This document shows, piece by piece, positions 1 to 64,000 of a DNA stretch of 64,000 nt. The translations under genes were made by a program, and so were the position numbers. The stretch's first letter is position 1. Each line of letters starts with the position of its first letter. The notes beneath the pieces are model-generated. The model made no database searches. It was not told the DNA's origin and saw nothing but the letters and a program-made list of their open reading frames with translations. Origin of the DNA: Pelagicoccus sp. SDUM812003 (GTDB taxonomy: Bacteria > Verrucomicrobiota > Verrucomicrobiia > Opitutales > Opitutaceae); contig NZ_JARXHY010000002.1 of the NCBI RefSeq assembly GCF_031127815.1, positions 248,001-312,000 on the forward strand, in the 5' to 3' direction.

Positions 1-17
1 CCTGGCAAACGCCTCGC

Positions 18-932
18 CTACAATCGAATAGCGAGCTCTATCGCCTTCGATGTGCTGCCCGGGCTCGCGATCCCCTTGCCGGCGATTCCGAAACCGGTGC
101 CATGGTCCGGACTAACCCTCAGGTGCGGCAATCCTAGCGTCACGTTCACGCCGCTGTCGAAATCCACCGCCTTGAAGGGAGCCAATCCCTGATCGTGATA
201 GGTCGCCACCACCACATCGGCCTCTCCTTTCATAGCCCGAGCGAAGGCCGTGTCGCCCGGCACGCAGCCTTCGATACTCCCGGTCAAACGAGCTCGCAAG
301 GCATCCAGCCATGGATTGAGTCGCTCCTTCTCCTCCGACCCAAGCAAGCCGTCCTCGCCAGCGTGCGGATTGAGCCCACAGACGATCACTCTCGGCTCCA
401 TGCGACCGAGTCGCTTCCCCAGCATGTGGGCAGCCTCTACCGCTCGCTCGAAGACCGGACGCGTCAAAGCCTCCGGCACCTCGGCCAAAGGGATGTGCCA
501 AGTAGCGAGGCACAGGGCTAGGCGTTCACCCACGAAGGCCATAGTCGGCTCGCCGCCCCAACGATAGGCGAAAAACTCGGTCTGACCGGGAAACTCGTAC
601 CCGACCTCGGCGCAGAGCGATTTGGCGATCGGGCCAGTCACTACCGCGTCGCAACGCCCTTCCAAGCAGGATCGAGCCGCCGCTTCCATGGCAGCCATGG
701 CGACCTTGGCACCTTTGGGATTCGGTTGGCCAGCTTCGAAAACCTGTTCGCTCAGGCTTTCCCCACTCACCGCGAGATCGGAGCGTCGAACGATGCTGTC
801 GATCCAGTTTCCCGGGCCGAACAGGACGAACTCCGCGCCTTCGTAGCGATTTTCCACCAAGCAGCGCTCGATGAGCTCCGGTCCAAGCCCGGAGGGATCG
901 CCACAGGTGATCGCGATGCGTTTGCGGCCCAT
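18..932 (-). CDS. pdxA: 4-hydroxythreonine-4-phosphate dehydrogenase PdxA
   Basis: PdxA oxidises 4-phosphohydroxy-L-threonine with NAD in the DXP-dependent pyridoxal phosphate pathway; cytosolic homodimer. The 304-residue product is slightly shorter than the usual 310-330. It opens with the family signature ITCGDPSGLGPE and contains the metal and substrate segments ATYHDQGLAPFK and GLPHLRVSPDHGTGF near the C-terminus. The frame is complete, with the stop at the very left of the window. It lies 6 bases downstream of lpxA on the same strand, so the two are probably co-transcribed. Family assignment is very secure; the operon is inferred from spacing. Confidence 0.96.
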   Translation of the reverse strand: MGRKRIAITCGDPSGLGPELIERCLVENRYEGAEFVLFGPGNWIDSIVRRSDLAVSGESLSEQVFEAGQPNPKGAKVAMAAMEAAARSCLEGRCDAVVTGPIAKSLCAEVGYEFPGQTEFFAYRWGGEPTMAFVGERLALCLATWHIPLAEVPEALTRPVFERAVEAAHMLGKRLGRMEPRVIVCGLNPHAGEDGLLGSEEKERLNPWLDALRARLTGSIEGCVPGDTAFARAMKGEADVVVATYHDQGLAPFKAVDFDSGVNVTLGLPHLRVSPDHGTGFGIAGKGIASPGSTSKAIELAIRL

Positions 933-938
933 ACGCGC

Positions 939-1727
939 TTAGTCCTTGGCCCGCCCCGGGCGGGAAAAGCCCCGTTTTCCGCTGGCGAAAAACTCCAGAA
1001 AAGTCCTCAGCTCGGGACTCGGATCCCCTGCTTCCGCCAGCAACTCCTCCGCCTTCTGCCGAAGGTTTCCCGAGTGGGCGAAAACGGACTTGTACGCCTG
1101 CTGCAGCTGGCGAATCGCCTCGCGGGCCACGCCTCGACGACGCAGCCCCACCACGTTCAAACCGAACAGCGCGCTGCGCTCCGCAAGCATGGTGAAAGGC
1201 GCCACATCCATAGTGATCGCGGACAAACCGCCAACCATGCATCCCTGACCGATGCGACAAAACTGATGACTGGCGGCGCTGCCGCCGAAAAACGAGAAGT
1301 CACCCACCGTCACGTGCCCGGCCAGCAACACCCCGTTTGCGAGAACCACCTTGTTTCCCAACTGGCAGTCGTGCCCTAGGTGGGAGTTAGCCATCAAAAA
1401 ACAGTCCGAACCCACCGTGGTCGCCCCATTCTCCTTCGTGGCTCGGTTGATCGTCACCCCCTCGCGCAATGTAGTTCCATCGCCGATACGAACAAACGTC
1501 CTCCTGCTCGGGTCGAATCCTAGATCCTGCGGCAGTCCAGCCACCACCGCCGCGTTGCCGATCGTAACTCGATGGCCGATACGCGCCCCGTCCTTGATAA
1601 CCGCGTGCGATTCCACCTTCACTCCATCGCCGATCTCCACATCCGCCTCGATGACCGCGAACGGTCCGATCTCGGCCTGCTGGCCGATCTTTGCTTCCGA
1701 CGAAACGACAGCGCTTGGGTGTATCAT
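939..1727 (-). CDS. lpxA: UDP-N-acetylglucosamine acyltransferase LpxA
   Basis: First enzyme of lipid A synthesis, transferring a 3-hydroxyacyl chain from ACP to UDP-GlcNAc in the cytosol. About 262 residues, the normal length. The N-terminal two thirds is a left-handed beta-helix of hexapeptide repeats (IGQQAEIGPFAVIEADVEIG and following); the segment NSHLGHDCQLGN holds the catalytic histidine of the family. The C-terminal third is the helical domain. I chose the ATG at 1727, which gives the canonical start MIHPSAVV; an ATG 27 bases upstream is in frame but adds a non-conserved MRARYKPPA. Presence of lpxA indicates an LPS-bearing outer membrane. Followed after 11 bases by pdxA. Confidence 0.96.
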   Translation of the reverse strand: MIHPSAVVSSEAKIGQQAEIGPFAVIEADVEIGDGVKVESHAVIKDGARIGHRVTIGNAAVVAGLPQDLGFDPSRRTFVRIGDGTTLREGVTINRATKENGATTVGSDCFLMANSHLGHDCQLGNKVVLANGVLLAGHVTVGDFSFFGGSAASHQFCRIGQGCMVGGLSAITMDVAPFTMLAERSALFGLNVVGLRRRGVAREAIRQLQQAYKSVFAHSGNLRQKAEELLAEAGDPSPELRTFLEFFASGKRGFSRPGRAKD

Positions 1728-1773
1728 AGCGGGCGGTTTATAGCGTGCCCGCATCGCGGGCCAAGTCCAATGT

Positions 1774-2292
1774 TCAAGCGGAAGGAATCAGCTGCAGGGC
1801 CTGCAGTCGGGTCAGCACCAGACGAAAGGCGCTGGTGAAGCGCTTAGGCGTGTATTCCACCCGCTCAAGCAGGTTCGGGACGTTCATCCACTCTCCAATT
1901 TCGATCTCATCGTGATTGAGTCGAAACGGTCCGCTGCCGGTCACGCGATAGACATTGATGAACTCCTGTCCCGTCTCCTCGCTCGGCAGGAGCTTAAACA
2001 AGAGCTCCAGCTCCTGCTTCGGCTGGTAGCCAAGCTCTTCCTCCAGTTCCCTCAGCGCCGCCTCCAAGTAGTCCTCTCCGCTATCCACATGCCCGGAGCA
2101 TGAGGAATCCCACGCCCCCGGCCAAGTGTCCTTGGTCTTGCAGCGCTTCTGCATGAAGATTTCCCCTTCCTTGTTGAAGACCAGAACGTGCACGGCTCGA
2201 TGGCGAAGCTTCTTGGCATGGGCCTCGGAACGAGGGGCTTGGCCGACTACCCGGTCGTTTTCATCAACGATGTCGAAAATATCTTCTTGCAT
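1774..2292 (-). CDS. Nudix hydrolase, YfcD-like
   Basis: Cytosolic Nudix-fold hydrolase of 172 residues; substrate unknown. The Nudix box is perfect: GHVDSGEDYLEAALRELEEE followed by LGY fits G-x5-E-x7-R-E-U-x-E-E-x-G-U, so metal ligands are intact. The N-terminus (DIFDIVDENDRVVGQAPRSE) and the RAVHVLVFN strand resemble E. coli YfcD and the isopentenyl diphosphate isomerase-like branch, but the IDI active-site cysteine arrangement is not evident, so I do not call it IDI. The start at 2292 gives MQEDIFDIVDE; the open frame extends upstream to 2610 only through sequence overlapping the divergent gene. Divergent from the gene at 2386. Confidence 0.85.
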   Translation of the reverse strand: MQEDIFDIVDENDRVVGQAPRSEAHAKKLRHRAVHVLVFNKEGEIFMQKRCKTKDTWPGAWDSSCSGHVDSGEDYLEAALRELEEELGYQPKQELELLFKLLPSEETGQEFINVYRVTGSGPFRLNHDEIEIGEWMNVPNLLERVEYTPKRFTSAFRLVLTRLQALQLIPSA

Positions 2293-2385
2293 GGTGTGAG
2301 CGATGGAGAAATCTGAGTGCCTCTGGCTCCAAAAATGGAGCAGAGCCTCCCCCGCACTACGAGAAAAAATTTGTAAAAACCCGCT

Positions 2386-2841
2386 ATGGCCAAAGTTTCC
2401 GTCGAACTGATTCACGAAGTCCTCTCCAGCAACGAGCTCGAGCCAGAGGTCATCCAAAAAGTGCTGAAACAAATCGAGGAACAGGCCGCCGCCGAAGCGG
2501 AGGCGGAAAAAGCCAACCGCGAGCCGCCGGTCAAGAAGCAGTTCGTGATGATCGTCTCCGACCCGCGCGGCACCCTGCCAGACGAAGACTACGTCGGCTG
2601 GGTGGCCCAAATCCCTGAGGACGACAACGTCGGCACCACTCTGGAGAAACTGATCCGAGCGTCCTACGAATACAACATCTCCAAAAAGGGTCGCAAGTAC
2701 CCGGTCAAGTCCATCGGCGAAGCCTGCGAGGCCGTCGGAGCCCGTTTCCTCAAGGAGCAGGGCATCGCTATCAAAACCAAGATCCCGGTCACCGTCCTGA
2801 AGACCGACAACAAGATTCCGGAAATCGAGAGCGACTTCTAA
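2386..2841 (+). CDS. Conserved hypothetical protein, 151 residues
   Basis: Not recognised. A soluble, charged protein with no signal peptide or membrane segment. Residues 1-50 look helical with an alanine/glutamate-rich stretch (QIEEQAAAEAEAEKANRE) that may be a short coiled coil or linker; residues 50-150 look like a compact alpha/beta domain (KKQFVMIVSDPRG, YVGWVAQIPEDDNVG). The ATG at 2386 follows an A-rich leader and is divergent from the Nudix gene with 93 bases between starts. The coding pattern is convincing: third positions are GC-rich and the frame is undisturbed. No neighbour suggests a function. Confidence 0.75.
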   Translation: MAKVSVELIHEVLSSNELEPEVIQKVLKQIEEQAAAEAEAEKANREPPVKKQFVMIVSDPRGTLPDEDYVGWVAQIPEDDNVGTTLEKLIRASYEYNISKKGRKYPVKSIGEACEAVGARFLKEQGIAIKTKIPVTVLKTDNKIPEIESDF

Positions 2842-3136
2842 CCGCCCTCGGAGGCAGACTGGCCCGCCAGGATTCGCGAGGTCGCCCTACGGGCCGAAGA
2901 AGGCCTACGCTTGAACAGGTTCACGTGTATCCACCTACCGGACACGAAACCTTGGCGCAATCACGCGCCAAACGATCCGGAAGCGCAACCATAGGCCCCG
3001 CGAACTCGTCTAGAAAAACTGACACAACAAAGCCGGACCTCCGCTTGTCTTCACGCCCATTTCACGCAACAGTGATGGACCGTCCGCGCTAAGTCGCCGA
3101 GCCTTGCAAACGCCAACCCTAACCGATTCGAAGCCC

Positions 3137-5269
3137 ATGATCAGCAACCAGGCCACCACGGAAATCAAGACGCCCTACACAGTGAATCTGGCGGATGGAG
3201 ATCCAGAAGCGAAACGCGAAGAAATCCGCCGCTACTTCCACCAAACCTACGACGCCTACGAAGCCCTGTTCGAGCCGATGGTGGACAAGAAAGCGTTCAC
3301 CACCCGGGCCGATCCCTTGCGGCACCCACTGATCTTCTATTACGGCCACACCGCCACGTTTTTCATGAACAAGCTGGTGCTGGCGAAACTGGTCGACAGA
3401 ATCAATCCTCAGTTCGAATCCACCTTCGCCATCGGAGTGGACGAAATGTCCTGGGACGACTTGAATGAAGCGCACTACGAATGGCCCGACCCCGACGCCG
3501 TGCGCGACTATCGCCAAAAGGTGCGCGAAACCATCGACCAACTCATTTCCAAGCTCCCCATCACGCTGCCGATCAGCTGGGAGAGCCCGTTCTGGCCCAT
3601 CCTCATGGGCATCGAGCACGAGCGAATCCACCTCGAGACCAGCTCTGTGCTGATCCGCCAACTGCCGCTGGAAATGCTCGATGGCGCCCATCCGCTTTGG
3701 AAGGTATGCGAGAAGGACAACCCGCCTCCGTCGAACGAGCTGATCACGGTGCCCGGGGGAAAGGTCTCACTCGGAAAAAACCGCAACGACCCCTACTACG
3801 GGTGGGACAACGAGTACGGCGCTCACACCCAGGAGATCAAGGACTTCGCCGCTTCCAAGTATCTCGTATCCAATCGTGAATACATGGAATTCATCGACGA
3901 CGGCGGCTATGCGACGCAGCGCTACTGGACCGATGAAGGCTGGAACTGGGTGACCTACGAAAAAGCGACCTGCCCTCGGTTCTGGCGACCCCAGCCCGAC
4001 GGCAGCTACAAGCTTCGTACCATGCTCAAGGAAATCGACATGCCTTGGTCATGGCCCGCGGAAACCAACTACCTCGAAGCGAAAGCGTTTTGCAATTGGA
4101 AGGCTGAAAAGACCGGCCAACCGGTCCGTCTCCCGACAGAGGAGGAATGGTATCGACTATTCGACTACACGGAACTTCCTGACGCTCCAAGCTGGAACAA
4201 GGCGCCTGGAAACATAAACCTCGAAGGCCCAGCCTCCTCCGTGCCTGTGGACACCCACGCCTTCAAACACGGCTTTCACGACATCGTCGGAAACGTATGG
4301 CAGCACACCGAAACTCCGATCCGCGGCTTCGCCGGTTTCGAGGTCCATCCGCTCTACGACGACTTCTCCACGCCTACTTTCGACACGAAACACAACCTGA
4401 TCAAAGGCGGCTCGTGGATCTCCACCGGAAACGAATGCCTGAAGGCCTCGCGCTACGCGTTTCGCCGGCATTTCTACCAACATGCCGGTTTCCGCTACAT
4501 CGTCAGCGACGCTCCAGTGGAAATACCGGACGACTCTTGGGAAACCGATCCAGAAGTGATTCCGTATTGCGAATTCAATTACGGAAAGGACTATTTCGGC
4601 GTGGCCAACTATCCTGAACGCCTTGCCCAGATCTGTCTCGATCTCGCGTCAGATCGCCGACGGGAATCCGCCTTGGCGCTTGGCTGCAAGACAGGACGTT
4701 CCGCCTTCGAGCTCGCGGCGGGATTTCAGAACGTGACTGGCATGGACTTCACCGCCCGCATGATCCGCATCGGCGTGCAAATGAAGGACAAAGGCTACAC
4801 TCAGTACGTGCTGCCCGAGGAAGGCGAGATCGTTTCCTTCCATCAAGCGAACCTGCAGGAGCTCGGCCTGGATGGAACACGCCAAAAGGTGGACTTCATG
4901 CAGGGCGACCCGTCGAACCTGAAGGACATCTACAAGGGCTACGATCTCATCCTTTTGGATACGGTTTTAGAGCGCACCTACAATCCCGAGAAATTCCTGG
5001 CCTCGGCCCATCAGCGGCTCAATCCAGGAGGACTGCTGGTCATTTCCTCTACCTACGACTGGCGGAGCGAGGTCACCGAAAAGGACAACTGGCTCGGCGG
5101 CTTCAAGGTGGATGGCGAGAACGTCACCAGCCTGGACTCTCTCGAGCGCGTTCTCGGGCCTGCCTTCAAGCGGATCGGCGAACCGCGCGACGTGGAATAC
5201 GCGCTACGCAAGACCGCTCGCACCTTCGAGCACAACGTGACTCAAGTCACCGTTTGGGAGAAGAAGTAG
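3137..5269 (+). CDS. ovoA: 5-histidylcysteine sulfoxide synthase / 4-mercaptohistidine N-methyltransferase OvoA
   Basis: Bifunctional ovothiol A synthase: it couples cysteine and histidine with oxygen at a non-haem iron, and its C-terminal domain N-methylates the resulting mercaptohistidine. About 710 residues, the normal OvoA length. Order seen: DinB-like N-terminal domain with YYGHTATFFMNKL and the EHERIHLETSS segment that together supply the three iron-binding histidines; FGE-sulfatase-like middle domain (VPGGKVSLGKNRNDPYYGWD, KGGSWISTGNECLKASRYAF); SAM methyltransferase-like C-terminus (ALGCKTGRSAFELA, YDLILLDTVLERTYNPEKFL). I chose the ATG at 3137; a TTG at 3104 could add 11 residues. 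Stands alone and is followed by a strong terminator. Confidence 0.93.
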   Translation: MISNQATTEIKTPYTVNLADGDPEAKREEIRRYFHQTYDAYEALFEPMVDKKAFTTRADPLRHPLIFYYGHTATFFMNKLVLAKLVDRINPQFESTFAIGVDEMSWDDLNEAHYEWPDPDAVRDYRQKVRETIDQLISKLPITLPISWESPFWPILMGIEHERIHLETSSVLIRQLPLEMLDGAHPLWKVCEKDNPPPSNELITVPGGKVSLGKNRNDPYYGWDNEYGAHTQEIKDFAASKYLVSNREYMEFIDDGGYATQRYWTDEGWNWVTYEKATCPRFWRPQPDGSYKLRTMLKEIDMPWSWPAETNYLEAKAFCNWKAEKTGQPVRLPTEEEWYRLFDYTELPDAPSWNKAPGNINLEGPASSVPVDTHAFKHGFHDIVGNVWQHTETPIRGFAGFEVHPLYDDFSTPTFDTKHNLIKGGSWISTGNECLKASRYAFRRHFYQHAGFRYIVSDAPVEIPDDSWETDPEVIPYCEFNYGKDYFGVANYPERLAQICLDLASDRRRESALALGCKTGRSAFELAAGFQNVTGMDFTARMIRIGVQMKDKGYTQYVLPEEGEIVSFHQANLQELGLDGTRQKVDFMQGDPSNLKDIYKGYDLILLDTVLERTYNPEKFLASAHQRLNPGGLLVISSTYDWRSEVTEKDNWLGGFKVDGENVTSLDSLERVLGPAFKRIGEPRDVEYALRKTARTFEHNVTQVTVWEKK

Positions 5270-5298
5270 CCGGAGCACAGACTACGCGAAGAGCTTCG

Positions 5299-5328
5299 AG
5301 GACGAACCCCAAACGGTTCGTCCTTTTT
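5299..5328 (+). terminator. Rho-independent terminator of ovoA
   Basis: Ten-base perfect stem (AGGACGAACC pairing with GGTTCGTCCT), a 6-base loop and a run of T immediately after. It lies 30 bases beyond the ovoA stop on the same strand. Confidence 0.9.
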
Positions 5329-5376
5329 CGCGACCTCATCCCGCCCAACTCGCGAGCGCCCCGACGAAACGAATAC

Positions 5377-5409
5377 AAAAAGCGGGCTCCGAATCGAATC
5401 GAAGCCCGC
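5377..5409 (-). terminator. Rho-independent terminator of the symporter operon
   Basis: Read on the minus strand: GCGGGCT, a 14-base loop, AGCCCGC, then five T. It lies about 60 bases beyond the symporter stop, so it ends the mutarotase-symporter transcript. It sits back to back with the ovoA terminator, insulating the convergent genes. Confidence 0.85.
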
Positions 5410-5468
5410 CGAAAATGGTTTCAGTTGGTTGAACGGTTTCGCCCGCTCACGAGGGGCGAAAGCCGCCT

Positions 5469-7169
5469 CTAACCAAGCCAGAAGCTGAAGTAGAGATAGA
5501 GGCCAACCACCAGGAACGCAATGATCGCCGTAAGCGTCTTGTTGCCGGCATCCCAGCTCGACTTGATCTCTTCCGCATCCTTGCCCTTGATCATCTCGCC
5601 ATAGGTGAGAGCCGCCTTTTCAGCTGGCGGTGGTTCCGTCATGAACGAGGCTACGATGACGATGACAATGCTCAACGCGAAGAGTACGCCTGTGGCGTAG
5701 AGGAAGTTGAAATCGCCAATCGCGGCGAGGAATGCGGGATCGCTGAATTTCGCATCGCTCGCCCCAAAGAAGGTCTGGATGGTCAGCTTGAGCATGCCGA
5801 GTCCGAATCCGGCACCCAGTCCCCAGGCCGCGCCGTGGGCGTTGATCCGCTTCCAGAAGAGACCGAGTAGGAAGACCGCGGTGATCGGGGGCGCCAGGTA
5901 GCCCTGCACGCTCTGCAGGTACTGGTAGAGTCCACCGCCCGCGACAAGCTTCATGACCGGGATCCAAAGCATGCCGGCGCCAACGACCACGGTAGTCGCC
6001 ACACGACCGGCGAACACGTAGTGCGCTGGAGGCATTCCCGGACGCATCTTCTCATAGATGTCCACCGTGAAGAGGGAGGCGCTTGAGTTGAACAGGGAAG
6101 CCAAGGAGCTCATCAGAGCCGCCAGCATGCTGGCTACGATCAAGCCGCGGATGCCCACCGGAAGCAGTGAAGATACGAGGGTCGGGAAAACCATGTCCCC
6201 ATCGATGACCGATTCGCCCGTGGGAAGAATCTTAGACGGGATGGTGATGACACCCTCCTGATGGAGGGCCCAGCCGATCAGACCTGGGATGAGGAAGATC
6301 AGTACAGGAGTCACCTTGAGCAAACCGCCGAACAGAGCGCCCTTTCGCGCTTGCTTGAGGTTGGCCGCAGTCAGCGTACGCTGCACGATGTATTGGTCGG
6401 TACACCAGTACCAGACACCGATGATCGGGGAAGCGATAAGCACGCCGAGCCATGGGAAATCGGGATCGGAAAGCGGACGCCACAGTGCGAATTGCTCGGA
6501 GTTGGCGCTCGCCATCTCAACCAGATGGCCCCAGCCGCCGAGCTTGCTCAAGCCGTAGAAGGTGATCAGACAGGATCCGAAAATGAGGATGATGGCCTGC
6601 GGAGCGGAGGTGTAGAGCACCGCTTTCATACCGCCGAAAACGGTGTAGAGACCGGTCAGGATCACCGTCATGAACGCTCCCACCCAGAAGGCCGCTTCCG
6701 GCGAGCCGAAAGTGTCGGGCATCAGAACCTGGAAAACCAAGGCTCCGGCGTAAACAGTGACGCTGACCTTGGTGAAAATGTAAGCCACCAAGGATACCAA
6801 AGAGAGCAGCAAGCGCGACTTGGAGCTAAAACGCTTCTCCAGGAACTCCGGGATCGTGTAAACGCCGGACTTGTAATAGAACGGGACGAACACGTACGCC
6901 AGCAGGATCATCACCCAGGCGTGCAACTCCCAGTGCGCCATCGCCATACCGGTGGAGGCCCCTTGGCCCGCCAGACCGACGATGTGCTCTGAACCGATGT
7001 TCGAGGTGAAGATCGAGGCGCCGATGGCGAAGAAGCCAGCGTTGCGCCCCGCGAGAAAGTAGTCGGTCGTATCCTTCTGGTTTCGCCCAGACCACCAGGC
7101 GATCAGCCCGATCCCGACGAAGTACAGGGCGATCACCGCCCAGTCCATTAGTTCTAAGGTACTTTGCAT
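5469..7169 (-). CDS. Sodium/sugar symporter, vSGLT-type (SSS family)
   Basis: Inner-membrane sodium:solute symporter of 566 residues, the normal SSS length, with about 14 predicted membrane helices. The segment IFTSNIGSEHIVGLAGQG in the first unwound helix and YTIPEFLEKRF are typical of the SGLT/galactose branch. It lies 18 bases downstream of a mutarotase, so galactose or glucose is the probable substrate, taken up with sodium. A terminator follows. The start at 7169 gives MQSTLELMDWAVIALYF, with the first helix beginning directly. Sugar specificity is inferred from context and family, not shown. Confidence 0.92.
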   Translation of the reverse strand: MQSTLELMDWAVIALYFVGIGLIAWWSGRNQKDTTDYFLAGRNAGFFAIGASIFTSNIGSEHIVGLAGQGASTGMAMAHWELHAWVMILLAYVFVPFYYKSGVYTIPEFLEKRFSSKSRLLLSLVSLVAYIFTKVSVTVYAGALVFQVLMPDTFGSPEAAFWVGAFMTVILTGLYTVFGGMKAVLYTSAPQAIILIFGSCLITFYGLSKLGGWGHLVEMASANSEQFALWRPLSDPDFPWLGVLIASPIIGVWYWCTDQYIVQRTLTAANLKQARKGALFGGLLKVTPVLIFLIPGLIGWALHQEGVITIPSKILPTGESVIDGDMVFPTLVSSLLPVGIRGLIVASMLAALMSSLASLFNSSASLFTVDIYEKMRPGMPPAHYVFAGRVATTVVVGAGMLWIPVMKLVAGGGLYQYLQSVQGYLAPPITAVFLLGLFWKRINAHGAAWGLGAGFGLGMLKLTIQTFFGASDAKFSDPAFLAAIGDFNFLYATGVLFALSIVIVIVASFMTEPPPAEKAALTYGEMIKGKDAEEIKSSWDAGNKTLTAIIAFLVVGLYLYFSFWLG

Positions 7170-7187
7170 TAGATTAATCCGTTTAGA

Positions 7188-8351
7188 TTATTTCGCGCTG
7201 AACTTGTAGATCGTCGTCGTATCGTAGACGTCGTCCGGCGTGAGGAGGGTTGTTGGGAAATTCGGCTGATTCGGAGTGTCTGGATAGTGCTGCGTTTCCA
7301 AGCAAAAGGCGCCGCGATAGTCATAGGTCTTGCCCGACTTGCCGGTGAGCGATCCGTCTTGGAAGTTGCCGCTGTAGAGCTGAATGCCAGGCTCTTCGGT
7401 CAATACATCCATAACGCGGCCGGTGTTAGGCTCGTATACTGTGGCAGCCAAAGCCATGTCGCCATCCTGATTGTCCAGGACCCAGTTGTGATCGTATCCA
7501 AGTCCGAAGGACAACTGCTCGTTCTCGTCTCCGATGCGTTCCGCGAGGGTGTGCGGCGTGGTGAAGTCGAACGGCGTGCCGGCCACCGGACGAAGCTCGC
7601 CGGTCGGGATGAGCCCCTTGTTGACCGGCGTGAACTTGCTGGCGTAGATGGTGAACTCGTGATCCAGGATGGAGCCCTCGCCTTCGCCCTTCAGATTGAA
7701 ATAGGCGTGATTGGTGAGGTTTACGTGAGTCTTCTCGTCAGTGGTCGCATGGTAGTGAATCTTCAGCGAGTCGTCATCCTGCAGCCAATAGGTCACGGTG
7801 ATGTCCAAGTTTCCTGGATACCCTTCCTCGCCATCCTCGCTGAGGTAGGAAAGCTTGAGGCCTTCGATGCCGTTCTCCACCACTGGCTCAGCGTCCCAAA
7901 CGACCTTGTTGTACCCTACGATGCCGCCATGCAAGTGGGCGGGCATGTCGCCGGGCTCGTCATTGGTCGCCAGCTCGTAGGTGGTCCCATCGATCTCGAA
8001 TTCGCCCGCAGCGATACGGTTCCCATAGCGACCGATCAGAGCTCCCTGGAACGAGGCGTCCGCTTCGTACTCGGCCAAGGTGTTGAATCCTTGCACCACG
8101 TCCTCGTAGTTTCCGTCCCGATCCGGAGCGGTCAAACGAACGATGATTCCGCCGTAGTTGATGATATCCACTTCCATTCCATTGGCGTTGTCCAATGTGT
8201 AGAGAGTGACTTCCTTGCCGGATTCGGTGGTGCCAAAGTCGGTTTGTTTCACAACGTCACCTTCCTTTGCGCAGCCAGCTCCCATGACAAGCGCCCCGGT
8301 CAGGGCGGCCACGTAGAGCGACGTTTTCAATGATGAACCATGCAGTCTCAT
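7188..8351 (-). CDS. galM: Aldose 1-epimerase (mutarotase) with lipoprotein signal
   Basis: Interconverts alpha and beta anomers of galactose or glucose. 387 residues: the catalytic beta-sandwich of the family is preceded by a 30-residue export signal, MRLHGSSLKTSLYVAALTGA then LVMGAGCAK, where the cysteine sits in a lipobox-like context. Family motifs seen: VNLTNHAYFNLKGE (catalytic histidine region), GYDHNWVLD and FCLETQHYPDTPNQPNFP with the catalytic glutamate near the C-terminus. Most GalM proteins are cytosolic; this one should be anchored in the envelope, able to act on sugar before import by the symporter encoded 18 bases downstream. The promoter probably lies in the 1-kb gap upstream. 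Confidence 0.92.
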   Translation of the reverse strand: MRLHGSSLKTSLYVAALTGALVMGAGCAKEGDVVKQTDFGTTESGKEVTLYTLDNANGMEVDIINYGGIIVRLTAPDRDGNYEDVVQGFNTLAEYEADASFQGALIGRYGNRIAAGEFEIDGTTYELATNDEPGDMPAHLHGGIVGYNKVVWDAEPVVENGIEGLKLSYLSEDGEEGYPGNLDITVTYWLQDDDSLKIHYHATTDEKTHVNLTNHAYFNLKGEGEGSILDHEFTIYASKFTPVNKGLIPTGELRPVAGTPFDFTTPHTLAERIGDENEQLSFGLGYDHNWVLDNQDGDMALAATVYEPNTGRVMDVLTEEPGIQLYSGNFQDGSLTGKSGKTYDYRGAFCLETQHYPDTPNQPNFPTTLLTPDDVYDTTTIYKFSAK

Positions 8352-9393
8352 AAGCTTCTATTAGGGTTTTATTGGGTATAATTCTGAATGCGATCTAGGC
8401 CGTGAAATCCATCACGCAGCTAACGCTGAGATAGCGTCGGCGCGACGGCGGTCGTTTTCGAACTTCGGAACTACTGACTCTCCTGCCACAAGTTTCTCCA
8501 CAGCCAGCGAACACCGCCTCTTCCATACATCGGGAAGGGTCGGCGAAGGGACTTGGGGACAAGACAAGGAAATGGAAGGGATAGCTTCGTAGTGGGATAG
8601 AGGTCAGAGGGTTAAACGATTGAACAGGTTGCTCAAGAACGAAAGCCAACTTGGGTTAAGCGGGCCGCGGATACTGTGAGTTTTGCCCTGAACTGGTCCA
8701 ATCCGATTTTTACTTAACAGTAAAGTTAATACGCGACGGGACAAACGCTTTGGCAAGCGAGCAATAACATCGTTTCAGCTGCTTCCCGCCAGCATCCTTG
8801 CATCAACCCTAACTAAAGTCATAGCAACCGTCTGACCAAGCTCCAATCGGCCATTGGAATGGCCCTTCCCATCCGCATGAGCGAGGCTGGCCACCACAGC
8901 TGCCCCGCCTCTGCCATCGAACTGATTTCGCTCCGACTGGCGACGTGATTTTCCCGTCCCTCTACGGGTGCTTCATCGAGCTCTAGCGTCGAGGACGCTT
9001 CCAGCTCTTTCCCAAACCAACGCTGCGGATTCGCGAACCGGCCCGCTTTTCGTATCCATTTTTCTGTAGAACGTATGTTCTATATCAATACAGGTCCTAG
9101 GAACCGCTGGAGGACCCTACCCTTTTCTCTCTGGTAGCGAACACGTCGTGTAAACGCTCCGAGGGGAAATCCCCTCACCGTATCTGAGGTCTATGGAGCA
9201 AGTTATGTAAACTGAGCATAAAGAGGCAATAGACTCAACAAAGGGCTCTCAAGGAGGCCGCTGCCGCACCGTTTCCGATAACTCCTAAAAATTTCCTCAG
9301 GCCAAACCATGAGGGACCAACAACGCTCCAACGGGTTTTCTCCATTCCATCATCATTTCCCCGGCAAAGCGTAAACCTCAGAGACCAGACAAC
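8352..9393. other. 1,042-base intergenic region between divergent genes
   Basis: No convincing gene. It must hold the divergent promoters of the mutarotase operon (minus) and of the giant Ig-repeat gene (plus). Several inverted repeats are visible: TTAAC...GTTAA at 8714-8729, GGCCATT-GG-AATGGCC at 8849-8864, CCCGT...ACGGG at about 8953-8968, TAGAAC-GTAT-GTTCTA at 9067-9082, and GAGGGGA-AA-TCCCCTC at 9161-9176. An open frame at 8395-8649 (minus) has no coding character and is not called. Confidence 0.6.
9067..9082. promoter_or_regulatory. Candidate operator palindrome TAGAAC-N4-GTTCTA
   Basis: Perfect 6+6 inverted repeat with a 4-base spacer. Extended by two bases it contains TGTAGAA, the same heptamer found in the galK/XylR-like intergenic region (20190) and, inverted, as TTCTACA at 20142. 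This suggests a shared binding site for the regulator encoded at 20215. It lies about 310 bases before the giant Ig-repeat gene. Binding is inferred only from sequence similarity. Confidence 0.4.
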
Positions 9394-12300
9394 ATGACCA
9401 AATCCGCTCCGCTACCGATTCAGGGCAAATGGCTCCAACTCCTCAGCCTCGGCATCGCTCTAATCCTCCAATCTCTGGCAATCTCCCCCGCGCTCGGGGA
9501 AGAGCCTCCTCCCGAAGGCCAGCCAGAGGAGCTCGTGATCAACGCCATCGTTTCCGAGCCAATCAACTTTCCTCTCGATGCGCCGCCGGAGGTGAGCGAC
9601 ATACAGGTTAGCGGACTGCCCGCCGGGCTCGAGTACGACGGCCTGGAGCAAGTCATCTTCGGTCAAATCGATCAGGTAGGAGAATACTTCGCCCAAGTCG
9701 ATTTCACCGAGGGCGGCGTCACTCATGGCATGCCCATCCGCATCGGCGTCTTCACTGCGGCGGACTATCCCGGCCAGCCGGGAGACGGCTCTCAACCTCC
9801 CCCAGACGAGCAGACCTTCGAAGTCGTTATATCGATCGGCGCGGGCCAGCCAATCTATTATCAAGTGCCTGTTCCTCACGACGCCTCCAACATTCAAGCG
9901 GTCGGTCTCCCGCAAGGCGTCTCCTACAACGATCAGGAAAACGCCATCACCGGCTCCCTCAACGAACCGGGCGACTACTATGGCAGCGTCGACTTCGATC
10001 AGGCCGGCCAGCCACGCTCCATCCCGGTCACCATCTATGTGGAAGGCAGCGCTATCGGCGCCCCTGGCGACGGCACGCAAACTCCGCCAGCTGAAGACGA
10101 CCTCCTTCAAATCAACGTCATCGTCGGCCAGCCGCTCGACTTTCCGCTTGATCCCGGCCCCGAGATTTCTGGCATCGTTTTCTCGGGCCTCCCCACTGGC
10201 ATAGACTACGATTCGACCAATCAGAAGCTCGTTGGAACGCTGCAAGCCGAAGGTCACTACGAAGCTCAGGTCGAGTTCGTCGAATCCGGCATCACCGTGA
10301 GCATGCCCGTATTCATCGACGCGTTCCTTTCAGAAAACTTTCCGGGCGACCCCTCGAACCCGAATCCGCCGAAGGACGGGCATTCGGAGCCGCGCTACGT
10401 ATCCGGCGTTGCAGGACAACCTCTTAGCTTCCCGCTTCCCTACGACTTGAATGCCGTGGGAGTCGACTACGGCATGTACGCGGACGGCACCGTTTCCATG
10501 CTGCCTCCTGGGTTGCAGATCAATTTCGAGACTAACGCGATCGACGGCGTACCCGAGTATCCAGGCTTCTATCACTTCATCCTCATCGTTTCCGACGGAG
10601 CGGAACAATACGAGGACTACTTCGATTTCGATATCGCTCCGGCGAATTTCGACGACGGCACGGGCGGATACATCCCGCCTATCAACATCATCGGAGATGT
10701 CGGAATGCCCATCGACTATTGGGTCGACATCCCGCAAGACATGCTTCGGATCCAATGGGACGTCCTGCCGGAAGGCATCGCTTGGGACCCCGAGACCCAG
10801 CGCGTTCATGGCACCCCGGTCCATCCAGGCTTCTTCGAAACGGCCATCTACGGCGTCAAGGACGGCAATGAGGCTCGCATCCCAGTTTACTTCGATATTT
10901 TCGACGCCTACCACGGTGGCGGTCCCGGCGGTACCGAAGAATACATGATCTTCGGATTCGTAGGCGAGTTCGTGAGCTTCTCCCTTCCTTTCGATCCCTC
11001 CAAGACCTCGATCGAAATCGGTTCCTACGAGGACGGACTTCCAGCCGAACTTCCGGTGGGCATTGAAATCGATTCCGAGAACGGCTTGATCGTTGGATTC
11101 CCGCAGGAAGGCGGTTTCTACCACTCCATGCTTAAGATCACCGAGGGCGAGGAATCCCGCCAAGTCCCTCTGTACTTCGATTTTCAATACAACAACTATG
11201 GTGGAGGCGCCCCTGGCGAGCACTATCCGCCGGAATACCACGAAGGTGATGACGAGACTGTGCTCTTCGGCGCCGTTGGCGTGCGTTTCTCCTTCAAGTT
11301 CCCCACAAACGAGTCGGAAACGGTCTCCCTCCCCGCTGAATGGGAAGGCCAAAGTTTCGCTCTGCCGACAGGCTTGAGCTACAACGTGGAAACCAACGCC
11401 ATCGTGGGCTCTCCCACCGAATCCGGCATCTTCGACGTGCTCGTTCGCATCGAAGGAGCCGACGGCATCGAAAAGCTCAAGCGCATCCTCTTCCTTGTAA
11501 GCGACGGAGGCAGCGCCCCCAAGCTCTCCTTCTTCTCCGAAGCCGAGTTCATGGTCGGCGAGGACTTCGACTACCAGATCCTCGCATCCGGCTCGCCAAC
11601 CGAGTTCGCCTTCGAGGAAACGCCAGCGGAACTCTCGCTCGATCCGAGCACAGGTTTGGTGTCAGGACGTTTCGACTACGAATCCGAAAACGACCTGATC
11701 GTGCGTGCCTCCAACGAAGCCGGCGACGCCTACGGAATCCTTTATCTCGACGTCGAGTATCCGCACGACGATCCGGGAGGAGATCCCGATGTGCCGGACG
11801 GCGTCATCGAAGACACCGAGCCTCTCGTGGGACGCGTCGGCGTGCCGTTCCGCATCGAGGCTCCTGCCGAATTCGCAGGCGCGACCTTCGAGCTAGTCGG
11901 AGAGTCCACCTTCCCTGCTGGCATCGGCTTCTCTGAAACGGAAAACGCGGTCATCGCCGGAACGCCCACCGAAGCTGGCCTCTTCCGTACCCATATTTCC
12001 ATTACGCAGCCGGAAAAGGTCACCGAAGTGAAGCTCATCTTCTTCATCGGAGACAGCGCTGCAGCCCCTCAATTCATTTCGCCCGACTATCTCAACGCCA
12101 AGCTCGGCAGCCCGATCGAGTTCCCGCTGGCCCTCGCCAATGGTCCTGCCACGATCGAGATCATTGGGAAGATCCCTGGCATCAGCTACGATGCCACAAG
12201 CCGCTCGCTCAAAGGCGCGATCGCCGACCCAGGCTTCTATACCTTGCTCGCAGTGGCGTCCAATGACAATGGAAAGGGATTCCTCCTGATCGACGTGGAC

Positions 12301-15300
12301 GTTTGGGACGATGGCTCGTTCCAGGATCCACACGAAGTCTACCCCATCAACGTTTGGGGCATGGTAGGCGAAGTATTGGATTTTCCACTACCCGCGGACC
12401 CGGCTCGCAGCGAAGTCGCTATCGTGAATGGTCCAGACGGGACGCCTTCCGTCATTCCTCCAGGCTTGGAGTATCTGCAGAACTACGCCCTCATCAAGGG
12501 AGTGCCATCGCAGGAGGGTTTCTATGACCTTCACCTCGAGGTGACTGAGTTCGGCTTCACGCGCCGCGAGCACATCATCTTCGAAATCTACACTCCGGAA
12601 ACGCTGCCGGACGACCCGAACTTTCCGACCGGTCCCGGCTACGAGGAGCCTGACGACGGCCACGTCGAGCCGATCCTCGCCAAAGTGGGCGAACGCCTCT
12701 ACTTCGAAGCGCCCGTCATGGGCCAAACCGTCAGCTTCGAAATCGTCGACAGCAAGGACGGAGAGGCTTCCGAACTGCCTCCTGGCGTCACCTTCAACAC
12801 CACCGATGGCGTGCTATCCGGCGTGCCGACCAAGAGCGGCGTCTATCCTCTCTGGGTCAAGGTCAACGAAGACGGCCACGTTTTCACCGTGTTCGCTCCA
12901 GTAGTGGTGAGCGGTCCAGAAGGGTCGCCCGAGGTCACCAGCGTCGACTACATCTCTGCGCTTCCTGGTGAAAACTTCGAGTACCAGGTCGTGGCCACCA
13001 ACGAGCCGACGGAGTCGTACATCGAGTTCTTCGACGTTCCTGGCATCCTCAGCTACGATCCGGAGAGCATGATCCTCAACGGCAAGTTCGACTTCGGCGG
13101 ATTCTTCACCGTGCTGATCGTGACCAAGAACGAAACCGGCGTCGGCTACGGACTGCTGCACATCGACGTGCTCGGTCAATTCGGAGGCGGCGAGCCCATA
13201 CCCGAAATCCCCTTGTTCATCAACGGCACCTCAAACGTGGAAATCGACTGGGAACTCCCGACCTTCGTTCGCGGATCTTCCTTCGTGGTCGGTGAAGACC
13301 CAGGTGGATTTGTGACCCAGCTGCCCGAGGGGCTGTCCATGGACGAAACCACAGGTCGGGTCTACGGCACTCCCCTGTATCCAGGATACCACTTCGTCTA
13401 CGTGACCGTAGACCAAGGCGAGCTGCCAAGCCTCGCCCTGAATATCGGTATCGCCCCAGGACTGCCGACTCCAATCATCATCAGTCCACAGTGGTGGGTC
13501 GGTCATCAGAACGGCCAGTTCAACTACCAGATCCATGCTACGGACTTCCCAAGCGAATACTTCGCCGAAGGGCTTCCAGCAGGACTCAGTCTGAACGCCG
13601 CCACTGGAACGATCCACGGCATTCCGACCGAAGCGGGCGAATTCGAGGTGCAGCTTAGCGCCCGCAACAAGTCAGGCACCGGCGAGAGCACCACGCTCTT
13701 TCTCTTCATCGAGGAGCAGCCTCGCATGCCAGTCGTTTCCGGTCCCTACTACCTGGAGACCCAGGTCGGGGCTGAATTCAGCTTCCAAGTCAACGCTACG
13801 GAATCGCCCTTCAGCTTCGCTGCTTGGGGTCTCCCGGCAGGCGTCACTCTCGACTCTGAAACAGGACTGATTTCCGGCACGCCTCTCGTCAGCGGTTTCT
13901 TCCCAGTTCGTGTGGAAGCCTACAACGAATGGGGTATGGGATCTTTCAATACATCCGTTCTCGTGAAACGCGCGGCTCAAGCTCCGAGCTACACCGGCCC
14001 GAACAACGTCGGAGGCAAGGTAGGACAGGAGTTCTTCTTCCATCCGCCCGCATCGGGCACCGTGAGCAGCTGGTCCATCTCCGAAGGCAGCCCGAACGCG
14101 CTGCCAGCGGGCCTTAGCATCGATTCCGCTAGCGGCATGATCACCGGCAAGCCGACCAACGCCTTTGCGGGAGCGATCGAGCTAGAGATAGCTGGTCCCG
14201 GAGGCTCTTCCTACGCTAAGGTCTACTTCAAGATCGCGCCAGCTTTGGACGCGCCGGTTGTATCCAGTTCCCCATTCGCAAAGGGAACAAGCGGACAAGC
14301 TTTCAGCTACCAGATCGTAGCATCGAACAACCCGATCGAATTCGCAGTGGAAAACCTGCCTAGCGGGCTCGATTTCGATGCAAGCGCTGGTTTGATCAGC
14401 GGAACTCCGGACAAAGCCGGCTACTTCGATATGCTCATCCGAGCTCGCAACGCGGCGGGATGGGGACCGGTTCGTCTCCTGATTCTGGATATCATCCCAG
14501 GACTGGAAGCTCCGATGATCGTCAGCGCCCCCTACAAGAAGGGTCAGGTGGGACAAGCTTTCGAATATCAGATCATCGCCAACAACCAGCCTACCGGCTT
14601 CGCCCTCTCCGGCTCGCTCCCGGCTGGCCTGGCACTGGATGCCACCACGGGTCTGATTTCGGGAACTCCGACCGAAGCTGGCGTGAAGGAAGTCATCCTC
14701 AGCGCATCCAACGAAAGCGGATCCGGAAACGGCATGGTATTCATCCTTGCGATACGTCCCTCTCTGGAAATGCCGAAGATCACCTCTTCCGGCACCGCCT
14801 TCGGAAAGGTGGGAGAACCCTTCGTCTATCAGATCATCGCCACCGGTACGCCGACTGGCTACGAGGCCTCGAATCTTCCGGACGGCCTCACGCTCAACGA
14901 GTCGACCGGCTTCATCACCGGCACGCCGACCACGCCGACCAGAGAACCCGTATTGATGGTGGTCGTGGCAAGCAACGGAGCTGGACAGAGCCTCCCTCGA
15001 GGCGTCCTGCTGGAGATTCTCCCCGCAGCGGCGGCCCCTGAAATCCTCAGCGGCAGCTACGCCATCGGCAAGGTAGGAGACGATTTCGAGTTCCAGGTCT
15101 TCGCGACCAACGATCCGACTTCGTTCTTCAGCCCGAATCTGCCTCAAGGACTCAGCATCGATAGCGCGACAGGCCTCATTTCCGGATCTCCCGAACAAGC
15201 GGGCGAGTTCATCGTGACGCTTAACGCGAGCAACGAAGCTGGAGCTGGCGAACCGGCGTCACTGGCGCTCTTCATCCTTCCCGGGGCTGCAATGCCGCGG

Positions 15301-16380
15301 GTCACCAGCCCGTCCTACGCTCTAGGCAAGGTGGGCGAGGAATTCTCCTATCAGATCGTGGCGACCAGCGAACAGATCGACTCCTTCTCCGTGGAGGGAG
15401 ACCTGCCACGCGGCATCGACTTCGATCCGACCACCGGCCTGATCTCGGGCTCTCCGGTCGAACCGGGCATCTCCAGCGTCTTCCTGCTGGCTACCAACGA
15501 CGCGGGCACCAGCTTGCCGCAGCCATTGAAGATCAAGGTAGAGCCGTCTCTGGAGGCGCCGAGCATCACCTCCGCTCTGCGGACTTCCGGCACGGTTGGC
15601 GACGAGTTCAGCTACGAAATCCTCGCATCCAACATGCCGCAAGAACGCCCGCTTCCACCGAGCGCCGAGTTCGAAGCCGTTGGCCTGCCAGCAGGTTTGG
15701 GCATCAACAACGCCACCGGCATCATTAGCGGAACTCCCGAGGAGCCAGGCAGCTACACCGTGACCTTGGTCGCCACCAACGAAACTGGTCAAGGCAATGC
15801 GAAGTTCCTCGTGATCAAGATCGCTCCGTCGCTGCAAGCTCCGGTCATCACCAGCGTGACCAAGGTTCCCGCTCAGGTCGGAAAGAGCTTCAGCTACACC
15901 ATCAGCGCCACCAACGACCCGACCTCCTACGACGTCGAGCATAGCATCGCCTGGCTCGGAGTGAATACCGCGACGGGTCGCCTCTCCGGTACGCCGACCA
16001 AGCCAGGAGTCTTCTACGCAGGCCTCTTCGCCTACAACGATTCCGGCGAGAGCAAGCTCGCTCCGCTCGAAATCGTGGTCTACCCGGCGGCGGAAACGCC
16101 GAAGATCACCAGCGAGCGCCAAGCGAGCGGCAAGATCGGAGAAGCCTTCTCCTATCAGATCGAAGCCAGCAACGCCCCGACCTCCTACTCGGTCAGCGGT
16201 CTGCCATCGGGCCTGACCATCGATCCGGCATCGGGTCTGATCTCCGGCACCCCGGCCGCCTCCGGCGTCTTCGAAATCGTGGCTGTGGCCAGCAACGAAA
16301 ACGGAACCGGCGATCGGGCCATCATCACCCTGGAGATCGAGGCGCGTTTCGAAATCGTCATCGGCGCAACCGACGAATAA
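9394..16380 (+). CDS. Giant secreted protein of about 25 putative-Ig (He_PIG) modules
   Basis: A 2328-residue exported protein with no recognisable enzyme domain. Residues 1-36 are a signal peptide (LLSLGIALILQSLAISPALG). The rest can be divided by eye into about 25 tandem beta-sandwich modules of 85-105 residues, each with a core like LPAGLSLD...TGLISGTP...AG. Modules 1-14 are divergent, acidic and several are separated by proline/glycine linkers such as PGDGSQPPPDE; modules 15-25 are tight, canonical He_PIG repeats with ITS...GKVGEEFSYQI...A boundaries. No cysteine-rich region, LPxTG, PEP-CTERM, autotransporter or type IX-like C-terminus is seen; it simply ends IVIGATDE. Such proteins usually serve as adhesins or surface/matrix scaffolds. 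The next gene, 63 bases on, encodes a smaller relative, so the pair is probably co-transcribed. Confidence 0.9.
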   Translation: MTKSAPLPIQGKWLQLLSLGIALILQSLAISPALGEEPPPEGQPEELVINAIVSEPINFPLDAPPEVSDIQVSGLPAGLEYDGLEQVIFGQIDQVGEYFAQVDFTEGGVTHGMPIRIGVFTAADYPGQPGDGSQPPPDEQTFEVVISIGAGQPIYYQVPVPHDASNIQAVGLPQGVSYNDQENAITGSLNEPGDYYGSVDFDQAGQPRSIPVTIYVEGSAIGAPGDGTQTPPAEDDLLQINVIVGQPLDFPLDPGPEISGIVFSGLPTGIDYDSTNQKLVGTLQAEGHYEAQVEFVESGITVSMPVFIDAFLSENFPGDPSNPNPPKDGHSEPRYVSGVAGQPLSFPLPYDLNAVGVDYGMYADGTVSMLPPGLQINFETNAIDGVPEYPGFYHFILIVSDGAEQYEDYFDFDIAPANFDDGTGGYIPPINIIGDVGMPIDYWVDIPQDMLRIQWDVLPEGIAWDPETQRVHGTPVHPGFFETAIYGVKDGNEARIPVYFDIFDAYHGGGPGGTEEYMIFGFVGEFVSFSLPFDPSKTSIEIGSYEDGLPAELPVGIEIDSENGLIVGFPQEGGFYHSMLKITEGEESRQVPLYFDFQYNNYGGGAPGEHYPPEYHEGDDETVLFGAVGVRFSFKFPTNESETVSLPAEWEGQSFALPTGLSYNVETNAIVGSPTESGIFDVLVRIEGADGIEKLKRILFLVSDGGSAPKLSFFSEAEFMVGEDFDYQILASGSPTEFAFEETPAELSLDPSTGLVSGRFDYESENDLIVRASNEAGDAYGILYLDVEYPHDDPGGDPDVPDGVIEDTEPLVGRVGVPFRIEAPAEFAGATFELVGESTFPAGIGFSETENAVIAGTPTEAGLFRTHISITQPEKVTEVKLIFFIGDSAAAPQFISPDYLNAKLGSPIEFPLALANGPATIEIIGKIPGISYDATSRSLKGAIADPGFYTLLAVASNDNGKGFLLIDVDVWDDGSFQDPHEVYPINVWGMVGEVLDFPLPADPARSEVAIVNGPDGTPSVIPPGLEYLQNYALIKGVPSQEGFYDLHLEVTEFGFTRREHIIFEIYTPETLPDDPNFPTGPGYEEPDDGHVEPILAKVGERLYFEAPVMGQTVSFEIVDSKDGEASELPPGVTFNTTDGVLSGVPTKSGVYPLWVKVNEDGHVFTVFAPVVVSGPEGSPEVTSVDYISALPGENFEYQVVATNEPTESYIEFFDVPGILSYDPESMILNGKFDFGGFFTVLIVTKNETGVGYGLLHIDVLGQFGGGEPIPEIPLFINGTSNVEIDWELPTFVRGSSFVVGEDPGGFVTQLPEGLSMDETTGRVYGTPLYPGYHFVYVTVDQGELPSLALNIGIAPGLPTPIIISPQWWVGHQNGQFNYQIHATDFPSEYFAEGLPAGLSLNAATGTIHGIPTEAGEFEVQLSARNKSGTGESTTLFLFIEEQPRMPVVSGPYYLETQVGAEFSFQVNATESPFSFAAWGLPAGVTLDSETGLISGTPLVSGFFPVRVEAYNEWGMGSFNTSVLVKRAAQAPSYTGPNNVGGKVGQEFFFHPPASGTVSSWSISEGSPNALPAGLSIDSASGMITGKPTNAFAGAIELEIAGPGGSSYAKVYFKIAPALDAPVVSSSPFAKGTSGQAFSYQIVASNNPIEFAVENLPSGLDFDASAGLISGTPDKAGYFDMLIRARNAAGWGPVRLLILDIIPGLEAPMIVSAPYKKGQVGQAFEYQIIANNQPTGFALSGSLPAGLALDATTGLISGTPTEAGVKEVILSASNESGSGNGMVFILAIRPSLEMPKITSSGTAFGKVGEPFVYQIIATGTPTGYEASNLPDGLTLNESTGFITGTPTTPTREPVLMVVVASNGAGQSLPRGVLLEILPAAAAPEILSGSYAIGKVGDDFEFQVFATNDPTSFFSPNLPQGLSIDSATGLISGSPEQAGEFIVTLNASNEAGAGEPASLALFILPGAAMPRVTSPSYALGKVGEEFSYQIVATSEQIDSFSVEGDLPRGIDFDPTTGLISGSPVEPGISSVFLLATNDAGTSLPQPLKIKVEPSLEAPSITSALRTSGTVGDEFSYEILASNMPQERPLPPSAEFEAVGLPAGLGINNATGIISGTPEEPGSYTVTLVATNETGQGNAKFLVIKIAPSLQAPVITSVTKVPAQVGKSFSYTISATNDPTSYDVEHSIAWLGVNTATGRLSGTPTKPGVFYAGLFAYNDSGESKLAPLEIVVYPAAETPKITSERQASGKIGEAFSYQIEASNAPTSYSVSGLPSGLTIDPASGLISGTPAASGVFEIVAVASNENGTGDRAIITLEIEARFEIVIGATDE

Positions 16381-16443
16381 TGGGCCCTGCGTTTGAAATC
16401 GATGACCTTCGACCTTTGTTAATCCCACACCCCTAAAAGAAGC

Positions 16444-17871
16444 ATGCATTCTCTCAACGAATCCTTCTCGCGGGCGCTGGTTCGCGGCTTCCTCACGGTT
16501 GCCGCGGCCCTGGGCCTCACCCTCCACAGCCACGCAGCTCCCTCTCCCATCGACGACGGCGAGGTCGGAGCGGCCTACTCCTACGACCTGAAGGCAAACC
16601 TCAACTGGGGCGGCGGCGATCCGCCCGACGACCTCACCTACACCGAAGGAGCGAAGCCTCTGCCGGATGGACTGAGCATCAATCAGAGCTCCGGCGTCAT
16701 ATCCGGCGTGCCCACCACGGCTGGCAGCTACATCTCGACCATCACCCTCACCTACGAAGGTGAAGCAAACAACGTCGAGGTGTCGTTGACCATCTCGCCA
16801 CAAAGCGGGACGCCCGAGATCACGAGCGCCTCCCTTTCCGTCGGCATGGTGGGAGAAGCCTACACCTACACCATCACCGCCAGCGAGAACCCGACCACCT
16901 TCAACGTGGATCCGGACGAGCTCCCGCCTGGGCTCAGCGCGGATGCTAGCACGGGGGCGATCACCGGCACGCCGAGCGAGCCCGGCTCCTACCCCTTGAC
17001 CATCAGCGCCAACAACGCCATCGGCACCGGAGCGGACTTCACCCTGACCATCACCATCGATCCGGCAGGGGATCTGCCGGAGATCACCAGCAGCGCCACC
17101 CTCACCGGCGACGTAGACGAACAGATCTCCTACCAGATCGCGGCCAGCAACAATGCGACCGAATACGAGGCGGAAAACCTCCCGTTCGGCGTCACCATGG
17201 ACGATAGCTCGACCGGTTTCATTTCGGGAACGCCAAGCGTGGAAGGCACGTACGAGGTAAGCATCCGAGCTCGCAACGAGTTCGGTTGGAGCCCCGTTTT
17301 CACCTTGACCATCACCATCGGAGCCGTGCCGCAGATCTCCAGTTCCCTGACCCTCTCGCTTCAACAAGGCACCGAGATGGACGAGTACCTGATCACCGCT
17401 TCCAACAGCCCGACGACCTTCTCGGTCGGGACCCTTCCGAGCGGTCTGAGCTACTCCTCCGGCACTCGCAAGATCACTGGAACTCCAACTGTGTCCGGCA
17501 CTTTCGAAGTTTCGATCTACGCGATCAACGGAGTCGGCCAAGGCCCTACATCCACCTTGACCATCTCCATCAGCCCGCTTTCCGACTACTCGCCGCTACG
17601 GCCCGCAGAATTCTCCGTCACTGAAAGCGACGGCATGCTCGAGTTCTACCTCGCCTTCGAGCAAAGCGCCGAAGAACTCGCCAACTACAACTACTTCATC
17701 GAGACCAGCGCGGACCTCCAGGAGTGGCAAAGCATGGCGCTCGACTCCATGGACAACGTGGTCATCGAGGAAAACGAAGACGGCTCCACCTCGGTCTCCG
17801 TACAGTACTCCGCCCCCGCCGAAAACGGAGCGGCCCAGTTCATACGGTACCGAGTCGAAGAAAAATCATAA
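16444..17871 (+). CDS. Secreted He_PIG repeat protein with C-terminal beta domain
   Basis: 475 residues. A signal peptide (LTVAAALGLTLHSHA) is followed by four putative-Ig modules at roughly residues 38-118, 124-205, 209-291 and 293-373, each with the LP.GL...G.ISGTP core seen in the giant neighbour. Residues 380-475 form a different domain (FIETSADLQEWQSMALDS... ending FIRYRVEEKS), which resembles the C-terminal domain often found on Verrucomicrobia exoproteins. Starts 63 bases after the giant gene and is followed by a strong hairpin terminator, so it closes a two-gene unit. The pairing suggests the two proteins work together on the surface; the actual ligand is unknown. Confidence 0.88.
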   Translation: MHSLNESFSRALVRGFLTVAAALGLTLHSHAAPSPIDDGEVGAAYSYDLKANLNWGGGDPPDDLTYTEGAKPLPDGLSINQSSGVISGVPTTAGSYISTITLTYEGEANNVEVSLTISPQSGTPEITSASLSVGMVGEAYTYTITASENPTTFNVDPDELPPGLSADASTGAITGTPSEPGSYPLTISANNAIGTGADFTLTITIDPAGDLPEITSSATLTGDVDEQISYQIAASNNATEYEAENLPFGVTMDDSSTGFISGTPSVEGTYEVSIRARNEFGWSPVFTLTITIGAVPQISSSLTLSLQQGTEMDEYLITASNSPTTFSVGTLPSGLSYSSGTRKITGTPTVSGTFEVSIYAINGVGQGPTSTLTISISPLSDYSPLRPAEFSVTESDGMLEFYLAFEQSAEELANYNYFIETSADLQEWQSMALDSMDNVVIEENEDGSTSVSVQYSAPAENGAAQFIRYRVEEKS

Positions 17872-17883
17872 TATCGCCTGCGG

Positions 17884-17914
17884 AAAGCCCGGTCCTTATT
17901 GGCCGGGCTTTTCC
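17884..17914 (+). terminator. Rho-independent terminator after the Ig-repeat genes
   Basis: Nine-base perfect stem AAAGCCCGG / CCGGGCTTT with a 10-base loop and trailing T/C bases, 12 bases past the stop at 17871. Because the 5' side begins with AAA it could also work on the opposite strand for the kinase gene ending at 17954. Confidence 0.85.
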
Positions 17915-17953
17915 CTGTCCGGACCTCGAGGCGCGTAGGCGGATTCGAACCGC

Positions 17954-18643
17954 TCAACCCGCCTGCGAGCGAGCAACCGGCAGCCGTCGAGCCAACACTC
18001 TCGGCAAGTCGTAGTCATTGTTGTCGATCACCAGATGCGCCTGCTCAACCGGACGATGCCGCTGGGCGTAGAGGCTTTGACCTGGCAAATACCGCCTGCG
18101 GTACTTTTCCAGCAACGTATCCATTCCTCCGAGACGCTGAACATCTCGGCTCGACGCCCTGCGCAGCACCGTCTCCTCGCTCGCGTCCACGAAGATTCGA
18201 AAGTCGAAATGCGCCGCCAGTCGCTCGCAAAAGAGCATCACGCCTTCGAAGATAAGAATCGAGTCCGGCATCGCCTCCTCCAGCGAAGCCTGCGTCTCCA
18301 CATCGGTCACGAAATCGAATCGACTGGGCGTGTACCTCAGCGCGCCCCCCGGTCCGAGAGGCGTCAGTAGCTGCTCCACCACCGCCTCCTTGTCGAAGGA
18401 GTCCTGCACGTACCCATCCACTGAATACTCGCCCTTGCGGTAGCGAACCTCGGAAGCGTGATGAAACCCGTCTATCGAGGCGCGGATGACATGCCGTCCG
18501 CGAGCCTGAAGCGGCTCGACGAGACTATCGGCGAAGACGGTCTTGCCGGAAGCGCTCATGCCGTCGATCCCCACCCGCACTGGATGCGGCAGGTGGATTG
18601 CGTCGATGGCCGCAACCGCTTCTTCGATCACACGTTTCCTCAT
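17954..18643 (-). CDS. Uridine kinase-like P-loop kinase
   Basis: 229-residue cytosolic kinase of the phosphoribulokinase/uridine kinase superfamily. Walker A is GIDGMSASGKT at about residues 24-34; the motif DGFHH follows the second strand, as in uridine/pantothenate-type kinases, and the acceptor-region segment YSVDGYVQDSFD is present. Likely reaction: ATP-dependent phosphorylation of a nucleoside or related small molecule; uridine is the default guess but not proven. It lies between the Ig-repeat genes and galK, with 279 bases to galK on the same strand. A uridine nucleotide supply would suit Leloir metabolism, but that link is speculative. Confidence 0.75.
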   Translation of the reverse strand: MRKRVIEEAVAAIDAIHLPHPVRVGIDGMSASGKTVFADSLVEPLQARGRHVIRASIDGFHHASEVRYRKGEYSVDGYVQDSFDKEAVVEQLLTPLGPGGALRYTPSRFDFVTDVETQASLEEAMPDSILIFEGVMLFCERLAAHFDFRIFVDASEETVLRRASSRDVQRLGGMDTLLEKYRRRYLPGQSLYAQRHRPVEQAHLVIDNNDYDLPRVLARRLPVARSQAG

Positions 18644-18846
18644 GAAGACCGGCTAGAAAACGGGGATGATCCCGTAAGGCAAATAAAACCTAGCGCAGCG
18701 CGCGGCGCGCTATTCAAAATAAGCCAACCTTCCTCTGCCGGGCGGGGCTCTGACCCGCGACACTGGCGTCTCACCTCAGCCCGTCGACCCACAGCGCGTC
18801 GCAAGCGACCGCGTTTGGGACCCAATGAAAAATATAAACGAAGCAA

Positions 18847-18869
18847 GGGCGGTCCTACCGAGACCGCCC
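18847..18869 (-). terminator. Probable terminator of galK
   Basis: Perfect 8-base stem GGGCGGTC / GACCGCCC with a 7-base loop. On the minus strand it is followed by a T-rich stretch (TTGCTTCGTTTATATTTTTC), about 55 bases beyond the galK stop. A second small palindrome, GGCCC-AAT-GGGCC, sits between it and galK. Confidence 0.6.
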
Positions 18870-18922
18870 CCACGAACAAACGGCCCAATGGGCCTATCAA
18901 ACAAATTGAATCGAAATCGTCT

Positions 18923-20110
18923 CTAGCAGCGCCACGAGCGGGCCCCGCCAGCTGGACGCGTCTCGAATATCCCGGCTTCGATGCCGAAACGCTCGCGGTA
19001 CGCGTCCGCCACCGTTTCAGCCACCATGTCAGCCTGGTCGCGGCGCACCAAGGCGATGGCCGACCCGCCAAAGCCGCCACCGGTCATGCGACAGCCCGCC
19101 ACACCCTCCAGGGCTTGAGCTGTCTTCGATATGAAATCCAGCTCTGGACAGCTCACGCGGTAGTCGTCTCGCAACGAAGCGTGGCTTTCATTGAGCAGCT
19201 GGCCGGTCAAAGCGTAGTCCCGAGCGGCCAGGGCGTCCACCGCCCGCAGCGTACGGTCGATTTCGGTGACCACGTGACGCACGTAGCGGCGCTTCTCCTC
19301 GTCCATGAAATCCTTGGCCAAGACGGCATCCAACTCCGCCAGAGGCACCTCCCGAAGCGTACCGACCTCGAGCTCCGCAGCAGCCTGGTGGCAAACGTCA
19401 CGCCGACGGGCGTAGCCGCCATCGGAAAGCTCGTGGCTTACGCAGGAATTGATGATCATCAAACCCCAGTCCGGATCGTCGAAATCGGCGTACCGATACG
19501 AATCGTCCTGGCAGTCCAGCAGCAGCAGCTTGGAGTCTTCGCAGAGAATGACCGCCGCCTGATCCATCAAGCCGCACGGGACGTCCGCGTAGTCGTGCTC
19601 CGCCTTCTGGCAGAGCCGAGCCAGCTCCAGCGGTTCCATCGACTCCCCGACCAGCTCCAAGACCGCCTTGCTAAACGCCGCCTCCAAAGCCGCGCTGCTG
19701 CTCAAGCCGCCTCCCACGGGCACCGTGGACAGCACCACCGCATCGAACCCGGGAAAGGCGAAGCCCTTTCGCTTCAGGCCGGCCAAAACCCCTTTGACGT
19801 AGTTGCTCCAGCAGCGCTTCTCGGACTTTGCAAGATCCTCTACGGAAAAGCTCACCGGCTCGACCTCGCCATGGCTGGAACGCAAGTTCACCATGCCGTC
19901 CTCCCGAGCCTTGAGGGCCACGCAGGTCCAGCGATCGATCGCCGCCGGCAGTACCAATCCGCCGTTGTAGTCGATATGCTCGCCGATCACGTTCACCCGT
20001 CCGGGAGCCACCGCGCAGACATCCGGCGAGCCAAGCCCTTGGTCCGCGAACAGAGCGAGCAAATCCCGCAGTTCCTTTCGATCGAAAGACAAGGTATCCA
20101 AAGTATCCAT
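18923..20110 (-). CDS. galK: Galactokinase
   Basis: Phosphorylates D-galactose to galactose-1-phosphate with ATP, the entry step of the Leloir pathway. 395 residues, normal length. All three GHMP-kinase motifs are visible: the galactokinase signature GRVNVIGEHIDYNGG at about residues 37-51, PVGGGLSSSAALEAA in the ATP-binding loop, and MTGGGFGGSAIALV near the C-terminus. The start at 20110 (MDTLDTLSFDRKEL) is the first in-frame ATG. Divergent from the regulator at 20215 across a 104-base gap containing an inverted repeat. galT and galE are not in the window. Confidence 0.96.
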   Translation of the reverse strand: MDTLDTLSFDRKELRDLLALFADQGLGSPDVCAVAPGRVNVIGEHIDYNGGLVLPAAIDRWTCVALKAREDGMVNLRSSHGEVEPVSFSVEDLAKSEKRCWSNYVKGVLAGLKRKGFAFPGFDAVVLSTVPVGGGLSSSAALEAAFSKAVLELVGESMEPLELARLCQKAEHDYADVPCGLMDQAAVILCEDSKLLLLDCQDDSYRYADFDDPDWGLMIINSCVSHELSDGGYARRRDVCHQAAAELEVGTLREVPLAELDAVLAKDFMDEEKRRYVRHVVTEIDRTLRAVDALAARDYALTGQLLNESHASLRDDYRVSCPELDFISKTAQALEGVAGCRMTGGGFGGSAIALVRRDQADMVAETVADAYRERFGIEAGIFETRPAGGARSWRC

Positions 20111-20138
20111 ATAAAAAGTCGGTCTGAATGAGACGGTC

Positions 20139-20201
20139 CTATTCTACAGGCAACTTTCGCCTTGAACAATGAGTGGAAAGGTCAACTTTTGTAGAAAATA
20201 G
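20139..20201. promoter_or_regulatory. Inverted repeat in the galK / regulator divergent promoter
   Basis: CTATTCTACA at 20139-20148 and TGTAGAAAATAG at 20190-20201 form an imperfect inverted repeat separated by 41 bases, spanning the middle of the divergent promoter region. TGTAGAA also occurs in the palindrome at 9065-9084. Likely half-sites for the neighbouring XylR-like regulator, acting on both directions; this is inference. Confidence 0.45.
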
Positions 20202-20214
20202 GTCTCTCTGCTCC

Positions 20215-21378
20215 ATGCAAAGCAAACGCATCGCGATTCTGGTTGAAACCGCCCTCGACTCCGGGCGGCAAATCGTGCGGGGCATCGCCCGTTTCGCCAG
20301 CGAGCGCAACGACTGGTCCCTCTTCTACCATACCGGCCCTCTCGGAGCCATGGTTCCCGCTTCGTTGGAGAGCTGGGACGGCGACGGCATCATCGCTCGC
20401 ATCGCCAACAACGAACTGCTCGACGTGGTGCGTCGCCATCAGGTCCCGGTGGTCGACGTCATGGGCAACGTGCCCGAAGCCGACTATCCGGTGGTCAAAT
20501 GCGACGATCACGCCATTTCCGAGCTGGTGATCAACCACTTCACGGAACGCGGCTATCAGCACATCGCCTTCTTCGGATTGAAAAACGAGATTTGGTCCAG
20601 GTACCGCAAATCGGCTCTGGAGACGGCTTGCCAAGAGCGCCTCGGATCCCGATTGCACACCTTGGAGGTCGGACACACCGATCGCGATGCCAGCGGCTGG
20701 CCAAGCTACTTCAAGAAGCTTGCCTCCTGGGTGGAATCGCTTCCGAAACCGATCGGCATCATGGTGGCGAGCGACCAATTCGGCCCCGACCTCCTGGTCG
20801 CTTGCCGCCAGGCCGGCTTCACCATCCCGGACCAAGTCAGCGTGGTAGGCGTGGACAATGACGTGCCATTCTGCGAGATCAGCCAACCACACCTCAGCAG
20901 CGTCGAGCCCAACCATGAGCGCATCGGCTACGAGGCGGCAAAAATGCTTCAGAAGACCATGGAGGGATCGCCCCCGGTCCAGCGTACCGTCGAGATCCCC
21001 CCGATTCTGCTGCATGTTCGCCCATCGAGCGACGCCACCGCCCTCGCGGATCCCGTTCTGGTAAAGGCCCTGCGCTACATCAGGCAAAACGCGTGCCTTA
21101 GCATCGGAGTCGACGAAATCGCCAAGGAGGCTGGCGTATCCCGAAGCGTGCTGCAGCGCCGTTTCCGAAAGGTTCTGGACCGCACCGTCCTGGAAGCCAT
21201 CCTATCCGTGCGCATGAAACGGGCCCAGGAAATGCTCACCGTGACCGATCTCCCGCTGCCCGACGTCGCTGAACGAACCGGATTCAAGCACCAAGAATAC
21301 CTGGGCTACGTGTTCAAGAAGCGCATCGGCTGCACGCCCGGCCAGTTCAGGGCAAGAGCGAAAGGCAAGAGCTCGTGA
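20215..21378 (+). CDS. XylR-like transcription regulator (LacI-type sensor + AraC DNA-binding domain)
   Basis: 387-residue cytosolic regulator. Residues 1-270 form a periplasmic-binding-protein-like sugar sensor (RIAILVETALDSGRQIVRGI, DQVSVVGVDNDVPFCEIS); residues 280-385 form an AraC-type double helix-turn-helix (IGVDEIAKEAGVSRSVLQRR, LPLPDVAERTGFKHQEYLGY). This order, sensor first and no N-terminal LacI HTH, is that of E. coli XylR and many Verrucomicrobia/Bacteroidota sugar regulators. I chose the ATG at 20215, which begins MQSKRIAILVET; an upstream GTG at 20173 adds 14 poor residues and overlaps the putative operator. Divergent from galK, so galactose or a related sugar is the likely inducer. 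Confidence 0.88.
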   Translation: MQSKRIAILVETALDSGRQIVRGIARFASERNDWSLFYHTGPLGAMVPASLESWDGDGIIARIANNELLDVVRRHQVPVVDVMGNVPEADYPVVKCDDHAISELVINHFTERGYQHIAFFGLKNEIWSRYRKSALETACQERLGSRLHTLEVGHTDRDASGWPSYFKKLASWVESLPKPIGIMVASDQFGPDLLVACRQAGFTIPDQVSVVGVDNDVPFCEISQPHLSSVEPNHERIGYEAAKMLQKTMEGSPPVQRTVEIPPILLHVRPSSDATALADPVLVKALRYIRQNACLSIGVDEIAKEAGVSRSVLQRRFRKVLDRTVLEAILSVRMKRAQEMLTVTDLPLPDVAERTGFKHQEYLGYVFKKRIGCTPGQFRARAKGKSS

Positions 21379-21503
21379 CCTTCCTTTGGCCTGCCTATTC
21401 GACCCGCAGCGCATAGCCTGGACGCTTCCCAAGCCTTCTGAAGAAACGCGCCCTGAAGCAGAATCGGCGCAAGCGAGCAGGCCCGCTCGTTCGTCCCTCC
21501 ATC

Positions 21504-22628
21504 GTGACCCAGCCACGACCGATTCGCACCCTCGCCACACTATTGCTGAGCGCCCTAGCAGCAGCTTCGATCTACGCAGACTTCGCCATACGAGCTGACA
21601 AAGCCAGCTTCGAGCCGGGATCGCCGGTCTCGCTGCACCTCAACGACGTCGCGGAAAAACGGCTAACGCAAGTCGCGAGCGCTCGCATCGACGCCTCCGG
21701 AGGTCTCGATCTTTCAACCGAACTCCCGCCTGGCATCTACGAGCTAAGCATCGGCGATCTCCCCGCCCTGCCGCTCGCCATCGCCGAAGGCCAAAAAATC
21801 GAGATTTCCTACCGCGAATCGGATGAGGATCCGTGGCGCGTGGAAGGTTCCCCCGATACGGACAAGCTCCACGCCTACGAGACGTTTCGAAAGGATTCCC
21901 TGAATCGCCTCGTCTATCCCCCCCGAGTCGCCGCTCGAGCAGCCAACTCGAAAGGAAAACCTGCCGAGGAGATCGCTCGCCTCACTCAAGCGGAAGTAGA
22001 CGGATATGCGGCCCATCGAAGGGAGCTCAACGACTTCACCATCGCGACCGTCGGCGACTCCATGGCGCTCTACGCCACAGCTCTTCGCTGGGACCTCGAC
22101 TACCGTCCACAAGAGATTCAGAGGCTTGTGGAATCCTTTGCCGAAACGCATGGGGAACTGTCCGTAACCAAAACCTTGAGACAGAAGCTGGAAACCGGTC
22201 TCGCTTTGGCGATCGGGAAACAAGCTCCGGAGCTCGCTGGCTACGACCTGAACCAGCAGCGCCAAACCCTCTCCGACCAGCGCGGCAAGTACGTCCTGAT
22301 CGACTTTTGGGCCTCGTGGTGCCCGCCCTGCCGCATAGAGAACCAACACTACCAAACGCTGGTATCGGAGCTACCCAAAGAGACGTTCACCCTCTTCGCG
22401 GTCAATCTGGATAGCGACAAACGCCTTTGGGAACAAGCGAGCCGCCGCGACCGCATTTCCTGGATACAGATATCGGACGATCGAGGGCTCTCTTCCCCTC
22501 TCGCCGAGCGCTACGCGGTCTCCTCCTTGCCGAGCAGCTTCCTGTTGGACCAGCAAGGACGCATCATCGCCAAGAACCTCCGAGGTCCCGCCCTCGACGC
22601 GAAACTGAAAGAGCTCGGCCTGCTCTAG
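21504..22628 (+). CDS. Exported TlpA/ResA-like thioredoxin protein
   Basis: 374 residues. Residues 1-25 are a signal peptide (LATLLLSALAAASIYA). Residues 26-235 are a beta-rich then helical N-terminal region like those of Bacteroidota/Verrucomicrobia periplasmic thiol:disulfide proteins (DUF4369-like, tentative). Residues 240-374 are a thioredoxin fold with active site FWASWCPPCRIE, cysteines at 273 and 276, and the cis-proline segment SSLPSSFLLD. It should reduce or exchange disulfides in the envelope. GTG start at 21504. It is 125 bases downstream of the regulator and convergent with the helicase gene, 15 bases between stops. Confidence 0.82.
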   Translation: MTQPRPIRTLATLLLSALAAASIYADFAIRADKASFEPGSPVSLHLNDVAEKRLTQVASARIDASGGLDLSTELPPGIYELSIGDLPALPLAIAEGQKIEISYRESDEDPWRVEGSPDTDKLHAYETFRKDSLNRLVYPPRVAARAANSKGKPAEEIARLTQAEVDGYAAHRRELNDFTIATVGDSMALYATALRWDLDYRPQEIQRLVESFAETHGELSVTKTLRQKLETGLALAIGKQAPELAGYDLNQQRQTLSDQRGKYVLIDFWASWCPPCRIENQHYQTLVSELPKETFTLFAVNLDSDKRLWEQASRRDRISWIQISDDRGLSSPLAERYAVSSLPSSFLLDQQGRIIAKNLRGPALDAKLKELGLL

Positions 22629-22643
22629 TCATCCCGCCAGTCG

Positions 22644-25124
22644 CTACCGAAGCAGCTCACGCATCTCCTGCAAACCAATCGCAGCGCTCAGCTCGTCATC
22701 GCCCAGTACGGAATTCGCGAGGTCAGCCTTGCCTCGCTGAATCTCGCGAATCTTCTCTTCGATCGTATCCTTTGCGACAATACGATAAGCGATCACCTGA
22801 TTTCTCTGCCCGATGCGATGGGTTCGGTCAATCGCTTGCGCTTCCACTGCCGGATTCCACCAAGGATCGAAAAGGACAACGTAGGAGGCGGCGGTCAAGT
22901 TGAGCCCGGATCCAGCCGCTTTTAGCGAGAGCAGAAACACTTGCTCGCCTCCTTGACTCTGAAATCGGTCCACCAGCTCCTTGCGGTTTCGCGTCTTCCC
23001 CGTCAGCAAAAGGCTGCCAATACCCCAGCTCGAGAGCTGCTTCTTCAGTATTTCCAGCATGGATACGAACTGGCTGAAGACGAGCGCCTTGTGCCCTTCG
23101 GCCACCAAGGGTTCCAGCACGTCCCGCAGAGCGGAGAGCTTCGCGGATTGCGCATCGCCCTCGCTGCGACCTCCCTCCTTGATCAAGCGTGGGTCGCAGC
23201 AGATTTGCCTTAGACGAAGCAACACTTGCAGCATGCCAAACCGCTGTCCCTGCCAGTCTTCCTCGCTCCGAATCGACTCCAGCGTGGAGCGAGCGTTCTC
23301 CAACTCCTCATCGTAGAGACGTCGCTGCGCCCCTTCCAAGACGCAATGGCGCTCCTCCTCGATGCGCTCCGGCAGGTCCTTCGCGACCTCGCTCTTCAAG
23401 CGCCTCAAGATGAATGGACGCACGCGACGCTTCAATCCGGCTAGCGCCTCGGGATTCTTGGCAAGTTCGTAGTTCGCCTTGAAGGCGGCTTGCGGCCCGA
23501 GCAAACGGGGCATGGCGAAACGCATCAGGCTCCAAAGGTCAGTCAGGCTGTTCTCCACCGGCGTGCCCGACAAGGCGAGCCGCGAAGCCGCGTTGAGCTG
23601 GTACGCCACCTTGGTGGTTTGCGAGCTGGGCGACTTGATGTAGTGCGCCTCGTCCAATGCAGCGACATCCCAGGACTGACTAAGAAAATACTCCGACTGC
23701 AGGCGCAGCTGAGCGTAGTTCGCCACCACGATATTGGCCTTGCCCAGGGCTTCTTCGCCCAGCAGAGCTGGCGAAAACGAAACGGAGCTCAAATCGGCGC
23801 CGAACTTCAGCGGCTCCTGTATCCAGTTATCCATCACAGACTTTGGACAGACCACCAAAGCTCTAAATGTCTGCGACGCGCCTTTGCGCCGGGCCAGCCA
23901 CATGAACCAGGCCAGCGTCTGCAGCGTCTTTCCCAGTCCCATGTCGTCAGCGAGGACGCCTCCAAACCCCATCAGGCTTAGCCTACAGAGAAACCGGAAG
24001 CCTTCGACCTGATACGGCCGCAGAACCGTGCCCAGCGATCGGGGTGGACTGGGGATCTCCAACTTCGTCAATTGACGCGCCCGGCGGCGAACGATTTCCA
24101 TCGTCTTCTCATCCACGTTTCGCTCGTCCAGCAAGTCCTCGAATTGCGTGACGTGGATGCGTTGCTTGTTTCCTCGCCGAGGATCTAGCCCCATAGCCCC
24201 CGCCATCCCCAGGTATTCGGAAAGCGATGACGGATCCACTCGAAACCAGCCCTTGGAGCCAAGCTGCGTCAATTCGCCATCCGCAGCCACCAACCGCGCG
24301 ATTTCCTCGTCCGTGAATCCCTCGTCTCGACTCACGAACTTAGCATTGATCCGATACCAGTCGCCTTCCTCGGCGGGCTCGCATTCGTATCCAATTTTCA
24401 ATGCGACAGGAGGGCGATCCCAGCTGCGCTCAGAGTGGGACACCGACTCGACCGCTCGACTCATGGCATGCTCTTTCGCCAACGCGTCGAACGCGGGGCG
24501 CGTTGCAATGCCTTTGCTTGTGAAAAAAGCCTTCAGGGCATCGACGAACGCAACCGACGTATCCGGATTCACCTTCGCAAGAGCCCGCTTCAGGTCGCGC
24601 AAGGGCTCGCGAGTAGCCACTCCTAGGTCCGTCCGCTTGGACACGACATTGTAGAGATCCCTTGGATACACGAGAAAACCGCACTTGCTGGCCTGACCAA
24701 ACAATCGGGCAAGCTCCTTTGACAGCGATCGCTCCTCGTCGTCGAGGGCGCGTCCCAAACGTTGAGCGAAGGGATCGGAAGTTTGAGTCGGCGGCGCCTT
24801 AGCTGCCGGTTTCGCCGACGAAACCAAGCCCGATCGCTCGTTCAGTTTGACCCGAACCGCTCGGGCCAAGGCGTAGCTATGTCGACAGTTGAAAAACTCC
24901 TCGCAGTCGCAGCTTCCGCTCAGACCACCGGTTTCGTCGAAGGCGAGACGAACCTGGAACACGCCTCGTTTGCCTTCGGTTACGCTGCCGCGGATTTCCG
25001 CCCGTCCGAGAGCGTCCACCCGCACCTCCTCCGATTCGAAAAGCTCCGTGCCGCGGCTGATCGCCTGGCTGTTCACCTGCCGAACGTAGCGGGCAAATCT
25101 CTGATCGAAGGCAAACGCATCCAT
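22644..25124 (-). CDS. SNF2-family DEAD/DEAH helicase with SWIM zinc finger
   Basis: About 826 residues. The N-terminus carries a SWIM-type zinc-binding segment (SGSCDCEEFFNCRHSYAL, C-x-C...C-x-H). A middle region of roughly 270 residues is unassigned. The C-terminal half is the Swi2/Snf2 ATPase: DDMGLGKTLQTLAWF (motif I), DEAHYIKS (motif II), LALSGTPVENSLTDLWSLM (motif III region), and LLSLKAAGSGLNLTAA with HRIGQRNQV (motifs V-VI). Bacterial members of this type are thought to remodel protein-DNA complexes or RNA polymerase; no specific role is known. I chose the ATG at 25124 (MDAFAFDQRF), which has a nearby purine-rich site; the frame stays open 81 bases further upstream. Confidence 0.88.
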   Translation of the reverse strand: MDAFAFDQRFARYVRQVNSQAISRGTELFESEEVRVDALGRAEIRGSVTEGKRGVFQVRLAFDETGGLSGSCDCEEFFNCRHSYALARAVRVKLNERSGLVSSAKPAAKAPPTQTSDPFAQRLGRALDDEERSLSKELARLFGQASKCGFLVYPRDLYNVVSKRTDLGVATREPLRDLKRALAKVNPDTSVAFVDALKAFFTSKGIATRPAFDALAKEHAMSRAVESVSHSERSWDRPPVALKIGYECEPAEEGDWYRINAKFVSRDEGFTDEEIARLVAADGELTQLGSKGWFRVDPSSLSEYLGMAGAMGLDPRRGNKQRIHVTQFEDLLDERNVDEKTMEIVRRRARQLTKLEIPSPPRSLGTVLRPYQVEGFRFLCRLSLMGFGGVLADDMGLGKTLQTLAWFMWLARRKGASQTFRALVVCPKSVMDNWIQEPLKFGADLSSVSFSPALLGEEALGKANIVVANYAQLRLQSEYFLSQSWDVAALDEAHYIKSPSSQTTKVAYQLNAASRLALSGTPVENSLTDLWSLMRFAMPRLLGPQAAFKANYELAKNPEALAGLKRRVRPFILRRLKSEVAKDLPERIEEERHCVLEGAQRRLYDEELENARSTLESIRSEEDWQGQRFGMLQVLLRLRQICCDPRLIKEGGRSEGDAQSAKLSALRDVLEPLVAEGHKALVFSQFVSMLEILKKQLSSWGIGSLLLTGKTRNRKELVDRFQSQGGEQVFLLSLKAAGSGLNLTAASYVVLFDPWWNPAVEAQAIDRTHRIGQRNQVIAYRIVAKDTIEEKIREIQRGKADLANSVLGDDELSAAIGLQEMRELLR

Positions 25125-25487
25125 GCCCCTAGGAGGAGGAACCCGCTTCCATTTGCAATCAAGAGATTGCCCAAGCCTGCGACTATCGGTCCACGCGTGT
25201 CGCAAGCGGTTGATTATCTGGGCTTAGCCGCACACCGCCCGTCCTCTGCTTGGCGCCCAATATGCTCCTTGATTTTTTGGCCAGGCGCTTACATTTATCA
25301 TATACGCAATGAGTCAACCTAACATCGATCGAACCAGCTCCGCCTCGTCGCCTATCGTCCAACTTGAACTGGACTCGGACGACGAGCCTGACCCTAGTAG
25401 CCGCCGCTACCGTTTCCATCGTCGCTTCCCCCTGCTCTCTCGTAGAGCCTCGGCATCCACACAGCTTTCATCCGGGCTGATCTCCCT
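25125..25487. other. 363-base intergenic region
   Basis: Lies between the divergent helicase and CNNM-family genes, so it holds both promoters. A 60-codon open frame at 25309-25491 overlaps the next start by 4 bases (ATGA), but its composition is not convincing. Nothing else is seen. Confidence 0.5.
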
Positions 25488-26573
25488 ATGATATCCGCCT
25501 TCATTGCCGCAGCCCTCTTCACAGTGAGCGTCTCGTTCGTCTGCTCCATGCTGGAAGCGATGATACTGAGCACCACCATCGCGGACATCGAATCGCTAAA
25601 GAAAAAGCGACCGAAGAAGGGCGAGCTGCTGGAAAAGCACAAGACCGACCTGTCGGACACGATTTCCGCCATCCTGACCCTCAACACCATCGCCAATACG
25701 GCGGGCTCCGCTCTGGTGGGCGCCCTAGCCACCGAGATTTGGGGCAGCTCCATCGTAGGTTGGGTGACGGGCATCCTCACCCTGAGCATCCTCATCTTTT
25801 CCGAAATCATCCCAAAGAACCTCGGCGTCGCCTACCGGGTCCAGATCCATCCCTGGACCGTGGGTCCGCTGCAATGGATGAAAGTCGCCCTCTGGCCGGC
25901 GACGTCCCTCACCAACCTCTCGGTGCGGCTCGTGGTGAAGGAGGACCAGAGCAACGACGACGGATCGTCGAATGAAGAGGAGATCATCCTGCTCGCCGAA
26001 AAAGGAGCCAAGGAGGGGACCTTGACCAGCAGCGAGTCGGACATGGTGACCAACGCCCTGAAGCTCGACGACGAAATGGTCTCCGCGATCATGACTCCCC
26101 GGGTGGTGGTCACCGCCTTGGAGACCACTCTGACCATCGGCGACGTTTTTCGCACGTATCCAAACATCCCTTTCGCCCGCATTCCGGTATTCGACGAGGA
26201 GATCGACCAGATCGTGGGACTCGTCCGGCGACGCGACCTGCTCAAGTACGTGGCCGAGGACCAGGACCGGGTGCGCCTTTCGGAGATCATGAACGAGGTG
26301 TTCTTCGTCCCGGAAACGGTCACCGTGGCCGCCGCCCTGCAGACGATCCTGAAGAAGCACCAGCAGCTGCTAGTGGTCGTGGACGAGTTCGGCAGCATGG
26401 CGGGTGTGGTCACCATGGAGGACATCATGGAGTACATTCTCGGTCGGGAGATCTTCGAAAAGGACGACGTGGCCATCGACATGCGAGAGCTCGCCCGCAG
26501 CGAGGCTCTGGGTAAAAAAGCTGCGGAAATCCTTGCCGACGAGGAAAGCACCTCTGAGGATCGCGACGCCTAG
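25488..26573 (+). CDS. CNNM/CorC-type membrane protein with CBS pair
   Basis: 361 residues. Residues 1-160 form a DUF21 (CNNM transmembrane) domain with three or four membrane segments and the conserved FSEIIPKNLGV. Residues 195-330 carry two CBS domains (MTPRVVVTALETTLTIGDVF; VDEFGSMAGVVTMEDIMEYI). The usual C-terminal CorC/HlyC domain is missing, leaving a short acidic tail. Relatives transport or sense magnesium or other divalent cations and bind adenine nucleotides in the CBS pair; earlier 'hemolysin' labels are historical. Precedes lgt by 35 bases on the same strand, possibly co-transcribed. Confidence 0.85.
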   Translation: MISAFIAAALFTVSVSFVCSMLEAMILSTTIADIESLKKKRPKKGELLEKHKTDLSDTISAILTLNTIANTAGSALVGALATEIWGSSIVGWVTGILTLSILIFSEIIPKNLGVAYRVQIHPWTVGPLQWMKVALWPATSLTNLSVRLVVKEDQSNDDGSSNEEEIILLAEKGAKEGTLTSSESDMVTNALKLDDEMVSAIMTPRVVVTALETTLTIGDVFRTYPNIPFARIPVFDEEIDQIVGLVRRRDLLKYVAEDQDRVRLSEIMNEVFFVPETVTVAAALQTILKKHQQLLVVVDEFGSMAGVVTMEDIMEYILGREIFEKDDVAIDMRELARSEALGKKAAEILADEESTSEDRDA

Positions 26574-26608
26574 GCTTTCGCGTATCCACAATCTGGGCTT
26601 TCCGAACG

Positions 26609-27436
26609 ATGCAGTTTCCCACCTGGACCCACGACCTCGACCCTTTCATCTATCAGTTTTCCGAAAGCTGGGGAATTCGCTGGTATGGACTGGCTTACGT
26701 CCTAGGATTTCTCACCGGCATCTGGCTGCTCCATATCTATTACAAAAAGGGGCTTTCGCCCTTCGACAGCAAGCAGCAGAGCGACCTGTTTTTCGCCATC
26801 GTAATCGGGGTCATCGTCGGCGGCCGTCTCGGCTACTTCCTGTTCTACTCCCGCGAAACGCTGCTCAGCGATCCGATGAGCTTCTTCCGCTTCAACGAAG
26901 GCGGCATGGCCAGCCATGGCGGCTTCGTCGGCGTGATCATCGCAGCCTGGATCATGGCCCGCCGCTTCAAGGAGTCCTTCCTCAAGGTAGGCGACATTCT
27001 GGCCACCCTGGCTCCTCCCGGCCTGCTCTTCGGTCGCGTCGCCAACTTCATCAACGGGGAGCTCTGGGGCAAGCACACCGACGGCTCCTGGGGCGTCATC
27101 TTCCCCGAAGCCAAGGACCCCTTCCCGCGACATCCCTCTCAGCTCTACGAAGCGGGCCTCGAGGGACTGGTCCTGCTGGTCTACACCCAAATGCGCATCT
27201 GGACCAGTCCTGTGCTCAAGACGCATCCAGGGCAGATTGGCGGCGAGTTTCTTCTCGGTTACTCCATCGTGCGCATCATCGGAGAGCAGTTTCGCGAACC
27301 CGACGCCCACATCGGTCTAGACTTCGGCTTCATCAATCGCGGGGCCCTGCTCTCGATCTTCACCGCTCTCGCTGGCATCGCCATCATCATCTGGGCCAGA
27401 AAACACCCAGCAGACGCTCGAAAGAGATCGGCCTAG
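26609..27436 (+). CDS. lgt: Prolipoprotein diacylglyceryl transferase
   Basis: Inner-membrane enzyme that attaches diacylglycerol from phosphatidylglycerol to the lipobox cysteine of prolipoproteins. 275 residues with seven predicted helices. Signature segments: GGRLGYFLFYSRE, the FGRVANFINGELWGK region with the essential arginine/asparagine, and the HPSQLYEAGLEG motif. Its substrate phospholipid is made through PgsA and PgpA, encoded convergently right after it; the lgt and pgpA stops overlap by 4 bases. The lipoprotein mutarotase in this window would be a client. Confidence 0.95.
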   Translation: MQFPTWTHDLDPFIYQFSESWGIRWYGLAYVLGFLTGIWLLHIYYKKGLSPFDSKQQSDLFFAIVIGVIVGGRLGYFLFYSRETLLSDPMSFFRFNEGGMASHGGFVGVIIAAWIMARRFKESFLKVGDILATLAPPGLLFGRVANFINGELWGKHTDGSWGVIFPEAKDPFPRHPSQLYEAGLEGLVLLVYTQMRIWTSPVLKTHPGQIGGEFLLGYSIVRIIGEQFREPDAHIGLDFGFINRGALLSIFTALAGIAIIIWARKHPADARKRSA

Positions 27437-27936
27437 AAAATCCAGACCCGTGCGGCTACGTTCAGAATCGCGCACACGATCAAGGCCGCGGCGACATCGT
27501 CCGCCACCACGCCAAAGCCGCCATGGTAGCGCTGCAGCTTCTTGATGCCAAGCGGCTTGAGAATGTCGAAGAAGCGAAAGAGCAGAAAGCCCGCTAGGAT
27601 GACGATCCAGGACTGGCTCTGCCCCATGTGGGCATGCAATCCCAGAAAGCAGATCGGCATGGCCACGAACTCGTCCAGTATCACCTCGCCCGGATCGACC
27701 TTCTTGAGACGTTTCTCCGCTTCGCCACAAATGCCGATGGCGAAATAGGTGCCCGCGGCCAGGAGCAAAGCCGCCGCGAAGTCGCTCAGGTGCACGGTGA
27801 TGGTGGCGAAAAACACCAGCCCCATCAGCGAGCCCCAGGTGCCCGGGGCCTTCAAGGAGCCAAGGCTGCCGATCGTGGCCAGTTTCACCACCACATGGTT
27901 CGGCCAATAGCGCGGCCATCTCGGGTTCTTTATCAT
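27433..27936 (-). CDS. pgpA: Phosphatidylglycerophosphatase A
   Basis: Dephosphorylates phosphatidylglycerol phosphate to phosphatidylglycerol in the inner membrane. 167 residues, typical. It has the PgpA features ATIGSLGSLKAPGTWGSLMG near residues 17-36, the metal-binding acidic segment DPGEVILDEFVAMPI, and HGGFGVVADDVAAALI near the end, with several hydrophobic helices. Lies 14 bases downstream of pgsA, which makes its substrate, so the pair is an operon. Overlaps lgt tail to tail. Confidence 0.94.
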   Translation of the reverse strand: MIKNPRWPRYWPNHVVVKLATIGSLGSLKAPGTWGSLMGLVFFATITVHLSDFAAALLLAAGTYFAIGICGEAEKRLKKVDPGEVILDEFVAMPICFLGLHAHMGQSQSWIVILAGFLLFRFFDILKPLGIKKLQRYHGGFGVVADDVAAALIVCAILNVAARVWIF

Positions 27937-27950
27937 AGTCGCTGGGGTTG

Positions 27951-28532
27951 CTAGGCTTTGAAGACCAGGTCGCCGTACTTCCGGAAGTATTTAGCGCCTG
28001 AATACAGAGTCATCGCTACGCACAGCCAGAAGGTCACTCGACCGATCCAATAGACCCAGACCGAAATCTCCTGAGCGTAGGGAACGCCCCATGCCGCCAA
28101 ATCGTCGCTGAAGGCTACCGCCAGTAGAAAGCCGCCAACCGCGATGATCTGGGTAACGGTCTTCTGCTTGCCAGCGCTCTCCGCCGCCATGACCACTCCC
28201 TTGGTCGCAGCGACAAGCCGCAACCCAGTGATCATGAACTCGCGCCCGAGAATCAGCAGGACCAGGAAGATGTGGGCCAGGCCCTGCTCCACCAGAGCGA
28301 TCATCAGCCCGAGCATGAGGATCTTGTCCGTCAAGGCGTCCATCAAGATGCCGAAATTCGAAACCAGATTGAGCTTGCGGGCATAGAAGCCATCCAGCCA
28401 GTCGGTGATGCCCGCGGCCACGAAAAGCACGAAGGCCAAGGAGGCGGCGCCTGGGAAGCTCTCGCGCATGAGCCACACGATGAGGAACATCATCGGGATA
28501 CGCGACAGGGTGAGCAGATTGGGCAAGTTCAT
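27951..28532 (-). CDS. pgsA: CDP-diacylglycerol-glycerol-3-phosphate 3-phosphatidyltransferase
   Basis: Makes phosphatidylglycerol phosphate from CDP-diacylglycerol and glycerol-3-phosphate. About 193 residues with the CDP-alcohol phosphotransferase motif fully conserved (DGFYARKLNLVSNFG then ILMDALTDK), plus several membrane helices. I chose the ATG at 28532 (MNLPNLLTLSRIPMMF), the canonical start for the family; an ATG three codons upstream is also possible. First gene of a pgsA-pgpA operon, divergent from coaD. Confidence 0.95.
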   Translation of the reverse strand: MNLPNLLTLSRIPMMFLIVWLMRESFPGAASLAFVLFVAAGITDWLDGFYARKLNLVSNFGILMDALTDKILMLGLMIALVEQGLAHIFLVLLILGREFMITGLRLVAATKGVVMAAESAGKQKTVTQIIAVGGFLLAVAFSDDLAAWGVPYAQEISVWVYWIGRVTFWLCVAMTLYSGAKYFRKYGDLVFKA

Positions 28533-28709
28533 CGGCCGCACTCAAAGCCCTCCCTTCCCCAAAGTAAAGCGTTTGGAGCAGTCCAGGCCCGCTTTCGAGA
28601 GGTGCCCCGTCGAGCGCATCGACACCGTCATCGCCCACGGACGGGACGCTCGGATAATTACGCCATTGCCATCGACGCTGCGCGCTATCTATTTGCCTTT
28701 TACACGCTT

Positions 28710-29192
28710 ATGAGGATCTGCATCTATCCCGGGACTTTCGATCCCATCACCAACGGTCATCTCGACGTGCTCAAGCGAGCGTGCCGCATGTTTGACAAGG
28801 TCATCGTCGCCATAGCCGACAATCCCAACAAGCGCCCCTTTTTTTCGGTCGAGGAGCGACTCGCCCTGCTGAACGAAAACGTGGCTCAGATCCCCAACGC
28901 CTCCACCGCAGTATTCACCGGCATGCTGGTGGATTTCGCTAAGGAGCAAGGAGCCGTGGCCATCATCCGTGGGCTCAGGGCCGTTTCCGACTTCGAATAC
29001 GAGTTTCAGATGTCCCTGATGAATCGCCACCTGGCGCCTGAAATCGAAACCATCCTCGTCATGACCAAGGAAGGCTACAACTACACCAGCTCCAGCTTGA
29101 TCAAGCAGGTCGCGGAATTCGGGGCGGACGTTTCGCATTTCGTCCCGCCAAGCGTGAACGCCGCCCTACGAAAACGTTTTCCAAAACGCTGA
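28710..29192 (+). CDS. coaD: Phosphopantetheine adenylyltransferase
   Basis: Penultimate step of coenzyme A synthesis: 4'-phosphopantetheine plus ATP gives dephospho-CoA. 160 residues, exactly the family length. The nucleotidyltransferase motif is CIYPGTFDPITNGHLDV at the N-terminus; GLRAVSDFEYEFQMSLMNR and YNYTSSSLIKQVAEFG are typical of CoaD. The ATG at 28710 gives the canonical MRICIYPG start; the frame stays open far upstream but only as noise overlapping pgsA. Followed after 27 bases by the dehydrogenase gene. Confidence 0.97.
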   Translation: MRICIYPGTFDPITNGHLDVLKRACRMFDKVIVAIADNPNKRPFFSVEERLALLNENVAQIPNASTAVFTGMLVDFAKEQGAVAIIRGLRAVSDFEYEFQMSLMNRHLAPEIETILVMTKEGYNYTSSSLIKQVAEFGADVSHFVPPSVNAALRKRFPKR

Positions 29193-29219
29193 CCGATCCG
29201 ATCCCTCCCAACCACCGCC

Positions 29220-30374
29220 ATGCAATTCCAGTTCGCCACCGCCACTTCCATCCACTTCGGAGCTGGAATCGCCAAATCCATCGCCAGCCTGCTACCCGAC
29301 GAGCTCGGTCAGATCTTCGTGATCACCGGAGCATCGCCGTTTCGCAATCGGGCGATCCTCGATTTGCTGGAACGAAACGGCTATCCGCTGGAGCTCTACT
29401 CCGTTTCCGGCGAGCCCACGCTCGACTCGGTAAACGCGGCCACCGAAGCGGCTCGCAAGTCGGATGCCCAGGCGATCATCGCCATCGGCGGAGGCAGCGT
29501 GATCGATACCGGCAAAGCCGTAGCAGCCTTGCTGCCAAACCGCGGCAACTTGCTCGACTATCTGGAAGGCGTGGGAAAAGGCAGGGCCCTCACCTTGCCT
29601 TCTCTCCCCTTCATGGCCGTGCCGACCACTGCTGGAACCGGGTCGGAAGTCACCAAGAACAGTGTGATTGGCGTTCCAGAAGCGGGCGTGAAAGTAAGCC
29701 TGCGCAGCGATTTCATGCTTCCGCGCTGGGCCGTCGTGGACCCGGAGCTCACCTACGGGCTCAGCGGCGAGGTCGCCGCATACACTGGCATGGACGCTCT
29801 GATCCAGTGCCTGGAGGCCTACCTCTCCCGCTTTTCCAATCCTCTGACCGACGGCATCGCTCGGGAAGGACTGCGCCGGGCAGCCCGCTCCCTTCGCTCA
29901 GCTTGCAGTTCATCGCTCGACGCCGACGCCAAGAGCGACCTCTGCATGGCCAGCCTTTGCGGCGGCATCGCCCTCGCCAACGCCAAGTTGGGGTCGGTAC
30001 ACGGATTCGCCGGCCCGTTAGGCGGCATGATTCCCGCGCCGCATGGCGCTATTTGCGCCAGTCTGCTAACCGAGTGCTTCAAGGCCAATATGAACGCTCT
30101 CGCCACCCGCGAGCCGCGAAACCCGAGCCTCGAAAAAATGCGCGATCTCGCTACCCTCATCACCGGCAACCCGGAAGCGAAAGCCTCCTACGCCTTGGCT
30201 TGGTTCGACGCCCTCTTCAACGAGCTGCCCCTGAAGCGACTAGGAAAGCTCGGCTTGACCGCGGATCGCATCTCCGAAGCGGCACGCAAAGCCGGCAGCT
30301 CCAGCAGCATGAAGGGGAACCCTATCGAGCTTTCACGCTTCGAGCTGGAAGAGATCCTGGAAAACGCGCTCTAG
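29220..30374 (+). CDS. Iron-type (group III) alcohol dehydrogenase family protein
   Basis: 384-residue cytosolic NAD(P)-dependent dehydrogenase of the Fe-ADH fold. Seen: dinucleotide loop AIGGGSVIDTGKAVAAL, PTTAGTGSEVTKNSVI, and the metal region. The usual metal motif GMDALTHAIEAY reads YTGMDALIQCLEAYLS here, so the second ligand histidine is glutamine; the later histidines remain (SVHGFAGPLGGMIPAPHG). I recall Fe-ADH subgroups with glutamine at this site, so it may be normal for a subfamily. Substrate is unknown. Starts 27 bases after coaD. Confidence 0.88.
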   Translation: MQFQFATATSIHFGAGIAKSIASLLPDELGQIFVITGASPFRNRAILDLLERNGYPLELYSVSGEPTLDSVNAATEAARKSDAQAIIAIGGGSVIDTGKAVAALLPNRGNLLDYLEGVGKGRALTLPSLPFMAVPTTAGTGSEVTKNSVIGVPEAGVKVSLRSDFMLPRWAVVDPELTYGLSGEVAAYTGMDALIQCLEAYLSRFSNPLTDGIAREGLRRAARSLRSACSSSLDADAKSDLCMASLCGGIALANAKLGSVHGFAGPLGGMIPAPHGAICASLLTECFKANMNALATREPRNPSLEKMRDLATLITGNPEAKASYALAWFDALFNELPLKRLGKLGLTADRISEAARKAGSSSSMKGNPIELSRFELEEILENAL

Positions 30375-30898
30375 CCGACCGCCGCTAGCCAGCAAGCCCC
30401 GAAGACGGGCGCATCCCCACCCGTCAAACCTCCTGACGGGAGACCTCCATACCCATACAGCTGGGGTATATTCCTACACCTGTAGGGTTTCTATTTTACA
30501 TCAGAATCACCCTAGCTCTACCGACCTCATGTTCAACGAAGGGAGAAAGTATTACGTTTGTAATAGTTTTAACCAAATCCTTCGCATTTTTGAGGTATTC
30601 ATGTCGGCAATCTAGGGTCTAATTCCCTTCTTCTTTTCCGTTTCTCTTAATCCCCTATGGATAATTTTTCCCTTAAGGAGACTTCATATTGTGACGATAC
30701 AGGGTCTTAACCTTCCTGAAGTGAGGTTTTCACCTTCCATATAACACCCCAAATTTCCCGTTTTCACGTAGGATTCTACCCAAGCAGCCAGCTATCCCAA
30801 TGTCCCCCTTTCGATCCTTTCTGCCGGTCCAACATGCCGGTGAAACAACAGGAAAATAGATAAAAAATCGTTACCAAATCCCTACTACTACTAACATC
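30375..30898. other. AT-richer 524-base leader upstream of the fibre operon
   Basis: No convincing gene. The stretch is visibly richer in A/T than its surroundings. It begins with three closely spaced hairpins (30420-30440, 30449-30469, 30473-30486), then long T-rich runs, and an interrupted repeat of GTGA/TCAC around 30720-30735. GCCGGT occurs twice at about 30823 and 30836. A 28-codon frame at 30529 is not supported. Probably holds the promoter and a long 5' leader of the first subunit gene. Confidence 0.6.
30473..30496 (+). terminator. Probable terminator after the dehydrogenase gene
   Basis: CCTAC-ACCT-GTAGG stem followed by GTTTCTATTTT. It is the last of three consecutive hairpins; the others are CCCGTCA/TGACGGG and ATACCC/GGGTAT. 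About 100 bases past the stop at 30374. Confidence 0.45.
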
Positions 30899-31411
30899 AT
30901 GAAGAACCTTAAGAAACTACTTGCCGGCATCGCTGGCGTCGCAACCGCAACTGCCGCCTTCGGTGGCGCCAACGAAAGCGCCAGCCTCTCCGCTACGATC
31001 GATGCGGGCGCCCTGGAAATCGTCGCTTCCTCCCTTTCCGGCACCTACTCGCCAGTCGGAGGCGCCGTCACCATCACCGGAGCCGAGCAAGCGGACGCCC
31101 TCGTTTTCAACATCGACGGAATCACCGTAGACGACCTCGACGGAAACGGATCCGGTTGGGTGCTCTCCGCCACGCCGGCCGCCAATCTGACTGACGGATC
31201 GAACAACCTTCCCCTCGGTACGACCGCTGGCTTCAACAATCCTTCGGACTCCGGAAACACCACCATCGACAGCGCCAACCAGATCACCTACGGCAGTGGA
31301 ACGGGCATCGAGGGCTACACCGTCGACTACGATGTCGCCTACACCGTTCCTGCTTACACGGATGCTGGTTCATACACAGGTGTCGTCGCTTTCGCGATCA
31401 CTTCCCTCTAA
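30899..31411 (+). CDS. Fibre subunit 1 (WxL-like, putative major pilin of chaperone-usher system)
   Basis: 170 residues with a signal peptide (LLAGIAGVATATAAFGG). The mature part has no cysteine and looks all-beta. It begins with an alternating hydrophobic strand (ASLSATIDAGALEI) that could act as a donor strand. A central DDLDGNGSGWVLSA carries a W-x-L motif preceded by an aspartate/glycine turn, as in WxL domains, and the end DAGSYTGVVAFAITSL matches the last strand of WxL/DUF4402/spore-coat-U-like subunits with F replacing the second tryptophan. First gene of the operon; its long upstream leader and position suggest the main structural subunit. Function is inferred from the linked chaperone and usher. 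Confidence 0.7.
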   Translation: MKNLKKLLAGIAGVATATAAFGGANESASLSATIDAGALEIVASSLSGTYSPVGGAVTITGAEQADALVFNIDGITVDDLDGNGSGWVLSATPAANLTDGSNNLPLGTTAGFNNPSDSGNTTIDSANQITYGSGTGIEGYTVDYDVAYTVPAYTDAGSYTGVVAFAITSL

Positions 31412-31427
31412 GCGCCCGTCGCACTGA

Positions 31428-31937
31428 ATGCCCCCTTTTCGAAAGTCACTGGTTTGCTTCATCAGCGCTGCTTGCTCGTCGACCCTCCAATCCGGATCGG
31501 TCGAGGAGGCCACGCTCCAGGTCACGGTCAATCCTGGGGTGTTGGAAATAGCGCCCTCATCGGTCAACGGTCCGTTCACGCCAACTAGTGGTGCAGTCAG
31601 CGTGACGAGCGCCGATCAAGCCGACGCAGTGACTTTCCAGATCCCCGACATTCTAGTCAACGATCTGAACGGAGATGGCCTGGGGTGGCGCCTAACCGCC
31701 GCCCCGGGCAATCTTAGCAACGGTTCCCTCACCCTCCCAATCGGCACTATCGCCGGCTTCCAAAACCCAAGCGACCTGTCGGGCACCTCGATAGAAGACC
31801 CCAACGCAGTGGTCTTCAGCTCCGGTTCCGGCATCGCGAACTTCACCATCGACTATCACATCTCCTACGACGTTCCGGCCTACGCCGAGGTAGGCGAATA
31901 CTCAGGAGCCATCGTTTTCACCATCGTCGCAGAATGA
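31428..31937 (+). CDS. Fibre subunit 2 (WxL-like)
   Basis: 169 residues and a clear paralogue of the preceding protein. Aligned segments include LQVTVNPGVLEIAPSSVNG, VNDLNGDGLGWRLTAAPGNL (W-x-L motif) and VPAYAEVGEYSGAIVFTIVAE at the C-terminus. The N-terminus, FRKSLVCFISAACSSTLQSG, is a signal peptide; the ISAAC segment is a weak lipobox candidate, so a lipoprotein form cannot be excluded. Starts 16 bases after subunit 1 and overlaps subunit 3 by 4 bases (ATGA), so translation is coupled. Could be a minor or anchoring subunit. Confidence 0.7.
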   Translation: MPPFRKSLVCFISAACSSTLQSGSVEEATLQVTVNPGVLEIAPSSVNGPFTPTSGAVSVTSADQADAVTFQIPDILVNDLNGDGLGWRLTAAPGNLSNGSLTLPIGTIAGFQNPSDLSGTSIEDPNAVVFSSGSGIANFTIDYHISYDVPAYAEVGEYSGAIVFTIVAE

Positions 31938-32449
31938 ACTGCTCCCCACACAGTTCTCTCGAAAAACAGCCATCGCCCCATCGTCACACTCTAAGAACAG
32001 CCGCGCTCTTGGCTTTGGCCGTTCTATGGCTGCCGATTTCCGGGCTGGCAGCCATCAACCTTCGCACCGATCGGAGCTTCTCCCTTCCCAGCATCGAAGT
32101 CAGGTCGACTCCCCAAAGCGTCTACTCCGGCGACCTGACGCTCGACCTCATAAACAACAACGACAGCGCCGGCTGGATTCTCACCGGAGAAGTGGACACC
32201 GGACACCTCATCGGATCAAGCAGTGGCGAACGGATTCCCGCCACCCTCGCCTTCAAATCCATCACTTGGGTCAAGGGTGGAAACGGAAACGCCGCAGGCA
32301 TCACCATTTCGCCGAACGGTTCCACCATCGAAGCGGATCCGGGATTCGGCCTTGGCCAATACACCATCGTATTCGAAATCCGCTACGACGTGCCCGCCTA
32401 CCCCAGAGCAGACAGCTATCAAGGAGTATCCACATTCATAATACAATAG
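31934..32449 (+). CDS. Fibre subunit 3 (divergent WxL-like, possible tip or initiator)
   Basis: 171 residues. A positively charged leader and long hydrophobic stretch (RTAALLALAVLWLPISGLAA) form the signal peptide. The mature part is more divergent than subunits 1 and 2 but keeps the order: N-terminal strand (SFSLPSIEVRST), a W-x-L motif in NNDSAGWILTGEVDTG, and FEIRYDVPAYPRADSYQGVS near the end. Overlaps subunit 2 by 4 bases and precedes the chaperone by 32 bases. Its divergence would suit a tip or initiating subunit; there is no separate two-domain adhesin gene. Role is inferred. Confidence 0.65.
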   Translation: MNCSPHSSLEKQPSPHRHTLRTAALLALAVLWLPISGLAAINLRTDRSFSLPSIEVRSTPQSVYSGDLTLDLINNNDSAGWILTGEVDTGHLIGSSSGERIPATLAFKSITWVKGGNGNAAGITISPNGSTIEADPGFGLGQYTIVFEIRYDVPAYPRADSYQGVSTFIIQ

Positions 32450-32481
32450 ACCTTCACCCGTCCCACGCAACCAATCGACCT

Positions 32482-33294
32482 ATGAAACGACTCGCCTTAA
32501 CCTCCCTCCTAGCGATCCTTGTCTCCAGTTTCGCCCACGCCTTCAGCGTCAGCCCCATGGTCGCTGACTTCGATCCCAACGCCCCTAGATCCCAGCAAGT
32601 TTTCGTACTAACCAACGCCAGCGACCAGGAGAAGCCGGTGGAAATCACCGTCGCCAAACCCTTGCTCGATGAAAACGGCGTCGAGACCATGGACATCGGA
32701 AATGGCGAGGACGAGTTTCTCATCATCCCGCAGCAATTCGTACTCCCTCCTAACGCCCGGCGCTCGGTCAAGGTCATCTACGTCGGCGATCCTCGCGAGA
32801 CCGAAGACACCTATCGCATCGTTTTCAAGGAACTGCCAGTCGATCTCGCCCAGGACGAAGTCCTGCCCGAAGGCGAAAGCTCCTTCAGCATGCGCATCGT
32901 CATGCAGTACAATACACGAATCTGGCTCACTCCATCCGGACTGGAAGACGAGCTCGCGATCACCCGCTTCGACAAGTATGAGATGCCAAGTCCCGATTCC
33001 GTCTCCCTCCCAGACGAACGTAACGAAAACGCCACTACGGATTCCCAAACCATTCCCATGCTGCGCTTCACCGTCGCCAACACCGGCCCGGCCCATGGAT
33101 ACATTCGGTATCCGAAAATCAGCTTGGTGACGAAGGCGGGAAACCGATACGAGCTCGACAAGGAGGACCTGCAGTACGTGGCCGGACAAGTCGTCATGAA
33201 AGAGAGCCAGAAGGAATTCAAGATACGTTGGCAGGACGATTTTCCTGACATCGTCGACATCGAACGCATCGACCTCGTCACGAAAAAGCGGTGA
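32482..33294 (+). CDS. Periplasmic pilus-assembly chaperone (PapD-like, alternate type)
   Basis: 270 residues with signal peptide (LTSLLAILVSSFAHA). The N-terminal Ig-like domain has the chaperone pattern: FSVSPMVADFDPNAPRSQQV, FVLTNASDQEKPVEITV, then FVLPPNARRSVKVIYVGD and DTYRIVFKELPVDL, which correspond to the subunit-binding strands. A second domain follows. The arrangement resembles chaperones of the alpha (CS1/Tcf) or archaic clades more than PapD/FimC. It would cap subunits in the periplasm and deliver them to the usher encoded next; the stop and the usher GTG overlap by 4 bases. Confidence 0.8.
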   Translation: MKRLALTSLLAILVSSFAHAFSVSPMVADFDPNAPRSQQVFVLTNASDQEKPVEITVAKPLLDENGVETMDIGNGEDEFLIIPQQFVLPPNARRSVKVIYVGDPRETEDTYRIVFKELPVDLAQDEVLPEGESSFSMRIVMQYNTRIWLTPSGLEDELAITRFDKYEMPSPDSVSLPDERNENATTDSQTIPMLRFTVANTGPAHGYIRYPKISLVTKAGNRYELDKEDLQYVAGQVVMKESQKEFKIRWQDDFPDIVDIERIDLVTKKR

Positions 33295-35735
33295 GCAGGC
33301 GGCCAATAGTCCGAGCTATCGCGACGATCGCTCTGGCTTTGGCTCTCGGCATCACTAGCGAAGGGGCTTCTCTGGAAGAGGACGACAACGCCCTCTCCTT
33401 CCCGTTCGAAATCGAGATAAACGGGAAAAGCCACGGCGAAGTCGTTGCCCGAACCACCGCCACTCTAGACATCGTCGAACTGCAGGGAAGCGACCTTCGC
33501 GAGCTCGTGGTCGACTTCGTCTCCCTCGACTTCCTGCCTCTCATCGAATCGTTGCCAGACGATTTCACCTCCCTTGAAACGCTTAGAGAGCTCGGACTCG
33601 AAATCCATCTCGATCTCGAGCGACTTGTCATTGCTCTTCAAATACAGGAAAGAACGAAAAACGCAGACACCGGTCCTCGCAGCATACAGCTCGGCTACCA
33701 ACGCCAGATCAACTACGATGGTCACGAGCCCCAGGCGCGCTTCAGCGGCTACGCCAACTTGCGCTTCAGATCGCAACGCTCGCAGAGGGACGGACTCGAT
33801 GGCGAGCTCGAACACTCGCTGGGCATCGACCACGTGCTCAACCTGAGCGGCTACGCCCTCGAAGGGGAAAGCCTATGGAACGAGCAGGACGGGTTCTCAC
33901 TGCGCGACCTGCGTCTGGTGCGCGATTTCCCAAACAAGCTGCTTCGCCTGAGCGTGGGAGATATCTCCACGCCCATCAACGACCTGCAGCGCGGCTTCCA
34001 GCTCGTCGGGGCAAGCCTATCGAAGGAGTTCGGCATTCAGCCCTATCGCACCTTCACTCCGACGAGCTCAGCGAGCTTTCGCCTCGAAGAAAGCGCCACT
34101 GTGAACGTGAAGGTAAATGGCAGGCTGGCTCGCACGCTGCAGCTGGATGCTGGCGACTACAGCATCGAGGAGTTCAAACTCGCTGCGGGGCCCAATACCA
34201 TGGAACTGGAGATCCAAACCGACTCAGGGCTCCACGATTCGCTGAACGTGAGCGAGTTCGGAGCGCTGCATCTGCTCGATTCCGGCGTATCCACCTATTC
34301 ACTATCCATGGGCTTTCCTAGGGCTTCGGAATCCACGCCTGACGCGACACGACTCACAAGTGTCGACTGGTTCGAACGCTACATCGAAAAGGAGCCTCTC
34401 CTGAGCGGCTACTACAAGAAGGGGTTGAGCAACCAGTTCACCGGAACTATCGATTTTCAGGGTTCCGCCGACTGGAACCGTCTCGGCGTCGGGGTCTACA
34501 CCGCCAGCGAACGGTTCGGATCACTCAACCTGAGTCTGAGCCATAATCGCGTTTCTCAATCGAAAGGGGCGATCTCCTCGCGGCTTACCTGGAATCGTGA
34601 CCTGTTTGGATACGGCATATCGCTTTCCTCTTTGTATTCAGGCATAGGATACTCTCAGTTTCAGAGCGACCAGCAAGCGAGCGAGCGGGACCTTCGCAGC
34701 ACACACTCCCTGACGATTTCAAAGCTCTTTCGGGAAAAGCTGAACGCCTCGATCAGCTACCTGCAGCAAACGCGTCACGACGGATCGCGTCGTCAGACCA
34801 CTACCGCTCGCATCGGCAGGCGATTCGGTCCGGTCTACGCTTCGCTGTCTCTTCGCTCCAATCGGGACGACCGCAGCGACGAGCACGGAGGCTTTCTCTC
34901 CCTGACCTGGAATCCAGCTCGAAAATGGCGGGCGCGGAGCCTGGCTCGGTATTCGAATGTGGAGACCGGAAATTCGCTTTCCACCTCGCTGGACTACTCG
35001 AACCGCCGAGCGAACAGCTACCTCAACGCTAGAATCAACGCCGAAAAAAGCGAAAGTGGCTTTGACTACGACGGGAGCATTACCTTCGAAAACGAGCGCT
35101 TCTCCGCAGCCTTCGCCCATACCGAAGTGTACGATACCATCGACGGTTTCGCGAACCAAGGCCGCTCCAGCTCGCTCACCATCCGCTCCGCAGTGGCGTT
35201 CGCGGATGGATCGATCGGATTCACTCGCAACATACGCGACAGTTTCGCGATCGTCGACAAGCACGCGGCATGGGGAGACGAGACGCTCGGCATCAATCCC
35301 AGCGTGAACGGCTTCGAACACTACAACAAAAGCCGTCTTTTCAGTCCTGTTCTCCCAAACCTGCGCGCCTACCGCGAAGACGTGGCCACCATCCAGACAG
35401 TAGACAGCGATCTTTTTCTCGAACGAAACGACTACTACTTCTTTCCCGGCTACCGGCGCGGCGTACGACTGGAATTGGGGGACGATGCGATCTACTCCCT
35501 GCGCAGCACCCTCACCTACAGCGATGGCGAACCGGTGAAATACAAAGCGATCCTTTTCGTACGCGAGGACGGAGAAAGCTTCAGCACCTTCACCAACGCG
35601 GTGGGACGGTTTCTGATGTCAGGCCTTACCACCGGTCGCTACCGCATCCAAGCTCCCAATACGGATGAAACCGCCATCGTAGAGATCCATGAAGGCGAAA
35701 CCCTCTCCTTCGTGCCGTCCATCGCCCTCCAATAG
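33291..35735 (+). CDS. Outer-membrane usher (TcfC/CS1-like)
   Basis: 814 residues, GTG start overlapping the chaperone stop. Signal peptide ATIALALALGITSEGAS. Residues 30-125 form an usher-type N-terminal domain (FPFEIEINGKSHGEVVART ... LRELGLEIHLDLERLVIALQ). Residues 130-700 show alternating strands rich in aromatic and serine/arginine residues, as in a large beta-barrel. A plug-like Ig segment is suggested by VNVKVNGRLARTLQLDAGDY within residues 255-330. The C-terminus (LRAYREDVATIQTVDSDLFL, VGRFLMSGLTTGRYRIQAP) matches the C-terminal domains of TcfC-type ushers. No cysteine was noticed in the mature protein. It would form the outer-membrane pore for export and polymerisation of the fibre subunits. 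Confidence 0.78.
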   Translation: MSRRPIVRAIATIALALALGITSEGASLEEDDNALSFPFEIEINGKSHGEVVARTTATLDIVELQGSDLRELVVDFVSLDFLPLIESLPDDFTSLETLRELGLEIHLDLERLVIALQIQERTKNADTGPRSIQLGYQRQINYDGHEPQARFSGYANLRFRSQRSQRDGLDGELEHSLGIDHVLNLSGYALEGESLWNEQDGFSLRDLRLVRDFPNKLLRLSVGDISTPINDLQRGFQLVGASLSKEFGIQPYRTFTPTSSASFRLEESATVNVKVNGRLARTLQLDAGDYSIEEFKLAAGPNTMELEIQTDSGLHDSLNVSEFGALHLLDSGVSTYSLSMGFPRASESTPDATRLTSVDWFERYIEKEPLLSGYYKKGLSNQFTGTIDFQGSADWNRLGVGVYTASERFGSLNLSLSHNRVSQSKGAISSRLTWNRDLFGYGISLSSLYSGIGYSQFQSDQQASERDLRSTHSLTISKLFREKLNASISYLQQTRHDGSRRQTTTARIGRRFGPVYASLSLRSNRDDRSDEHGGFLSLTWNPARKWRARSLARYSNVETGNSLSTSLDYSNRRANSYLNARINAEKSESGFDYDGSITFENERFSAAFAHTEVYDTIDGFANQGRSSSLTIRSAVAFADGSIGFTRNIRDSFAIVDKHAAWGDETLGINPSVNGFEHYNKSRLFSPVLPNLRAYREDVATIQTVDSDLFLERNDYYFFPGYRRGVRLELGDDAIYSLRSTLTYSDGEPVKYKAILFVREDGESFSTFTNAVGRFLMSGLTTGRYRIQAPNTDETAIVEIHEGETLSFVPSIALQ

Positions 35736-35821
35736 GCCACCGTCTTTACCGCTACCAAGCCCACCGCAGCCGCGTTCATGCGAAACGCGCCCAAGCCTCC
35801 TCTCCGCGTCTAGCGCATTCC

Positions 35822-36898
35822 TTACGCCACTTCGAATCGCCCCTCGCTGACGCGATAGACTTTCCACGGCGAACCGCCATCCGCGCTTGGCAGCTCCGTT
35901 CCTGTCGCAATCAATTGGATACCCGAATCCAACGCCTCCCAGAAGCGTTTTTTCCGGTCAGGATCCAGCTCGCCTAGCACGTCGTCCACCAGCAGTACCG
36001 GACAGATCCCGATGCGCTGGCGCCAGTAGGCGATGATGGCGAATGCGAGTGACAACGCGATGCTACGTTGCTGACCATCGGATGCGAAATCCGCCGCCGC
36101 CCGCTCGTTCAGGGTGAGCTCGAAATCGTCGCGATGCGGACCTTTGCTGGTGCTTTGCAGGATCTGGTCACGCTTCAGGTTTCTAGCCAACAACTCCCGG
36201 TAGCCTTCCGCGTCTTTCGGTTGCACGTTGGCTCGGTAGCCCATTCCGATCGCTTCGCTAGAACCCGACAGACGTTCGTAGAAGTCGAGAGCGAGCTCCC
36301 CGAGCTCCTCGATGGCCTTCTCTCGCTTTCGAATGACCTCCAAGGCCGGCTCGATCAATTCGCGTTCGAAGGGACCGAGCAAGCTGGCGTCAGCCCCGCG
36401 CTTTAGCAAGGCGTTGCGTTCTTGGATACACTTCTGGTAGCGCTGCAGAGCCACGTAATATCCGCGATCGATGCCGCATAAAAACGTATCGATAAAACGG
36501 CGACGCCCGCCCGGCGAGCCACGCACGATGCTCAGATCTTCCGAGGAAAGCACTACGGTAGGAAACCGTCCCACAAAATCGGATGCTCTGCGGATCGCCT
36601 CCCCGTCGAGAACCACTTCCTTGCCCTTTTTCTTGATTCGCAATTGGGCGTGGCACTCGCCAAGCTCCTCGTGTTCCAGCTCGTAGGCGATTTCCGATTG
36701 AGCGCTCTTCGGCCCGATCAACGTCTCGTTTTCCCGAGCTCGAAAGGCCCGCAGCGAGGTCACGTAGCCGAGAGATTCCAGGAGGTTCGTTTTCCCCTGT
36801 CCGTTCTTGCCCACCAGAAAGACCCGGTCCGCGGAGAGATCCAGTCGAGCCATCTCGATGTTCCGATAGTTGGATACGCCTGCCGCTTTGATTCGCAT
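35822..36898 (-). CDS. recF: DNA replication and repair protein RecF
   Basis: SMC-like ATPase that helps load RecA at single-strand gaps. 358 residues, normal. Walker A is GKNGQGKTNLLES at about residues 30-42; the C-terminal signature/Walker B region is SDGQQRSIALSLAFAIIAYW and PVLLVDDVLGELDPDRKKRF. It is not beside dnaA/dnaN as in many bacteria but is the last gene of the queC-queD-queE cluster, 30 bases after queE. The start ATG at 36898 gives MRIKAAGVSNYRNIEM, typical of RecF. Confidence 0.95.
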   Translation of the reverse strand: MRIKAAGVSNYRNIEMARLDLSADRVFLVGKNGQGKTNLLESLGYVTSLRAFRARENETLIGPKSAQSEIAYELEHEELGECHAQLRIKKKGKEVVLDGEAIRRASDFVGRFPTVVLSSEDLSIVRGSPGGRRRFIDTFLCGIDRGYYVALQRYQKCIQERNALLKRGADASLLGPFERELIEPALEVIRKREKAIEELGELALDFYERLSGSSEAIGMGYRANVQPKDAEGYRELLARNLKRDQILQSTSKGPHRDDFELTLNERAAADFASDGQQRSIALSLAFAIIAYWRQRIGICPVLLVDDVLGELDPDRKKRFWEALDSGIQLIATGTELPSADGGSPWKVYRVSEGRFEVA

Positions 36899-36928
36899 GC
36901 TCGATCTCGACTCGCTCCAGCAAGCCGC

Positions 36929-37624
36929 TTAGTAGCCCTTGGCCTCGTCGCCTCCCAATGGGGCCGATTCGCGAGCGTTGGGATCAAGCAAGTCCGCTCG
37001 ATAGTACTTGTGGGCCTGCACGCCCGCGCGAAACGGAGCCGCTCGCTCCTTGACGCAGCGAGTGATCGATTCCAGCACCGCGGGGTTGTCCCGTTGCGAC
37101 CATTCGGGATGCAGCCACACGGGGCGCTGAGCATCGAGGTGAGGACCGAGCTGCTGTATCCACTTTTCGATAGAGGCTTCGTTTTCCACGATGAGCTTCA
37201 ATTCGGAAGCCGCGGCGAGATTCACCTCCAGCGGCAGCTTTTGCCATTTGGGGCTGAGGGTGATCCAATCGAAGGCGCCGCGAATCTCGAAGCTTCCGCT
37301 GGTCTCCAAGTGGCGCGGCAACCCTGCCTCCGCCAAGGCTTCGCACAGCGCCGTCAAATCGTGAATCGTCGGCTCGCCGCCGGTCACCACCACGAACTCG
37401 GCACCGCTGGCCTTGGCCTGTTGAGCGAGCTCCTCGGCCCCGACGCGAGCTACGTTTTTCGGAATGTAGTCGGGATGCCAGGTCCCTGCGGAATCGCACC
37501 AGGGACAATGCACTGGGCAGCCGAACAATCGGATGAAAAACGCCGAGCGTCCGAGGTGAGCTCCCTCTCCTTGCCAGGAGTGGAAGCATTCGTGGATCGG
37601 AAGATTCGCTCCGCTCGTCGCCAT
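36929..37624 (-). CDS. queE: 7-carboxy-7-deazaguanine synthase QueE
   Basis: Radical SAM enzyme converting 6-carboxytetrahydropterin to 7-carboxy-7-deazaguanine in queuosine synthesis. 231 residues. The cluster motif [18 protein letters not shown] has the C-x3-C-x2-C ligands at residues 36, 40 and 43. The N-terminal substrate-binding segment is [17 protein letters not shown], and [11 protein letters not shown] is the GGE motif for SAM. Follows queD by 33 bases. Confidence 0.95.
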
Positions 37625-37657
37625 TTTACAATTACAGAAAAAACGCGCGACCGTCCG

Positions 37658-38107
37658 CTAGTCGCGCTCCGGCGTGTAAGTGGCGCGGTTGAAGCGATCC
37701 TCCACCACTTCGACCGATAGAAGGAACGCCCGACCTTCGCTCAGCTCGCGCACGATCGGGTCCACTTTCTCGTAGAGATGGCGGGCCATGCCTTCGCTGG
37801 AACATTGGTCCACGATGTACGCTTGATAAACCTGCACGCCGCTGCGTTGGTTGATGGCGAGGATATCCTCCAGCAACGGGTCGTCGCGGTTGAAGACGCA
37901 CGCGTGGTCGAGGTTTTCCTCGATCCAGTTCCTCACCGGCTTGAGTTTTCCGAAGTCCACCACGAAACCGCATTCGTCCAGCTTTTCGCAGCCGAAGGTG
38001 AAGGTGAAGGTCCAGTTATGACCATGGATCTGGGCGCAATGCCCGTCGTGCAAATGCTGCCGATGGGCAAAGGGAATGTCCGGGTAGGTCTTTTGGCAGG
38101 TGAACAT
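37658..38107 (-). CDS. queD: 6-carboxy-5,6,7,8-tetrahydropterin synthase QueD
   Basis: Converts 7,8-dihydroneopterin triphosphate to 6-carboxytetrahydropterin. 149 residues. Zinc histidines are visible in FAHRQH and CAQIHGHNW, and the cysteine of DGHCAQ lies in the catalytic region; the C-terminal VVEDRFNRATY is characteristic. The start is the ATG at 38107 (MFTCQKTYPDIPF); the frame stays open about 850 bases further upstream as an unrelated overlap of queC. Between queC (23 bases) and queE (33 bases). Confidence 0.94.
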   Translation of the reverse strand: MFTCQKTYPDIPFAHRQHLHDGHCAQIHGHNWTFTFTFGCEKLDECGFVVDFGKLKPVRNWIEENLDHACVFNRDDPLLEDILAINQRSGVQVYQAYIVDQCSSEGMARHLYEKVDPIVRELSEGRAFLLSVEVVEDRFNRATYTPERD

Positions 38108-38130
38108 CGTTTCGATATGGGGGTTCGCTT

Positions 38131-38862
38131 TTAGAGTTTCCAGCCTGATTTCACCAGATCCGCAATCCGCGGCGCCGTTTCCGAATAGGCCGTCGGATCC
38201 TCCAAGCCGGCCAGATAAAAGGCTTCGCGCCGCTCCACGCAGGTGCCGCAGCGCCCGCAATGCAGCTCGCCGCCCTTGTAGCAGGACCAGGTTTTCTCCA
38301 AGGGAGCCCCGAGTTGGTGGCCGAGCGCCGCGATCTCGGCCTTGTTGCTGGAAACGAACGGGCGATAGAGAAAAACCTTGCTCCAGTCGCAAAGCTGGAT
38401 GGCTGCGTCGAGAGCGTCGGCAAACTCTTCGCGGCAGTCCGGATAGATGGCGTGGTCGCCGCCGTGGGCCGCGTAAGCGACCGCTTCGGCCTGCTTGCTG
38501 ATGGCCCATGCGGTGGCGATGGAGAGCAGCACCATGTTTCGGTTCGGCACCACGGTGGATTTCATTTGCTCCTCCGCGTAGTGGCCTTCCGGCACGTCCT
38601 CGGAGCTGTTGGTCAGGCTGCTTTTGCCAAACAACGGCCCGATGCCGCGCATATCCGCCACCTGATGCTCGATGCCTAGCGATCGGCACACCTCGGCTGC
38701 CACCTGCAGCTCTTTGCGGTGCTTTTGCCCGTAGTCGACACTCAAGGCGCCTTTCACCGCAACGCCTCGATCCAACATGTGGTAGAGCATGACCGTCGAA
38801 TCCATTCCTCCGGAATAAACGGCTACCGCGCTGCGTGGCTCTCTCTTCGCTTCCAAGCTCAT
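38131..38862 (-). CDS. queC: 7-cyano-7-deazaguanine synthase QueC
   Basis: ATP-dependent conversion of 7-carboxy-7-deazaguanine to preQ0. 243 residues. The PP-loop SGGMDSTVM is at about residues 17-25, and the zinc site near the C-terminus is CGRCGTCVERREAF with an upstream cysteine in SCYKGGELHC. First gene of the queC-queD-queE-recF cluster. I looked for a preQ1 riboswitch in the short region upstream and did not see one. Confidence 0.95.
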   Translation of the reverse strand: MSLEAKREPRSAVAVYSGGMDSTVMLYHMLDRGVAVKGALSVDYGQKHRKELQVAAEVCRSLGIEHQVADMRGIGPLFGKSSLTNSSEDVPEGHYAEEQMKSTVVPNRNMVLLSIATAWAISKQAEAVAYAAHGGDHAIYPDCREEFADALDAAIQLCDWSKVFLYRPFVSSNKAEIAALGHQLGAPLEKTWSCYKGGELHCGRCGTCVERREAFYLAGLEDPTAYSETAPRIADLVKSGWKL

Positions 38863-39004
38863 CGCCGCTCGACCTAGGGCGCCTCTTGACGCAACTCAAC
38901 CTCAAAAGAGCGCCTTGAATCGCCATGCCGCGCCGCCTCCATATCCAGCAGCGACTTGCCACGGAGCCGCGAAGCTCCTTGCATGCGTCGATCTAGAGAA
39001 ACTC

Positions 39005-39286
39005 ATGCCATCGCGCGGACGACATCAAAGCACCTCCAAGGAAACGCTCCAGGCCATCAAGAAGATCGAAGCCATGGATGGGGTGGTCGGCGTGATCATC
39101 GGTCGCTCCTACGGCGGGAAATCGCTCGGAAAATCCGGACGCACCGGCGCGGTCAAAATCCAGCGACAACAGCCGGGTGGCCTCAAGGCTGTTTCCCAGA
39201 CCGCGAAAGGTCTGCAGGAAATCTTCATTCGCACCGAGGCCGGGCGCGAGGCGGAGGTCCAATCGGCCATCGAAAAGCTGCGCTGA
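39005..39286 (+). CDS. Small conserved hypothetical protein, 93 residues
   Basis: Not recognised. Basic, soluble, no signal peptide. The centre contains a glycine/serine/lysine-rich segment (IGRSYGGKSLGKSGRTGAVK) followed by an amphipathic helix (EAGREAEVQSAIEKLR). It looks like a small nucleic-acid-associated or regulatory protein, but that is only impression. The ATG at 39005 is chosen over an upstream frame start at 38915 because the upstream part is low-complexity and lacks a ribosome site. Divergent from queC. Confidence 0.6.
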   Translation: MPSRGRHQSTSKETLQAIKKIEAMDGVVGVIIGRSYGGKSLGKSGRTGAVKIQRQQPGGLKAVSQTAKGLQEIFIRTEAGREAEVQSAIEKLR

Positions 39287-39355
39287 GCCATATCAGCGAA
39301 CGGTTTATTAGCATTTGCTGGAATAATCGAACGCCTACGCGCCTCCCAGCAAGAC

Positions 39356-39904
39356 ATGCCTCAACTGTCCGTGCAGTCCGTTATCTCTTGCCAACGCCTC
39401 GAATCCATCGAGGGAGCGAGTCTTGCCCTGCCGTCGCCCGAGCACGCGTTCACGCATCTTCAGTTTCGGCGCTTCGCCGGCTGCCCGATTTGCCACCTTC
39501 ACCTGCAGCAGTTCGCGGCCCGTGCGCATGAGATTTCAAATCAAGGGATCCAAGAGATCGTGTTCTTCCATTCAACCCCGACAGCTTTGCGAAAATACAG
39601 CAAAGCGCTGCCCTTCCCGTTGGTGGCCGACTGGCGAAAACGCTACTATCGCAGCTTCGGCGTGGAAGCGTCGCTGATGTCTTTGCTGCATCCGCGAGCC
39701 GTCCTCTCCGCCGCGCGGGGCGTTTTGAGAAAAGGCCTCGGTTTATCTCTCAAAGGCGGCCCTCTGGGACTTCCGGCCGACATTTTACTCGATGCCAGCG
39801 GGACGGTTCGAGCGGTCAAATACGGGAGGCACGCGGACGATCAATGGAGTGTCGACACCTTGCTGGAGATCGCGAAAAATGCCGTCACGCCGCAGACGGA
39901 TTGA
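39356..39904 (+). CDS. Peroxiredoxin-like (AhpC/TSA family) protein
   Basis: 182 residues. A thioredoxin-fold protein of the peroxiredoxin-like group, with the active-site segment FRRFAGCPICHLHLQQF (C-P-x-C) in place of the classic PxxxTxxC, and the later segments VVFFHSTPTAL-like (EIVFFHSTPTALRKYSK) and GLPADILLDASGTVRAVKYG. Probably a cytosolic thiol oxidoreductase or peroxidase; the reaction is not established for this subgroup. 69 bases after the small hypothetical gene. Confidence 0.78.
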   Translation: MPQLSVQSVISCQRLESIEGASLALPSPEHAFTHLQFRRFAGCPICHLHLQQFAARAHEISNQGIQEIVFFHSTPTALRKYSKALPFPLVADWRKRYYRSFGVEASLMSLLHPRAVLSAARGVLRKGLGLSLKGGPLGLPADILLDASGTVRAVKYGRHADDQWSVDTLLEIAKNAVTPQTD

Positions 39905-39924
39905 AACCCACGTTGGCCCGGCCT

Positions 39925-40827
39925 TCACGACCCCGGCTCGGTTTCGGCTGGCGCTTGGGTCCGGGCCTGCAGGTCTGCCACCGCCTGCTTGATTTGCTCG
40001 GGACGCGTCCAGGGGATGAAGTGGTTGGCCCCACTCAGCATGCGAAGGTCGACCGGGGCGTTGAGAAATTTGCGTTTCACGTAGTCCGCGTTTCCCGGCG
40101 GCACCAGCTCGTCGCGATCCCCCTGCAGCACGATAGTCGGACACCGAATCTCAGAAAGCTCCTTCTCCAGCAGTTCCAGCTCCGATCGGTGCGGGAAAAT
40201 CTCGTCGTTGCTGTTGCGCCACGCCCGCGAGAGCCCCCACCTAAAGAGCGGAAACTTCGCCAAATAGTTGTACCACTTTAGCTCCTCCAATTCCGGATCC
40301 ATAGACGGCGCCACCAGAACCAGTCCGCGCGCCGCATTGGGAAAGTCGACCGCCAGACGAGCTACCACCGGTCCGCCCAGGGAATGCCCCACCCAGATAG
40401 CCGGCAGCCCCAGACCCGCTCCCGTCACCGCGTCATGGATACGCCGGGCTTGAATCTCCAGCGACGGCTCGGCCCGCGAAGGGCGGCTCCTGCCAAATCC
40501 CGGCCGATCCACGGCAGCCACCGTGTATCGGGAATTCAAGGACTCGTCCGAGAGCATGTGGATGAAATTGTCCCAGCTTCCAGGCGAACCATGTACAAAT
40601 ACCACTGTCGGAGATTGCAGGTCTCCTTTGTACGCAACGAAAATTCGCCCTGTCCCGTCCTCGATCTCCAGGAACTCAGGCAGCGCCTGACCCCTTGCTT
40701 CGAAGTGGGCCCTTATCTCTTTCTCCGTCTTTCGAAAACTCATAAACCCGGAAAATCCCGCCACGAGGCCCACCACCAATACAATCGCCACCGCCACCAA
40801 AAGCGTCCACCTCGTTCGTTTCCTCAT
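39925..40827 (-). CDS. Membrane-anchored alpha/beta hydrolase
   Basis: About 300 residues. One N-terminal transmembrane helix (WTLLVAVAIVLVVGLVAGF) anchors an alpha/beta-hydrolase domain facing the periplasm. Seen: oxyanion segment VVFVHGSPGSWDNF, nucleophile elbow WVGHSLGGPVVARL, and catalytic histidine in LSGANHFIPWTRPEQI. The catalytic acid is probably in QGDRDELVPP. I chose the ATG at 40827 (MRKRTRW), which has a GGGAGG site 9 bases upstream, over the ATG at 40857. Substrate unknown. Confidence 0.85.
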   Translation of the reverse strand: MRKRTRWTLLVAVAIVLVVGLVAGFSGFMSFRKTEKEIRAHFEARGQALPEFLEIEDGTGRIFVAYKGDLQSPTVVFVHGSPGSWDNFIHMLSDESLNSRYTVAAVDRPGFGRSRPSRAEPSLEIQARRIHDAVTGAGLGLPAIWVGHSLGGPVVARLAVDFPNAARGLVLVAPSMDPELEELKWYNYLAKFPLFRWGLSRAWRNSNDEIFPHRSELELLEKELSEIRCPTIVLQGDRDELVPPGNADYVKRKFLNAPVDLRMLSGANHFIPWTRPEQIKQAVADLQARTQAPAETEPGS

Positions 40828-40982
40828 TTCCTTAAACCTCCCGCTCCCTCGAGCCAAACGAAAACCCTATCGCGGAAACTGCCAAACGTTTCCTCAACCA
40901 TAGTCACGATTGGTACGTTCCCTAAAGGGGCGAAACGATTTTCAGCTTCCCAAATCCTCATTCTTCAGTAAAACCAAGGACG

Positions 40983-41384
40983 ATGACCGGCATCAAATCC
41001 ATAGCAGCTCTACTCATCGCAGCGATCATAAATCCGCTGTGCTGCTGCTTGGAACTCACGGCCGATCAACCTGAGCCTATGGCGGCAGGCGATCACTCCT
41101 GCTGCACGACCATGGGCCAAGAGGACGAGGAACAGAGCGACCTCGATCGCCACTCGAGCGACATCTGCCCCCACACCGAGGAAAGAGACGCCCAGATTAG
41201 CGAGGCTCCAGACACCCACACGCCAGTTGTCAAAGCGCAGCTCGTCCTCTACACCCTCTTTTCCGCTTTCGAGCAGACAGAGATGGAGCCGCCACTGTCC
41301 AAGGTCGCCCGCTTCACGGAGCGAAGCGCCAGCGCTCCGCCATCTGCCGCTTTCACAGAGACGTACTGCGTCTACATGCTTTGA
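40983..41384 (+). CDS. Cys/His-rich exported small protein at head of metal-efflux locus
   Basis: 133 residues. N-terminal hydrophobic segment (SIAALLIAAIINPLCCC) is a probable signal peptide or membrane helix, with a lipobox-free triple cysteine. Further candidate metal ligands: DHSCCTTMG, a histidine/aspartate stretch (DLDRHSSDICPHTEE), and a second hydrophobic segment around residue 80. I know no family. Similar short cysteine/histidine-rich proteins often precede Cus-type operons. It begins 140 bases before the efflux outer-membrane gene, so probably belongs to the same unit. Confidence 0.65.
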   Translation: MTGIKSIAALLIAAIINPLCCCLELTADQPEPMAAGDHSCCTTMGQEDEEQSDLDRHSSDICPHTEERDAQISEAPDTHTPVVKAQLVLYTLFSAFEQTEMEPPLSKVARFTERSASAPPSAAFTETYCVYML

Positions 41385-41524
41385 TGCTCTAGGGAATCAG
41401 TCTCCACAGGAGACTAAATCCATGGGATAATCGAGGGCTCGATCCAGTCGACGACCCGTACTCCCAAGAAGCCCGTCACTAGCGAATCCCTACCGTGATT
41501 CGTCACTCGCACAGCATCAAAACC

Positions 41525-42811
41525 ATGAAAGCTCACACCCTCATTCTCGCCATCGCGAGCTGCCTTTCGCTCACCGCTTATGGACAAGATCCGATTTCAC
41601 GGCGCGCTCAATCCTTATCGAGCGACCACCTGCTCGGCAGCTACATCCTAGAAGCGCTGGAAAACAATCCTTCCTTGCAAGCCGCGGAAAGCCGCTACGA
41701 AGCAGCCCGAGCCTCCATCGACTCCGCCCGGGCCCTGCCCGATCCCAAACTCCAGATCACCCACTTCGTGGAGTCGATCCAAACCCGAACCGGACCGCAG
41801 CGTCAGGCCATCTCATTGCAGCAGCCGATTCCCTGGCTAGGCAAGCTCGACCGCATGCGTGACATGGCCCAGGCCGAGTCGGAATCGCTTTGGCACGCCT
41901 ACGCCCAGCAGCAATTCACGCTGGTCGACGACGTGGCCGAGCAAGGGCTCGAAATCGCCTATCTCGACCAGACCATAGAAATAACACGCCAAAACGTGGC
42001 CCTTTTGCGGCGACTCGAGTCGGTGGTGGAAAACAAGGTGAAATCCGGCGGCGAGCTAAGCGATTTGCTGAAACTGCAAGTGGAGATCCAGCGCTTTCAG
42101 GACCTCGCGGCGAAACAGGAAACGCAACGCTTCGCTGCAGAAGTCCAACTGGCGAGCCTTCTCGGACGAAACGACGGTCCGGCCGTTTTGAACGCTCCCC
42201 TGCGAGAACCCGATCCGATCAGCGCGGACCTCGAACTCTGGCTCTCCACCATCAAGGAACGCTCGCCTCAGCTCGCAATGCTCCGGTCCTTGGAATCAGG
42301 CAAATCCGCTCGTGAACGCTTGGCCCAGTACGCCTCCAAGCCGGACTTTTCAGTCGGGGTCAATTACATCCGCACCGGCGACGCTCTCAATCCCGCCACC
42401 CCCGGCAGCGGCAAGGATCCGTGGGCGGTGATGGTGGGGGTCTCCTTGCCCATCTGGGGCAAAGCGAACAACGCCATCAGCTTGCGAGCTTCCTTGGAGA
42501 AAGAAGCGATCCAAGCGGAAATCCGAAGCCTCGAGCTGCAGCTTGAGAGCGACGGTCGCGCCTGGATCGCCCGACTGGAAGACGCGCAAGATCGTATCCA
42601 AAGATACCAGACGCAACTCCTCCCGCTCGCTCGCCAAGCTCAGGAAATCACCGAAGCCGGCTATCAATCAGGAAAAGCCAGCATCCTCGATCTGATCGAT
42701 AGCGACCGCGCCCTGTTGAGCCTTGAGACCGAATACTGGCGCGTCGTCGCCGATTGCTGGCTCGCCCGCTGGAAGCTCGCCACCCTCTCCGGCGGCCTCT
42801 GGCTCGACTAA
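41525..42811 (+). CDS. cusC: Outer-membrane efflux protein (TolC/CusC family)
   Basis: Outer-membrane channel of an RND metal-efflux tripartite pump. 428 residues with signal peptide (LILAIASCLSLTAYG). Two OEP repeats are visible: LEALENNPSLQAAESRYEAA and the coiled-coil EITRQNVALLRRLESVVENK in the first half, and LEKEAIQAEIRSLELQL to the C-terminus in the second. The C-terminal SILDLIDSDRALLSLETEYW is typical. The ATG at 41525 is preferred over 41495 because it directly precedes the signal peptide. Followed by the adaptor after 34 bases. Confidence 0.9.
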   Translation: MKAHTLILAIASCLSLTAYGQDPISRRAQSLSSDHLLGSYILEALENNPSLQAAESRYEAARASIDSARALPDPKLQITHFVESIQTRTGPQRQAISLQQPIPWLGKLDRMRDMAQAESESLWHAYAQQQFTLVDDVAEQGLEIAYLDQTIEITRQNVALLRRLESVVENKVKSGGELSDLLKLQVEIQRFQDLAAKQETQRFAAEVQLASLLGRNDGPAVLNAPLREPDPISADLELWLSTIKERSPQLAMLRSLESGKSARERLAQYASKPDFSVGVNYIRTGDALNPATPGSGKDPWAVMVGVSLPIWGKANNAISLRASLEKEAIQAEIRSLELQLESDGRAWIARLEDAQDRIQRYQTQLLPLARQAQEITEAGYQSGKASILDLIDSDRALLSLETEYWRVVADCWLARWKLATLSGGLWLD

Positions 42812-42845
42812 CCCCACCCAATCAAAACACACCTACTTTCCTACG

Positions 42846-44690
42846 ATGAAGAACAAAACGTATCCAATTTTCGGAGCAATTCTCGCCGTACTGGCCGCCT
42901 TTTTCGTTGGCCGCTGCAGCACCTCGCCTTCCCTATCAGAAAGCGAGCATGCCCACGGCCCCAGCTCCAGCGAAGAGTCGCCAGCTACGATCTGGACGTG
43001 CTCTATGCACCCGCAAGTCCAACAACCCGAACCTGGCGACTGCCCCATTTGCGGCATGGACCTCATTCCCCTCGTGAACGATGACGACTCGGGAGCTGGA
43101 CCTCGCTCCATGAGCATGAGCGAAAGCTCTCGAGCCCTTGCCGACATCCAAACCACCGCCGTGCAGCGGCGATTCCCTGAAGCGGAGATTCGTCTCGTGG
43201 GCAAGCTTGACTACGATGAAACCCGAGTGAAGTCCCTCACCGCCCGTTTTCCCGCACGCATCGATGAACTCTTCGTCAACTTCAACGGCGTTCCAGTGAA
43301 AAAAGGCGACCACCTCGCTCGCGTCTACAGTCCAGAGCTTCTCACCGCCCAAAGCGAACTCCTCACCGCTTATCGTTACGATCCTGAAAGCGCCGCCACT
43401 CGATCCGCCCGTGAGAAGCTGCGCCTCTGGGACCTGCTTCCCGAGCAGATCGACGCCATCATCGACCGGGGTGAAGCCAAAGACCATTTCGAGCTCAAAG
43501 CCCCCATCTCAGGCGTGGTCGTCAACAAGAACGTCAACGAGGGCGACTATATCAAAACCGGGCAACCGCTTTTCCGTATTGTCGATCTCAATACGCTTTG
43601 GCTACGTCTGGAGGCTTATGAATCGGATCTGCCATGGATTCGTTTCGGCCAGACCGTGAACTTCACCGTAGAAGCCTATCCGGGAGAAACCTTTCAAGGA
43701 CAAGTCGCATTCATCGATCCAGAGCTCGATCGAAAAACACGCACTGTTTCCGTGCGCGTCAACGTAGATAACGAAGCTCGCAAACTGAAGCCTGGCATGT
43801 TCGCCAAAGCCATCGCTCGCTCCCGCGTGGCCCAAGCGGGAAACGTCTACGCCCCGGAATTCGCTGGCAAGTGGATCAGTCCCATGCATCCGGAAATCGT
43901 AAAAGATGGCCCCGGCCAATGCGACGTCTGCGGTATGGACCTCGTACCGGCCGAGGAGCTGGGCTACGTGGAAGATCCCGATGCCAAACCGCCACTGGTC
44001 ATTCCCAGCTCCGCAGTGCTCCGAACCGGCAAGCGGGCTGTAGTATATATCGAGAAACCGAATACAGAGCGGCCGACCTACGAAGGGCGAGAAATCGAAA
44101 TCGGTCCACGAGCTGGCGATGTGTTTGTCGTAGAAAGCGGGCTCTCCGAAGGTGACCGCGTGGTTACGAACGGAGCCTTTAAGATCGATTCAGCCCTACA
44201 GATTTCCGCCAAGCCCAGCATGATGAACCCGGAGTCATCGCCGGATGGTCTCAGCGAACATCAAACGTCAGAAGAGACTGCTTCCGAACATCTCCACCTT
44301 GAACCCGAAATCGCTAAGCAAACCTTGCCTCACTATTTCGAGCTTCAACAATCGCTCGCCAACGATGATCTTGAGGCAGCGCGGGCAGCGCTCAGCGACA
44401 TGATGAAGATCACCGGTCACCAAGGGCCGTTGCCGGACTTGATTCACCAAATGCTTGCAGCAGATTCGCTGGACGGTCTGCGACGTCCCCACTTTGAAAC
44501 GCTCTCGATGGCATATATAGAAGCGGTGTCGCAAAATCCGGACGCGTTCGAGGATACTGTCTACCAAATGCATTGTCCCATGGTGTATCCAGATCGTGGA
44601 GCCGATTGGCTGCAAGCTTCTGACGACCTAAAGAACCCGTACTTCGGCTCCATGATGCTGACCTGCGGTTCGCTCACAAACGAATACTAA
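42846..44690 (+). CDS. cusB: CusB-like RND periplasmic adaptor with two metal-binding motifs and a C-terminal DUF3347 domain
   Basis: 614 residues, much longer than E. coli CusB (about 400). Order: N-terminal anchor (IFGAILAVLAAFFVGRCSTS, a probable lipoprotein cysteine); heavy-metal-binding motif WTCSMHPQVQQPEPGDCPIC; adaptor hairpin, lipoyl and beta-barrel domains (LKAPISGVVVNKNVNEGDYI); a second metal motif, WISPMHPEIVKDGPGQCDVC; and after residue 520 an extra domain ending QMHCPMVYPDRGADWLQ ... LKNPYFGSMMLTCG. This last domain matches DUF3347 and recurs as two stand-alone proteins downstream. It should carry Cu(I)/Ag(I) to the pump. Confidence 0.9.
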   Translation: MKNKTYPIFGAILAVLAAFFVGRCSTSPSLSESEHAHGPSSSEESPATIWTCSMHPQVQQPEPGDCPICGMDLIPLVNDDDSGAGPRSMSMSESSRALADIQTTAVQRRFPEAEIRLVGKLDYDETRVKSLTARFPARIDELFVNFNGVPVKKGDHLARVYSPELLTAQSELLTAYRYDPESAATRSAREKLRLWDLLPEQIDAIIDRGEAKDHFELKAPISGVVVNKNVNEGDYIKTGQPLFRIVDLNTLWLRLEAYESDLPWIRFGQTVNFTVEAYPGETFQGQVAFIDPELDRKTRTVSVRVNVDNEARKLKPGMFAKAIARSRVAQAGNVYAPEFAGKWISPMHPEIVKDGPGQCDVCGMDLVPAEELGYVEDPDAKPPLVIPSSAVLRTGKRAVVYIEKPNTERPTYEGREIEIGPRAGDVFVVESGLSEGDRVVTNGAFKIDSALQISAKPSMMNPESSPDGLSEHQTSEETASEHLHLEPEIAKQTLPHYFELQQSLANDDLEAARAALSDMMKITGHQGPLPDLIHQMLAADSLDGLRRPHFETLSMAYIEAVSQNPDAFEDTVYQMHCPMVYPDRGADWLQASDDLKNPYFGSMMLTCGSLTNEY

Positions 44691-44737
44691 CGGATGATCA
44701 CCACAAACTCTATCTGGGAAATCGTTAGAAAGACCAA

Positions 44738-47700
44738 ATGATCAACAAACTCGTTCGTTTTTGCCTGGAGAACAAGCTGGTGGTTTTTCTATTGACCATC
44801 GGCATGATTCTCTGGGGCGTCATGGTAGCGCCTTTCGATTGGAAAATCGATTCTCTGCCCCGCGATCCAGTACCAGTCGATGCCATACCGGATATCGGCG
44901 AGAACCAGCAGATTGTATTCACAAACTGGATGGGGCGTTCGCCACAGGACATCGAAGATCAAATCACTTATCCGCTTACGACTGCGTTGCTCGGACTGCC
45001 GGAGGTCAAAACCATTCGCAGCTACTCGATGTTCGGCTTCTCCTCGATCTACATAATCTTCAAGGAGGAGGCGGAGTTCTATTGGACTCGGAGTCGAATT
45101 TTAGAAAAGCTCAATAGCCTTCCATCCGGAACGCTGCCCGAGGGCGTTCAGCCCCAACTTGGACCAGACGCGACCGCCCTGGGTCAGGTTTTCTGGTATA
45201 CGCTCGAAGGATACACGCCGGACGGAAAGCCTTCCGGCGGCTGGGATCTCAACGAACTGCGATCCACCCAGGACTGGTATGTTCGCTACGCCTTGCAGGG
45301 CGTCGATGGAGTGTCGGAAGTCGCGTCGATTGGCGGGTTCGTCAAGGAATACCAAGTCGACGTCGATCCCGATGCCTTGCGTACCTACAATATCGCATTG
45401 CACGAGGTCTTCAACGCTGTGCGGGGCAGCAATCTCGATGTGGGCGCTCGAACCATCGAGATTAACTCCGCCGAATACGTCATACGGGGTCTCGGTTTCA
45501 TCGAGTCATTGGATGACTTGCGGCAAACCGTAATCACGCAGCGAGAGAACGTGCCAGTCACCTTAGACCAAGTAGCGGAAATTGAATTCGGCCCTGCCCT
45601 TCGACGAGGAGCGCTGGACAAAGCAGGCGCTGAGGCCGTAGGTGGCGTGGTGGTCACACGCTATGGCGAAAACCCTCTCGCTGTCATAAAACGGATCAAA
45701 GAGAAGATTGATGAGATCTCTCCTGGCTTGCCTAAAAAGACCTTGCAGGACGGCACCGAAAGCCAAGTTCGCATCGTTCCGTTCTATGATCGAACCGGAT
45801 TGATCTACGAAACGCTCGGTACGCTGGAAAACGCGGTACGTCAGCAAATTCTGGTTACAATCATCGTCGTCGTACTGATGGTCATGCACTTGCGAAGCGC
45901 CGCCCTGATTTCAGGCGTCCTGCCTCTTGCGGTTCTCTTTTCCTTCATCGGCATGAAACTCTTCGGCATCGATGCCAACGTGGTGGCCCTTTCAGGTATC
46001 GCTATCGCCATCGGCACCATTGTCGATATGGGAGTCGTATTGATAGAAAACATACTGAAGCACCTTGATCGAGATGCCCAGGAACGAGGAATTGGCACAA
46101 GGCGAACGGCGAAGGAATCCCTCGAGCTCGTCTATCAAGCCTGTTCGGAGGTGAGCGGTGCTGTGGTGACGGCTGTTCTCACGACAGTGATCAGTTTCCT
46201 ACCCGTATTCACGATGGTCGCGGCGGAAGGAAAGCTGTTTCGCCCACTCGCTTACACGAAAACGTTTGCCTTGATAGGTTCGATAGTGGTCACGCTCACC
46301 ATCGTTCCCGTGCTGGCGAACCTAATAATAGCCAGTCGCAAACGTCGCAGCTCCCTTACCGGAAAAGAACGCGACCAGTCCGAGCAATCTACTCAATCAC
46401 GCTTAGGAGCTGTATCCAGATTCTTAAAACGCAATGCGAGGATCATGATCAGCATCGCTGTAGCAATCGTCACAGCGCTTTATCTGGCAGCAGATTGGAG
46501 GCCGCTTGGAGTAGACCAAACGCTTGCCAACGCAGTCTTCACGATTCTCATCATAGGCGGGCTCATCGCAGCTGTCCATTTGTTCATTGCGCTCTATCCA
46601 CGCATACTGAGCGTCTTACTTGAGTTCAAAATCATCATCGTCGGTATTGCGATAGTCGCCCTCGTCGCGGGCGTTAACATCTGGTCCAAGCTAGGCCGGG
46701 AATTCATGCCTCCGCTCGACGAAGGTTCCTTTCTCTTCATGCCCACTACCATGACTCACGCATCCATCGGCGAGGTCATGGATGTATTGAAAAAGCAAGA
46801 CATGGCGATCAACGCGATACCTGAAGTTGAATCCGCGGTGGGAAAGCTGGGACGAGCCGACAGCGCTCTCGACCCCGCCCCCATTTCCATGATCGAGACG
46901 ATCATAACCTATAAAAGCGAATACAAGGAGGATCAAAGCGGACGTCTCCTAACCTTCGCCTACGACGCCTCCAAGCAAGAATTCCTTCGCGATGAATCCG
47001 GCGAACTCATCCCAGATGAAGACGGGAAACCCTACCGCCAGTGGCGCGATCACATCCAATCGTCCGATGATATTTGGGACGAAATCGTAAAAGCGGCCAA
47101 CATACCTGGTACGACCTCCGCGCCTAAACTACAACCGATCGCGGCTCGGCTTGTCATGCTGCAAAGCGGCGTGCGGGCTCCCATGGCTTACAAGATCCAA
47201 GGTCCCGACCTTGCGACTCTGGAGAAGGTGTCACTGGAGGTGGAGCAGCTGCTAAGACAAGTTCCAAGCATCAAATCCGAAACCGTTTTCGCGGACCGTG
47301 TGGTGGGGAAGCCCTATTTGGAGATCGACATCGATCGCGACGCGATCGCCCGCTATGGCATCAAGATCAGTTCCGTCCAGGATGTGATCGAAGTAGCGAT
47401 CGGGGGCAAGCCGGTCACCTATTCGGTCGAAGGTCGCGAACGCTATCCGATTCGCGTTCGCTACCAACGAGAACTCAGAGACTCGATAGAAGGTATTGAA
47501 AACATCCTCGTTGCGGCGCCAGATGGTGTTCAGATTCCGCTAAAACAACTTGCCTCCATAAACTACCTACGCGGACCGCAAGTCATCAAAAGCGAGAACA
47601 CCTCCCTGGTTAGCTACGTCATCTTCGATAAGCGACCGGGAATCTCTGAGGTTGAAGTAGTGGAAGAGGCCAACGCATTTCTCCAAGCCAAGCTCGATTC

Positions 47701-48361
47701 CAGGGAATGGCAGCTACCGACTGGCGTATCCAAACCTGTGGCCATCGGTTCCTACGAAAACCAGGTGCGAGCCCAGAAAACGTTGATGGTCGTGCTTCCG
47801 CTCGCGCTCCTTTTGATCTTTCTCATCATCTACCTTCAGTTCCGAAAAGTCTCCGTTACCTTTATCATCTTTTCCGGAATTCTATTCGCTTGGTCAGGGG
47901 GGTTCATTCTGATTTGGCTGTACGGGCAGGACTGGTTCCTTAACGTTCATGTATTCGGCGTTAACCTACGCGAGCTTTTCCAAATCGGCACCATCAATTT
48001 GAGCGTCGCTGTCTGGGTCGGTTTCCTAGCCCTATTCGGAATAGCCACCGACGATGGCGTGCTCATGTCGACCTATCTGGAACAGCAGTTCAACGAGAAC
48101 AAATTTTCCGAGAAGGCTAAGATTCGACGTCATGTCGTCGAAGCGGCTAATCGACGAGTTCGACCCGCTATGATGACCAGCGTCACCACTATTCTAGCCC
48201 TGCTTCCGGTGCTTACCTCTTCCGGGCGCGGCTCCGACGTCATGGTCCCCATGGCCATACCCACTTTTGGCGGCATGCTTCTCTCCATCGTCACCATCTT
48301 CGTGGTTCCTGTACTCTACTGCGGCTTGCAGGAGCTCAAACTGAAATTCGCCAAACATTAG
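44738..48361 (+). CDS. cusA: CusA-type heavy-metal RND efflux pump
   Basis: Inner-membrane proton-driven pump of 1207 residues. Clear CusA/HME-RND features: DIGENQQIVFTNWMGRSPQD, EVKTIRSYSMFGFSSIYIIF, PLAVLFSFIGMKLFGIDANV, and FMPPLDEGSFLFMPTTMTHA with several methionines in the periplasmic cleft. It is about 150 residues longer than E. coli CusA (1047); much of the excess is near residues 530-640, where two extra hydrophobic helices (ISIAVAIVTALYLAAD; VFTILIIGGLIAAVHLFIAL) interrupt the usual loop. Substrate Cu(I)/Ag(I) is inferred from family and from DUF3347 partners. Confidence 0.92.
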   Translation: MINKLVRFCLENKLVVFLLTIGMILWGVMVAPFDWKIDSLPRDPVPVDAIPDIGENQQIVFTNWMGRSPQDIEDQITYPLTTALLGLPEVKTIRSYSMFGFSSIYIIFKEEAEFYWTRSRILEKLNSLPSGTLPEGVQPQLGPDATALGQVFWYTLEGYTPDGKPSGGWDLNELRSTQDWYVRYALQGVDGVSEVASIGGFVKEYQVDVDPDALRTYNIALHEVFNAVRGSNLDVGARTIEINSAEYVIRGLGFIESLDDLRQTVITQRENVPVTLDQVAEIEFGPALRRGALDKAGAEAVGGVVVTRYGENPLAVIKRIKEKIDEISPGLPKKTLQDGTESQVRIVPFYDRTGLIYETLGTLENAVRQQILVTIIVVVLMVMHLRSAALISGVLPLAVLFSFIGMKLFGIDANVVALSGIAIAIGTIVDMGVVLIENILKHLDRDAQERGIGTRRTAKESLELVYQACSEVSGAVVTAVLTTVISFLPVFTMVAAEGKLFRPLAYTKTFALIGSIVVTLTIVPVLANLIIASRKRRSSLTGKERDQSEQSTQSRLGAVSRFLKRNARIMISIAVAIVTALYLAADWRPLGVDQTLANAVFTILIIGGLIAAVHLFIALYPRILSVLLEFKIIIVGIAIVALVAGVNIWSKLGREFMPPLDEGSFLFMPTTMTHASIGEVMDVLKKQDMAINAIPEVESAVGKLGRADSALDPAPISMIETIITYKSEYKEDQSGRLLTFAYDASKQEFLRDESGELIPDEDGKPYRQWRDHIQSSDDIWDEIVKAANIPGTTSAPKLQPIAARLVMLQSGVRAPMAYKIQGPDLATLEKVSLEVEQLLRQVPSIKSETVFADRVVGKPYLEIDIDRDAIARYGIKISSVQDVIEVAIGGKPVTYSVEGRERYPIRVRYQRELRDSIEGIENILVAAPDGVQIPLKQLASINYLRGPQVIKSENTSLVSYVIFDKRPGISEVEVVEEANAFLQAKLDSREWQLPTGVSKPVAIGSYENQVRAQKTLMVVLPLALLLIFLIIYLQFRKVSVTFIIFSGILFAWSGGFILIWLYGQDWFLNVHVFGVNLRELFQIGTINLSVAVWVGFLALFGIATDDGVLMSTYLEQQFNENKFSEKAKIRRHVVEAANRRVRPAMMTSVTTILALLPVLTSSGRGSDVMVPMAIPTFGGMLLSIVTIFVVPVLYCGLQELKLKFAKH

Positions 48362-48380
48362 CCAAACGTCACGTATCCAA

Positions 48381-48980
48381 ATGAAAAACACACTACGCTT
48401 TTCTATCTCGGCTTTCTTCGCCCTTTCACTCGCCTTTTCGGCTGTGCCTCCGGCAAAAGCCGGTTCGCTGGTCGATTCGCTGCTCGACGCCTACCTGACC
48501 ATCCAAAGCGGACTCGCGGCTGACGATCTCTCCACTGCCCACGAAGCCGCCTTGCACTACATCTCCGCGTTCGATTCGGCATCCGATTCGATCAACCGCG
48601 AAAAGCTCCAAGCTCACGCGGAAGCCATCGCCAGCGCCAGCGACATCGAAACAGCCCGCAAAGCCTTCGCGTCGCTTACCTATCAGGTGATCGATCTGGT
48701 CAACTATATGGGAGCTAGATCGGACGCTCCGGTCTACATGGCAAATTGCCCCATGGCATTCGGTGGCGAAGGTGGTCAATGGCTGCAAAAGGGTGAAACC
48801 TTGGCTAATCCCTACTTCGGATCTCAGATGCTCCGCTGCGGTTCCCTTGGCAAACAAATCGCCGGCCGGAATAAGGCCACTGGTCAACATCCAAGCGATG
48901 GCAATCTACCCGCAACTGCCGCCTGCGGCATGCAAGCGGACTCCTGCCAGATGAACTGTTGCCAATCGGAAAACGAATAA
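48381..48980 (+). CDS. Exported DUF3347-type protein, cysteine-rich tail
   Basis: 199 residues with signal peptide (FFALSLAFSAVPPAKAG). The body matches DUF3347: a helical part (LLDAYLTIQSGLAADDLSTA) and the motif ANCPMAFGGEGGQWLQ ... LANPYFGSQMLRCG. The same core is found at the C-terminus of the CusB-like adaptor and in the next gene. A tail GMQADSCQMNCCQSENE adds four possible metal-binding cysteines. Probably a periplasmic copper/silver binder for the pump. Starts 19 bases after cusA. Confidence 0.8.
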   Translation: MKNTLRFSISAFFALSLAFSAVPPAKAGSLVDSLLDAYLTIQSGLAADDLSTAHEAALHYISAFDSASDSINREKLQAHAEAIASASDIETARKAFASLTYQVIDLVNYMGARSDAPVYMANCPMAFGGEGGQWLQKGETLANPYFGSQMLRCGSLGKQIAGRNKATGQHPSDGNLPATAACGMQADSCQMNCCQSENE

Positions 48981-49051
48981 AACACACCCTGCCGCCCTCT
49001 TTTTCTATTAATCACCAACCAAAACTCACCAACTCCAACAAAAACTAAATT

Positions 49052-49618
49052 ATGAAAGCACTCATCATATCACTCATCGCCTCTTTCGCAGCCGTATCCA
49101 CACTTCACGCGCACTGCGGCACATGTGGCGTCGGCGACGAAAAACATGCTGATTCGGAGGATAAACATGCAAAATGCTACCAAGGCACCATGGACGGCTA
49201 TTTCTCCATCCAAAAAGCCCTTGCCGGCGACGATCTCGCCGCTGCAAAGAACGCTGCGTCTACTCTCCTCTCGGATATGGAAAATTCCGAATGCTCCATG
49301 GATGGTGGAGATTGCTGCGCCGAATACAACGCAGCCGCAGAAAAGATAACCAAGGCCAGCGACATCAAAGCGGCCCGCTCCGCCTTCAAGTCGTTCTCAG
49401 ACGCCTTGATAGCCCAAGTCGAATCCCACGGTAGCGAAAATGCAGCTTATCTGATGCACTGCCCCATGGCGTTCAACAACAAAGGAGCAAGCTGGCTGCA
49501 GGACAATGCCGATCTGAAAAACCCGTACTACGGCTCCATGATGCTCGCTTGCGGCGTTCAGAAGGCGAGCTTTGGCGAGCAGGGCAAAAAGAAGGGCCAC
49601 AGCGGTCACCAACACTAA
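49052..49618 (+). CDS. Exported DUF3347-type protein, histidine-rich tail
   Basis: 188 residues with signal peptide (LIISLIASFAAVSTLHA). An N-terminal metal-rich stretch (HCGTCGVGDEKHADSEDKHA) is followed by the DUF3347 core: YFSIQKALAGDDLAAAKNAA, LMHCPMAFNNKGASWLQ and LKNPYYGSMMLACG. The tail KKKGHSGHQH is histidine-rich. Closest paralogue is the preceding gene, 71 bases upstream. Likely a periplasmic metal chaperone; last gene of the metal locus, convergent with the antiporter operon. Confidence 0.8.
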   Translation: MKALIISLIASFAAVSTLHAHCGTCGVGDEKHADSEDKHAKCYQGTMDGYFSIQKALAGDDLAAAKNAASTLLSDMENSECSMDGGDCCAEYNAAAEKITKASDIKAARSAFKSFSDALIAQVESHGSENAAYLMHCPMAFNNKGASWLQDNADLKNPYYGSMMLACGVQKASFGEQGKKKGHSGHQH

Positions 49619-49845
49619 TCTTCCTACACTCGAGCGGCGTGCGGCGACTGCTGCCCGCCGCTTCGATCAGTCATTCGCCAAAACTTCGCTTGGTCATCGA
49701 CAGCGTAGCTCTTCGTCGAAAGCACGCTGCGCAACCATCTCGTGGATACAGTCGTTGGACTCGCGCCCGCCTTTGGATTGCTATCCTGCGGGCTCGACTC
49801 CCTTCTCGTCTGAACGTTTGAACGTGGCTCAACGCCTTTAGCAGA

Positions 49846-51564
49846 CTAGGAGAAGATCGCGATTGAAGCGAACAGCGCCACAAACACCAATAGGATAAAC
49901 GTCAGTCCAGTGCTAAGCGAGGCTCGCTCCAGGTCCGGATTGAAACGATCGCGCGGACCCTTGTTCACTCCAAACCATGCCCGTGGATTGCCAAAATTGC
50001 GCGCTAAAATCGAAGCGATTCCATCTCGAGTCTTAGCACCCGCGGCGAAAAAGGCGTTCACCGGCTTGACCAACACTGCCTGAGCCACGGGAGCTCCGCG
50101 ACGATAGAACCAGTCCGTGTCGAGCGCGATGTAAGGCTCGCCTGCCAGCTTCGCTCGCAGCACCCAGAAGCCGATAAAGGTGAAGGTCAGGATCTGCGTC
50201 GCCTCCACCAGGTGATAGGCGGTGTACGGATGGTATTCCGCATCAAAGGGAAGGAGCACGTAGAGAGCATGTGGATACACGCCAAAGAACGTGCAACCGA
50301 ACGCGACCAACCCCATGGCGATGTACATGTTGCCTGGAATAGGCTTCACTTCGAGCTTCTGATCTTTACCCCAGAATGTGAATACAGGAATCTTAAGGCC
50401 CGTGTGCAGGAAGGTACCGACTGATGCCAGCAGTAGTCCTAGCATAATTACATAGTGGTGGGCTTCACCCGCCGACGAGACAATCATCGACTTGCTGATA
50501 AATCCATTGAAAAGCGGGAAACCGGAGATCGAAAACGCCCCGATCATAAAGAGCCAAACCACCGCCCGCATCTTGGGCGCCAATCCGCCGAGGTCGCTAA
50601 GCCTGCTGACACCGGTCGCCTGAATAACCGCGCCCGCTCCCATAAACAGAAGCGCCTTGTAGAGGATGTGGCTAAACGCGTGCGCCGCAGTACCATTCAT
50701 CGAAAGCTCCGTCCCGATCCCCACTCCGGTGACCATATACCCGACCTGACTTATGATGTGGTAGGCGAGAATCTGTCGAATGTCGTTGGCCAACACAGCG
50801 TAGACCACGCCATAGAGCGCCATGAACAATCCCATGTAAATCAACAGATCCCAACCGGCGAACAAGACGAGTAGCACGTAAACCGCCGATTTCGTAGTGA
50901 GCGCGCTCATGAAGATCGCGCCCGTGACCGTCGCCTTCGGATACGCGTCAGGCAACCAGGGATGCAAGGGCGGCAAAGCCACGTTGAGGGCGACGCCCGC
51001 CAATACGAGCCACGCTGCCAGCCCCATGTCGGGCGTCAGAGCCTGCAAGGTGAGCGTGCCTGTCTGGCCGTACAACAAGATGATGCCGCCAAATAGCAAC
51101 GAACCGCCGGCTACGTGAACGAGAAGGTAGCGAACGCCAGCTCGGATCGATGCCGCTTCGCGTCTCGCGAATACCAGCCAAGCCGAGGCTACTGCCATCA
51201 GCTCCCAATAGAGCAACAGCGTGAGGAAATCGCCCGCTAGGGTCACGCCAAGAGCCCCAGCGGCGTAGAGAGTCGCCGCGACCTGTTGCCCACGGTCGTC
51301 CACATGCCAGGCGTACACGCCGGCAATTGAGGAAATGAGCAAGAAGATGATCGCGAAGACGAAATTGACCTTGGTGATCGAATACAGCGTAAGCTCGAAA
51401 CCAGCCAGACTCGCATGGCCCGAGGAGCCGATCCCCATCGACCATAGCGACCAAAGACCCAGCAAAGGAGCCGCCACGCATACCGCAGCGCGCAGCTTGC
51501 CAGGCAGGAATAACACCAGGGCAGCCGCCGCTAGAAGCAAAAAGGAAGGCGCTATCTCAAGCAT
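49846..51564 (-). CDS. Proton-conducting antiporter-like subunit (MrpD/NuoL/M/N family), copy 3
   Basis: 572-residue polytopic membrane protein, about 14 helices, of the Complex I antiporter-like family. Conserved features: LYWELMAVASAWLVFARRE (key glutamate), PWLPDAYPKATVTGAIFMSA, LTTKSAVYVLLVLF (key lysine) and FSHILYKALLFMGAGAV. The long C-terminal tail after residue 470 holds extra amphipathic sequence and a last helix. It is the last gene of the operon, overlapping the 75-residue gene by 8 bases (ATGCTTGA). One of three such subunits here. Confidence 0.88.
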   Translation of the reverse strand: MLEIAPSFLLLAAAALVLFLPGKLRAAVCVAAPLLGLWSLWSMGIGSSGHASLAGFELTLYSITKVNFVFAIIFLLISSIAGVYAWHVDDRGQQVAATLYAAGALGVTLAGDFLTLLLYWELMAVASAWLVFARREAASIRAGVRYLLVHVAGGSLLFGGIILLYGQTGTLTLQALTPDMGLAAWLVLAGVALNVALPPLHPWLPDAYPKATVTGAIFMSALTTKSAVYVLLVLFAGWDLLIYMGLFMALYGVVYAVLANDIRQILAYHIISQVGYMVTGVGIGTELSMNGTAAHAFSHILYKALLFMGAGAVIQATGVSRLSDLGGLAPKMRAVVWLFMIGAFSISGFPLFNGFISKSMIVSSAGEAHHYVIMLGLLLASVGTFLHTGLKIPVFTFWGKDQKLEVKPIPGNMYIAMGLVAFGCTFFGVYPHALYVLLPFDAEYHPYTAYHLVEATQILTFTFIGFWVLRAKLAGEPYIALDTDWFYRRGAPVAQAVLVKPVNAFFAAGAKTRDGIASILARNFGNPRAWFGVNKGPRDRFNPDLERASLSTGLTFILLVFVALFASIAIFS

Positions 51565-51784
51565 CGTTCTCCCCCTTGTAGTAGTCTTCCTTCTTCTGGA
51601 GCCATGCCTTGCCGAGGAACTTCGAAACCACGATGATCAGGACGCAGCCCACAAACCCGAACATGCAATAGAACAAGGGGATGGAATCCCACGCGTGCGG
51701 ATGAGGGTGTGGCGGGCCAAAGTACTGCAACACTAGCGAGGCCAGCGTCACCAATCCTAAAAGTATCCAGTGTATCTTCTTCAT
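51557..51784 (-). CDS. Small membrane protein in the Mrp-type operon, 75 residues
   Basis: Two predicted helices (IHWILLGLVTLASLVLQYFG; FYCMFGFVGCVLIIVVSKFL) separated by a short PHPHPH loop, with a basic/acidic C-terminus. Not a known Mrp subunit by my recognition. It overlaps the genes on both sides by 4 and 8 bases, so it is translated as part of the operon and probably is a structural accessory subunit. Confidence 0.75.
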   Translation of the reverse strand: MKKIHWILLGLVTLASLVLQYFGPPHPHPHAWDSIPLFYCMFGFVGCVLIIVVSKFLGKAWLQKKEDYYKGENDA

Positions 51785-53325
51785 GGCGCCATCAAGATTT
51801 CGTTAGAGGACATAGCCTGCGGCAACTCGCCCATCACCGATTCCACTACGCGGCCTGCGATTTCAAAGAAAGGTAGCGGGAAATCGGGAAACAAGCCGAA
51901 TACGATAGCCAAGGTTGCCGTAATGCAGAGCGGAACCACCATCCAAGGGGTCGCCTCCCGCTCCGGAAAATGGGCGTCTGGCGCTGCAGGGCGGAAAAAG
52001 CCTCGAATCACGATAGGGAAAAAGTATCCCGCATTGAGCAGACCGCTCAGCAGGAAGACCCCCAGAGCCAGGGCATGTCCGGAATCCAGGCTTCCCATGC
52101 TCAGCCACCACTTGCTTAAAAAGCCGTAGATCGGAGGAATGCCCGCAAGGCCCAGCGAGCCGATACCGAAAGCGGCAAAGGTCCACGGCATTCGCCGACC
52201 CAGTCCGTCGAGCTGTGAAATTTCCGTCTTGTGGGAGTGCACGATGATTGCCCCCGCGCAAAAGAAGAGAGTGATCTTCATCACCGCATGCGCCGACAAA
52301 TGCATGAGACTGCCGGTCAACGCCGCTGGTGAAGCGAGGGCGGCGCCCATAACGATATACGACAGGTGCCCGACCGTTGAATACGCCAGCCGCTTCTTCA
52401 AATTGTCCTGGCGAAGGGCGATCAAGGAGGCCAGCAGGATGGTGGCGCCTGCGAACAAGGCCAGCAGCACGTCTAAACCATGGGTCCGCATCATTTCCGG
52501 ACCGAATACGAATCCGGTCACGCGGAGCACGCCGAAGGCTCCAGATTTCACTACGGCCACCGCGTGTAGCAAGGCGCTCACCGGAGTTGGGGCCACCATC
52601 GCAGCCGGAAGCCAGCTGTGCAGCGGCATCACACCGGCCTTCACGCCCACTCCCACCATAAAAAGCAGGAAGAGCAGCTTAAGTTCGCCCTCTCCAAACG
52701 CCCCTTCGGGAATGAGACCACCGGCGGTGAAGCTAATGTCGCCCACCCGCACGTTTACCCACACCGTGGCCGCGAGAAACATCAAACCGGCCGTCAGGGC
52801 ATAGCCAAGGTACATACGACCGGAACGAATCGCGTCGGGCGACTCCTTGTGCACGACAAGCGGATAGGTCGCCAAAGTGAGCAGCTCGTAGAAAATGAGA
52901 AACGTGATCAGGTTGTCGGAGAAAGCGATGCCGAGCGTCGCCGACAAGCTAAGAGCAAAGCTAGCGAAAAACCGGGTCTGCTTCTTCTCGTGATGCCCCC
53001 GCATGTAGCCGAGCGCGTAGGCGGTCGTCACGATCCAGAGCCCAGAGGCAACCAGAGCGAATAGCACGCCCAAGGGATCCGCCACCAGCCTCAAGCTCAC
53101 ACCGGGCACGATCTCCAGTAGCGTCAGCCCGACCGATTCGCCGCGCAGGGCTCCCGGCACTAGAGTGAGCACAAAAGCGAACTTGACCCCGGCCGCTAGG
53201 AAACTCCAAGCCTCGCGCAGGTTCGGTTTCCGCGAGCTGAGCAGAATTGCTGGTATCGCCGCCATGGATACAAGCACGGCAAGCAAGGGCACCAGAGAGT
53301 AGTTTGAAAGCGCTTCAGTCGTCAT
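51781..53325 (-). CDS. Proton-conducting antiporter-like subunit (MrpD/NuoL/M/N family), copy 2
   Basis: 514 residues, polytopic. Family features: FYELLTLATYPLVVHKES (glutamate of helix 5), MPLHSWLPAAMVAPTPVSALL, VVKSGAFGVLRVTGF (lysine of helix 7), LAYSTVGHLSYIVMGAAL and HAVMKITLFFCAGAI. Separated from copy 1 by only 4 bases and overlapping the small gene by 4. Similar in length to MrpD. The substrate ion (sodium or proton) is inferred from the whole operon. Confidence 0.9.
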   Translation of the reverse strand: MTTEALSNYSLVPLLAVLVSMAAIPAILLSSRKPNLREAWSFLAAGVKFAFVLTLVPGALRGESVGLTLLEIVPGVSLRLVADPLGVLFALVASGLWIVTTAYALGYMRGHHEKKQTRFFASFALSLSATLGIAFSDNLITFLIFYELLTLATYPLVVHKESPDAIRSGRMYLGYALTAGLMFLAATVWVNVRVGDISFTAGGLIPEGAFGEGELKLLFLLFMVGVGVKAGVMPLHSWLPAAMVAPTPVSALLHAVAVVKSGAFGVLRVTGFVFGPEMMRTHGLDVLLALFAGATILLASLIALRQDNLKKRLAYSTVGHLSYIVMGAALASPAALTGSLMHLSAHAVMKITLFFCAGAIIVHSHKTEISQLDGLGRRMPWTFAAFGIGSLGLAGIPPIYGFLSKWWLSMGSLDSGHALALGVFLLSGLLNAGYFFPIVIRGFFRPAAPDAHFPEREATPWMVVPLCITATLAIVFGLFPDFPLPFFEIAGRVVESVMGELPQAMSSNEILMAP

Positions 53326-53329
53326 GGGA

Positions 53330-54811
53330 TCAGAATCCTGGCAACATGGGGCTAATGAACTTCGATACGATGACTACGTTGCCGAAACCAAGTACCAGAA
53401 GAGAGAGGGCTAGAGCGAGCGTCGACACGCTCATCACTATCGGGAGGCGAGAGCTTTCAGACGCGGTCTCCGACTCGTCGTCTTTGCCGAGGTACATCTT
53501 TTCGAGCACTCGGAAGAAATAAACCGCGTTGAGCAAGCTGCTGATCACAATCACGACGATTATCGCCCAACTGCCCTGTTCGTAGCTGCCTAGAAGCAGG
53601 TACCACTTGCTGAAGAATCCAGCGGCCGGCGGGAGTCCGATCATCGAAATCGATGCCAACGCGAAACAAGCGCAGGTCACTGGCATCTTGCGGCGAAGCG
53701 AAGCGTTGAGCCCCTTGATGGAAATCCCATGGCCCTGACGCTCCAGATTCGCGGTCACCAGAAAAAGACAGGCCTTCATCACCGCGTGGTTGATCACATG
53801 CAGCACAGCTCCGATATAGCCGTAAGGAGTCGCTAAGCCGAAACCGACCGCGATGTACCCGATCTGAGCCACGCTACTATAGGCCAGCATCCGTTTAAGG
53901 TTGTCTTGGGCGATCGCCATCACAGAGCCCCAGATGATGCCCACAGCTCCGAGCGCAAGCACCACGTCGAACACCCGCAAATCGACCGCCAAGGCTTCGT
54001 AAGGCAGCACCTCGTATCCGAGCCGCAGCAATGCGTAGGCCGCTACCTTGGTTCCGAGCGGAGCCACCAGAGCCGTGCTGGTCGCAGGGGCGTTGGTATA
54101 CACGTCCGGTAGCCAGTAGTGCAGCGGCAGGAGGGCCATCTTGATGCCAAGTCCTACTAAAATGAATACAACCGCCAAGACGGTGGAAGAATCGAGGCCC
54201 GTCACCCGCAGGATTTCAGCCACGTCGCCCATGTTCAGCGAACCGGTGTTCGCCAGCAACAGACCGATACCCAGCAAGTAGAAAGACGCTCCAATCGTGC
54301 CGATGATCAGGTAGCGGAAGGAAGAGAGAGCGGCCTTGGGGCTGCCGCATCCGAGCACCGCATAACCTGCCAAGGCGCTGATTTCGAGAAAGACGTACAA
54401 GTTGAACAAGTCACCCGTTCCCACGATCCCGCTGAATCCGGCCAACAGCAGCAGCGCCGACGCATAGTACGGCATGATGCTACGCCCGCCGACATCCCTC
54501 TCCACGGACTCACGCGAGTGCAGCAATACGAAGGCGGACACCGCCCCAATGGCGAAGGTGAAGAAACAGGACAAGGGATCCGCGATCAGCTCGATTCCGA
54601 TCGGCGGCGCCCAATTTCCCATCTCGTAGTGGATCGGTCCCTGGGTCGCCGTCAGCCAAAGACCGTAACCGCCTAGACAAGCGACCACCGTGCTTCCCAG
54701 CCAAGCTAGGGTCGCAGGCAGTCCACGTGCGATCTTGCCCGCCAAGGGCATGAGCAGGGCGAGAAACAGATAGAGAAGAATGGGGAGTGCCGGCAGGTGC
54801 TGAGCGATCAT
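53330..54811 (-). CDS. mnhD: Proton-conducting antiporter-like subunit MnhD/MrpD, copy 1
   Basis: 493 residues, polytopic. FLEISALAGYAVLGCGS, MALLPLHYWLPDVYTNAPAT, LGTKVAAYALLRLGYE, LAYSSVAQIGYIAVGFGLA and HAVMKACLFLVTANLER match MrpD. It directly follows the MrpC-like gene with a 4-base overlap, the canonical C-D order, so it is the best candidate for the true MrpD subunit. Confidence 0.92.
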   Translation of the reverse strand: MIAQHLPALPILLYLFLALLMPLAGKIARGLPATLAWLGSTVVACLGGYGLWLTATQGPIHYEMGNWAPPIGIELIADPLSCFFTFAIGAVSAFVLLHSRESVERDVGGRSIMPYYASALLLLAGFSGIVGTGDLFNLYVFLEISALAGYAVLGCGSPKAALSSFRYLIIGTIGASFYLLGIGLLLANTGSLNMGDVAEILRVTGLDSSTVLAVVFILVGLGIKMALLPLHYWLPDVYTNAPATSTALVAPLGTKVAAYALLRLGYEVLPYEALAVDLRVFDVVLALGAVGIIWGSVMAIAQDNLKRMLAYSSVAQIGYIAVGFGLATPYGYIGAVLHVINHAVMKACLFLVTANLERQGHGISIKGLNASLRRKMPVTCACFALASISMIGLPPAAGFFSKWYLLLGSYEQGSWAIIVVIVISSLLNAVYFFRVLEKMYLGKDDESETASESSRLPIVMSVSTLALALSLLVLGFGNVVIVSKFISPMLPGF

Positions 54812-55179
54812 TTAGATGCCTCCTGCTGAATCTTTTCCTCATCCAGGCTACCGTAGCCGCCGTAGACGCGTATCAGAAGAGAGAGGGCGACTCCCACTGT
54901 GGCCACTCCCACTACGATTGCTGTGAGCATCAACGCGTGCGGCAACGGATTCATGTAAGCGTCTGCCTGCTCCAGCGAAATAGTCGGATCCTTCACCGGC
55001 ACGGTTCCGCCCTCCTTGTAGGCGAGCAATATGAAAAAGAGAATGATCGCCGCCTGGAAGACAGTCATCCCGATCACCTTCTTCACGTAGTTGCGTTTAA
55101 GCAGCATCCCATACAAGCCCACCGTCAACAGCAGGAAGCACATCAGATACGCCGAATAGTCTCCGAAAAAAACCGTCAT
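54808..55179 (-). CDS. mnhC: Cation/proton antiporter subunit C (NuoK-like)
   Basis: 123 residues, three helices: YLMCFLLLTVGLYGMLL, VFQAAIILFFILLAY and LPHALMLTAIVVGVATVGVA. The last, with a conserved LTAIVVG segment, is typical of MrpC/NuoK. Overlaps both neighbours by 4 bases (ATGA). Part of the cation-translocating membrane complex. Confidence 0.92.
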   Translation of the reverse strand: MTVFFGDYSAYLMCFLLLTVGLYGMLLKRNYVKKVIGMTVFQAAIILFFILLAYKEGGTVPVKDPTISLEQADAYMNPLPHALMLTAIVVGVATVGVALSLLIRVYGGYGSLDEEKIQQEASK

Positions 55180-55622
55180 CGTTCGCTCTCCTCTTCCCTA
55201 TCCGTCAACGCGTCGAAAATCGACACCAGCACTGACATCACCGCCAGGGCTACACCAAGCTCGATCACCAGAATCCCCCAGTAGTGCATAGATTCGGGGG
55301 AAAGTCCGATCGAAGGCCCCGCGTCGTACTGCAGGAATTTACCACCAAAAAACATGCCGATCAGTCCAACGCCTCCGAAAATCCAAGCTCCGATCGCTCC
55401 GATTCCCAAGGCCGAACCCGAAGCCAAATCGCCTTGGCTCGCTTCGCGGCCCTCACCGATTCGCAACAGGATAACCGCCGACGCCAGCAAGGCGCCGCCT
55501 TGGAAGCCTCCCCCAGGACTGTAGTGTCCGTGAAAGACCACATAGAGTGCGAATACTTGGATCAGACGCGCCATATAGCGACAGGCCAACCGCACGACCG
55601 GACTTACATCTACCCCGCTCAC
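55176..55622 (-). CDS. mnhB: Cation/proton antiporter subunit B (MnhB domain)
   Basis: 148 residues. The MnhB pattern is clear: FALYVVFHGHYSPGGGFQGG, ASAVILLRIGEG, and a C-terminal membrane helix. I chose the GTG at 55622 because it forms a GTGA overlap with the preceding stop, matching the 4-base overlaps seen throughout the operon; an ATG at 55655 would overlap the upstream gene by 37 bases. Confidence 0.9.
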   Translation of the reverse strand: MSGVDVSPVVRLACRYMARLIQVFALYVVFHGHYSPGGGFQGGALLASAVILLRIGEGREASQGDLASGSALGIGAIGAWIFGGVGLIGMFFGGKFLQYDAGPSIGLSPESMHYWGILVIELGVALAVMSVLVSIFDALTDREEESER

Positions 55623-55918
55623 GAATCGCGCCTCCCCCTTAAGATCAGCAAGCAAGCCGCTCCGGCCGCGAAGACCACTACCGTCTCGCCGAAGGTATCG
55701 AAACCACGATAGTCCGCTAGCACTACCGTCACGATATTGTCGGTGTGAGCGTCCTTGTACGAGTTGCGGATGTAGTGGGTACCCGCCGTCGGGCTGCCCG
55801 CTGCGCTTTCGTCTAGATGCAGGGGTTCATCCACCGATCCGCGCGGCGGCAGGTCGCGCACCACGTAAACCAGGGAAAAAAAGAATCCCGCCAAAATCAG
55901 GTACTGTAGCGCCTTCAA
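55619..55918 (-). CDS. MbhE-like subunit of cation/proton antiporter complex
   Basis: 99 residues with two helices: YLILAGFFFSLVYVVRDLP and FGETVVVFAAGAACLLIL, and between them the conserved extracytoplasmic segment GTHYIRNSYKDAHTDNIVTV with DYRGFDTFGE. This is the MbhE / C-terminal MrpA segment, here a separate gene as in archaeal Mbh/Mbs and some bacterial Mrp operons. Overlaps its neighbours by 4 and 4 bases. Confidence 0.85.
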   Translation of the reverse strand: MKALQYLILAGFFFSLVYVVRDLPPRGSVDEPLHLDESAAGSPTAGTHYIRNSYKDAHTDNIVTVVLADYRGFDTFGETVVVFAAGAACLLILRGRRDS

Positions 55919-56160
55919 TCGTCCGTCCTCCTTGTCGTTCGCAATATCATCGCTATGAAGTAAACACCGAGAACTCCGGCTCCGACGACCGCTTCGGTGA
56001 AGCCGACATCAACCGCGCCCATCTCGATAAAAAGCAACGCTATCACGAAACTGAAAACAGAAGTCGTGACCGCCGCGGCCAGCAAATCCTTAACGTTGAT
56101 GGCGATCAAGGCCGAGACCACCAGAAAGGCGTAGAGAAGAAACTCGATGAAGGTGTTCAT
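55915..56160 (-). CDS. MbhD-like subunit (DUF4040)
   Basis: 81 residues, three short helices (FLLYAFLVVSALIAIN, VTTSVFSFVIALLFIEMGAV, VGAGVLGVYFIAMI) with the family segment AVDVGFTEAVVGAG. In classical Mrp this domain is fused to MrpA; here it is free-standing. Overlaps neighbours by 4 bases on each side. Confidence 0.88.
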   Translation of the reverse strand: MNTFIEFLLYAFLVVSALIAINVKDLLAAAVTTSVFSFVIALLFIEMGAVDVGFTEAVVGAGVLGVYFIAMILRTTRRTDD

Positions 56161-56492
56161 CGTTTGGAATCCTCCTTGTTGTCACGGCCTTCTTCCGCCT
56201 GCCAGGGCTTCAAGCCTCTTTTCCAAGCCGCTCTGCCGAGAGCGTGAGCCGCCACCGGATTGGTCAGCATGATGAACAGACCGGCCAACAGGACCTTGGC
56301 CGAGTCGAGCGTCACTCCCGCGAAAACCGCTATCCCGATCAAAGCCACAATCACCCCGACAGTATCTACCTTGCTGGCAGCGTGCGTCCGGGAGAAAAAG
56401 TCCGGCAGCCGCACCAGCCCGATGCTTCCGACCAGCATTCCAAGCAAGCCTACTAGAATCAAAGCGTATCCGATGATCTCTCCGATGCTCAT
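56157..56492 (-). CDS. mnhG: Cation/proton antiporter subunit G
   Basis: 111 residues with three helices and the MnhG signature LGMLVGSIGLVRLPDFFSRTHAASK followed by TVGVIVALIG and LTNPVAAHALGRAAW. Basic C-terminal tail. Shares one base with the subunit F stop. Confidence 0.93.
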   Translation of the reverse strand: MSIGEIIGYALILVGLLGMLVGSIGLVRLPDFFSRTHAASKVDTVGVIVALIGIAVFAGVTLDSAKVLLAGLFIMLTNPVAAHALGRAAWKRGLKPWQAEEGRDNKEDSKR

Positions 56493-56761
56493 CAGTCGTC
56501 CTCCTTTTTGAGACGGAAGTACTCCGCCATGGCGATTCCGCCGATGAAGTTTAGAAACGCATAGCCCAACGCGATGTCCACGAACATCGACAGCCGATCG
56601 TACATCAGGCCCAGAAGGAGGATCAGCACGATGGCCTTGCCTCCGATCGCTCCGATGGAAAGCAAGCGATCGAACACCGTCGGCCCCTTGATCAAGCGAT
56701 AAAACGGAATCGCCAAGGCCACGATGAAAAGGAGGATTATCAAATTGGTTACGCCAGTCAT
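56492..56761 (-). CDS. mnhF: Cation/proton antiporter subunit F
   Basis: 89 residues, three helices; LIKGPTVFDRLLSIGAIGGK and DIALGYAFLNFIGGIAMAEY match MnhF/MrpF. Overlaps mnhE by 4 bases and mnhG by 1. Confidence 0.93.
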   Translation of the reverse strand: MTGVTNLIILLFIVALAIPFYRLIKGPTVFDRLLSIGAIGGKAIVLILLLGLMYDRLSMFVDIALGYAFLNFIGGIAMAEYFRLKKEDD

Positions 56762-57324
56762 CGCTTGGTTTCCTCGCCGCTGCTAACCGGCAGCTCCTCG
56801 ATTGATATCTCCGCGTCGCTCTCGCTGAGGCGAGCGGCCTTGCGAGCCATCTCGCCGTTCAGGACGTCTTGGGCTGTGATGGGAGTCAGAGCATGCACCA
56901 CGAACTCGTCGCCCTCTAGATCCACTGTCAGGGTCCCGGGAGTCAGCGTGATCGAGTTCGCGAAAATCGCCGCGTTGACCTGGCTGGGCATCGGGCAGCG
57001 AAAGCGAAACACGCGGGGTTTGATCTCCGATTGCGGCCCCAGAATCCGACAGGCCACATACCATGCCGAAGCCAGCATTTGCCAAAGCAGCCAGAACGAA
57101 TAGAAAAACGCGGCCACGGGTCGGATTCCACGTTCGCCGCTTTTTCGAAACGCCGGCAGACGGGACTGCAGCCAAAACAACAAGCCTACCGAAAGAGCTC
57201 CCACGCCGAGGTGGAACGCGTCCATCTTGCCGCTGAACAAGGCCCACGCGGCAAACAAGCCCAAGGCGATGCTCCAAGGCATCCTGCTTCGCTGAATAGC
57301 GTTCCTATCAGTCGATTCGCTCAT
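56758..57324 (-). CDS. mnhE: Cation/proton antiporter subunit E
   Basis: 188 residues, first gene of the operon. MnhE features: LFAAWALFSGKMDAFHLGVGA, a second and third helix (FFYSFWLLWQMLASAWYVA), and the cytoplasmic domain NSITLTPGTLTVDLEGDEFVVHAL. Unusual N-terminal extension of about 15 residues. The promoter must lie in the 530-base gap upstream, shared with the divergent KefC-type gene. Confidence 0.92.
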   Translation of the reverse strand: MSESTDRNAIQRSRMPWSIALGLFAAWALFSGKMDAFHLGVGALSVGLLFWLQSRLPAFRKSGERGIRPVAAFFYSFWLLWQMLASAWYVACRILGPQSEIKPRVFRFRCPMPSQVNAAIFANSITLTPGTLTVDLEGDEFVVHALTPITAQDVLNGEMARKAARLSESDAEISIEELPVSSGEETKR

Positions 57325-57854
57325 GCCGACTACGCTGCCCTGCCCTCCAACGAGACGTCATCCGACGCGAAGTAGCGACACCCTTTCCAAACGAACTGAT
57401 TGTTTCTCTTCATGGCAAATATACGGAAGCGAGAGACGCAGTCAGCACCCGTAAACCGCAGCCCACCGGCGAAAGCTCTCTAGCGAATGGATCGCTTTTC
57501 TTTAGCTCCCGACGATCTTGTCAACTCAAACAGTTCTTTTTTCTAGCTCTCCGTTAGACCTGAACGACTCAATTCCAGTATCCAACAAACGTATACAAAG
57601 CGTAAACCCTCCATCTGCAGAAGGTGGTCAAGCGATGAAAAGCGCGGCCCATCGCCCCCCCCCCAACGCGACTTAGCTTGATGGGACGAAGGAAATGAAA
57701 GCCCTTCGCTGAGCCGAGCCTACGAAGCGCTTCGAGTCTGCAGGATCTACCCACAGGCCAAGAAAGGTCCTCACTCGAAGTTTCACGCGGCAAGGGGTTG
57801 CGTCGCCGGAGGGCGATCGCTAAGGTTCGCGTAAATTTGCCAAATCCATCTTCC
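57325..57854. other. 530-base intergenic region with a C10 homopolymer
   Basis: Divergent promoter region for mnhE (minus) and the KefC-like gene (plus). It holds ten consecutive C at about 57655-57664. No convincing gene; an antisense frame from 57569 runs into the KefC-like gene and is noise. Confidence 0.55.
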
Positions 57855-60221
57855 ATGCAGTTCCTAACCACTCTGCCTCTCGCCGCCTCCGCCAACGTCT
57901 CGCCGATCCTATCCGACCTCGCATGGATCATGCTCGCCGCTTCCGTAGCGGCCTTGATCAGCAGCCGCATCAAGCTGCCTTCGCTTCTCGGCTATCTGTT
58001 CGCCGGCTTCTTCCTCGGACCTAACCTAGGGCTCTGGCCGCCCATCGTCACGCTCTCCAACGTGCAGGATCTCAGCGAGCTCGGCGTGGTGTTTCTCATG
58101 TTCTACATCGGACTTGAGTTCAACATGCAAAAGGTGCGCAAGGTCTTCGCCCCGGCTGGCACGGCGCTGGTGCTGCAGACCTTGCTGATGCTCTTCATCG
58201 GCGTGCAAGCGAGCTCCTGGCTCGGTCTTTCCACCATGGACGGCTGGTTTCTCGGAGGGCTGCTATCCATCAGCTCCTCCATGGTATCCGTAAAGCTGAT
58301 GCGCGAGAACGGCTCCTTCAATCGCCAGCATGGGCAGCAGGCGGTCGGCATCCTGGTCTTCGAAGACATCCTCGCCATCCTGCTACTGGTTCTGCTCAAC
58401 GGTATGGCATCGTCAGGCTCCTTCGACTACGCCAAGCTCGGCCAAACCGCCTTCTTCATCGGTCTATTCATCGTAGCGGTCTTTCTGATCGGAACGCTCG
58501 GCGCCAAGCGGCTGGTGCGGGTCCTGGAAACCCGCGGAACCACGGAAATGATCACCATGGCCACGCTGGGCCTCATTTTCGGCGTCAGCCTGATCGCTGA
58601 GCAGTTCCAGTTCTCCTGGGCGCTTGGCGGCTTTCTAGCCGGAGCGATTCTCCCGACAGCCGGTCTAGGGCACCGCATCGAAAGCCTCACCGAACCGCTG
58701 CGCGATCTCTTCTGCGCCTTGTTCTTCGTGACCGTCGGCATGCTGATCGAACCCCAGAAGCTTTGGGAAAACGCCACCGCCATCCTCCTCCTCTCCGCCG
58801 TGGTCATCGTCGGCAAGTTCGCCGCCTGCTGGCTGGGACTTTTCGTGGCAGGACAGCATGCCGATGTCGCCGGTCGGGCCTCGCTCATCAAATCGCAGAT
58901 CGGCGAGTTCTCCTTCGTCATCACCGCGATCGGAGCCAAGTACGGGGCTACATCGCCCGAGCTCCAGTCCATCGCTTCAGGAGTGGCCTTCGTCACCATC
59001 CTGCTCACCCCCGTTCTCATCGGCAGCGAAAAGGCCATCCTCGGAGCCATCGAACGCTCCGCGCCAAAAGCCCTGAAGGAGTTCACCCAGCTCTACGCTC
59101 AATGGCAAGACACCCTGGAAGTCTCCTTCAACCGCAGCTTTCTCAAGCTCGCCAAGAAACCGGTGCTGCGCATCCTGCTCTACTTTCTCATCATCAACGC
59201 CATCATCATCGGAGCCGCCCTCGTATCCGCGAAACTGGAGAAACCCGACTTCGTACCTATCAGCGACGGCTACTTCCAGCAGGCTGTCTTTCTCCTCTCT
59301 CTCTTGCTGAGCCTTCCCTTCTTCGTGGACACGGTTCGCAGCTTCAACGTGCTGGTGCTTCTGTTCTCGGACGCCGCCCTGAGCCGTCCCTTGTTTCAGC
59401 AGTTCTCCAAAGGAGCGTTTCGCAGCGTATTCAACGGATTGATACTATTGCTCCTGCTTTTCGTCTACGGCCTGGTGTTTCTGATCGTGGCGGCTCCCTA
59501 CTTCCCCACTGGCAGCATCTTCCTGGTCTTCGCGATAGCGGCCTGCATGCTCGGCGTGGTCTTTTGGAAGAATCTGGTGCACATGCACAACAACTGGGAA
59601 ATGGCCTTCATCCAAGCCATGGAAAACGAGTCCCGCAGCCAGATCGAGAAACGTATCGAAAACAACCTGACAAAGCTGCAGTCCAAGAATCCCTGGAAAG
59701 TGGACGTGGAAGCGGTGGACATTCACAAGACGTCCCGCTGGTGCGGAAAGGAGATTCGCGAGATCGACCTGCGCCGGCAGACCGGGGCCACCATCGCTGG
59801 AATCGAGCGCAGCGGCTTCGACCTGACCGATCTGATGCCTCACTCCCGCATCTTCCCGCACGACAAGCTGTTTTTGCTTGGCGAACCCCAGCAGATCACA
59901 GCCGCTCGCAGCTACCTGAACCAGAAGCGCAGCAGCGACGATGCCGAACCATCGCCTTTCACCTTCTCCAAGGAGAGCGTGCCGCCTTTCAGCCCTTGGG
60001 ACGGTCTCTCGATCAAGGATACCCACCTACGCTCGGACCATGGCGTCACCATTGTCGGCATCCAGCGTGACGGCCAACGCATCGTGAGCCCGAGCCCGGA
60101 CCAGCTGCTGCATGTGGGCGACCTGCTGCTGCTCATGGGCTGCGAGGACAAGCTCGCTCAGGTCGGCAAGCTGCTCACCACCGAAGCGGAGCATCGCGAG
60201 GAAGCGGTGTCCACCAGCTGA
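57855..60221 (+). CDS. KefC-type monovalent cation:proton antiporter (CPA2)
   Basis: 788 residues. Residues 1-400 form a CPA2 exchanger domain (LPSLLGYLFAGFFLGPNLGL, LFYIGLEFNMQKVRKVFA-like, GGFLAGAILPTAGL). Instead of a Rossmann TrkA_N domain there are four or five further hydrophobic helices (about residues 450-590), then two TrkA_C-like regulatory domains near 630-690 and 715-790 (GATIAGIERSGFDL; GVTIVGIQRDGQRI). ATG at 57855 chosen; the frame extends 57 bases upstream into a basic stretch. Probably K+ or Na+/H+ exchange; ion unproven. Confidence 0.88.
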   Translation: MQFLTTLPLAASANVSPILSDLAWIMLAASVAALISSRIKLPSLLGYLFAGFFLGPNLGLWPPIVTLSNVQDLSELGVVFLMFYIGLEFNMQKVRKVFAPAGTALVLQTLLMLFIGVQASSWLGLSTMDGWFLGGLLSISSSMVSVKLMRENGSFNRQHGQQAVGILVFEDILAILLLVLLNGMASSGSFDYAKLGQTAFFIGLFIVAVFLIGTLGAKRLVRVLETRGTTEMITMATLGLIFGVSLIAEQFQFSWALGGFLAGAILPTAGLGHRIESLTEPLRDLFCALFFVTVGMLIEPQKLWENATAILLLSAVVIVGKFAACWLGLFVAGQHADVAGRASLIKSQIGEFSFVITAIGAKYGATSPELQSIASGVAFVTILLTPVLIGSEKAILGAIERSAPKALKEFTQLYAQWQDTLEVSFNRSFLKLAKKPVLRILLYFLIINAIIIGAALVSAKLEKPDFVPISDGYFQQAVFLLSLLLSLPFFVDTVRSFNVLVLLFSDAALSRPLFQQFSKGAFRSVFNGLILLLLLFVYGLVFLIVAAPYFPTGSIFLVFAIAACMLGVVFWKNLVHMHNNWEMAFIQAMENESRSQIEKRIENNLTKLQSKNPWKVDVEAVDIHKTSRWCGKEIREIDLRRQTGATIAGIERSGFDLTDLMPHSRIFPHDKLFLLGEPQQITAARSYLNQKRSSDDAEPSPFTFSKESVPPFSPWDGLSIKDTHLRSDHGVTIVGIQRDGQRIVSPSPDQLLHVGDLLLLMGCEDKLAQVGKLLTTEAEHREEAVSTS

Positions 60222-60224
60222 CGA

Positions 60225-60242
60225 GGAGGAACCCTCCCTTTC
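60225..60242 (+). terminator. Weak hairpin after the KefC-like gene
   Basis: GGAGG-AAC-CCTCC followed by CTTTC, a few bases past the stop. Short stem, so low confidence. Confidence 0.3.
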
Positions 60243-60386
60243 GAAACGGGGTCCCTCACCACTCGCAGATCGTTCCCCTTTGCGCCCGCGCGCCTCAACA
60301 GAACGGTCAAGTAAAGCGGGTGTCGCCTCGCCGATTTCCCGACGAAACCCTCACCCTGGAAGCCCCCATCGCAACTCCAACAAACC

Positions 60387-62777
60387 ATGCACTACCTCAA
60401 TCGCACGTCGCTTCGCCTAAACCGTTCCCTAAGCTGGCTCGCTAGCCTATGCGCCCTGGTCCCGCTCAGCTTGAGCAGCGCGGGGACCGAGTCCGAGCTT
60501 TTCTCCCCCTCTTCCGTCAGCTTGAAGGAGGGCCCTTTCCTCACCTCGTTGAAGCTAAACGAGGAGATGCTCCTGCAGCACGACCCGGATCGCCTCCTCG
60601 CTCCCTACCTGCAAGTCGCCGGACTGGAGCCAAAAGGCGAGATCTACGGCAACTGGGAAATTCAAGGCCTCGGCGGCCACAGCGCCGGGCACTACCTGTC
60701 CGCCTTGGCCTTCACGTGGGTCAACACAGGCGACGAGGTTTTCCGCGAGCGCATGGACTACATGGTCGACGAATTGGCCCGCTGCCAGGAAGCGAATGGA
60801 AACGGCTATGTCGGCGGCGTCGGCAAGGCCATTTGGGACCAGCTCGCCGAGGGCAAGGTCGATGTCAACCGCTTCGGCATGAACGGAGGATGGGTGCCAT
60901 GGTACAATCTTCACAAGACCTTCATGGGACTCAAGGACGCTTGGCTGGTGGGCGAAAACGAAACCGCGAAGCAAACGCTTATCGAGCTCTCGGAATGGTG
61001 CGTCGATCTGACCGACAATCTCGACGATGAACAGATGCAACGCATGCTCTACGCTGAGTATGGCGGGATGAACGACCTGTTCGCGGAGGTGTATCAACAC
61101 ACTGGAGACGAGCGCTACCTCAGGCTAGCGAAGCGATTCTCGGACCTGGAAATCCTCGTCCCGCTTTCGCAAGCCGAAGACCCGCTGACAGGCATGCACG
61201 CCAACACGCAAATCCCCAAAGTCACCGGATTCCAACGCATCGCCAACATCGACGAGAACGAAACCTACCTCAAGGCGGCAGACGAGTTTTGGGAAAACGT
61301 GGTCGGCTCCCGAACCGTGGCTTTCGGAGGCAACAGCGTGCGCGAGCACTTCCATCCCGTCGACGACTTCTCCACTTTGCTCGAATCCCGTGAAGGGCCG
61401 GAGTCCTGCAACACGCACAACATGCTGCGACTCACCGCCCAACGCTTCCTTCACGATTCCGAATCGCGCGACATCGACTACTACGAGCGGGCGCTTTTCA
61501 ATCACATACTAAGTGTCCAAAATCCAACTACTGGCGGCTACGTCTATTTCACCCCCATCCGGCCACGACACTACCGCGCCTACTCCCAAGCCGAAAAGGC
61601 GTTCTGGTGCTGCGTAGGCTCCGGCATGGAAAACCCGGGACGTTATACCGAGCTGATCTACACCCATAGCGAAGACCAGCTACAGGTGAACCTCTTCATC
61701 GCCAGCGAGCTCGATTGGGAGGAAAAGGGCGTGCGCATCGTGCAGGAGACCGACTTTCCCTATCGCTCGTCAAGCACCCTGAGCGTGGAGGGAAAAGCGA
61801 AAAAGCCTTTCACCCTCTCCCTGCGCCATCCGGCATGGATCGATGGAGAAATGACCGTGACGCTTAACGGAAAACCGATCAAGACATCCGTATCCGAAAA
61901 CGGATACATCGACATCAAGCGAAAGTGGAAAAATGGCGACACGCTGGAAATCGATCTGCCGATGAGCCTTCACTACGAGCAATTGCCCGATGGCTCTCCC
62001 TACTACGCCTTTCTCTACGGTCCCATCGTCCTAGCCGCCAACGAAGGGACGGACGACACTCCGGGCATCTTCGCCGGAGAAGGACGCATGGAACACATCG
62101 CTCCCGGTCCCTACTATCCGCTAGACCGAGCCCCCACCTTCGTAGGCTCTCCCGAAGAAGCTGTGGCCAGCATCGCCCGCAGCTCCAGCGACGAGCTGCG
62201 TTTCGAATTCGAAGGCGACATTCGAAACGCCGATTCGGAAACCATCGAGCTCGAGCCCTTTTATGGCATCCACGAAGCACGCTACACCATGTACTGGCGC
62301 GTCCTCGACTCAAAGGACTACGAAGCCGCGCTCAAGGAAATCGCGAAAAAGGAGCGCCTTCAGCAGCAACGCGCCGCTCGCGTCGTCGATGAAATCGCCC
62401 CCGGCGAGCAGCAGCCAGAAGTCGAGCACGGTTTCGCCGCTGAAGGCAGTCAATCCGGCATCATGCTGGGCCGACGCTACCGCGAAGCGTCCGAATGGTT
62501 TGCATACACCATAAAAACGCAGGATGAGACCGATCTCGAACTAGAGGTCACCTTCTGGGGCAGCCAATGGGGACGGGCCTGCAAGATTCTGGTCGACGGT
62601 CACGAAGTCGGCCGCATCGATGCCAATGGCTCGCAGCCAGAGAAGTTTATCGAGGCGAGCTTCGAGATTCCAAGCGAGGTTGTAGAGAACGCCGAAAACG
62701 GCCAGCTGCGCGTGCGCGTCGAAGCCATCGACCAGCGAAGCACGCCCTCGATCTTCGGAGTCGCCTTGCTCAAATAG
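60387..62777 (+). CDS. GH127-family glycoside hydrolase (probable beta-L-arabinofuranosidase)
   Basis: 796 residues with signal peptide (LASLCALVPLSLSSAG). The catalytic (alpha/alpha)6 domain spans about residues 40-560: WEIQGLGGHSAGHYLSALAF, then GPESCNTHNMLRLT near 340 and FWCCVGSGMENPGRY near 408, which carry the glutamate and three cysteines that bind zinc in GH127. A beta-sandwich follows (LSLRHPAWIDGEMTVTLNGK) and a C-terminal DUF6805-like domain (GRRYREASEWFAYTIKT ... WGSQWGRACKILVDG). It should release terminal L-arabinofuranose from arabinose-containing glycans outside the cytosol. Confidence 0.9.
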   Translation: MHYLNRTSLRLNRSLSWLASLCALVPLSLSSAGTESELFSPSSVSLKEGPFLTSLKLNEEMLLQHDPDRLLAPYLQVAGLEPKGEIYGNWEIQGLGGHSAGHYLSALAFTWVNTGDEVFRERMDYMVDELARCQEANGNGYVGGVGKAIWDQLAEGKVDVNRFGMNGGWVPWYNLHKTFMGLKDAWLVGENETAKQTLIELSEWCVDLTDNLDDEQMQRMLYAEYGGMNDLFAEVYQHTGDERYLRLAKRFSDLEILVPLSQAEDPLTGMHANTQIPKVTGFQRIANIDENETYLKAADEFWENVVGSRTVAFGGNSVREHFHPVDDFSTLLESREGPESCNTHNMLRLTAQRFLHDSESRDIDYYERALFNHILSVQNPTTGGYVYFTPIRPRHYRAYSQAEKAFWCCVGSGMENPGRYTELIYTHSEDQLQVNLFIASELDWEEKGVRIVQETDFPYRSSSTLSVEGKAKKPFTLSLRHPAWIDGEMTVTLNGKPIKTSVSENGYIDIKRKWKNGDTLEIDLPMSLHYEQLPDGSPYYAFLYGPIVLAANEGTDDTPGIFAGEGRMEHIAPGPYYPLDRAPTFVGSPEEAVASIARSSSDELRFEFEGDIRNADSETIELEPFYGIHEARYTMYWRVLDSKDYEAALKEIAKKERLQQQRAARVVDEIAPGEQQPEVEHGFAAEGSQSGIMLGRRYREASEWFAYTIKTQDETDLELEVTFWGSQWGRACKILVDGHEVGRIDANGSQPEKFIEASFEIPSEVVENAENGQLRVRVEAIDQRSTPSIFGVALLK

Positions 62778-62798
62778 CGACCACCTCTAAGGCCTTCA

Positions 62799-62832
62799 GG
62801 GGCTTAGCGTCACAAGCCGGCCGCTAAGCCTC
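62799..62832. terminator. Bidirectional hairpin between convergent genes
   Basis: GGCTTAGCG at 62801-62809 pairs with CGCTAAGCC at 62822-62830, loop of 12 bases. It overlaps the stop of the gene on the minus strand. The stem is good but the T-run is short on both sides. Confidence 0.45.
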
Positions 62833-63981
62833 TTCGCAGGCCACCAGCTGAACCACGAGCGCTCTGATCAATTCGAGCTCAACCGGGTTCAATGCGCTGA
62901 TGGTGATCCAGTCCGGACCAGCCCGCAGCGTGCCGACGCGAATCGGCTCGTCCTCCACCGCGTAGTCCGGATTCTCCTCTTCGTCCAAAAACGAACTCTG
63001 GTCGCCGGGTAGCGGCGGCGAGACGGTGATGTCGAAAGCGGTTTCGCCGAAGGGGTCGACACCATATTCCGAAGCGCCCACTTCCTCGAAAAAGGGATGG
63101 TGCCGCAAGGTCAGCACCAACTCCGATTTGCTGACCAAGGGCGTAAGCGTCACTCTGTAGAGTTCGTCCGCCAAGGGAGCGTCCGCCGACGCCTCGTCTC
63201 CGAACTCTCCCACGCCATCGCGCTCATCCTGGATTCCGGCGCAGATGTTCCAGACCTCAGGCAAGCTGTCCTGCATGGCGTCGGTGACTTCGCTTTCCTG
63301 CACGCCTAAAAAGTCCACCAGCTCCTCCATGATCTGCCCCTTGATGTCCGGCGAACCCACGAAGACGCCAGGAATCACGTAGAGACAATTCTCGTGACTG
63401 AGGAAACGCCCGAACATCAGGGCCCCTTTTTCCAGAGGTTCCTGGTCTCCAAAATCCACATACAGAAATTCTTCCTGCGGATCGAAAGCGTTCCACACTC
63501 GGTAGTAGGGAAGCGTCTGATTCGCCTCGATGACCTCCACCAGCATGGCTCTGCTGCGGGAAAGCTTCTGCAGGAGGATGCGGATCTCGTTGCGCAGGCC
63601 GCTGCCTTCGGGCTTTTCCAACGCGCTCTGCACCGCGGGGTAGGCCTCGCCCCCCAAGGCGCGGTCCAGCAGCGACCACTGCGTTTCGTAGGATATCAGC
63701 GGTAGATCGCGCTCGGGGAGAAAGCGCCGGTCCATGGCGTCGAAACGACGGGCCCACTCTCCCTGCCCCACCGTCTTCTCCAGCCAGCGCGCCGCCCCGG
63801 TCAGCCCACGGCTGACGATCGCGTCGAAAGCCTTGGGCGAACGAGGATTGAACGGATTGTAAGGGCAATCCATCGGACAGCTCAGCTCGGTGATGCGCGA
63901 AGACGCGCAATCCTGCGGGGAAATCGATTTTTCCAATACAGGACAAAAGCGGCTGGTCGAAGGTGATATCGGTGAAACCAT
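62824..63981 (-). CDS. Hypothetical protein with N-terminal Cys cluster and CPYNPFNP motif
   Basis: 385 residues, not assigned to a family. The N-terminus has four cysteines in a zinc-ligand-like arrangement (FCPVLEKS...DCASS...SCPMDCPYNPFNP), followed by a helical domain (GLTGAARWLEKTVGQGEWAR) and an alpha/beta region; the acidic segment DEEENPDYAVEDE is near residue 335. No signal peptide or membrane segment. Converges on the GH127 gene. The first ATG, at 63981, is used; internal ATG codons would lose the cysteine cluster. Confidence 0.72.
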   Translation of the reverse strand: MVSPISPSTSRFCPVLEKSISPQDCASSRITELSCPMDCPYNPFNPRSPKAFDAIVSRGLTGAARWLEKTVGQGEWARRFDAMDRRFLPERDLPLISYETQWSLLDRALGGEAYPAVQSALEKPEGSGLRNEIRILLQKLSRSRAMLVEVIEANQTLPYYRVWNAFDPQEEFLYVDFGDQEPLEKGALMFGRFLSHENCLYVIPGVFVGSPDIKGQIMEELVDFLGVQESEVTDAMQDSLPEVWNICAGIQDERDGVGEFGDEASADAPLADELYRVTLTPLVSKSELVLTLRHHPFFEEVGASEYGVDPFGETAFDITVSPPLPGDQSSFLDEEENPDYAVEDEPIRVGTLRAGPDWITISALNPVELELIRALVVQLVACEEA

Positions 63982-64000
63982 AACGTTTAAGCCCGCCTAG

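Follow-up and report, generated by a model that had tools for sequence, protein, structure and literature searches.

A conserved five-gene operon

The window analysed here, a stretch of 64,000 nucleotides from contig NZ_JARXHY010000002.1 of Pelagicoccus sp. SDUM812003, carries at 30899-35735 five co-directional genes on the + strand, with gaps of 16 and 32 bases at two junctions and 4-base overlaps at the other two (Table 1). A preliminary description of this DNA had proposed a five-gene chaperone-usher operon, and we confirmed its coordinates, its gene order, its gaps of 16-32 bases and its 4-base overlaps.

Table 1. Genes of the operon, with positions counted from the first letter of the window
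Gene product	Position	Strand	Remarks
S1 fibre subunit, 170 aa	30899..31411	+	Proposed major pilin; then 16 bases to S2
S2 paralogous subunit, 169 aa	31428..31937	+	Proposed minor pilin; 4-base overlap with S3
S3 divergent paralogue, 171 aa	31934..32449	+	Proposed tip or end subunit; then 32 bases
PapD-like periplasmic chaperone, 270 aa	32482..33294	+	Pfam PapD_N; 4-base overlap with usher
Outer-membrane usher, 814 aa, GTG start	33291..35735	+	Pfam Usher PF00577

Since the same five genes were found in the same order in three Pelagicoccus-type relatives, the operon is not a chance arrangement. Protein identity to these orthologues is 52-78% (S1 75-78%, S2 68-73%, S3 52-54%, chaperone 67-72%, usher 54-58%). 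A cultured relative that carries the operon is Pelagicoccus mobilis KCTC 13126. Genome G012, which belongs to another genus, has the operon minus S2: the stretch that separates its S1 from its S3 contains no frame for S2. All five frames are open in four genomes, as is the four-gene set in G012, and such open frames combined with 52-78% identity argue for a maintained function. This speaks against the possibility that the operon is decaying and inactive, or that its chaperone and usher export a non-fibrous, coat-like layer, a reading that we regard as very unlikely even if the window genome encodes no adhesin gene after the usher and some spore-coat relatives of archaic pilins form coats.

Ushers are rare in the phylum: they were found in 3 of 387 sampled genomes, both by a PF00577 scan and with a profile of 15 ushers, and in 3 of 120 genomes when the family was scanned. 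In the order, the usher profile matched 6 of 372 genomes and the subunit profile 5 of 372. All these counts include the window's own genome, and those from PF00577 are lower bounds because genome G110 was missed by PF00577 and found by the usher profile; orphan subunits in the order scan are 'at least' counts, with up to nine candidates scored per genome. Two genomes of the window's own genus (G019 and G089) gave no match in the usher scan.

The 814-residue protein had been described as an usher, and it is indeed one rather than another type of beta-barrel: it matches Pfam Usher PF00577 (E=1.9e-15, 57.1 bits versus a cut-off of 27.1), also in the genome scan, and a profile built from five relatives, three annotated as ushers, aligns with its residues 32-813. 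By analogy, it would consist of an N-terminal region (about 27-150) and a barrel with a plug at about 255-330, with approximate limits, followed by a CarboxypepD_reg-like domain at 737-803 (E=2.5e-5, below the Pfam cut-off of that family).

The adjoining gene encodes the only protein of the window genome that matches PapD_N at E<=0.001 (E=7.9e-6, 26.3 bits versus a cut-off of 23). Its residues 9-256 can be aligned with six relatives, of which five carry a fimbrial chaperone annotation, so that its description as a PapD-like chaperone was borne out. When its profile was compared with PDB sequences up to E=1, six matches were obtained, all of them to pilus chaperones: EcpB (0.0034), CfaA (0.027 and 0.038), CsuC (0.089 and 0.095) and an entry named only Gram-negative pili assembly chaperone (0.018). 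Two residues, Pro83 (the chaperone-wide Pro) and Arg112 (at the position of CsuC/EcpB Arg89), are kept in all five orthologues; the roles of these Arg and Pro residues are described in passages of PMC4654587. The window chaperone carries these two marks of non-classical (archaic or alpha) chaperones. Alignment also shows Val in place of the Tyr that belongs to the known C-terminal anchor, and a shift of the second anchor Arg by two residues. The non-classical Arg varies within the usher's clade described below: genome G358 has Thr, and of the two Vibrio chaperones one has Phe. We propose F135-M137-I139-M141-Y143 as donor residues of the G1 strand.

Three subunits of one paralogous family

The three small proteins encoded upstream of the chaperone are paralogous, as had been described: S1 and S2 are 44% identical, S3 is 24% identical to S1, a profile of S1 and S2 recovered S3 from the genome (E=2.7e-5), and hhalign tied S3 to the S1/S2 family (95.8% over 43 columns). 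S3 shares the C-terminal part with its paralogues, and its IEV and GW motifs, matched by eye, are 27 residues apart versus 47 in S1. The S3 of G012, which has a large insertion, was excluded from the subunit alignments, and the secretion signals of the subunits were judged by eye only.

The subunits had also been said not to resemble classical pilins, and none of them matched any pilin family in the libraries that we searched. They gave no SCPU match at E<=1 (an Acinetobacter pilin used as a control scored E=4e-24), and profile comparison linked them neither to SCPU nor to EcpA nor to the pilins of other members of the usher's clade; the missing match and the profile comparison rule out an SCPU identity. 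After residue 22, there is no cysteine in S1, S2 or S3 of the window, while each of six SCPU references has two, a pair that passages of PMC4654587 call invariant in archaic pilins. Two other candidates were rejected. Gram-positive WxL domains were considered because the subunits carry a GWxL motif, and no WxL match was found at E<=1; the PDB matches of the S3 profile to WD40-like proteins were taken as chance, since no stretch passed and the matched WD-40 and beta-propeller chains carry repeats.

S1 has an alternating hydrophobic stretch near its N-terminus (residues 27-36), which we propose as a donor strand. For nine operon S1/S2 and four orphan sequences taken jointly, such alternation was reached by 129 of 20,000 column permutations, with the stretch anchored on a motif that was picked after the sequences had been viewed; it is weak when each of the four orphan paralogues is considered by itself (shuffle fractions 0.14-0.45), as it is for the S2 of DG1235 (0.12). 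In the predicted model of S1, strands start at residue 53 and the N-terminus is unstructured. This model is poor (mean pLDDT 54.2), as is that of the chaperone (40.6), and the predictions were too weak to establish an incomplete Ig fold in S1, two domains in the chaperone or donor-strand exchange. Foldseek gave no match to the S1 model at E<=0.001. In the VIA list, Dr-type adhesins are mixed with capsid proteins and ion channels, their Z scores being tied, with an ion channel in the top row (Z 5.1) and a weak likeness to DraE/DaaE (Z 4.9-5.0), which is only suggestive of a resemblance between the modelled S1 and Dr-type adhesins.

Placement of the usher and the chaperone

The preliminary description had called the usher TcfC/CS1-like, an assignment that we rejected. 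TcfC (PF16967) and CooC_C (PF15976) are absent from the window usher at E<=1, whereas the alpha usher EcpC, used as a control, matches both (6.2e-19 and 7.3e-21) and lacks a PF00577 match at E<=0.1. By blastp, the window usher matches EcpC with E=8.7 versus 6e-24 for an archaic usher, and in trees four alpha ushers form a separate 100/100 group that does not include it. The operon as a whole could still be seen as an alpha (CS1/TcfC/Ecp) system from its chaperone, since alpha is the class that the orthologous chaperones match best (95.1%, versus 40.9% for archaic and 18.5% for classical), the best PDB matches are of the EcpB and CfaA type and NCBIfam TcfA is weakly matched (E=0.0019); the CarboxypepD_reg-like C-terminus of the usher, as in EcpC, points the same way. 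With clade relatives added, the chaperone profile gave 98.2% for archaic versus 96.9% for alpha, and the chaperone tree left the classes unseparated. Considering the missing domains, the blastp values and the trees, the sequences largely refute the alpha reading for the usher, and we hold an alpha system to be most improbable.

We built four trees of ushers, with 17 to 31 rows each and with midpoint rooting for drawing only. The window usher falls in a clade of 15 rows (98/95, 97/94), which includes one cyanobacterium, alphaproteobacteria and two Vibrionaceae and is separate from all three sets of reference ushers (alpha, archaic and classical) in the sample. Archaic and classical ushers group together without this clade (95/95, 99/99, 99/97), also when a long Deinococcus row is included (94/85). 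The sample held 4 to 7 archaic-type ushers, one of its records (Caballeronia) being taken as archaic without annotation, and one Deinococcus usher; G110, G419 and G063, whose usher sequences are identical to L002, L004 and L003, were each used once, and loci L024, L038 and L039 are in no tree. As sampled, the usher lineage is therefore distinct from alpha, archaic and classical ushers, and this machinery belongs to a branch of the chaperone-usher family that has been little described.

Since this sampling is small, we kept a deep archaic lineage as a rival: the operon would belong to an archaic (sigma) class more diverse than sampled, into which the clade would merge with wider sampling. We rate the prospects of this reading as somewhat below even. 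The profile of the clade ushers scores best to archaic (100%, 4.9e-49), then classical (99.6%) and alpha (88.4%), while the N-terminal segment of the window usher alone matched no class (archaic 4.7%, alpha and classical 0.1-0.2%). The subunits-chaperone-usher order is archaic-like, and archaic systems occur in Cyanobacteria and Deinococcus-Thermus according to passages of PMC4654587, the clade having a cyanobacterium. Pilins of the clade are SCPU-like in sphingomonads (97.2%) and Vibrionaceae (93.5%), a pilin from Leptolyngbya reaches 21.6 bits with SCPU, versus a cut-off of 22.4, and a Qipengyuania protein encoded after the usher scores above the cut-off (25.5 bits). Against this, archaic ushers join the classical ones in all four trees, the window pilins have neither an SCPU match nor the two cysteines, and PapC_C (E<=0.1) was seen in none of 12 clade ushers versus 4 of 5 archaic ones. 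The ushers scanned for Pfam domains were 12 of the 15 clade rows (all but DG1235, IP29b and P. mobilis) and five of seven archaic ones (all but Sphingobium TKS and Sinorhizobium). Among them, a CarboxypepD_reg-like C-terminal match was seen in 7 of the 12 clade ushers and elsewhere only in the alpha usher EcpC.

Alternatively, and more tentatively, the clade may be a fourth major usher branch beside the archaic and classical ones, spanning Verrucomicrobiota, Cyanobacteria, Alphaproteobacteria and Vibrionaceae and often having a CarboxypepD_reg-like C-terminus that resembles alpha; the Pelagicoccus-type genomes would then have their own cysteine-free pilin family and scattered orphan pilin genes that possibly feed the same usher. 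The archaic-class reading concerns classification and is compatible with the assembly mechanism proposed below.

Proposed fibre assembly and comparison with known systems

We consider the five genes to be a complete chaperone-usher fibre system, in which subunits would be joined by donor-strand exchange into a thin fibre (probability about 0.87). S1, S2 and S3 would reach the periplasm via signal peptides, where the chaperone would lend its G1 strand to each of them, in the shifted register that non-classical (archaic/alpha) chaperones use, with Arg112 holding the subunit C-terminus. It would then bring them to the 814-aa usher, where the chaperone strand would give way to the N-terminal strand of the incoming subunit, and the chain would be extruded as a thin fibre consisting mostly of S1, which may serve adhesion or biofilm formation. 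Given that the usher gene is followed by no adhesin gene, S3 would most likely be the subunit at the end (tip). The operon had been suggested to build a new type of surface fibre, of which the distinct usher lineage, as sampled, and the new subunit family hold, while the assembly principle is a known one.

From its genes, this marine verrucomicrobial operon very probably makes a hair-like fibre on the cell surface through the chaperone-usher pathway. Our literature search found no report of a chaperone-usher fibre operon in Verrucomicrobiota, and the passages of a 2016 survey that list fimbrial ushers name only Proteobacteria, Spirochaetae, Cyanobacteria and Deinococcus/Thermus (PMC4827864); an intact and conserved operon in Verrucomicrobiota widens this surveyed range. 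Seven of the 12 clade ushers scanned pair an archaic-like barrel with a C-terminal domain match that they share only with EcpC among the ushers scanned, which bears on the origin of the classes.

Related operons lie on plasmids. With the Leptolyngbya usher as a query, nine plasmid records, its own included, matched over at least 80% of the query, and the window chaperone matched 25 records, by genus tally those nine and 16 from Deinococcus (20 of the 25 rows listed); the usher and chaperone searches thus independently reached the same plasmid operons (Leptolyngbya sp. BL0902, Vibrio alginolyticus 2439-01, Qipengyuania citrea E4 and six other records). Their ushers fall in the window's clade (98/95) and their chaperones match too, but full-length usher identity to the window is only 19-24%, their pilins have no profile link to S1, S2 or S3, and several encode a protein of about 290-320 aa after the usher. 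The pilins are annotated 'hypothetical protein' in six records, the other three being unannotated there, and plasmid genes so labelled are likely pilins and ushers. Genome G358, from the same taxonomic family as the window, has an operon with the subunit-chaperone-usher order and an usher of the window's clade, but with a single subunit gene; its usher is 30.6% identical to that of Leptolyngbya versus 26% to that of the window, which suggests a separate acquisition.

Compared with alpha pili (Ecp, CS1/CFA/I), the window operon has a chaperone that resembles EcpB and CfaA and a CarboxypepD_reg-like usher C-terminus, whereas its usher lacks TcfC and CooC_C and falls outside the alpha group, and its pilins are unrelated to EcpA by profile. 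It differs from archaic pili (Csu of Acinetobacter, CupE of Pseudomonas) in subunits that do not match SCPU and whose mature part is free of cysteines, in the absence of a tip gene after the usher, and in an usher that lacks PapC_C and lies outside the archaic group as sampled. With these same archaic pili, it shares the subunits-chaperone-usher order, the profile match of the usher barrel and plug, the non-classical Arg and Pro of the chaperone and, probably, the assembly of a thin fibre.

Proteins encoded by the operon

A re-reading of the sequence bore out the five-gene operon of the preliminary description, with its coordinates, gene order, 16- and 32-base gaps and two 4-base overlaps. No gene worth calling lies in the approximately 520 bases upstream of S1, and a converging gene that we take, by eye, to be recF starts downstream of the usher gene.

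Coordinates of the operon and of related loci (L numbers denote fetched loci with their own coordinates)
Feature	Locus	Position	Strand
S1	window	30899-31411	+
S2	window	31428-31937	+
S3	window	31934-32449	+
Chaperone gene	window	32482-33294	+
Usher gene	window	33291-35735	+
G012 operon	L008	6130-11121	
G358 operon	L016	6452-10498	
Orphan S1-like gene	L063	3505-4050	
Orphan S1-like gene	L064	3412-3954	
Orphan S1-like gene	L065	4026-4592	
Orphan S1-like gene	L066	4034-4537	
Sphingobium plasmid operon	L043	1250-7158	
Novosphingobium plasmid operon	L044	1391-7321	
Qipengyuania plasmid operon	L022	4186-9158	
Vibrionaceae operon	L021	4351-5741	
Vibrionaceae operon	L045	2399-3872	
Sphingomonas daechungensis usher	L038	2957-5369	

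In Pfam, the 814-residue protein matches the Usher family (PF00577) over residues 180-660 (E=1.9e-15; 57.1 bits, cut-off 27.1) and CarboxypepD_reg at 737-803 below cut-off (2.5e-5; 25 bits, cut-off 32.3), and the 270-residue protein matches PapD_N (7.9e-6; 26.3 bits, cut-off 23); the genome holds one usher and one PapD_N match. NCBIfam matches were weak for both the usher (E=0.003-0.004) and the chaperone (TcfA chaperone, E=0.0019; FimC, 0.077). All six PDB sequences matched by a five-orthologue chaperone profile at E up to 1 are pilus chaperones (EcpB, 0.0034; a "Gram-negative pili assembly chaperone", 0.018; CfaA, 0.027 and 0.038; CsuC, 0.089 and 0.095), and the usher profile had no credible match among PDB sequences. 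Profile-profile comparison aligned usher residues 32-813 to a five-member profile of relatives (100%, 4e-72) and chaperone residues 9-256 to a six-member one (99.8%).

The putative subunits S1 and S2 share 44% identity, and the C-terminal part of S3 is common to both (hhalign, 95.8% over 43 columns). Scanning the genome with an S1+S2 profile (E<=1) found only S1, S2 and S3 (S3 at E=2.7e-5), and searches with the three proteins returned no family at a meaningful E-value in Pfam or NCBIfam and no credible relative among PDB sequences. In S1/S2-type sequences the N-terminal stretch, anchored on a motif already seen in the sequences, alternates between hydrophobic and polar residues to a degree reached by 129 of 20,000 column permutations of 13 sequences taken jointly; shuffling of single sequences gave fractions from 0.0055 to 0.45, with four orphan paralogues weak. 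An AlphaFold2 model of S1 built from 12 sequences (mean pLDDT 54.2) has strands from residue 53 and leaves residues 1-52 unstructured. Foldseek found no match to it at E<=0.001, and VIA-align placed DraE/DaaE adhesins (Z 4.9-5.0) amid unrelated rows of like Z, with an ion channel on top (5.1). This low-confidence model would fit a pilin awaiting its donor strand.

Conservation and frequency of the operon

The operon was found again in Verrucomicrobiae bacterium DG1235, P. mobilis (Pelagicoccus mobilis) and a Pelagicoccus MAG, IP29b. Identity of its proteins to their window counterparts is 75-78% (S1), 68-73% (S2), 52-54% (S3), 67-72% (chaperone) and 54-58% (usher). G012, a genome of another genus, has S1, S3, chaperone and usher, with an acidic, glutamate-rich insertion of ~80 residues in S3 and no S2 frame seen in the S1-S3 interval. 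Flanking genes on both sides are common to the window, DG1235, P. mobilis and G012; from their appearance they are presumably an iron-type alcohol dehydrogenase gene upstream and a recF-like gene downstream, ahead of which P. mobilis carries two additional genes. The IP29b contig stops just ahead of S1, and its downstream genes are not those of the window. At least four S1-like genes lie apart from the operon (two in DG1235, one each in P. mobilis and G012), and no chaperone or usher was noticed within the surrounding 8-8.5 kb of any of them. Such genes may be a source of alternative subunits. One such gene in DG1235 and one in P. mobilis adjoin the same conserved neighbour gene.

With the window genome counted, ushers were detected in 3 of 120 genomes of the family (PF00577), 6/372 of the order (orthologue profile) and 3/387 of the phylum, both by PF00577 and by a 15-usher profile; the PF00577 counts are lower bounds, since this model missed DG1235 in the family scan.

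Relatives beyond the phylum and placement among usher classes

When the window usher was compared by tblastn with 72,556 plasmid records, 35 matched. Leptolyngbya came first (2e-37, coverage 92%), and archaic-type ushers of Acinetobacter stood lower in the list. The Leptolyngbya usher in turn matched 244 records, nine of which (its own included) were covered to at least 80% at E 4e-44 or better, followed by a step to 64% coverage and 2e-18. An independent search with the window chaperone gave 25 records, namely those nine and 16 from Deinococcus (genus tally); S1 had no match among plasmid records at E<=0.1. G358, from the family of the window, has a reduced operon of one subunit gene, chaperone and usher. 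Its usher is closer to that of the cyanobacterium Leptolyngbya (30.6% identity) than to that of the window (26%), and likewise its chaperone, which suggests, from sequence comparison, a transfer between phyla.

In usher trees of 17, 22, 30 and 31 rows, the window group and these relatives, including alphaproteobacteria and two Vibrionaceae, came together (99/97, 98/96, 98/95 and 97/94). Archaic ushers joined classical ones (95/95, 99/99, 99/97, and 94/85 once a very long Deinococcus row was included) and alpha ushers, four where sampled, stood apart (100/100); the trees were midpoint-rooted solely for display, and any sister relationship depends on that root. The sample was small and biased towards plasmids, so the separation from the archaic class holds with respect to seven archaic-type ushers and a single Deinococcus usher. 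This placement is partly matched by domain content: PF00577 is over cut-off in 9 of 12 scanned clade ushers; CarboxypepD_reg (E<=0.1) occurs in 7/12, each under the curated cut-off, and in EcpC, with none in five scanned archaic ushers or FimD; PapC_C is found in 0/12, in 4/5 archaic ushers and in FimD; TcfC and CooC_C are strong in EcpC only, TcfC being weak in Leptolyngbya (6.4e-4) and Photobacterium (0.052). By segment profiles, the usher plug and barrel tie to archaic ushers (96.2-99.9%), and the N-terminal (archaic 4.7%, alpha 0.1%, classical 0.2%) and C-terminal segments (alpha 15%, archaic 1.7%, classical 1.9%) are weak to every class. Orthologous chaperones are nearest to the alpha class (95.1%); once relatives from the clade join the profile, the order is archaic (98.2%), alpha (96.9%) and classical (93.8%).

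Pilins are labelled "hypothetical protein" in all six annotated records of the clade's plasmid operons; of the seven archaic operons in the trees, six are annotated as spore coat U (SCPU) and one lacks annotation. Some pilins of the clade incline towards SCPU, the sphingomonad (97.2%) and Vibrionaceae (93.5%) ones by profile; in Pfam, a Leptolyngbya pilin falls just under the cut-off of 22.4 (21.6 bits) and the Qipengyuania protein encoded after the usher exceeds it (25.5 bits). Profiles of S1/S2 or of S3 did not connect the window subunits with SCPU, with EcpA or with the clade's other pilins, and no cysteine follows residue 22 in these subunits, as against two in each of six SCPU references. 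The usher, too, is labelled hypothetical protein in the Sphingobium, Novosphingobium and Qipengyuania operons. In both Vibrionaceae operons two distinct chaperone genes lie in tandem, read from open frames in the unannotated L045. Separately, an alpha-type usher of Sphingomonas daechungensis is annotated as two adjoining genes, a TcfC part and a CS1 C-terminal part, and may be interrupted or misassembled.

Probable donor-strand mechanism and comparison with known systems

In non-classical chaperones the donor strand is described as shifted in register, with a large residue in the P0 position; an Arg binds the C-terminus of the subunit, and a Pro is shared chaperone-wide (PMC4654587). In our alignments, window Arg112 and Pro83 align with EcpB Arg89 and Pro60, and Tyr143 of the strand F135-M137-I139-M141-Y143 lies opposite a Tyr of the Acinetobacter chaperone. 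However, the second-domain anchor Tyr is replaced by Val, Arg209 is offset by two residues from EcpB Arg148, and the Arg89 equivalent is missing in the clade chaperones of G358 (Thr) and one Vibrio (Phe). A non-classical donor-strand mechanism is therefore likely from these residues, and its details may differ.

In the open-licence literature we found no report suggesting a chaperone-usher system in Verrucomicrobia or Pelagicoccus, and an earlier description is possible; one survey tabulates fimbrial ushers in four phyla, Verrucomicrobia not among them (PMC4827864). CupE serves as the model, with a major pilin and two minor ones alongside a chaperone and an usher (PMC10104325). Unlike CupE, the window operon has no tip gene, and S3 might, at a guess, serve as the end subunit. 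In our judgement, the operon is a variant of a chaperone-usher kind already known, and the variant itself is new.
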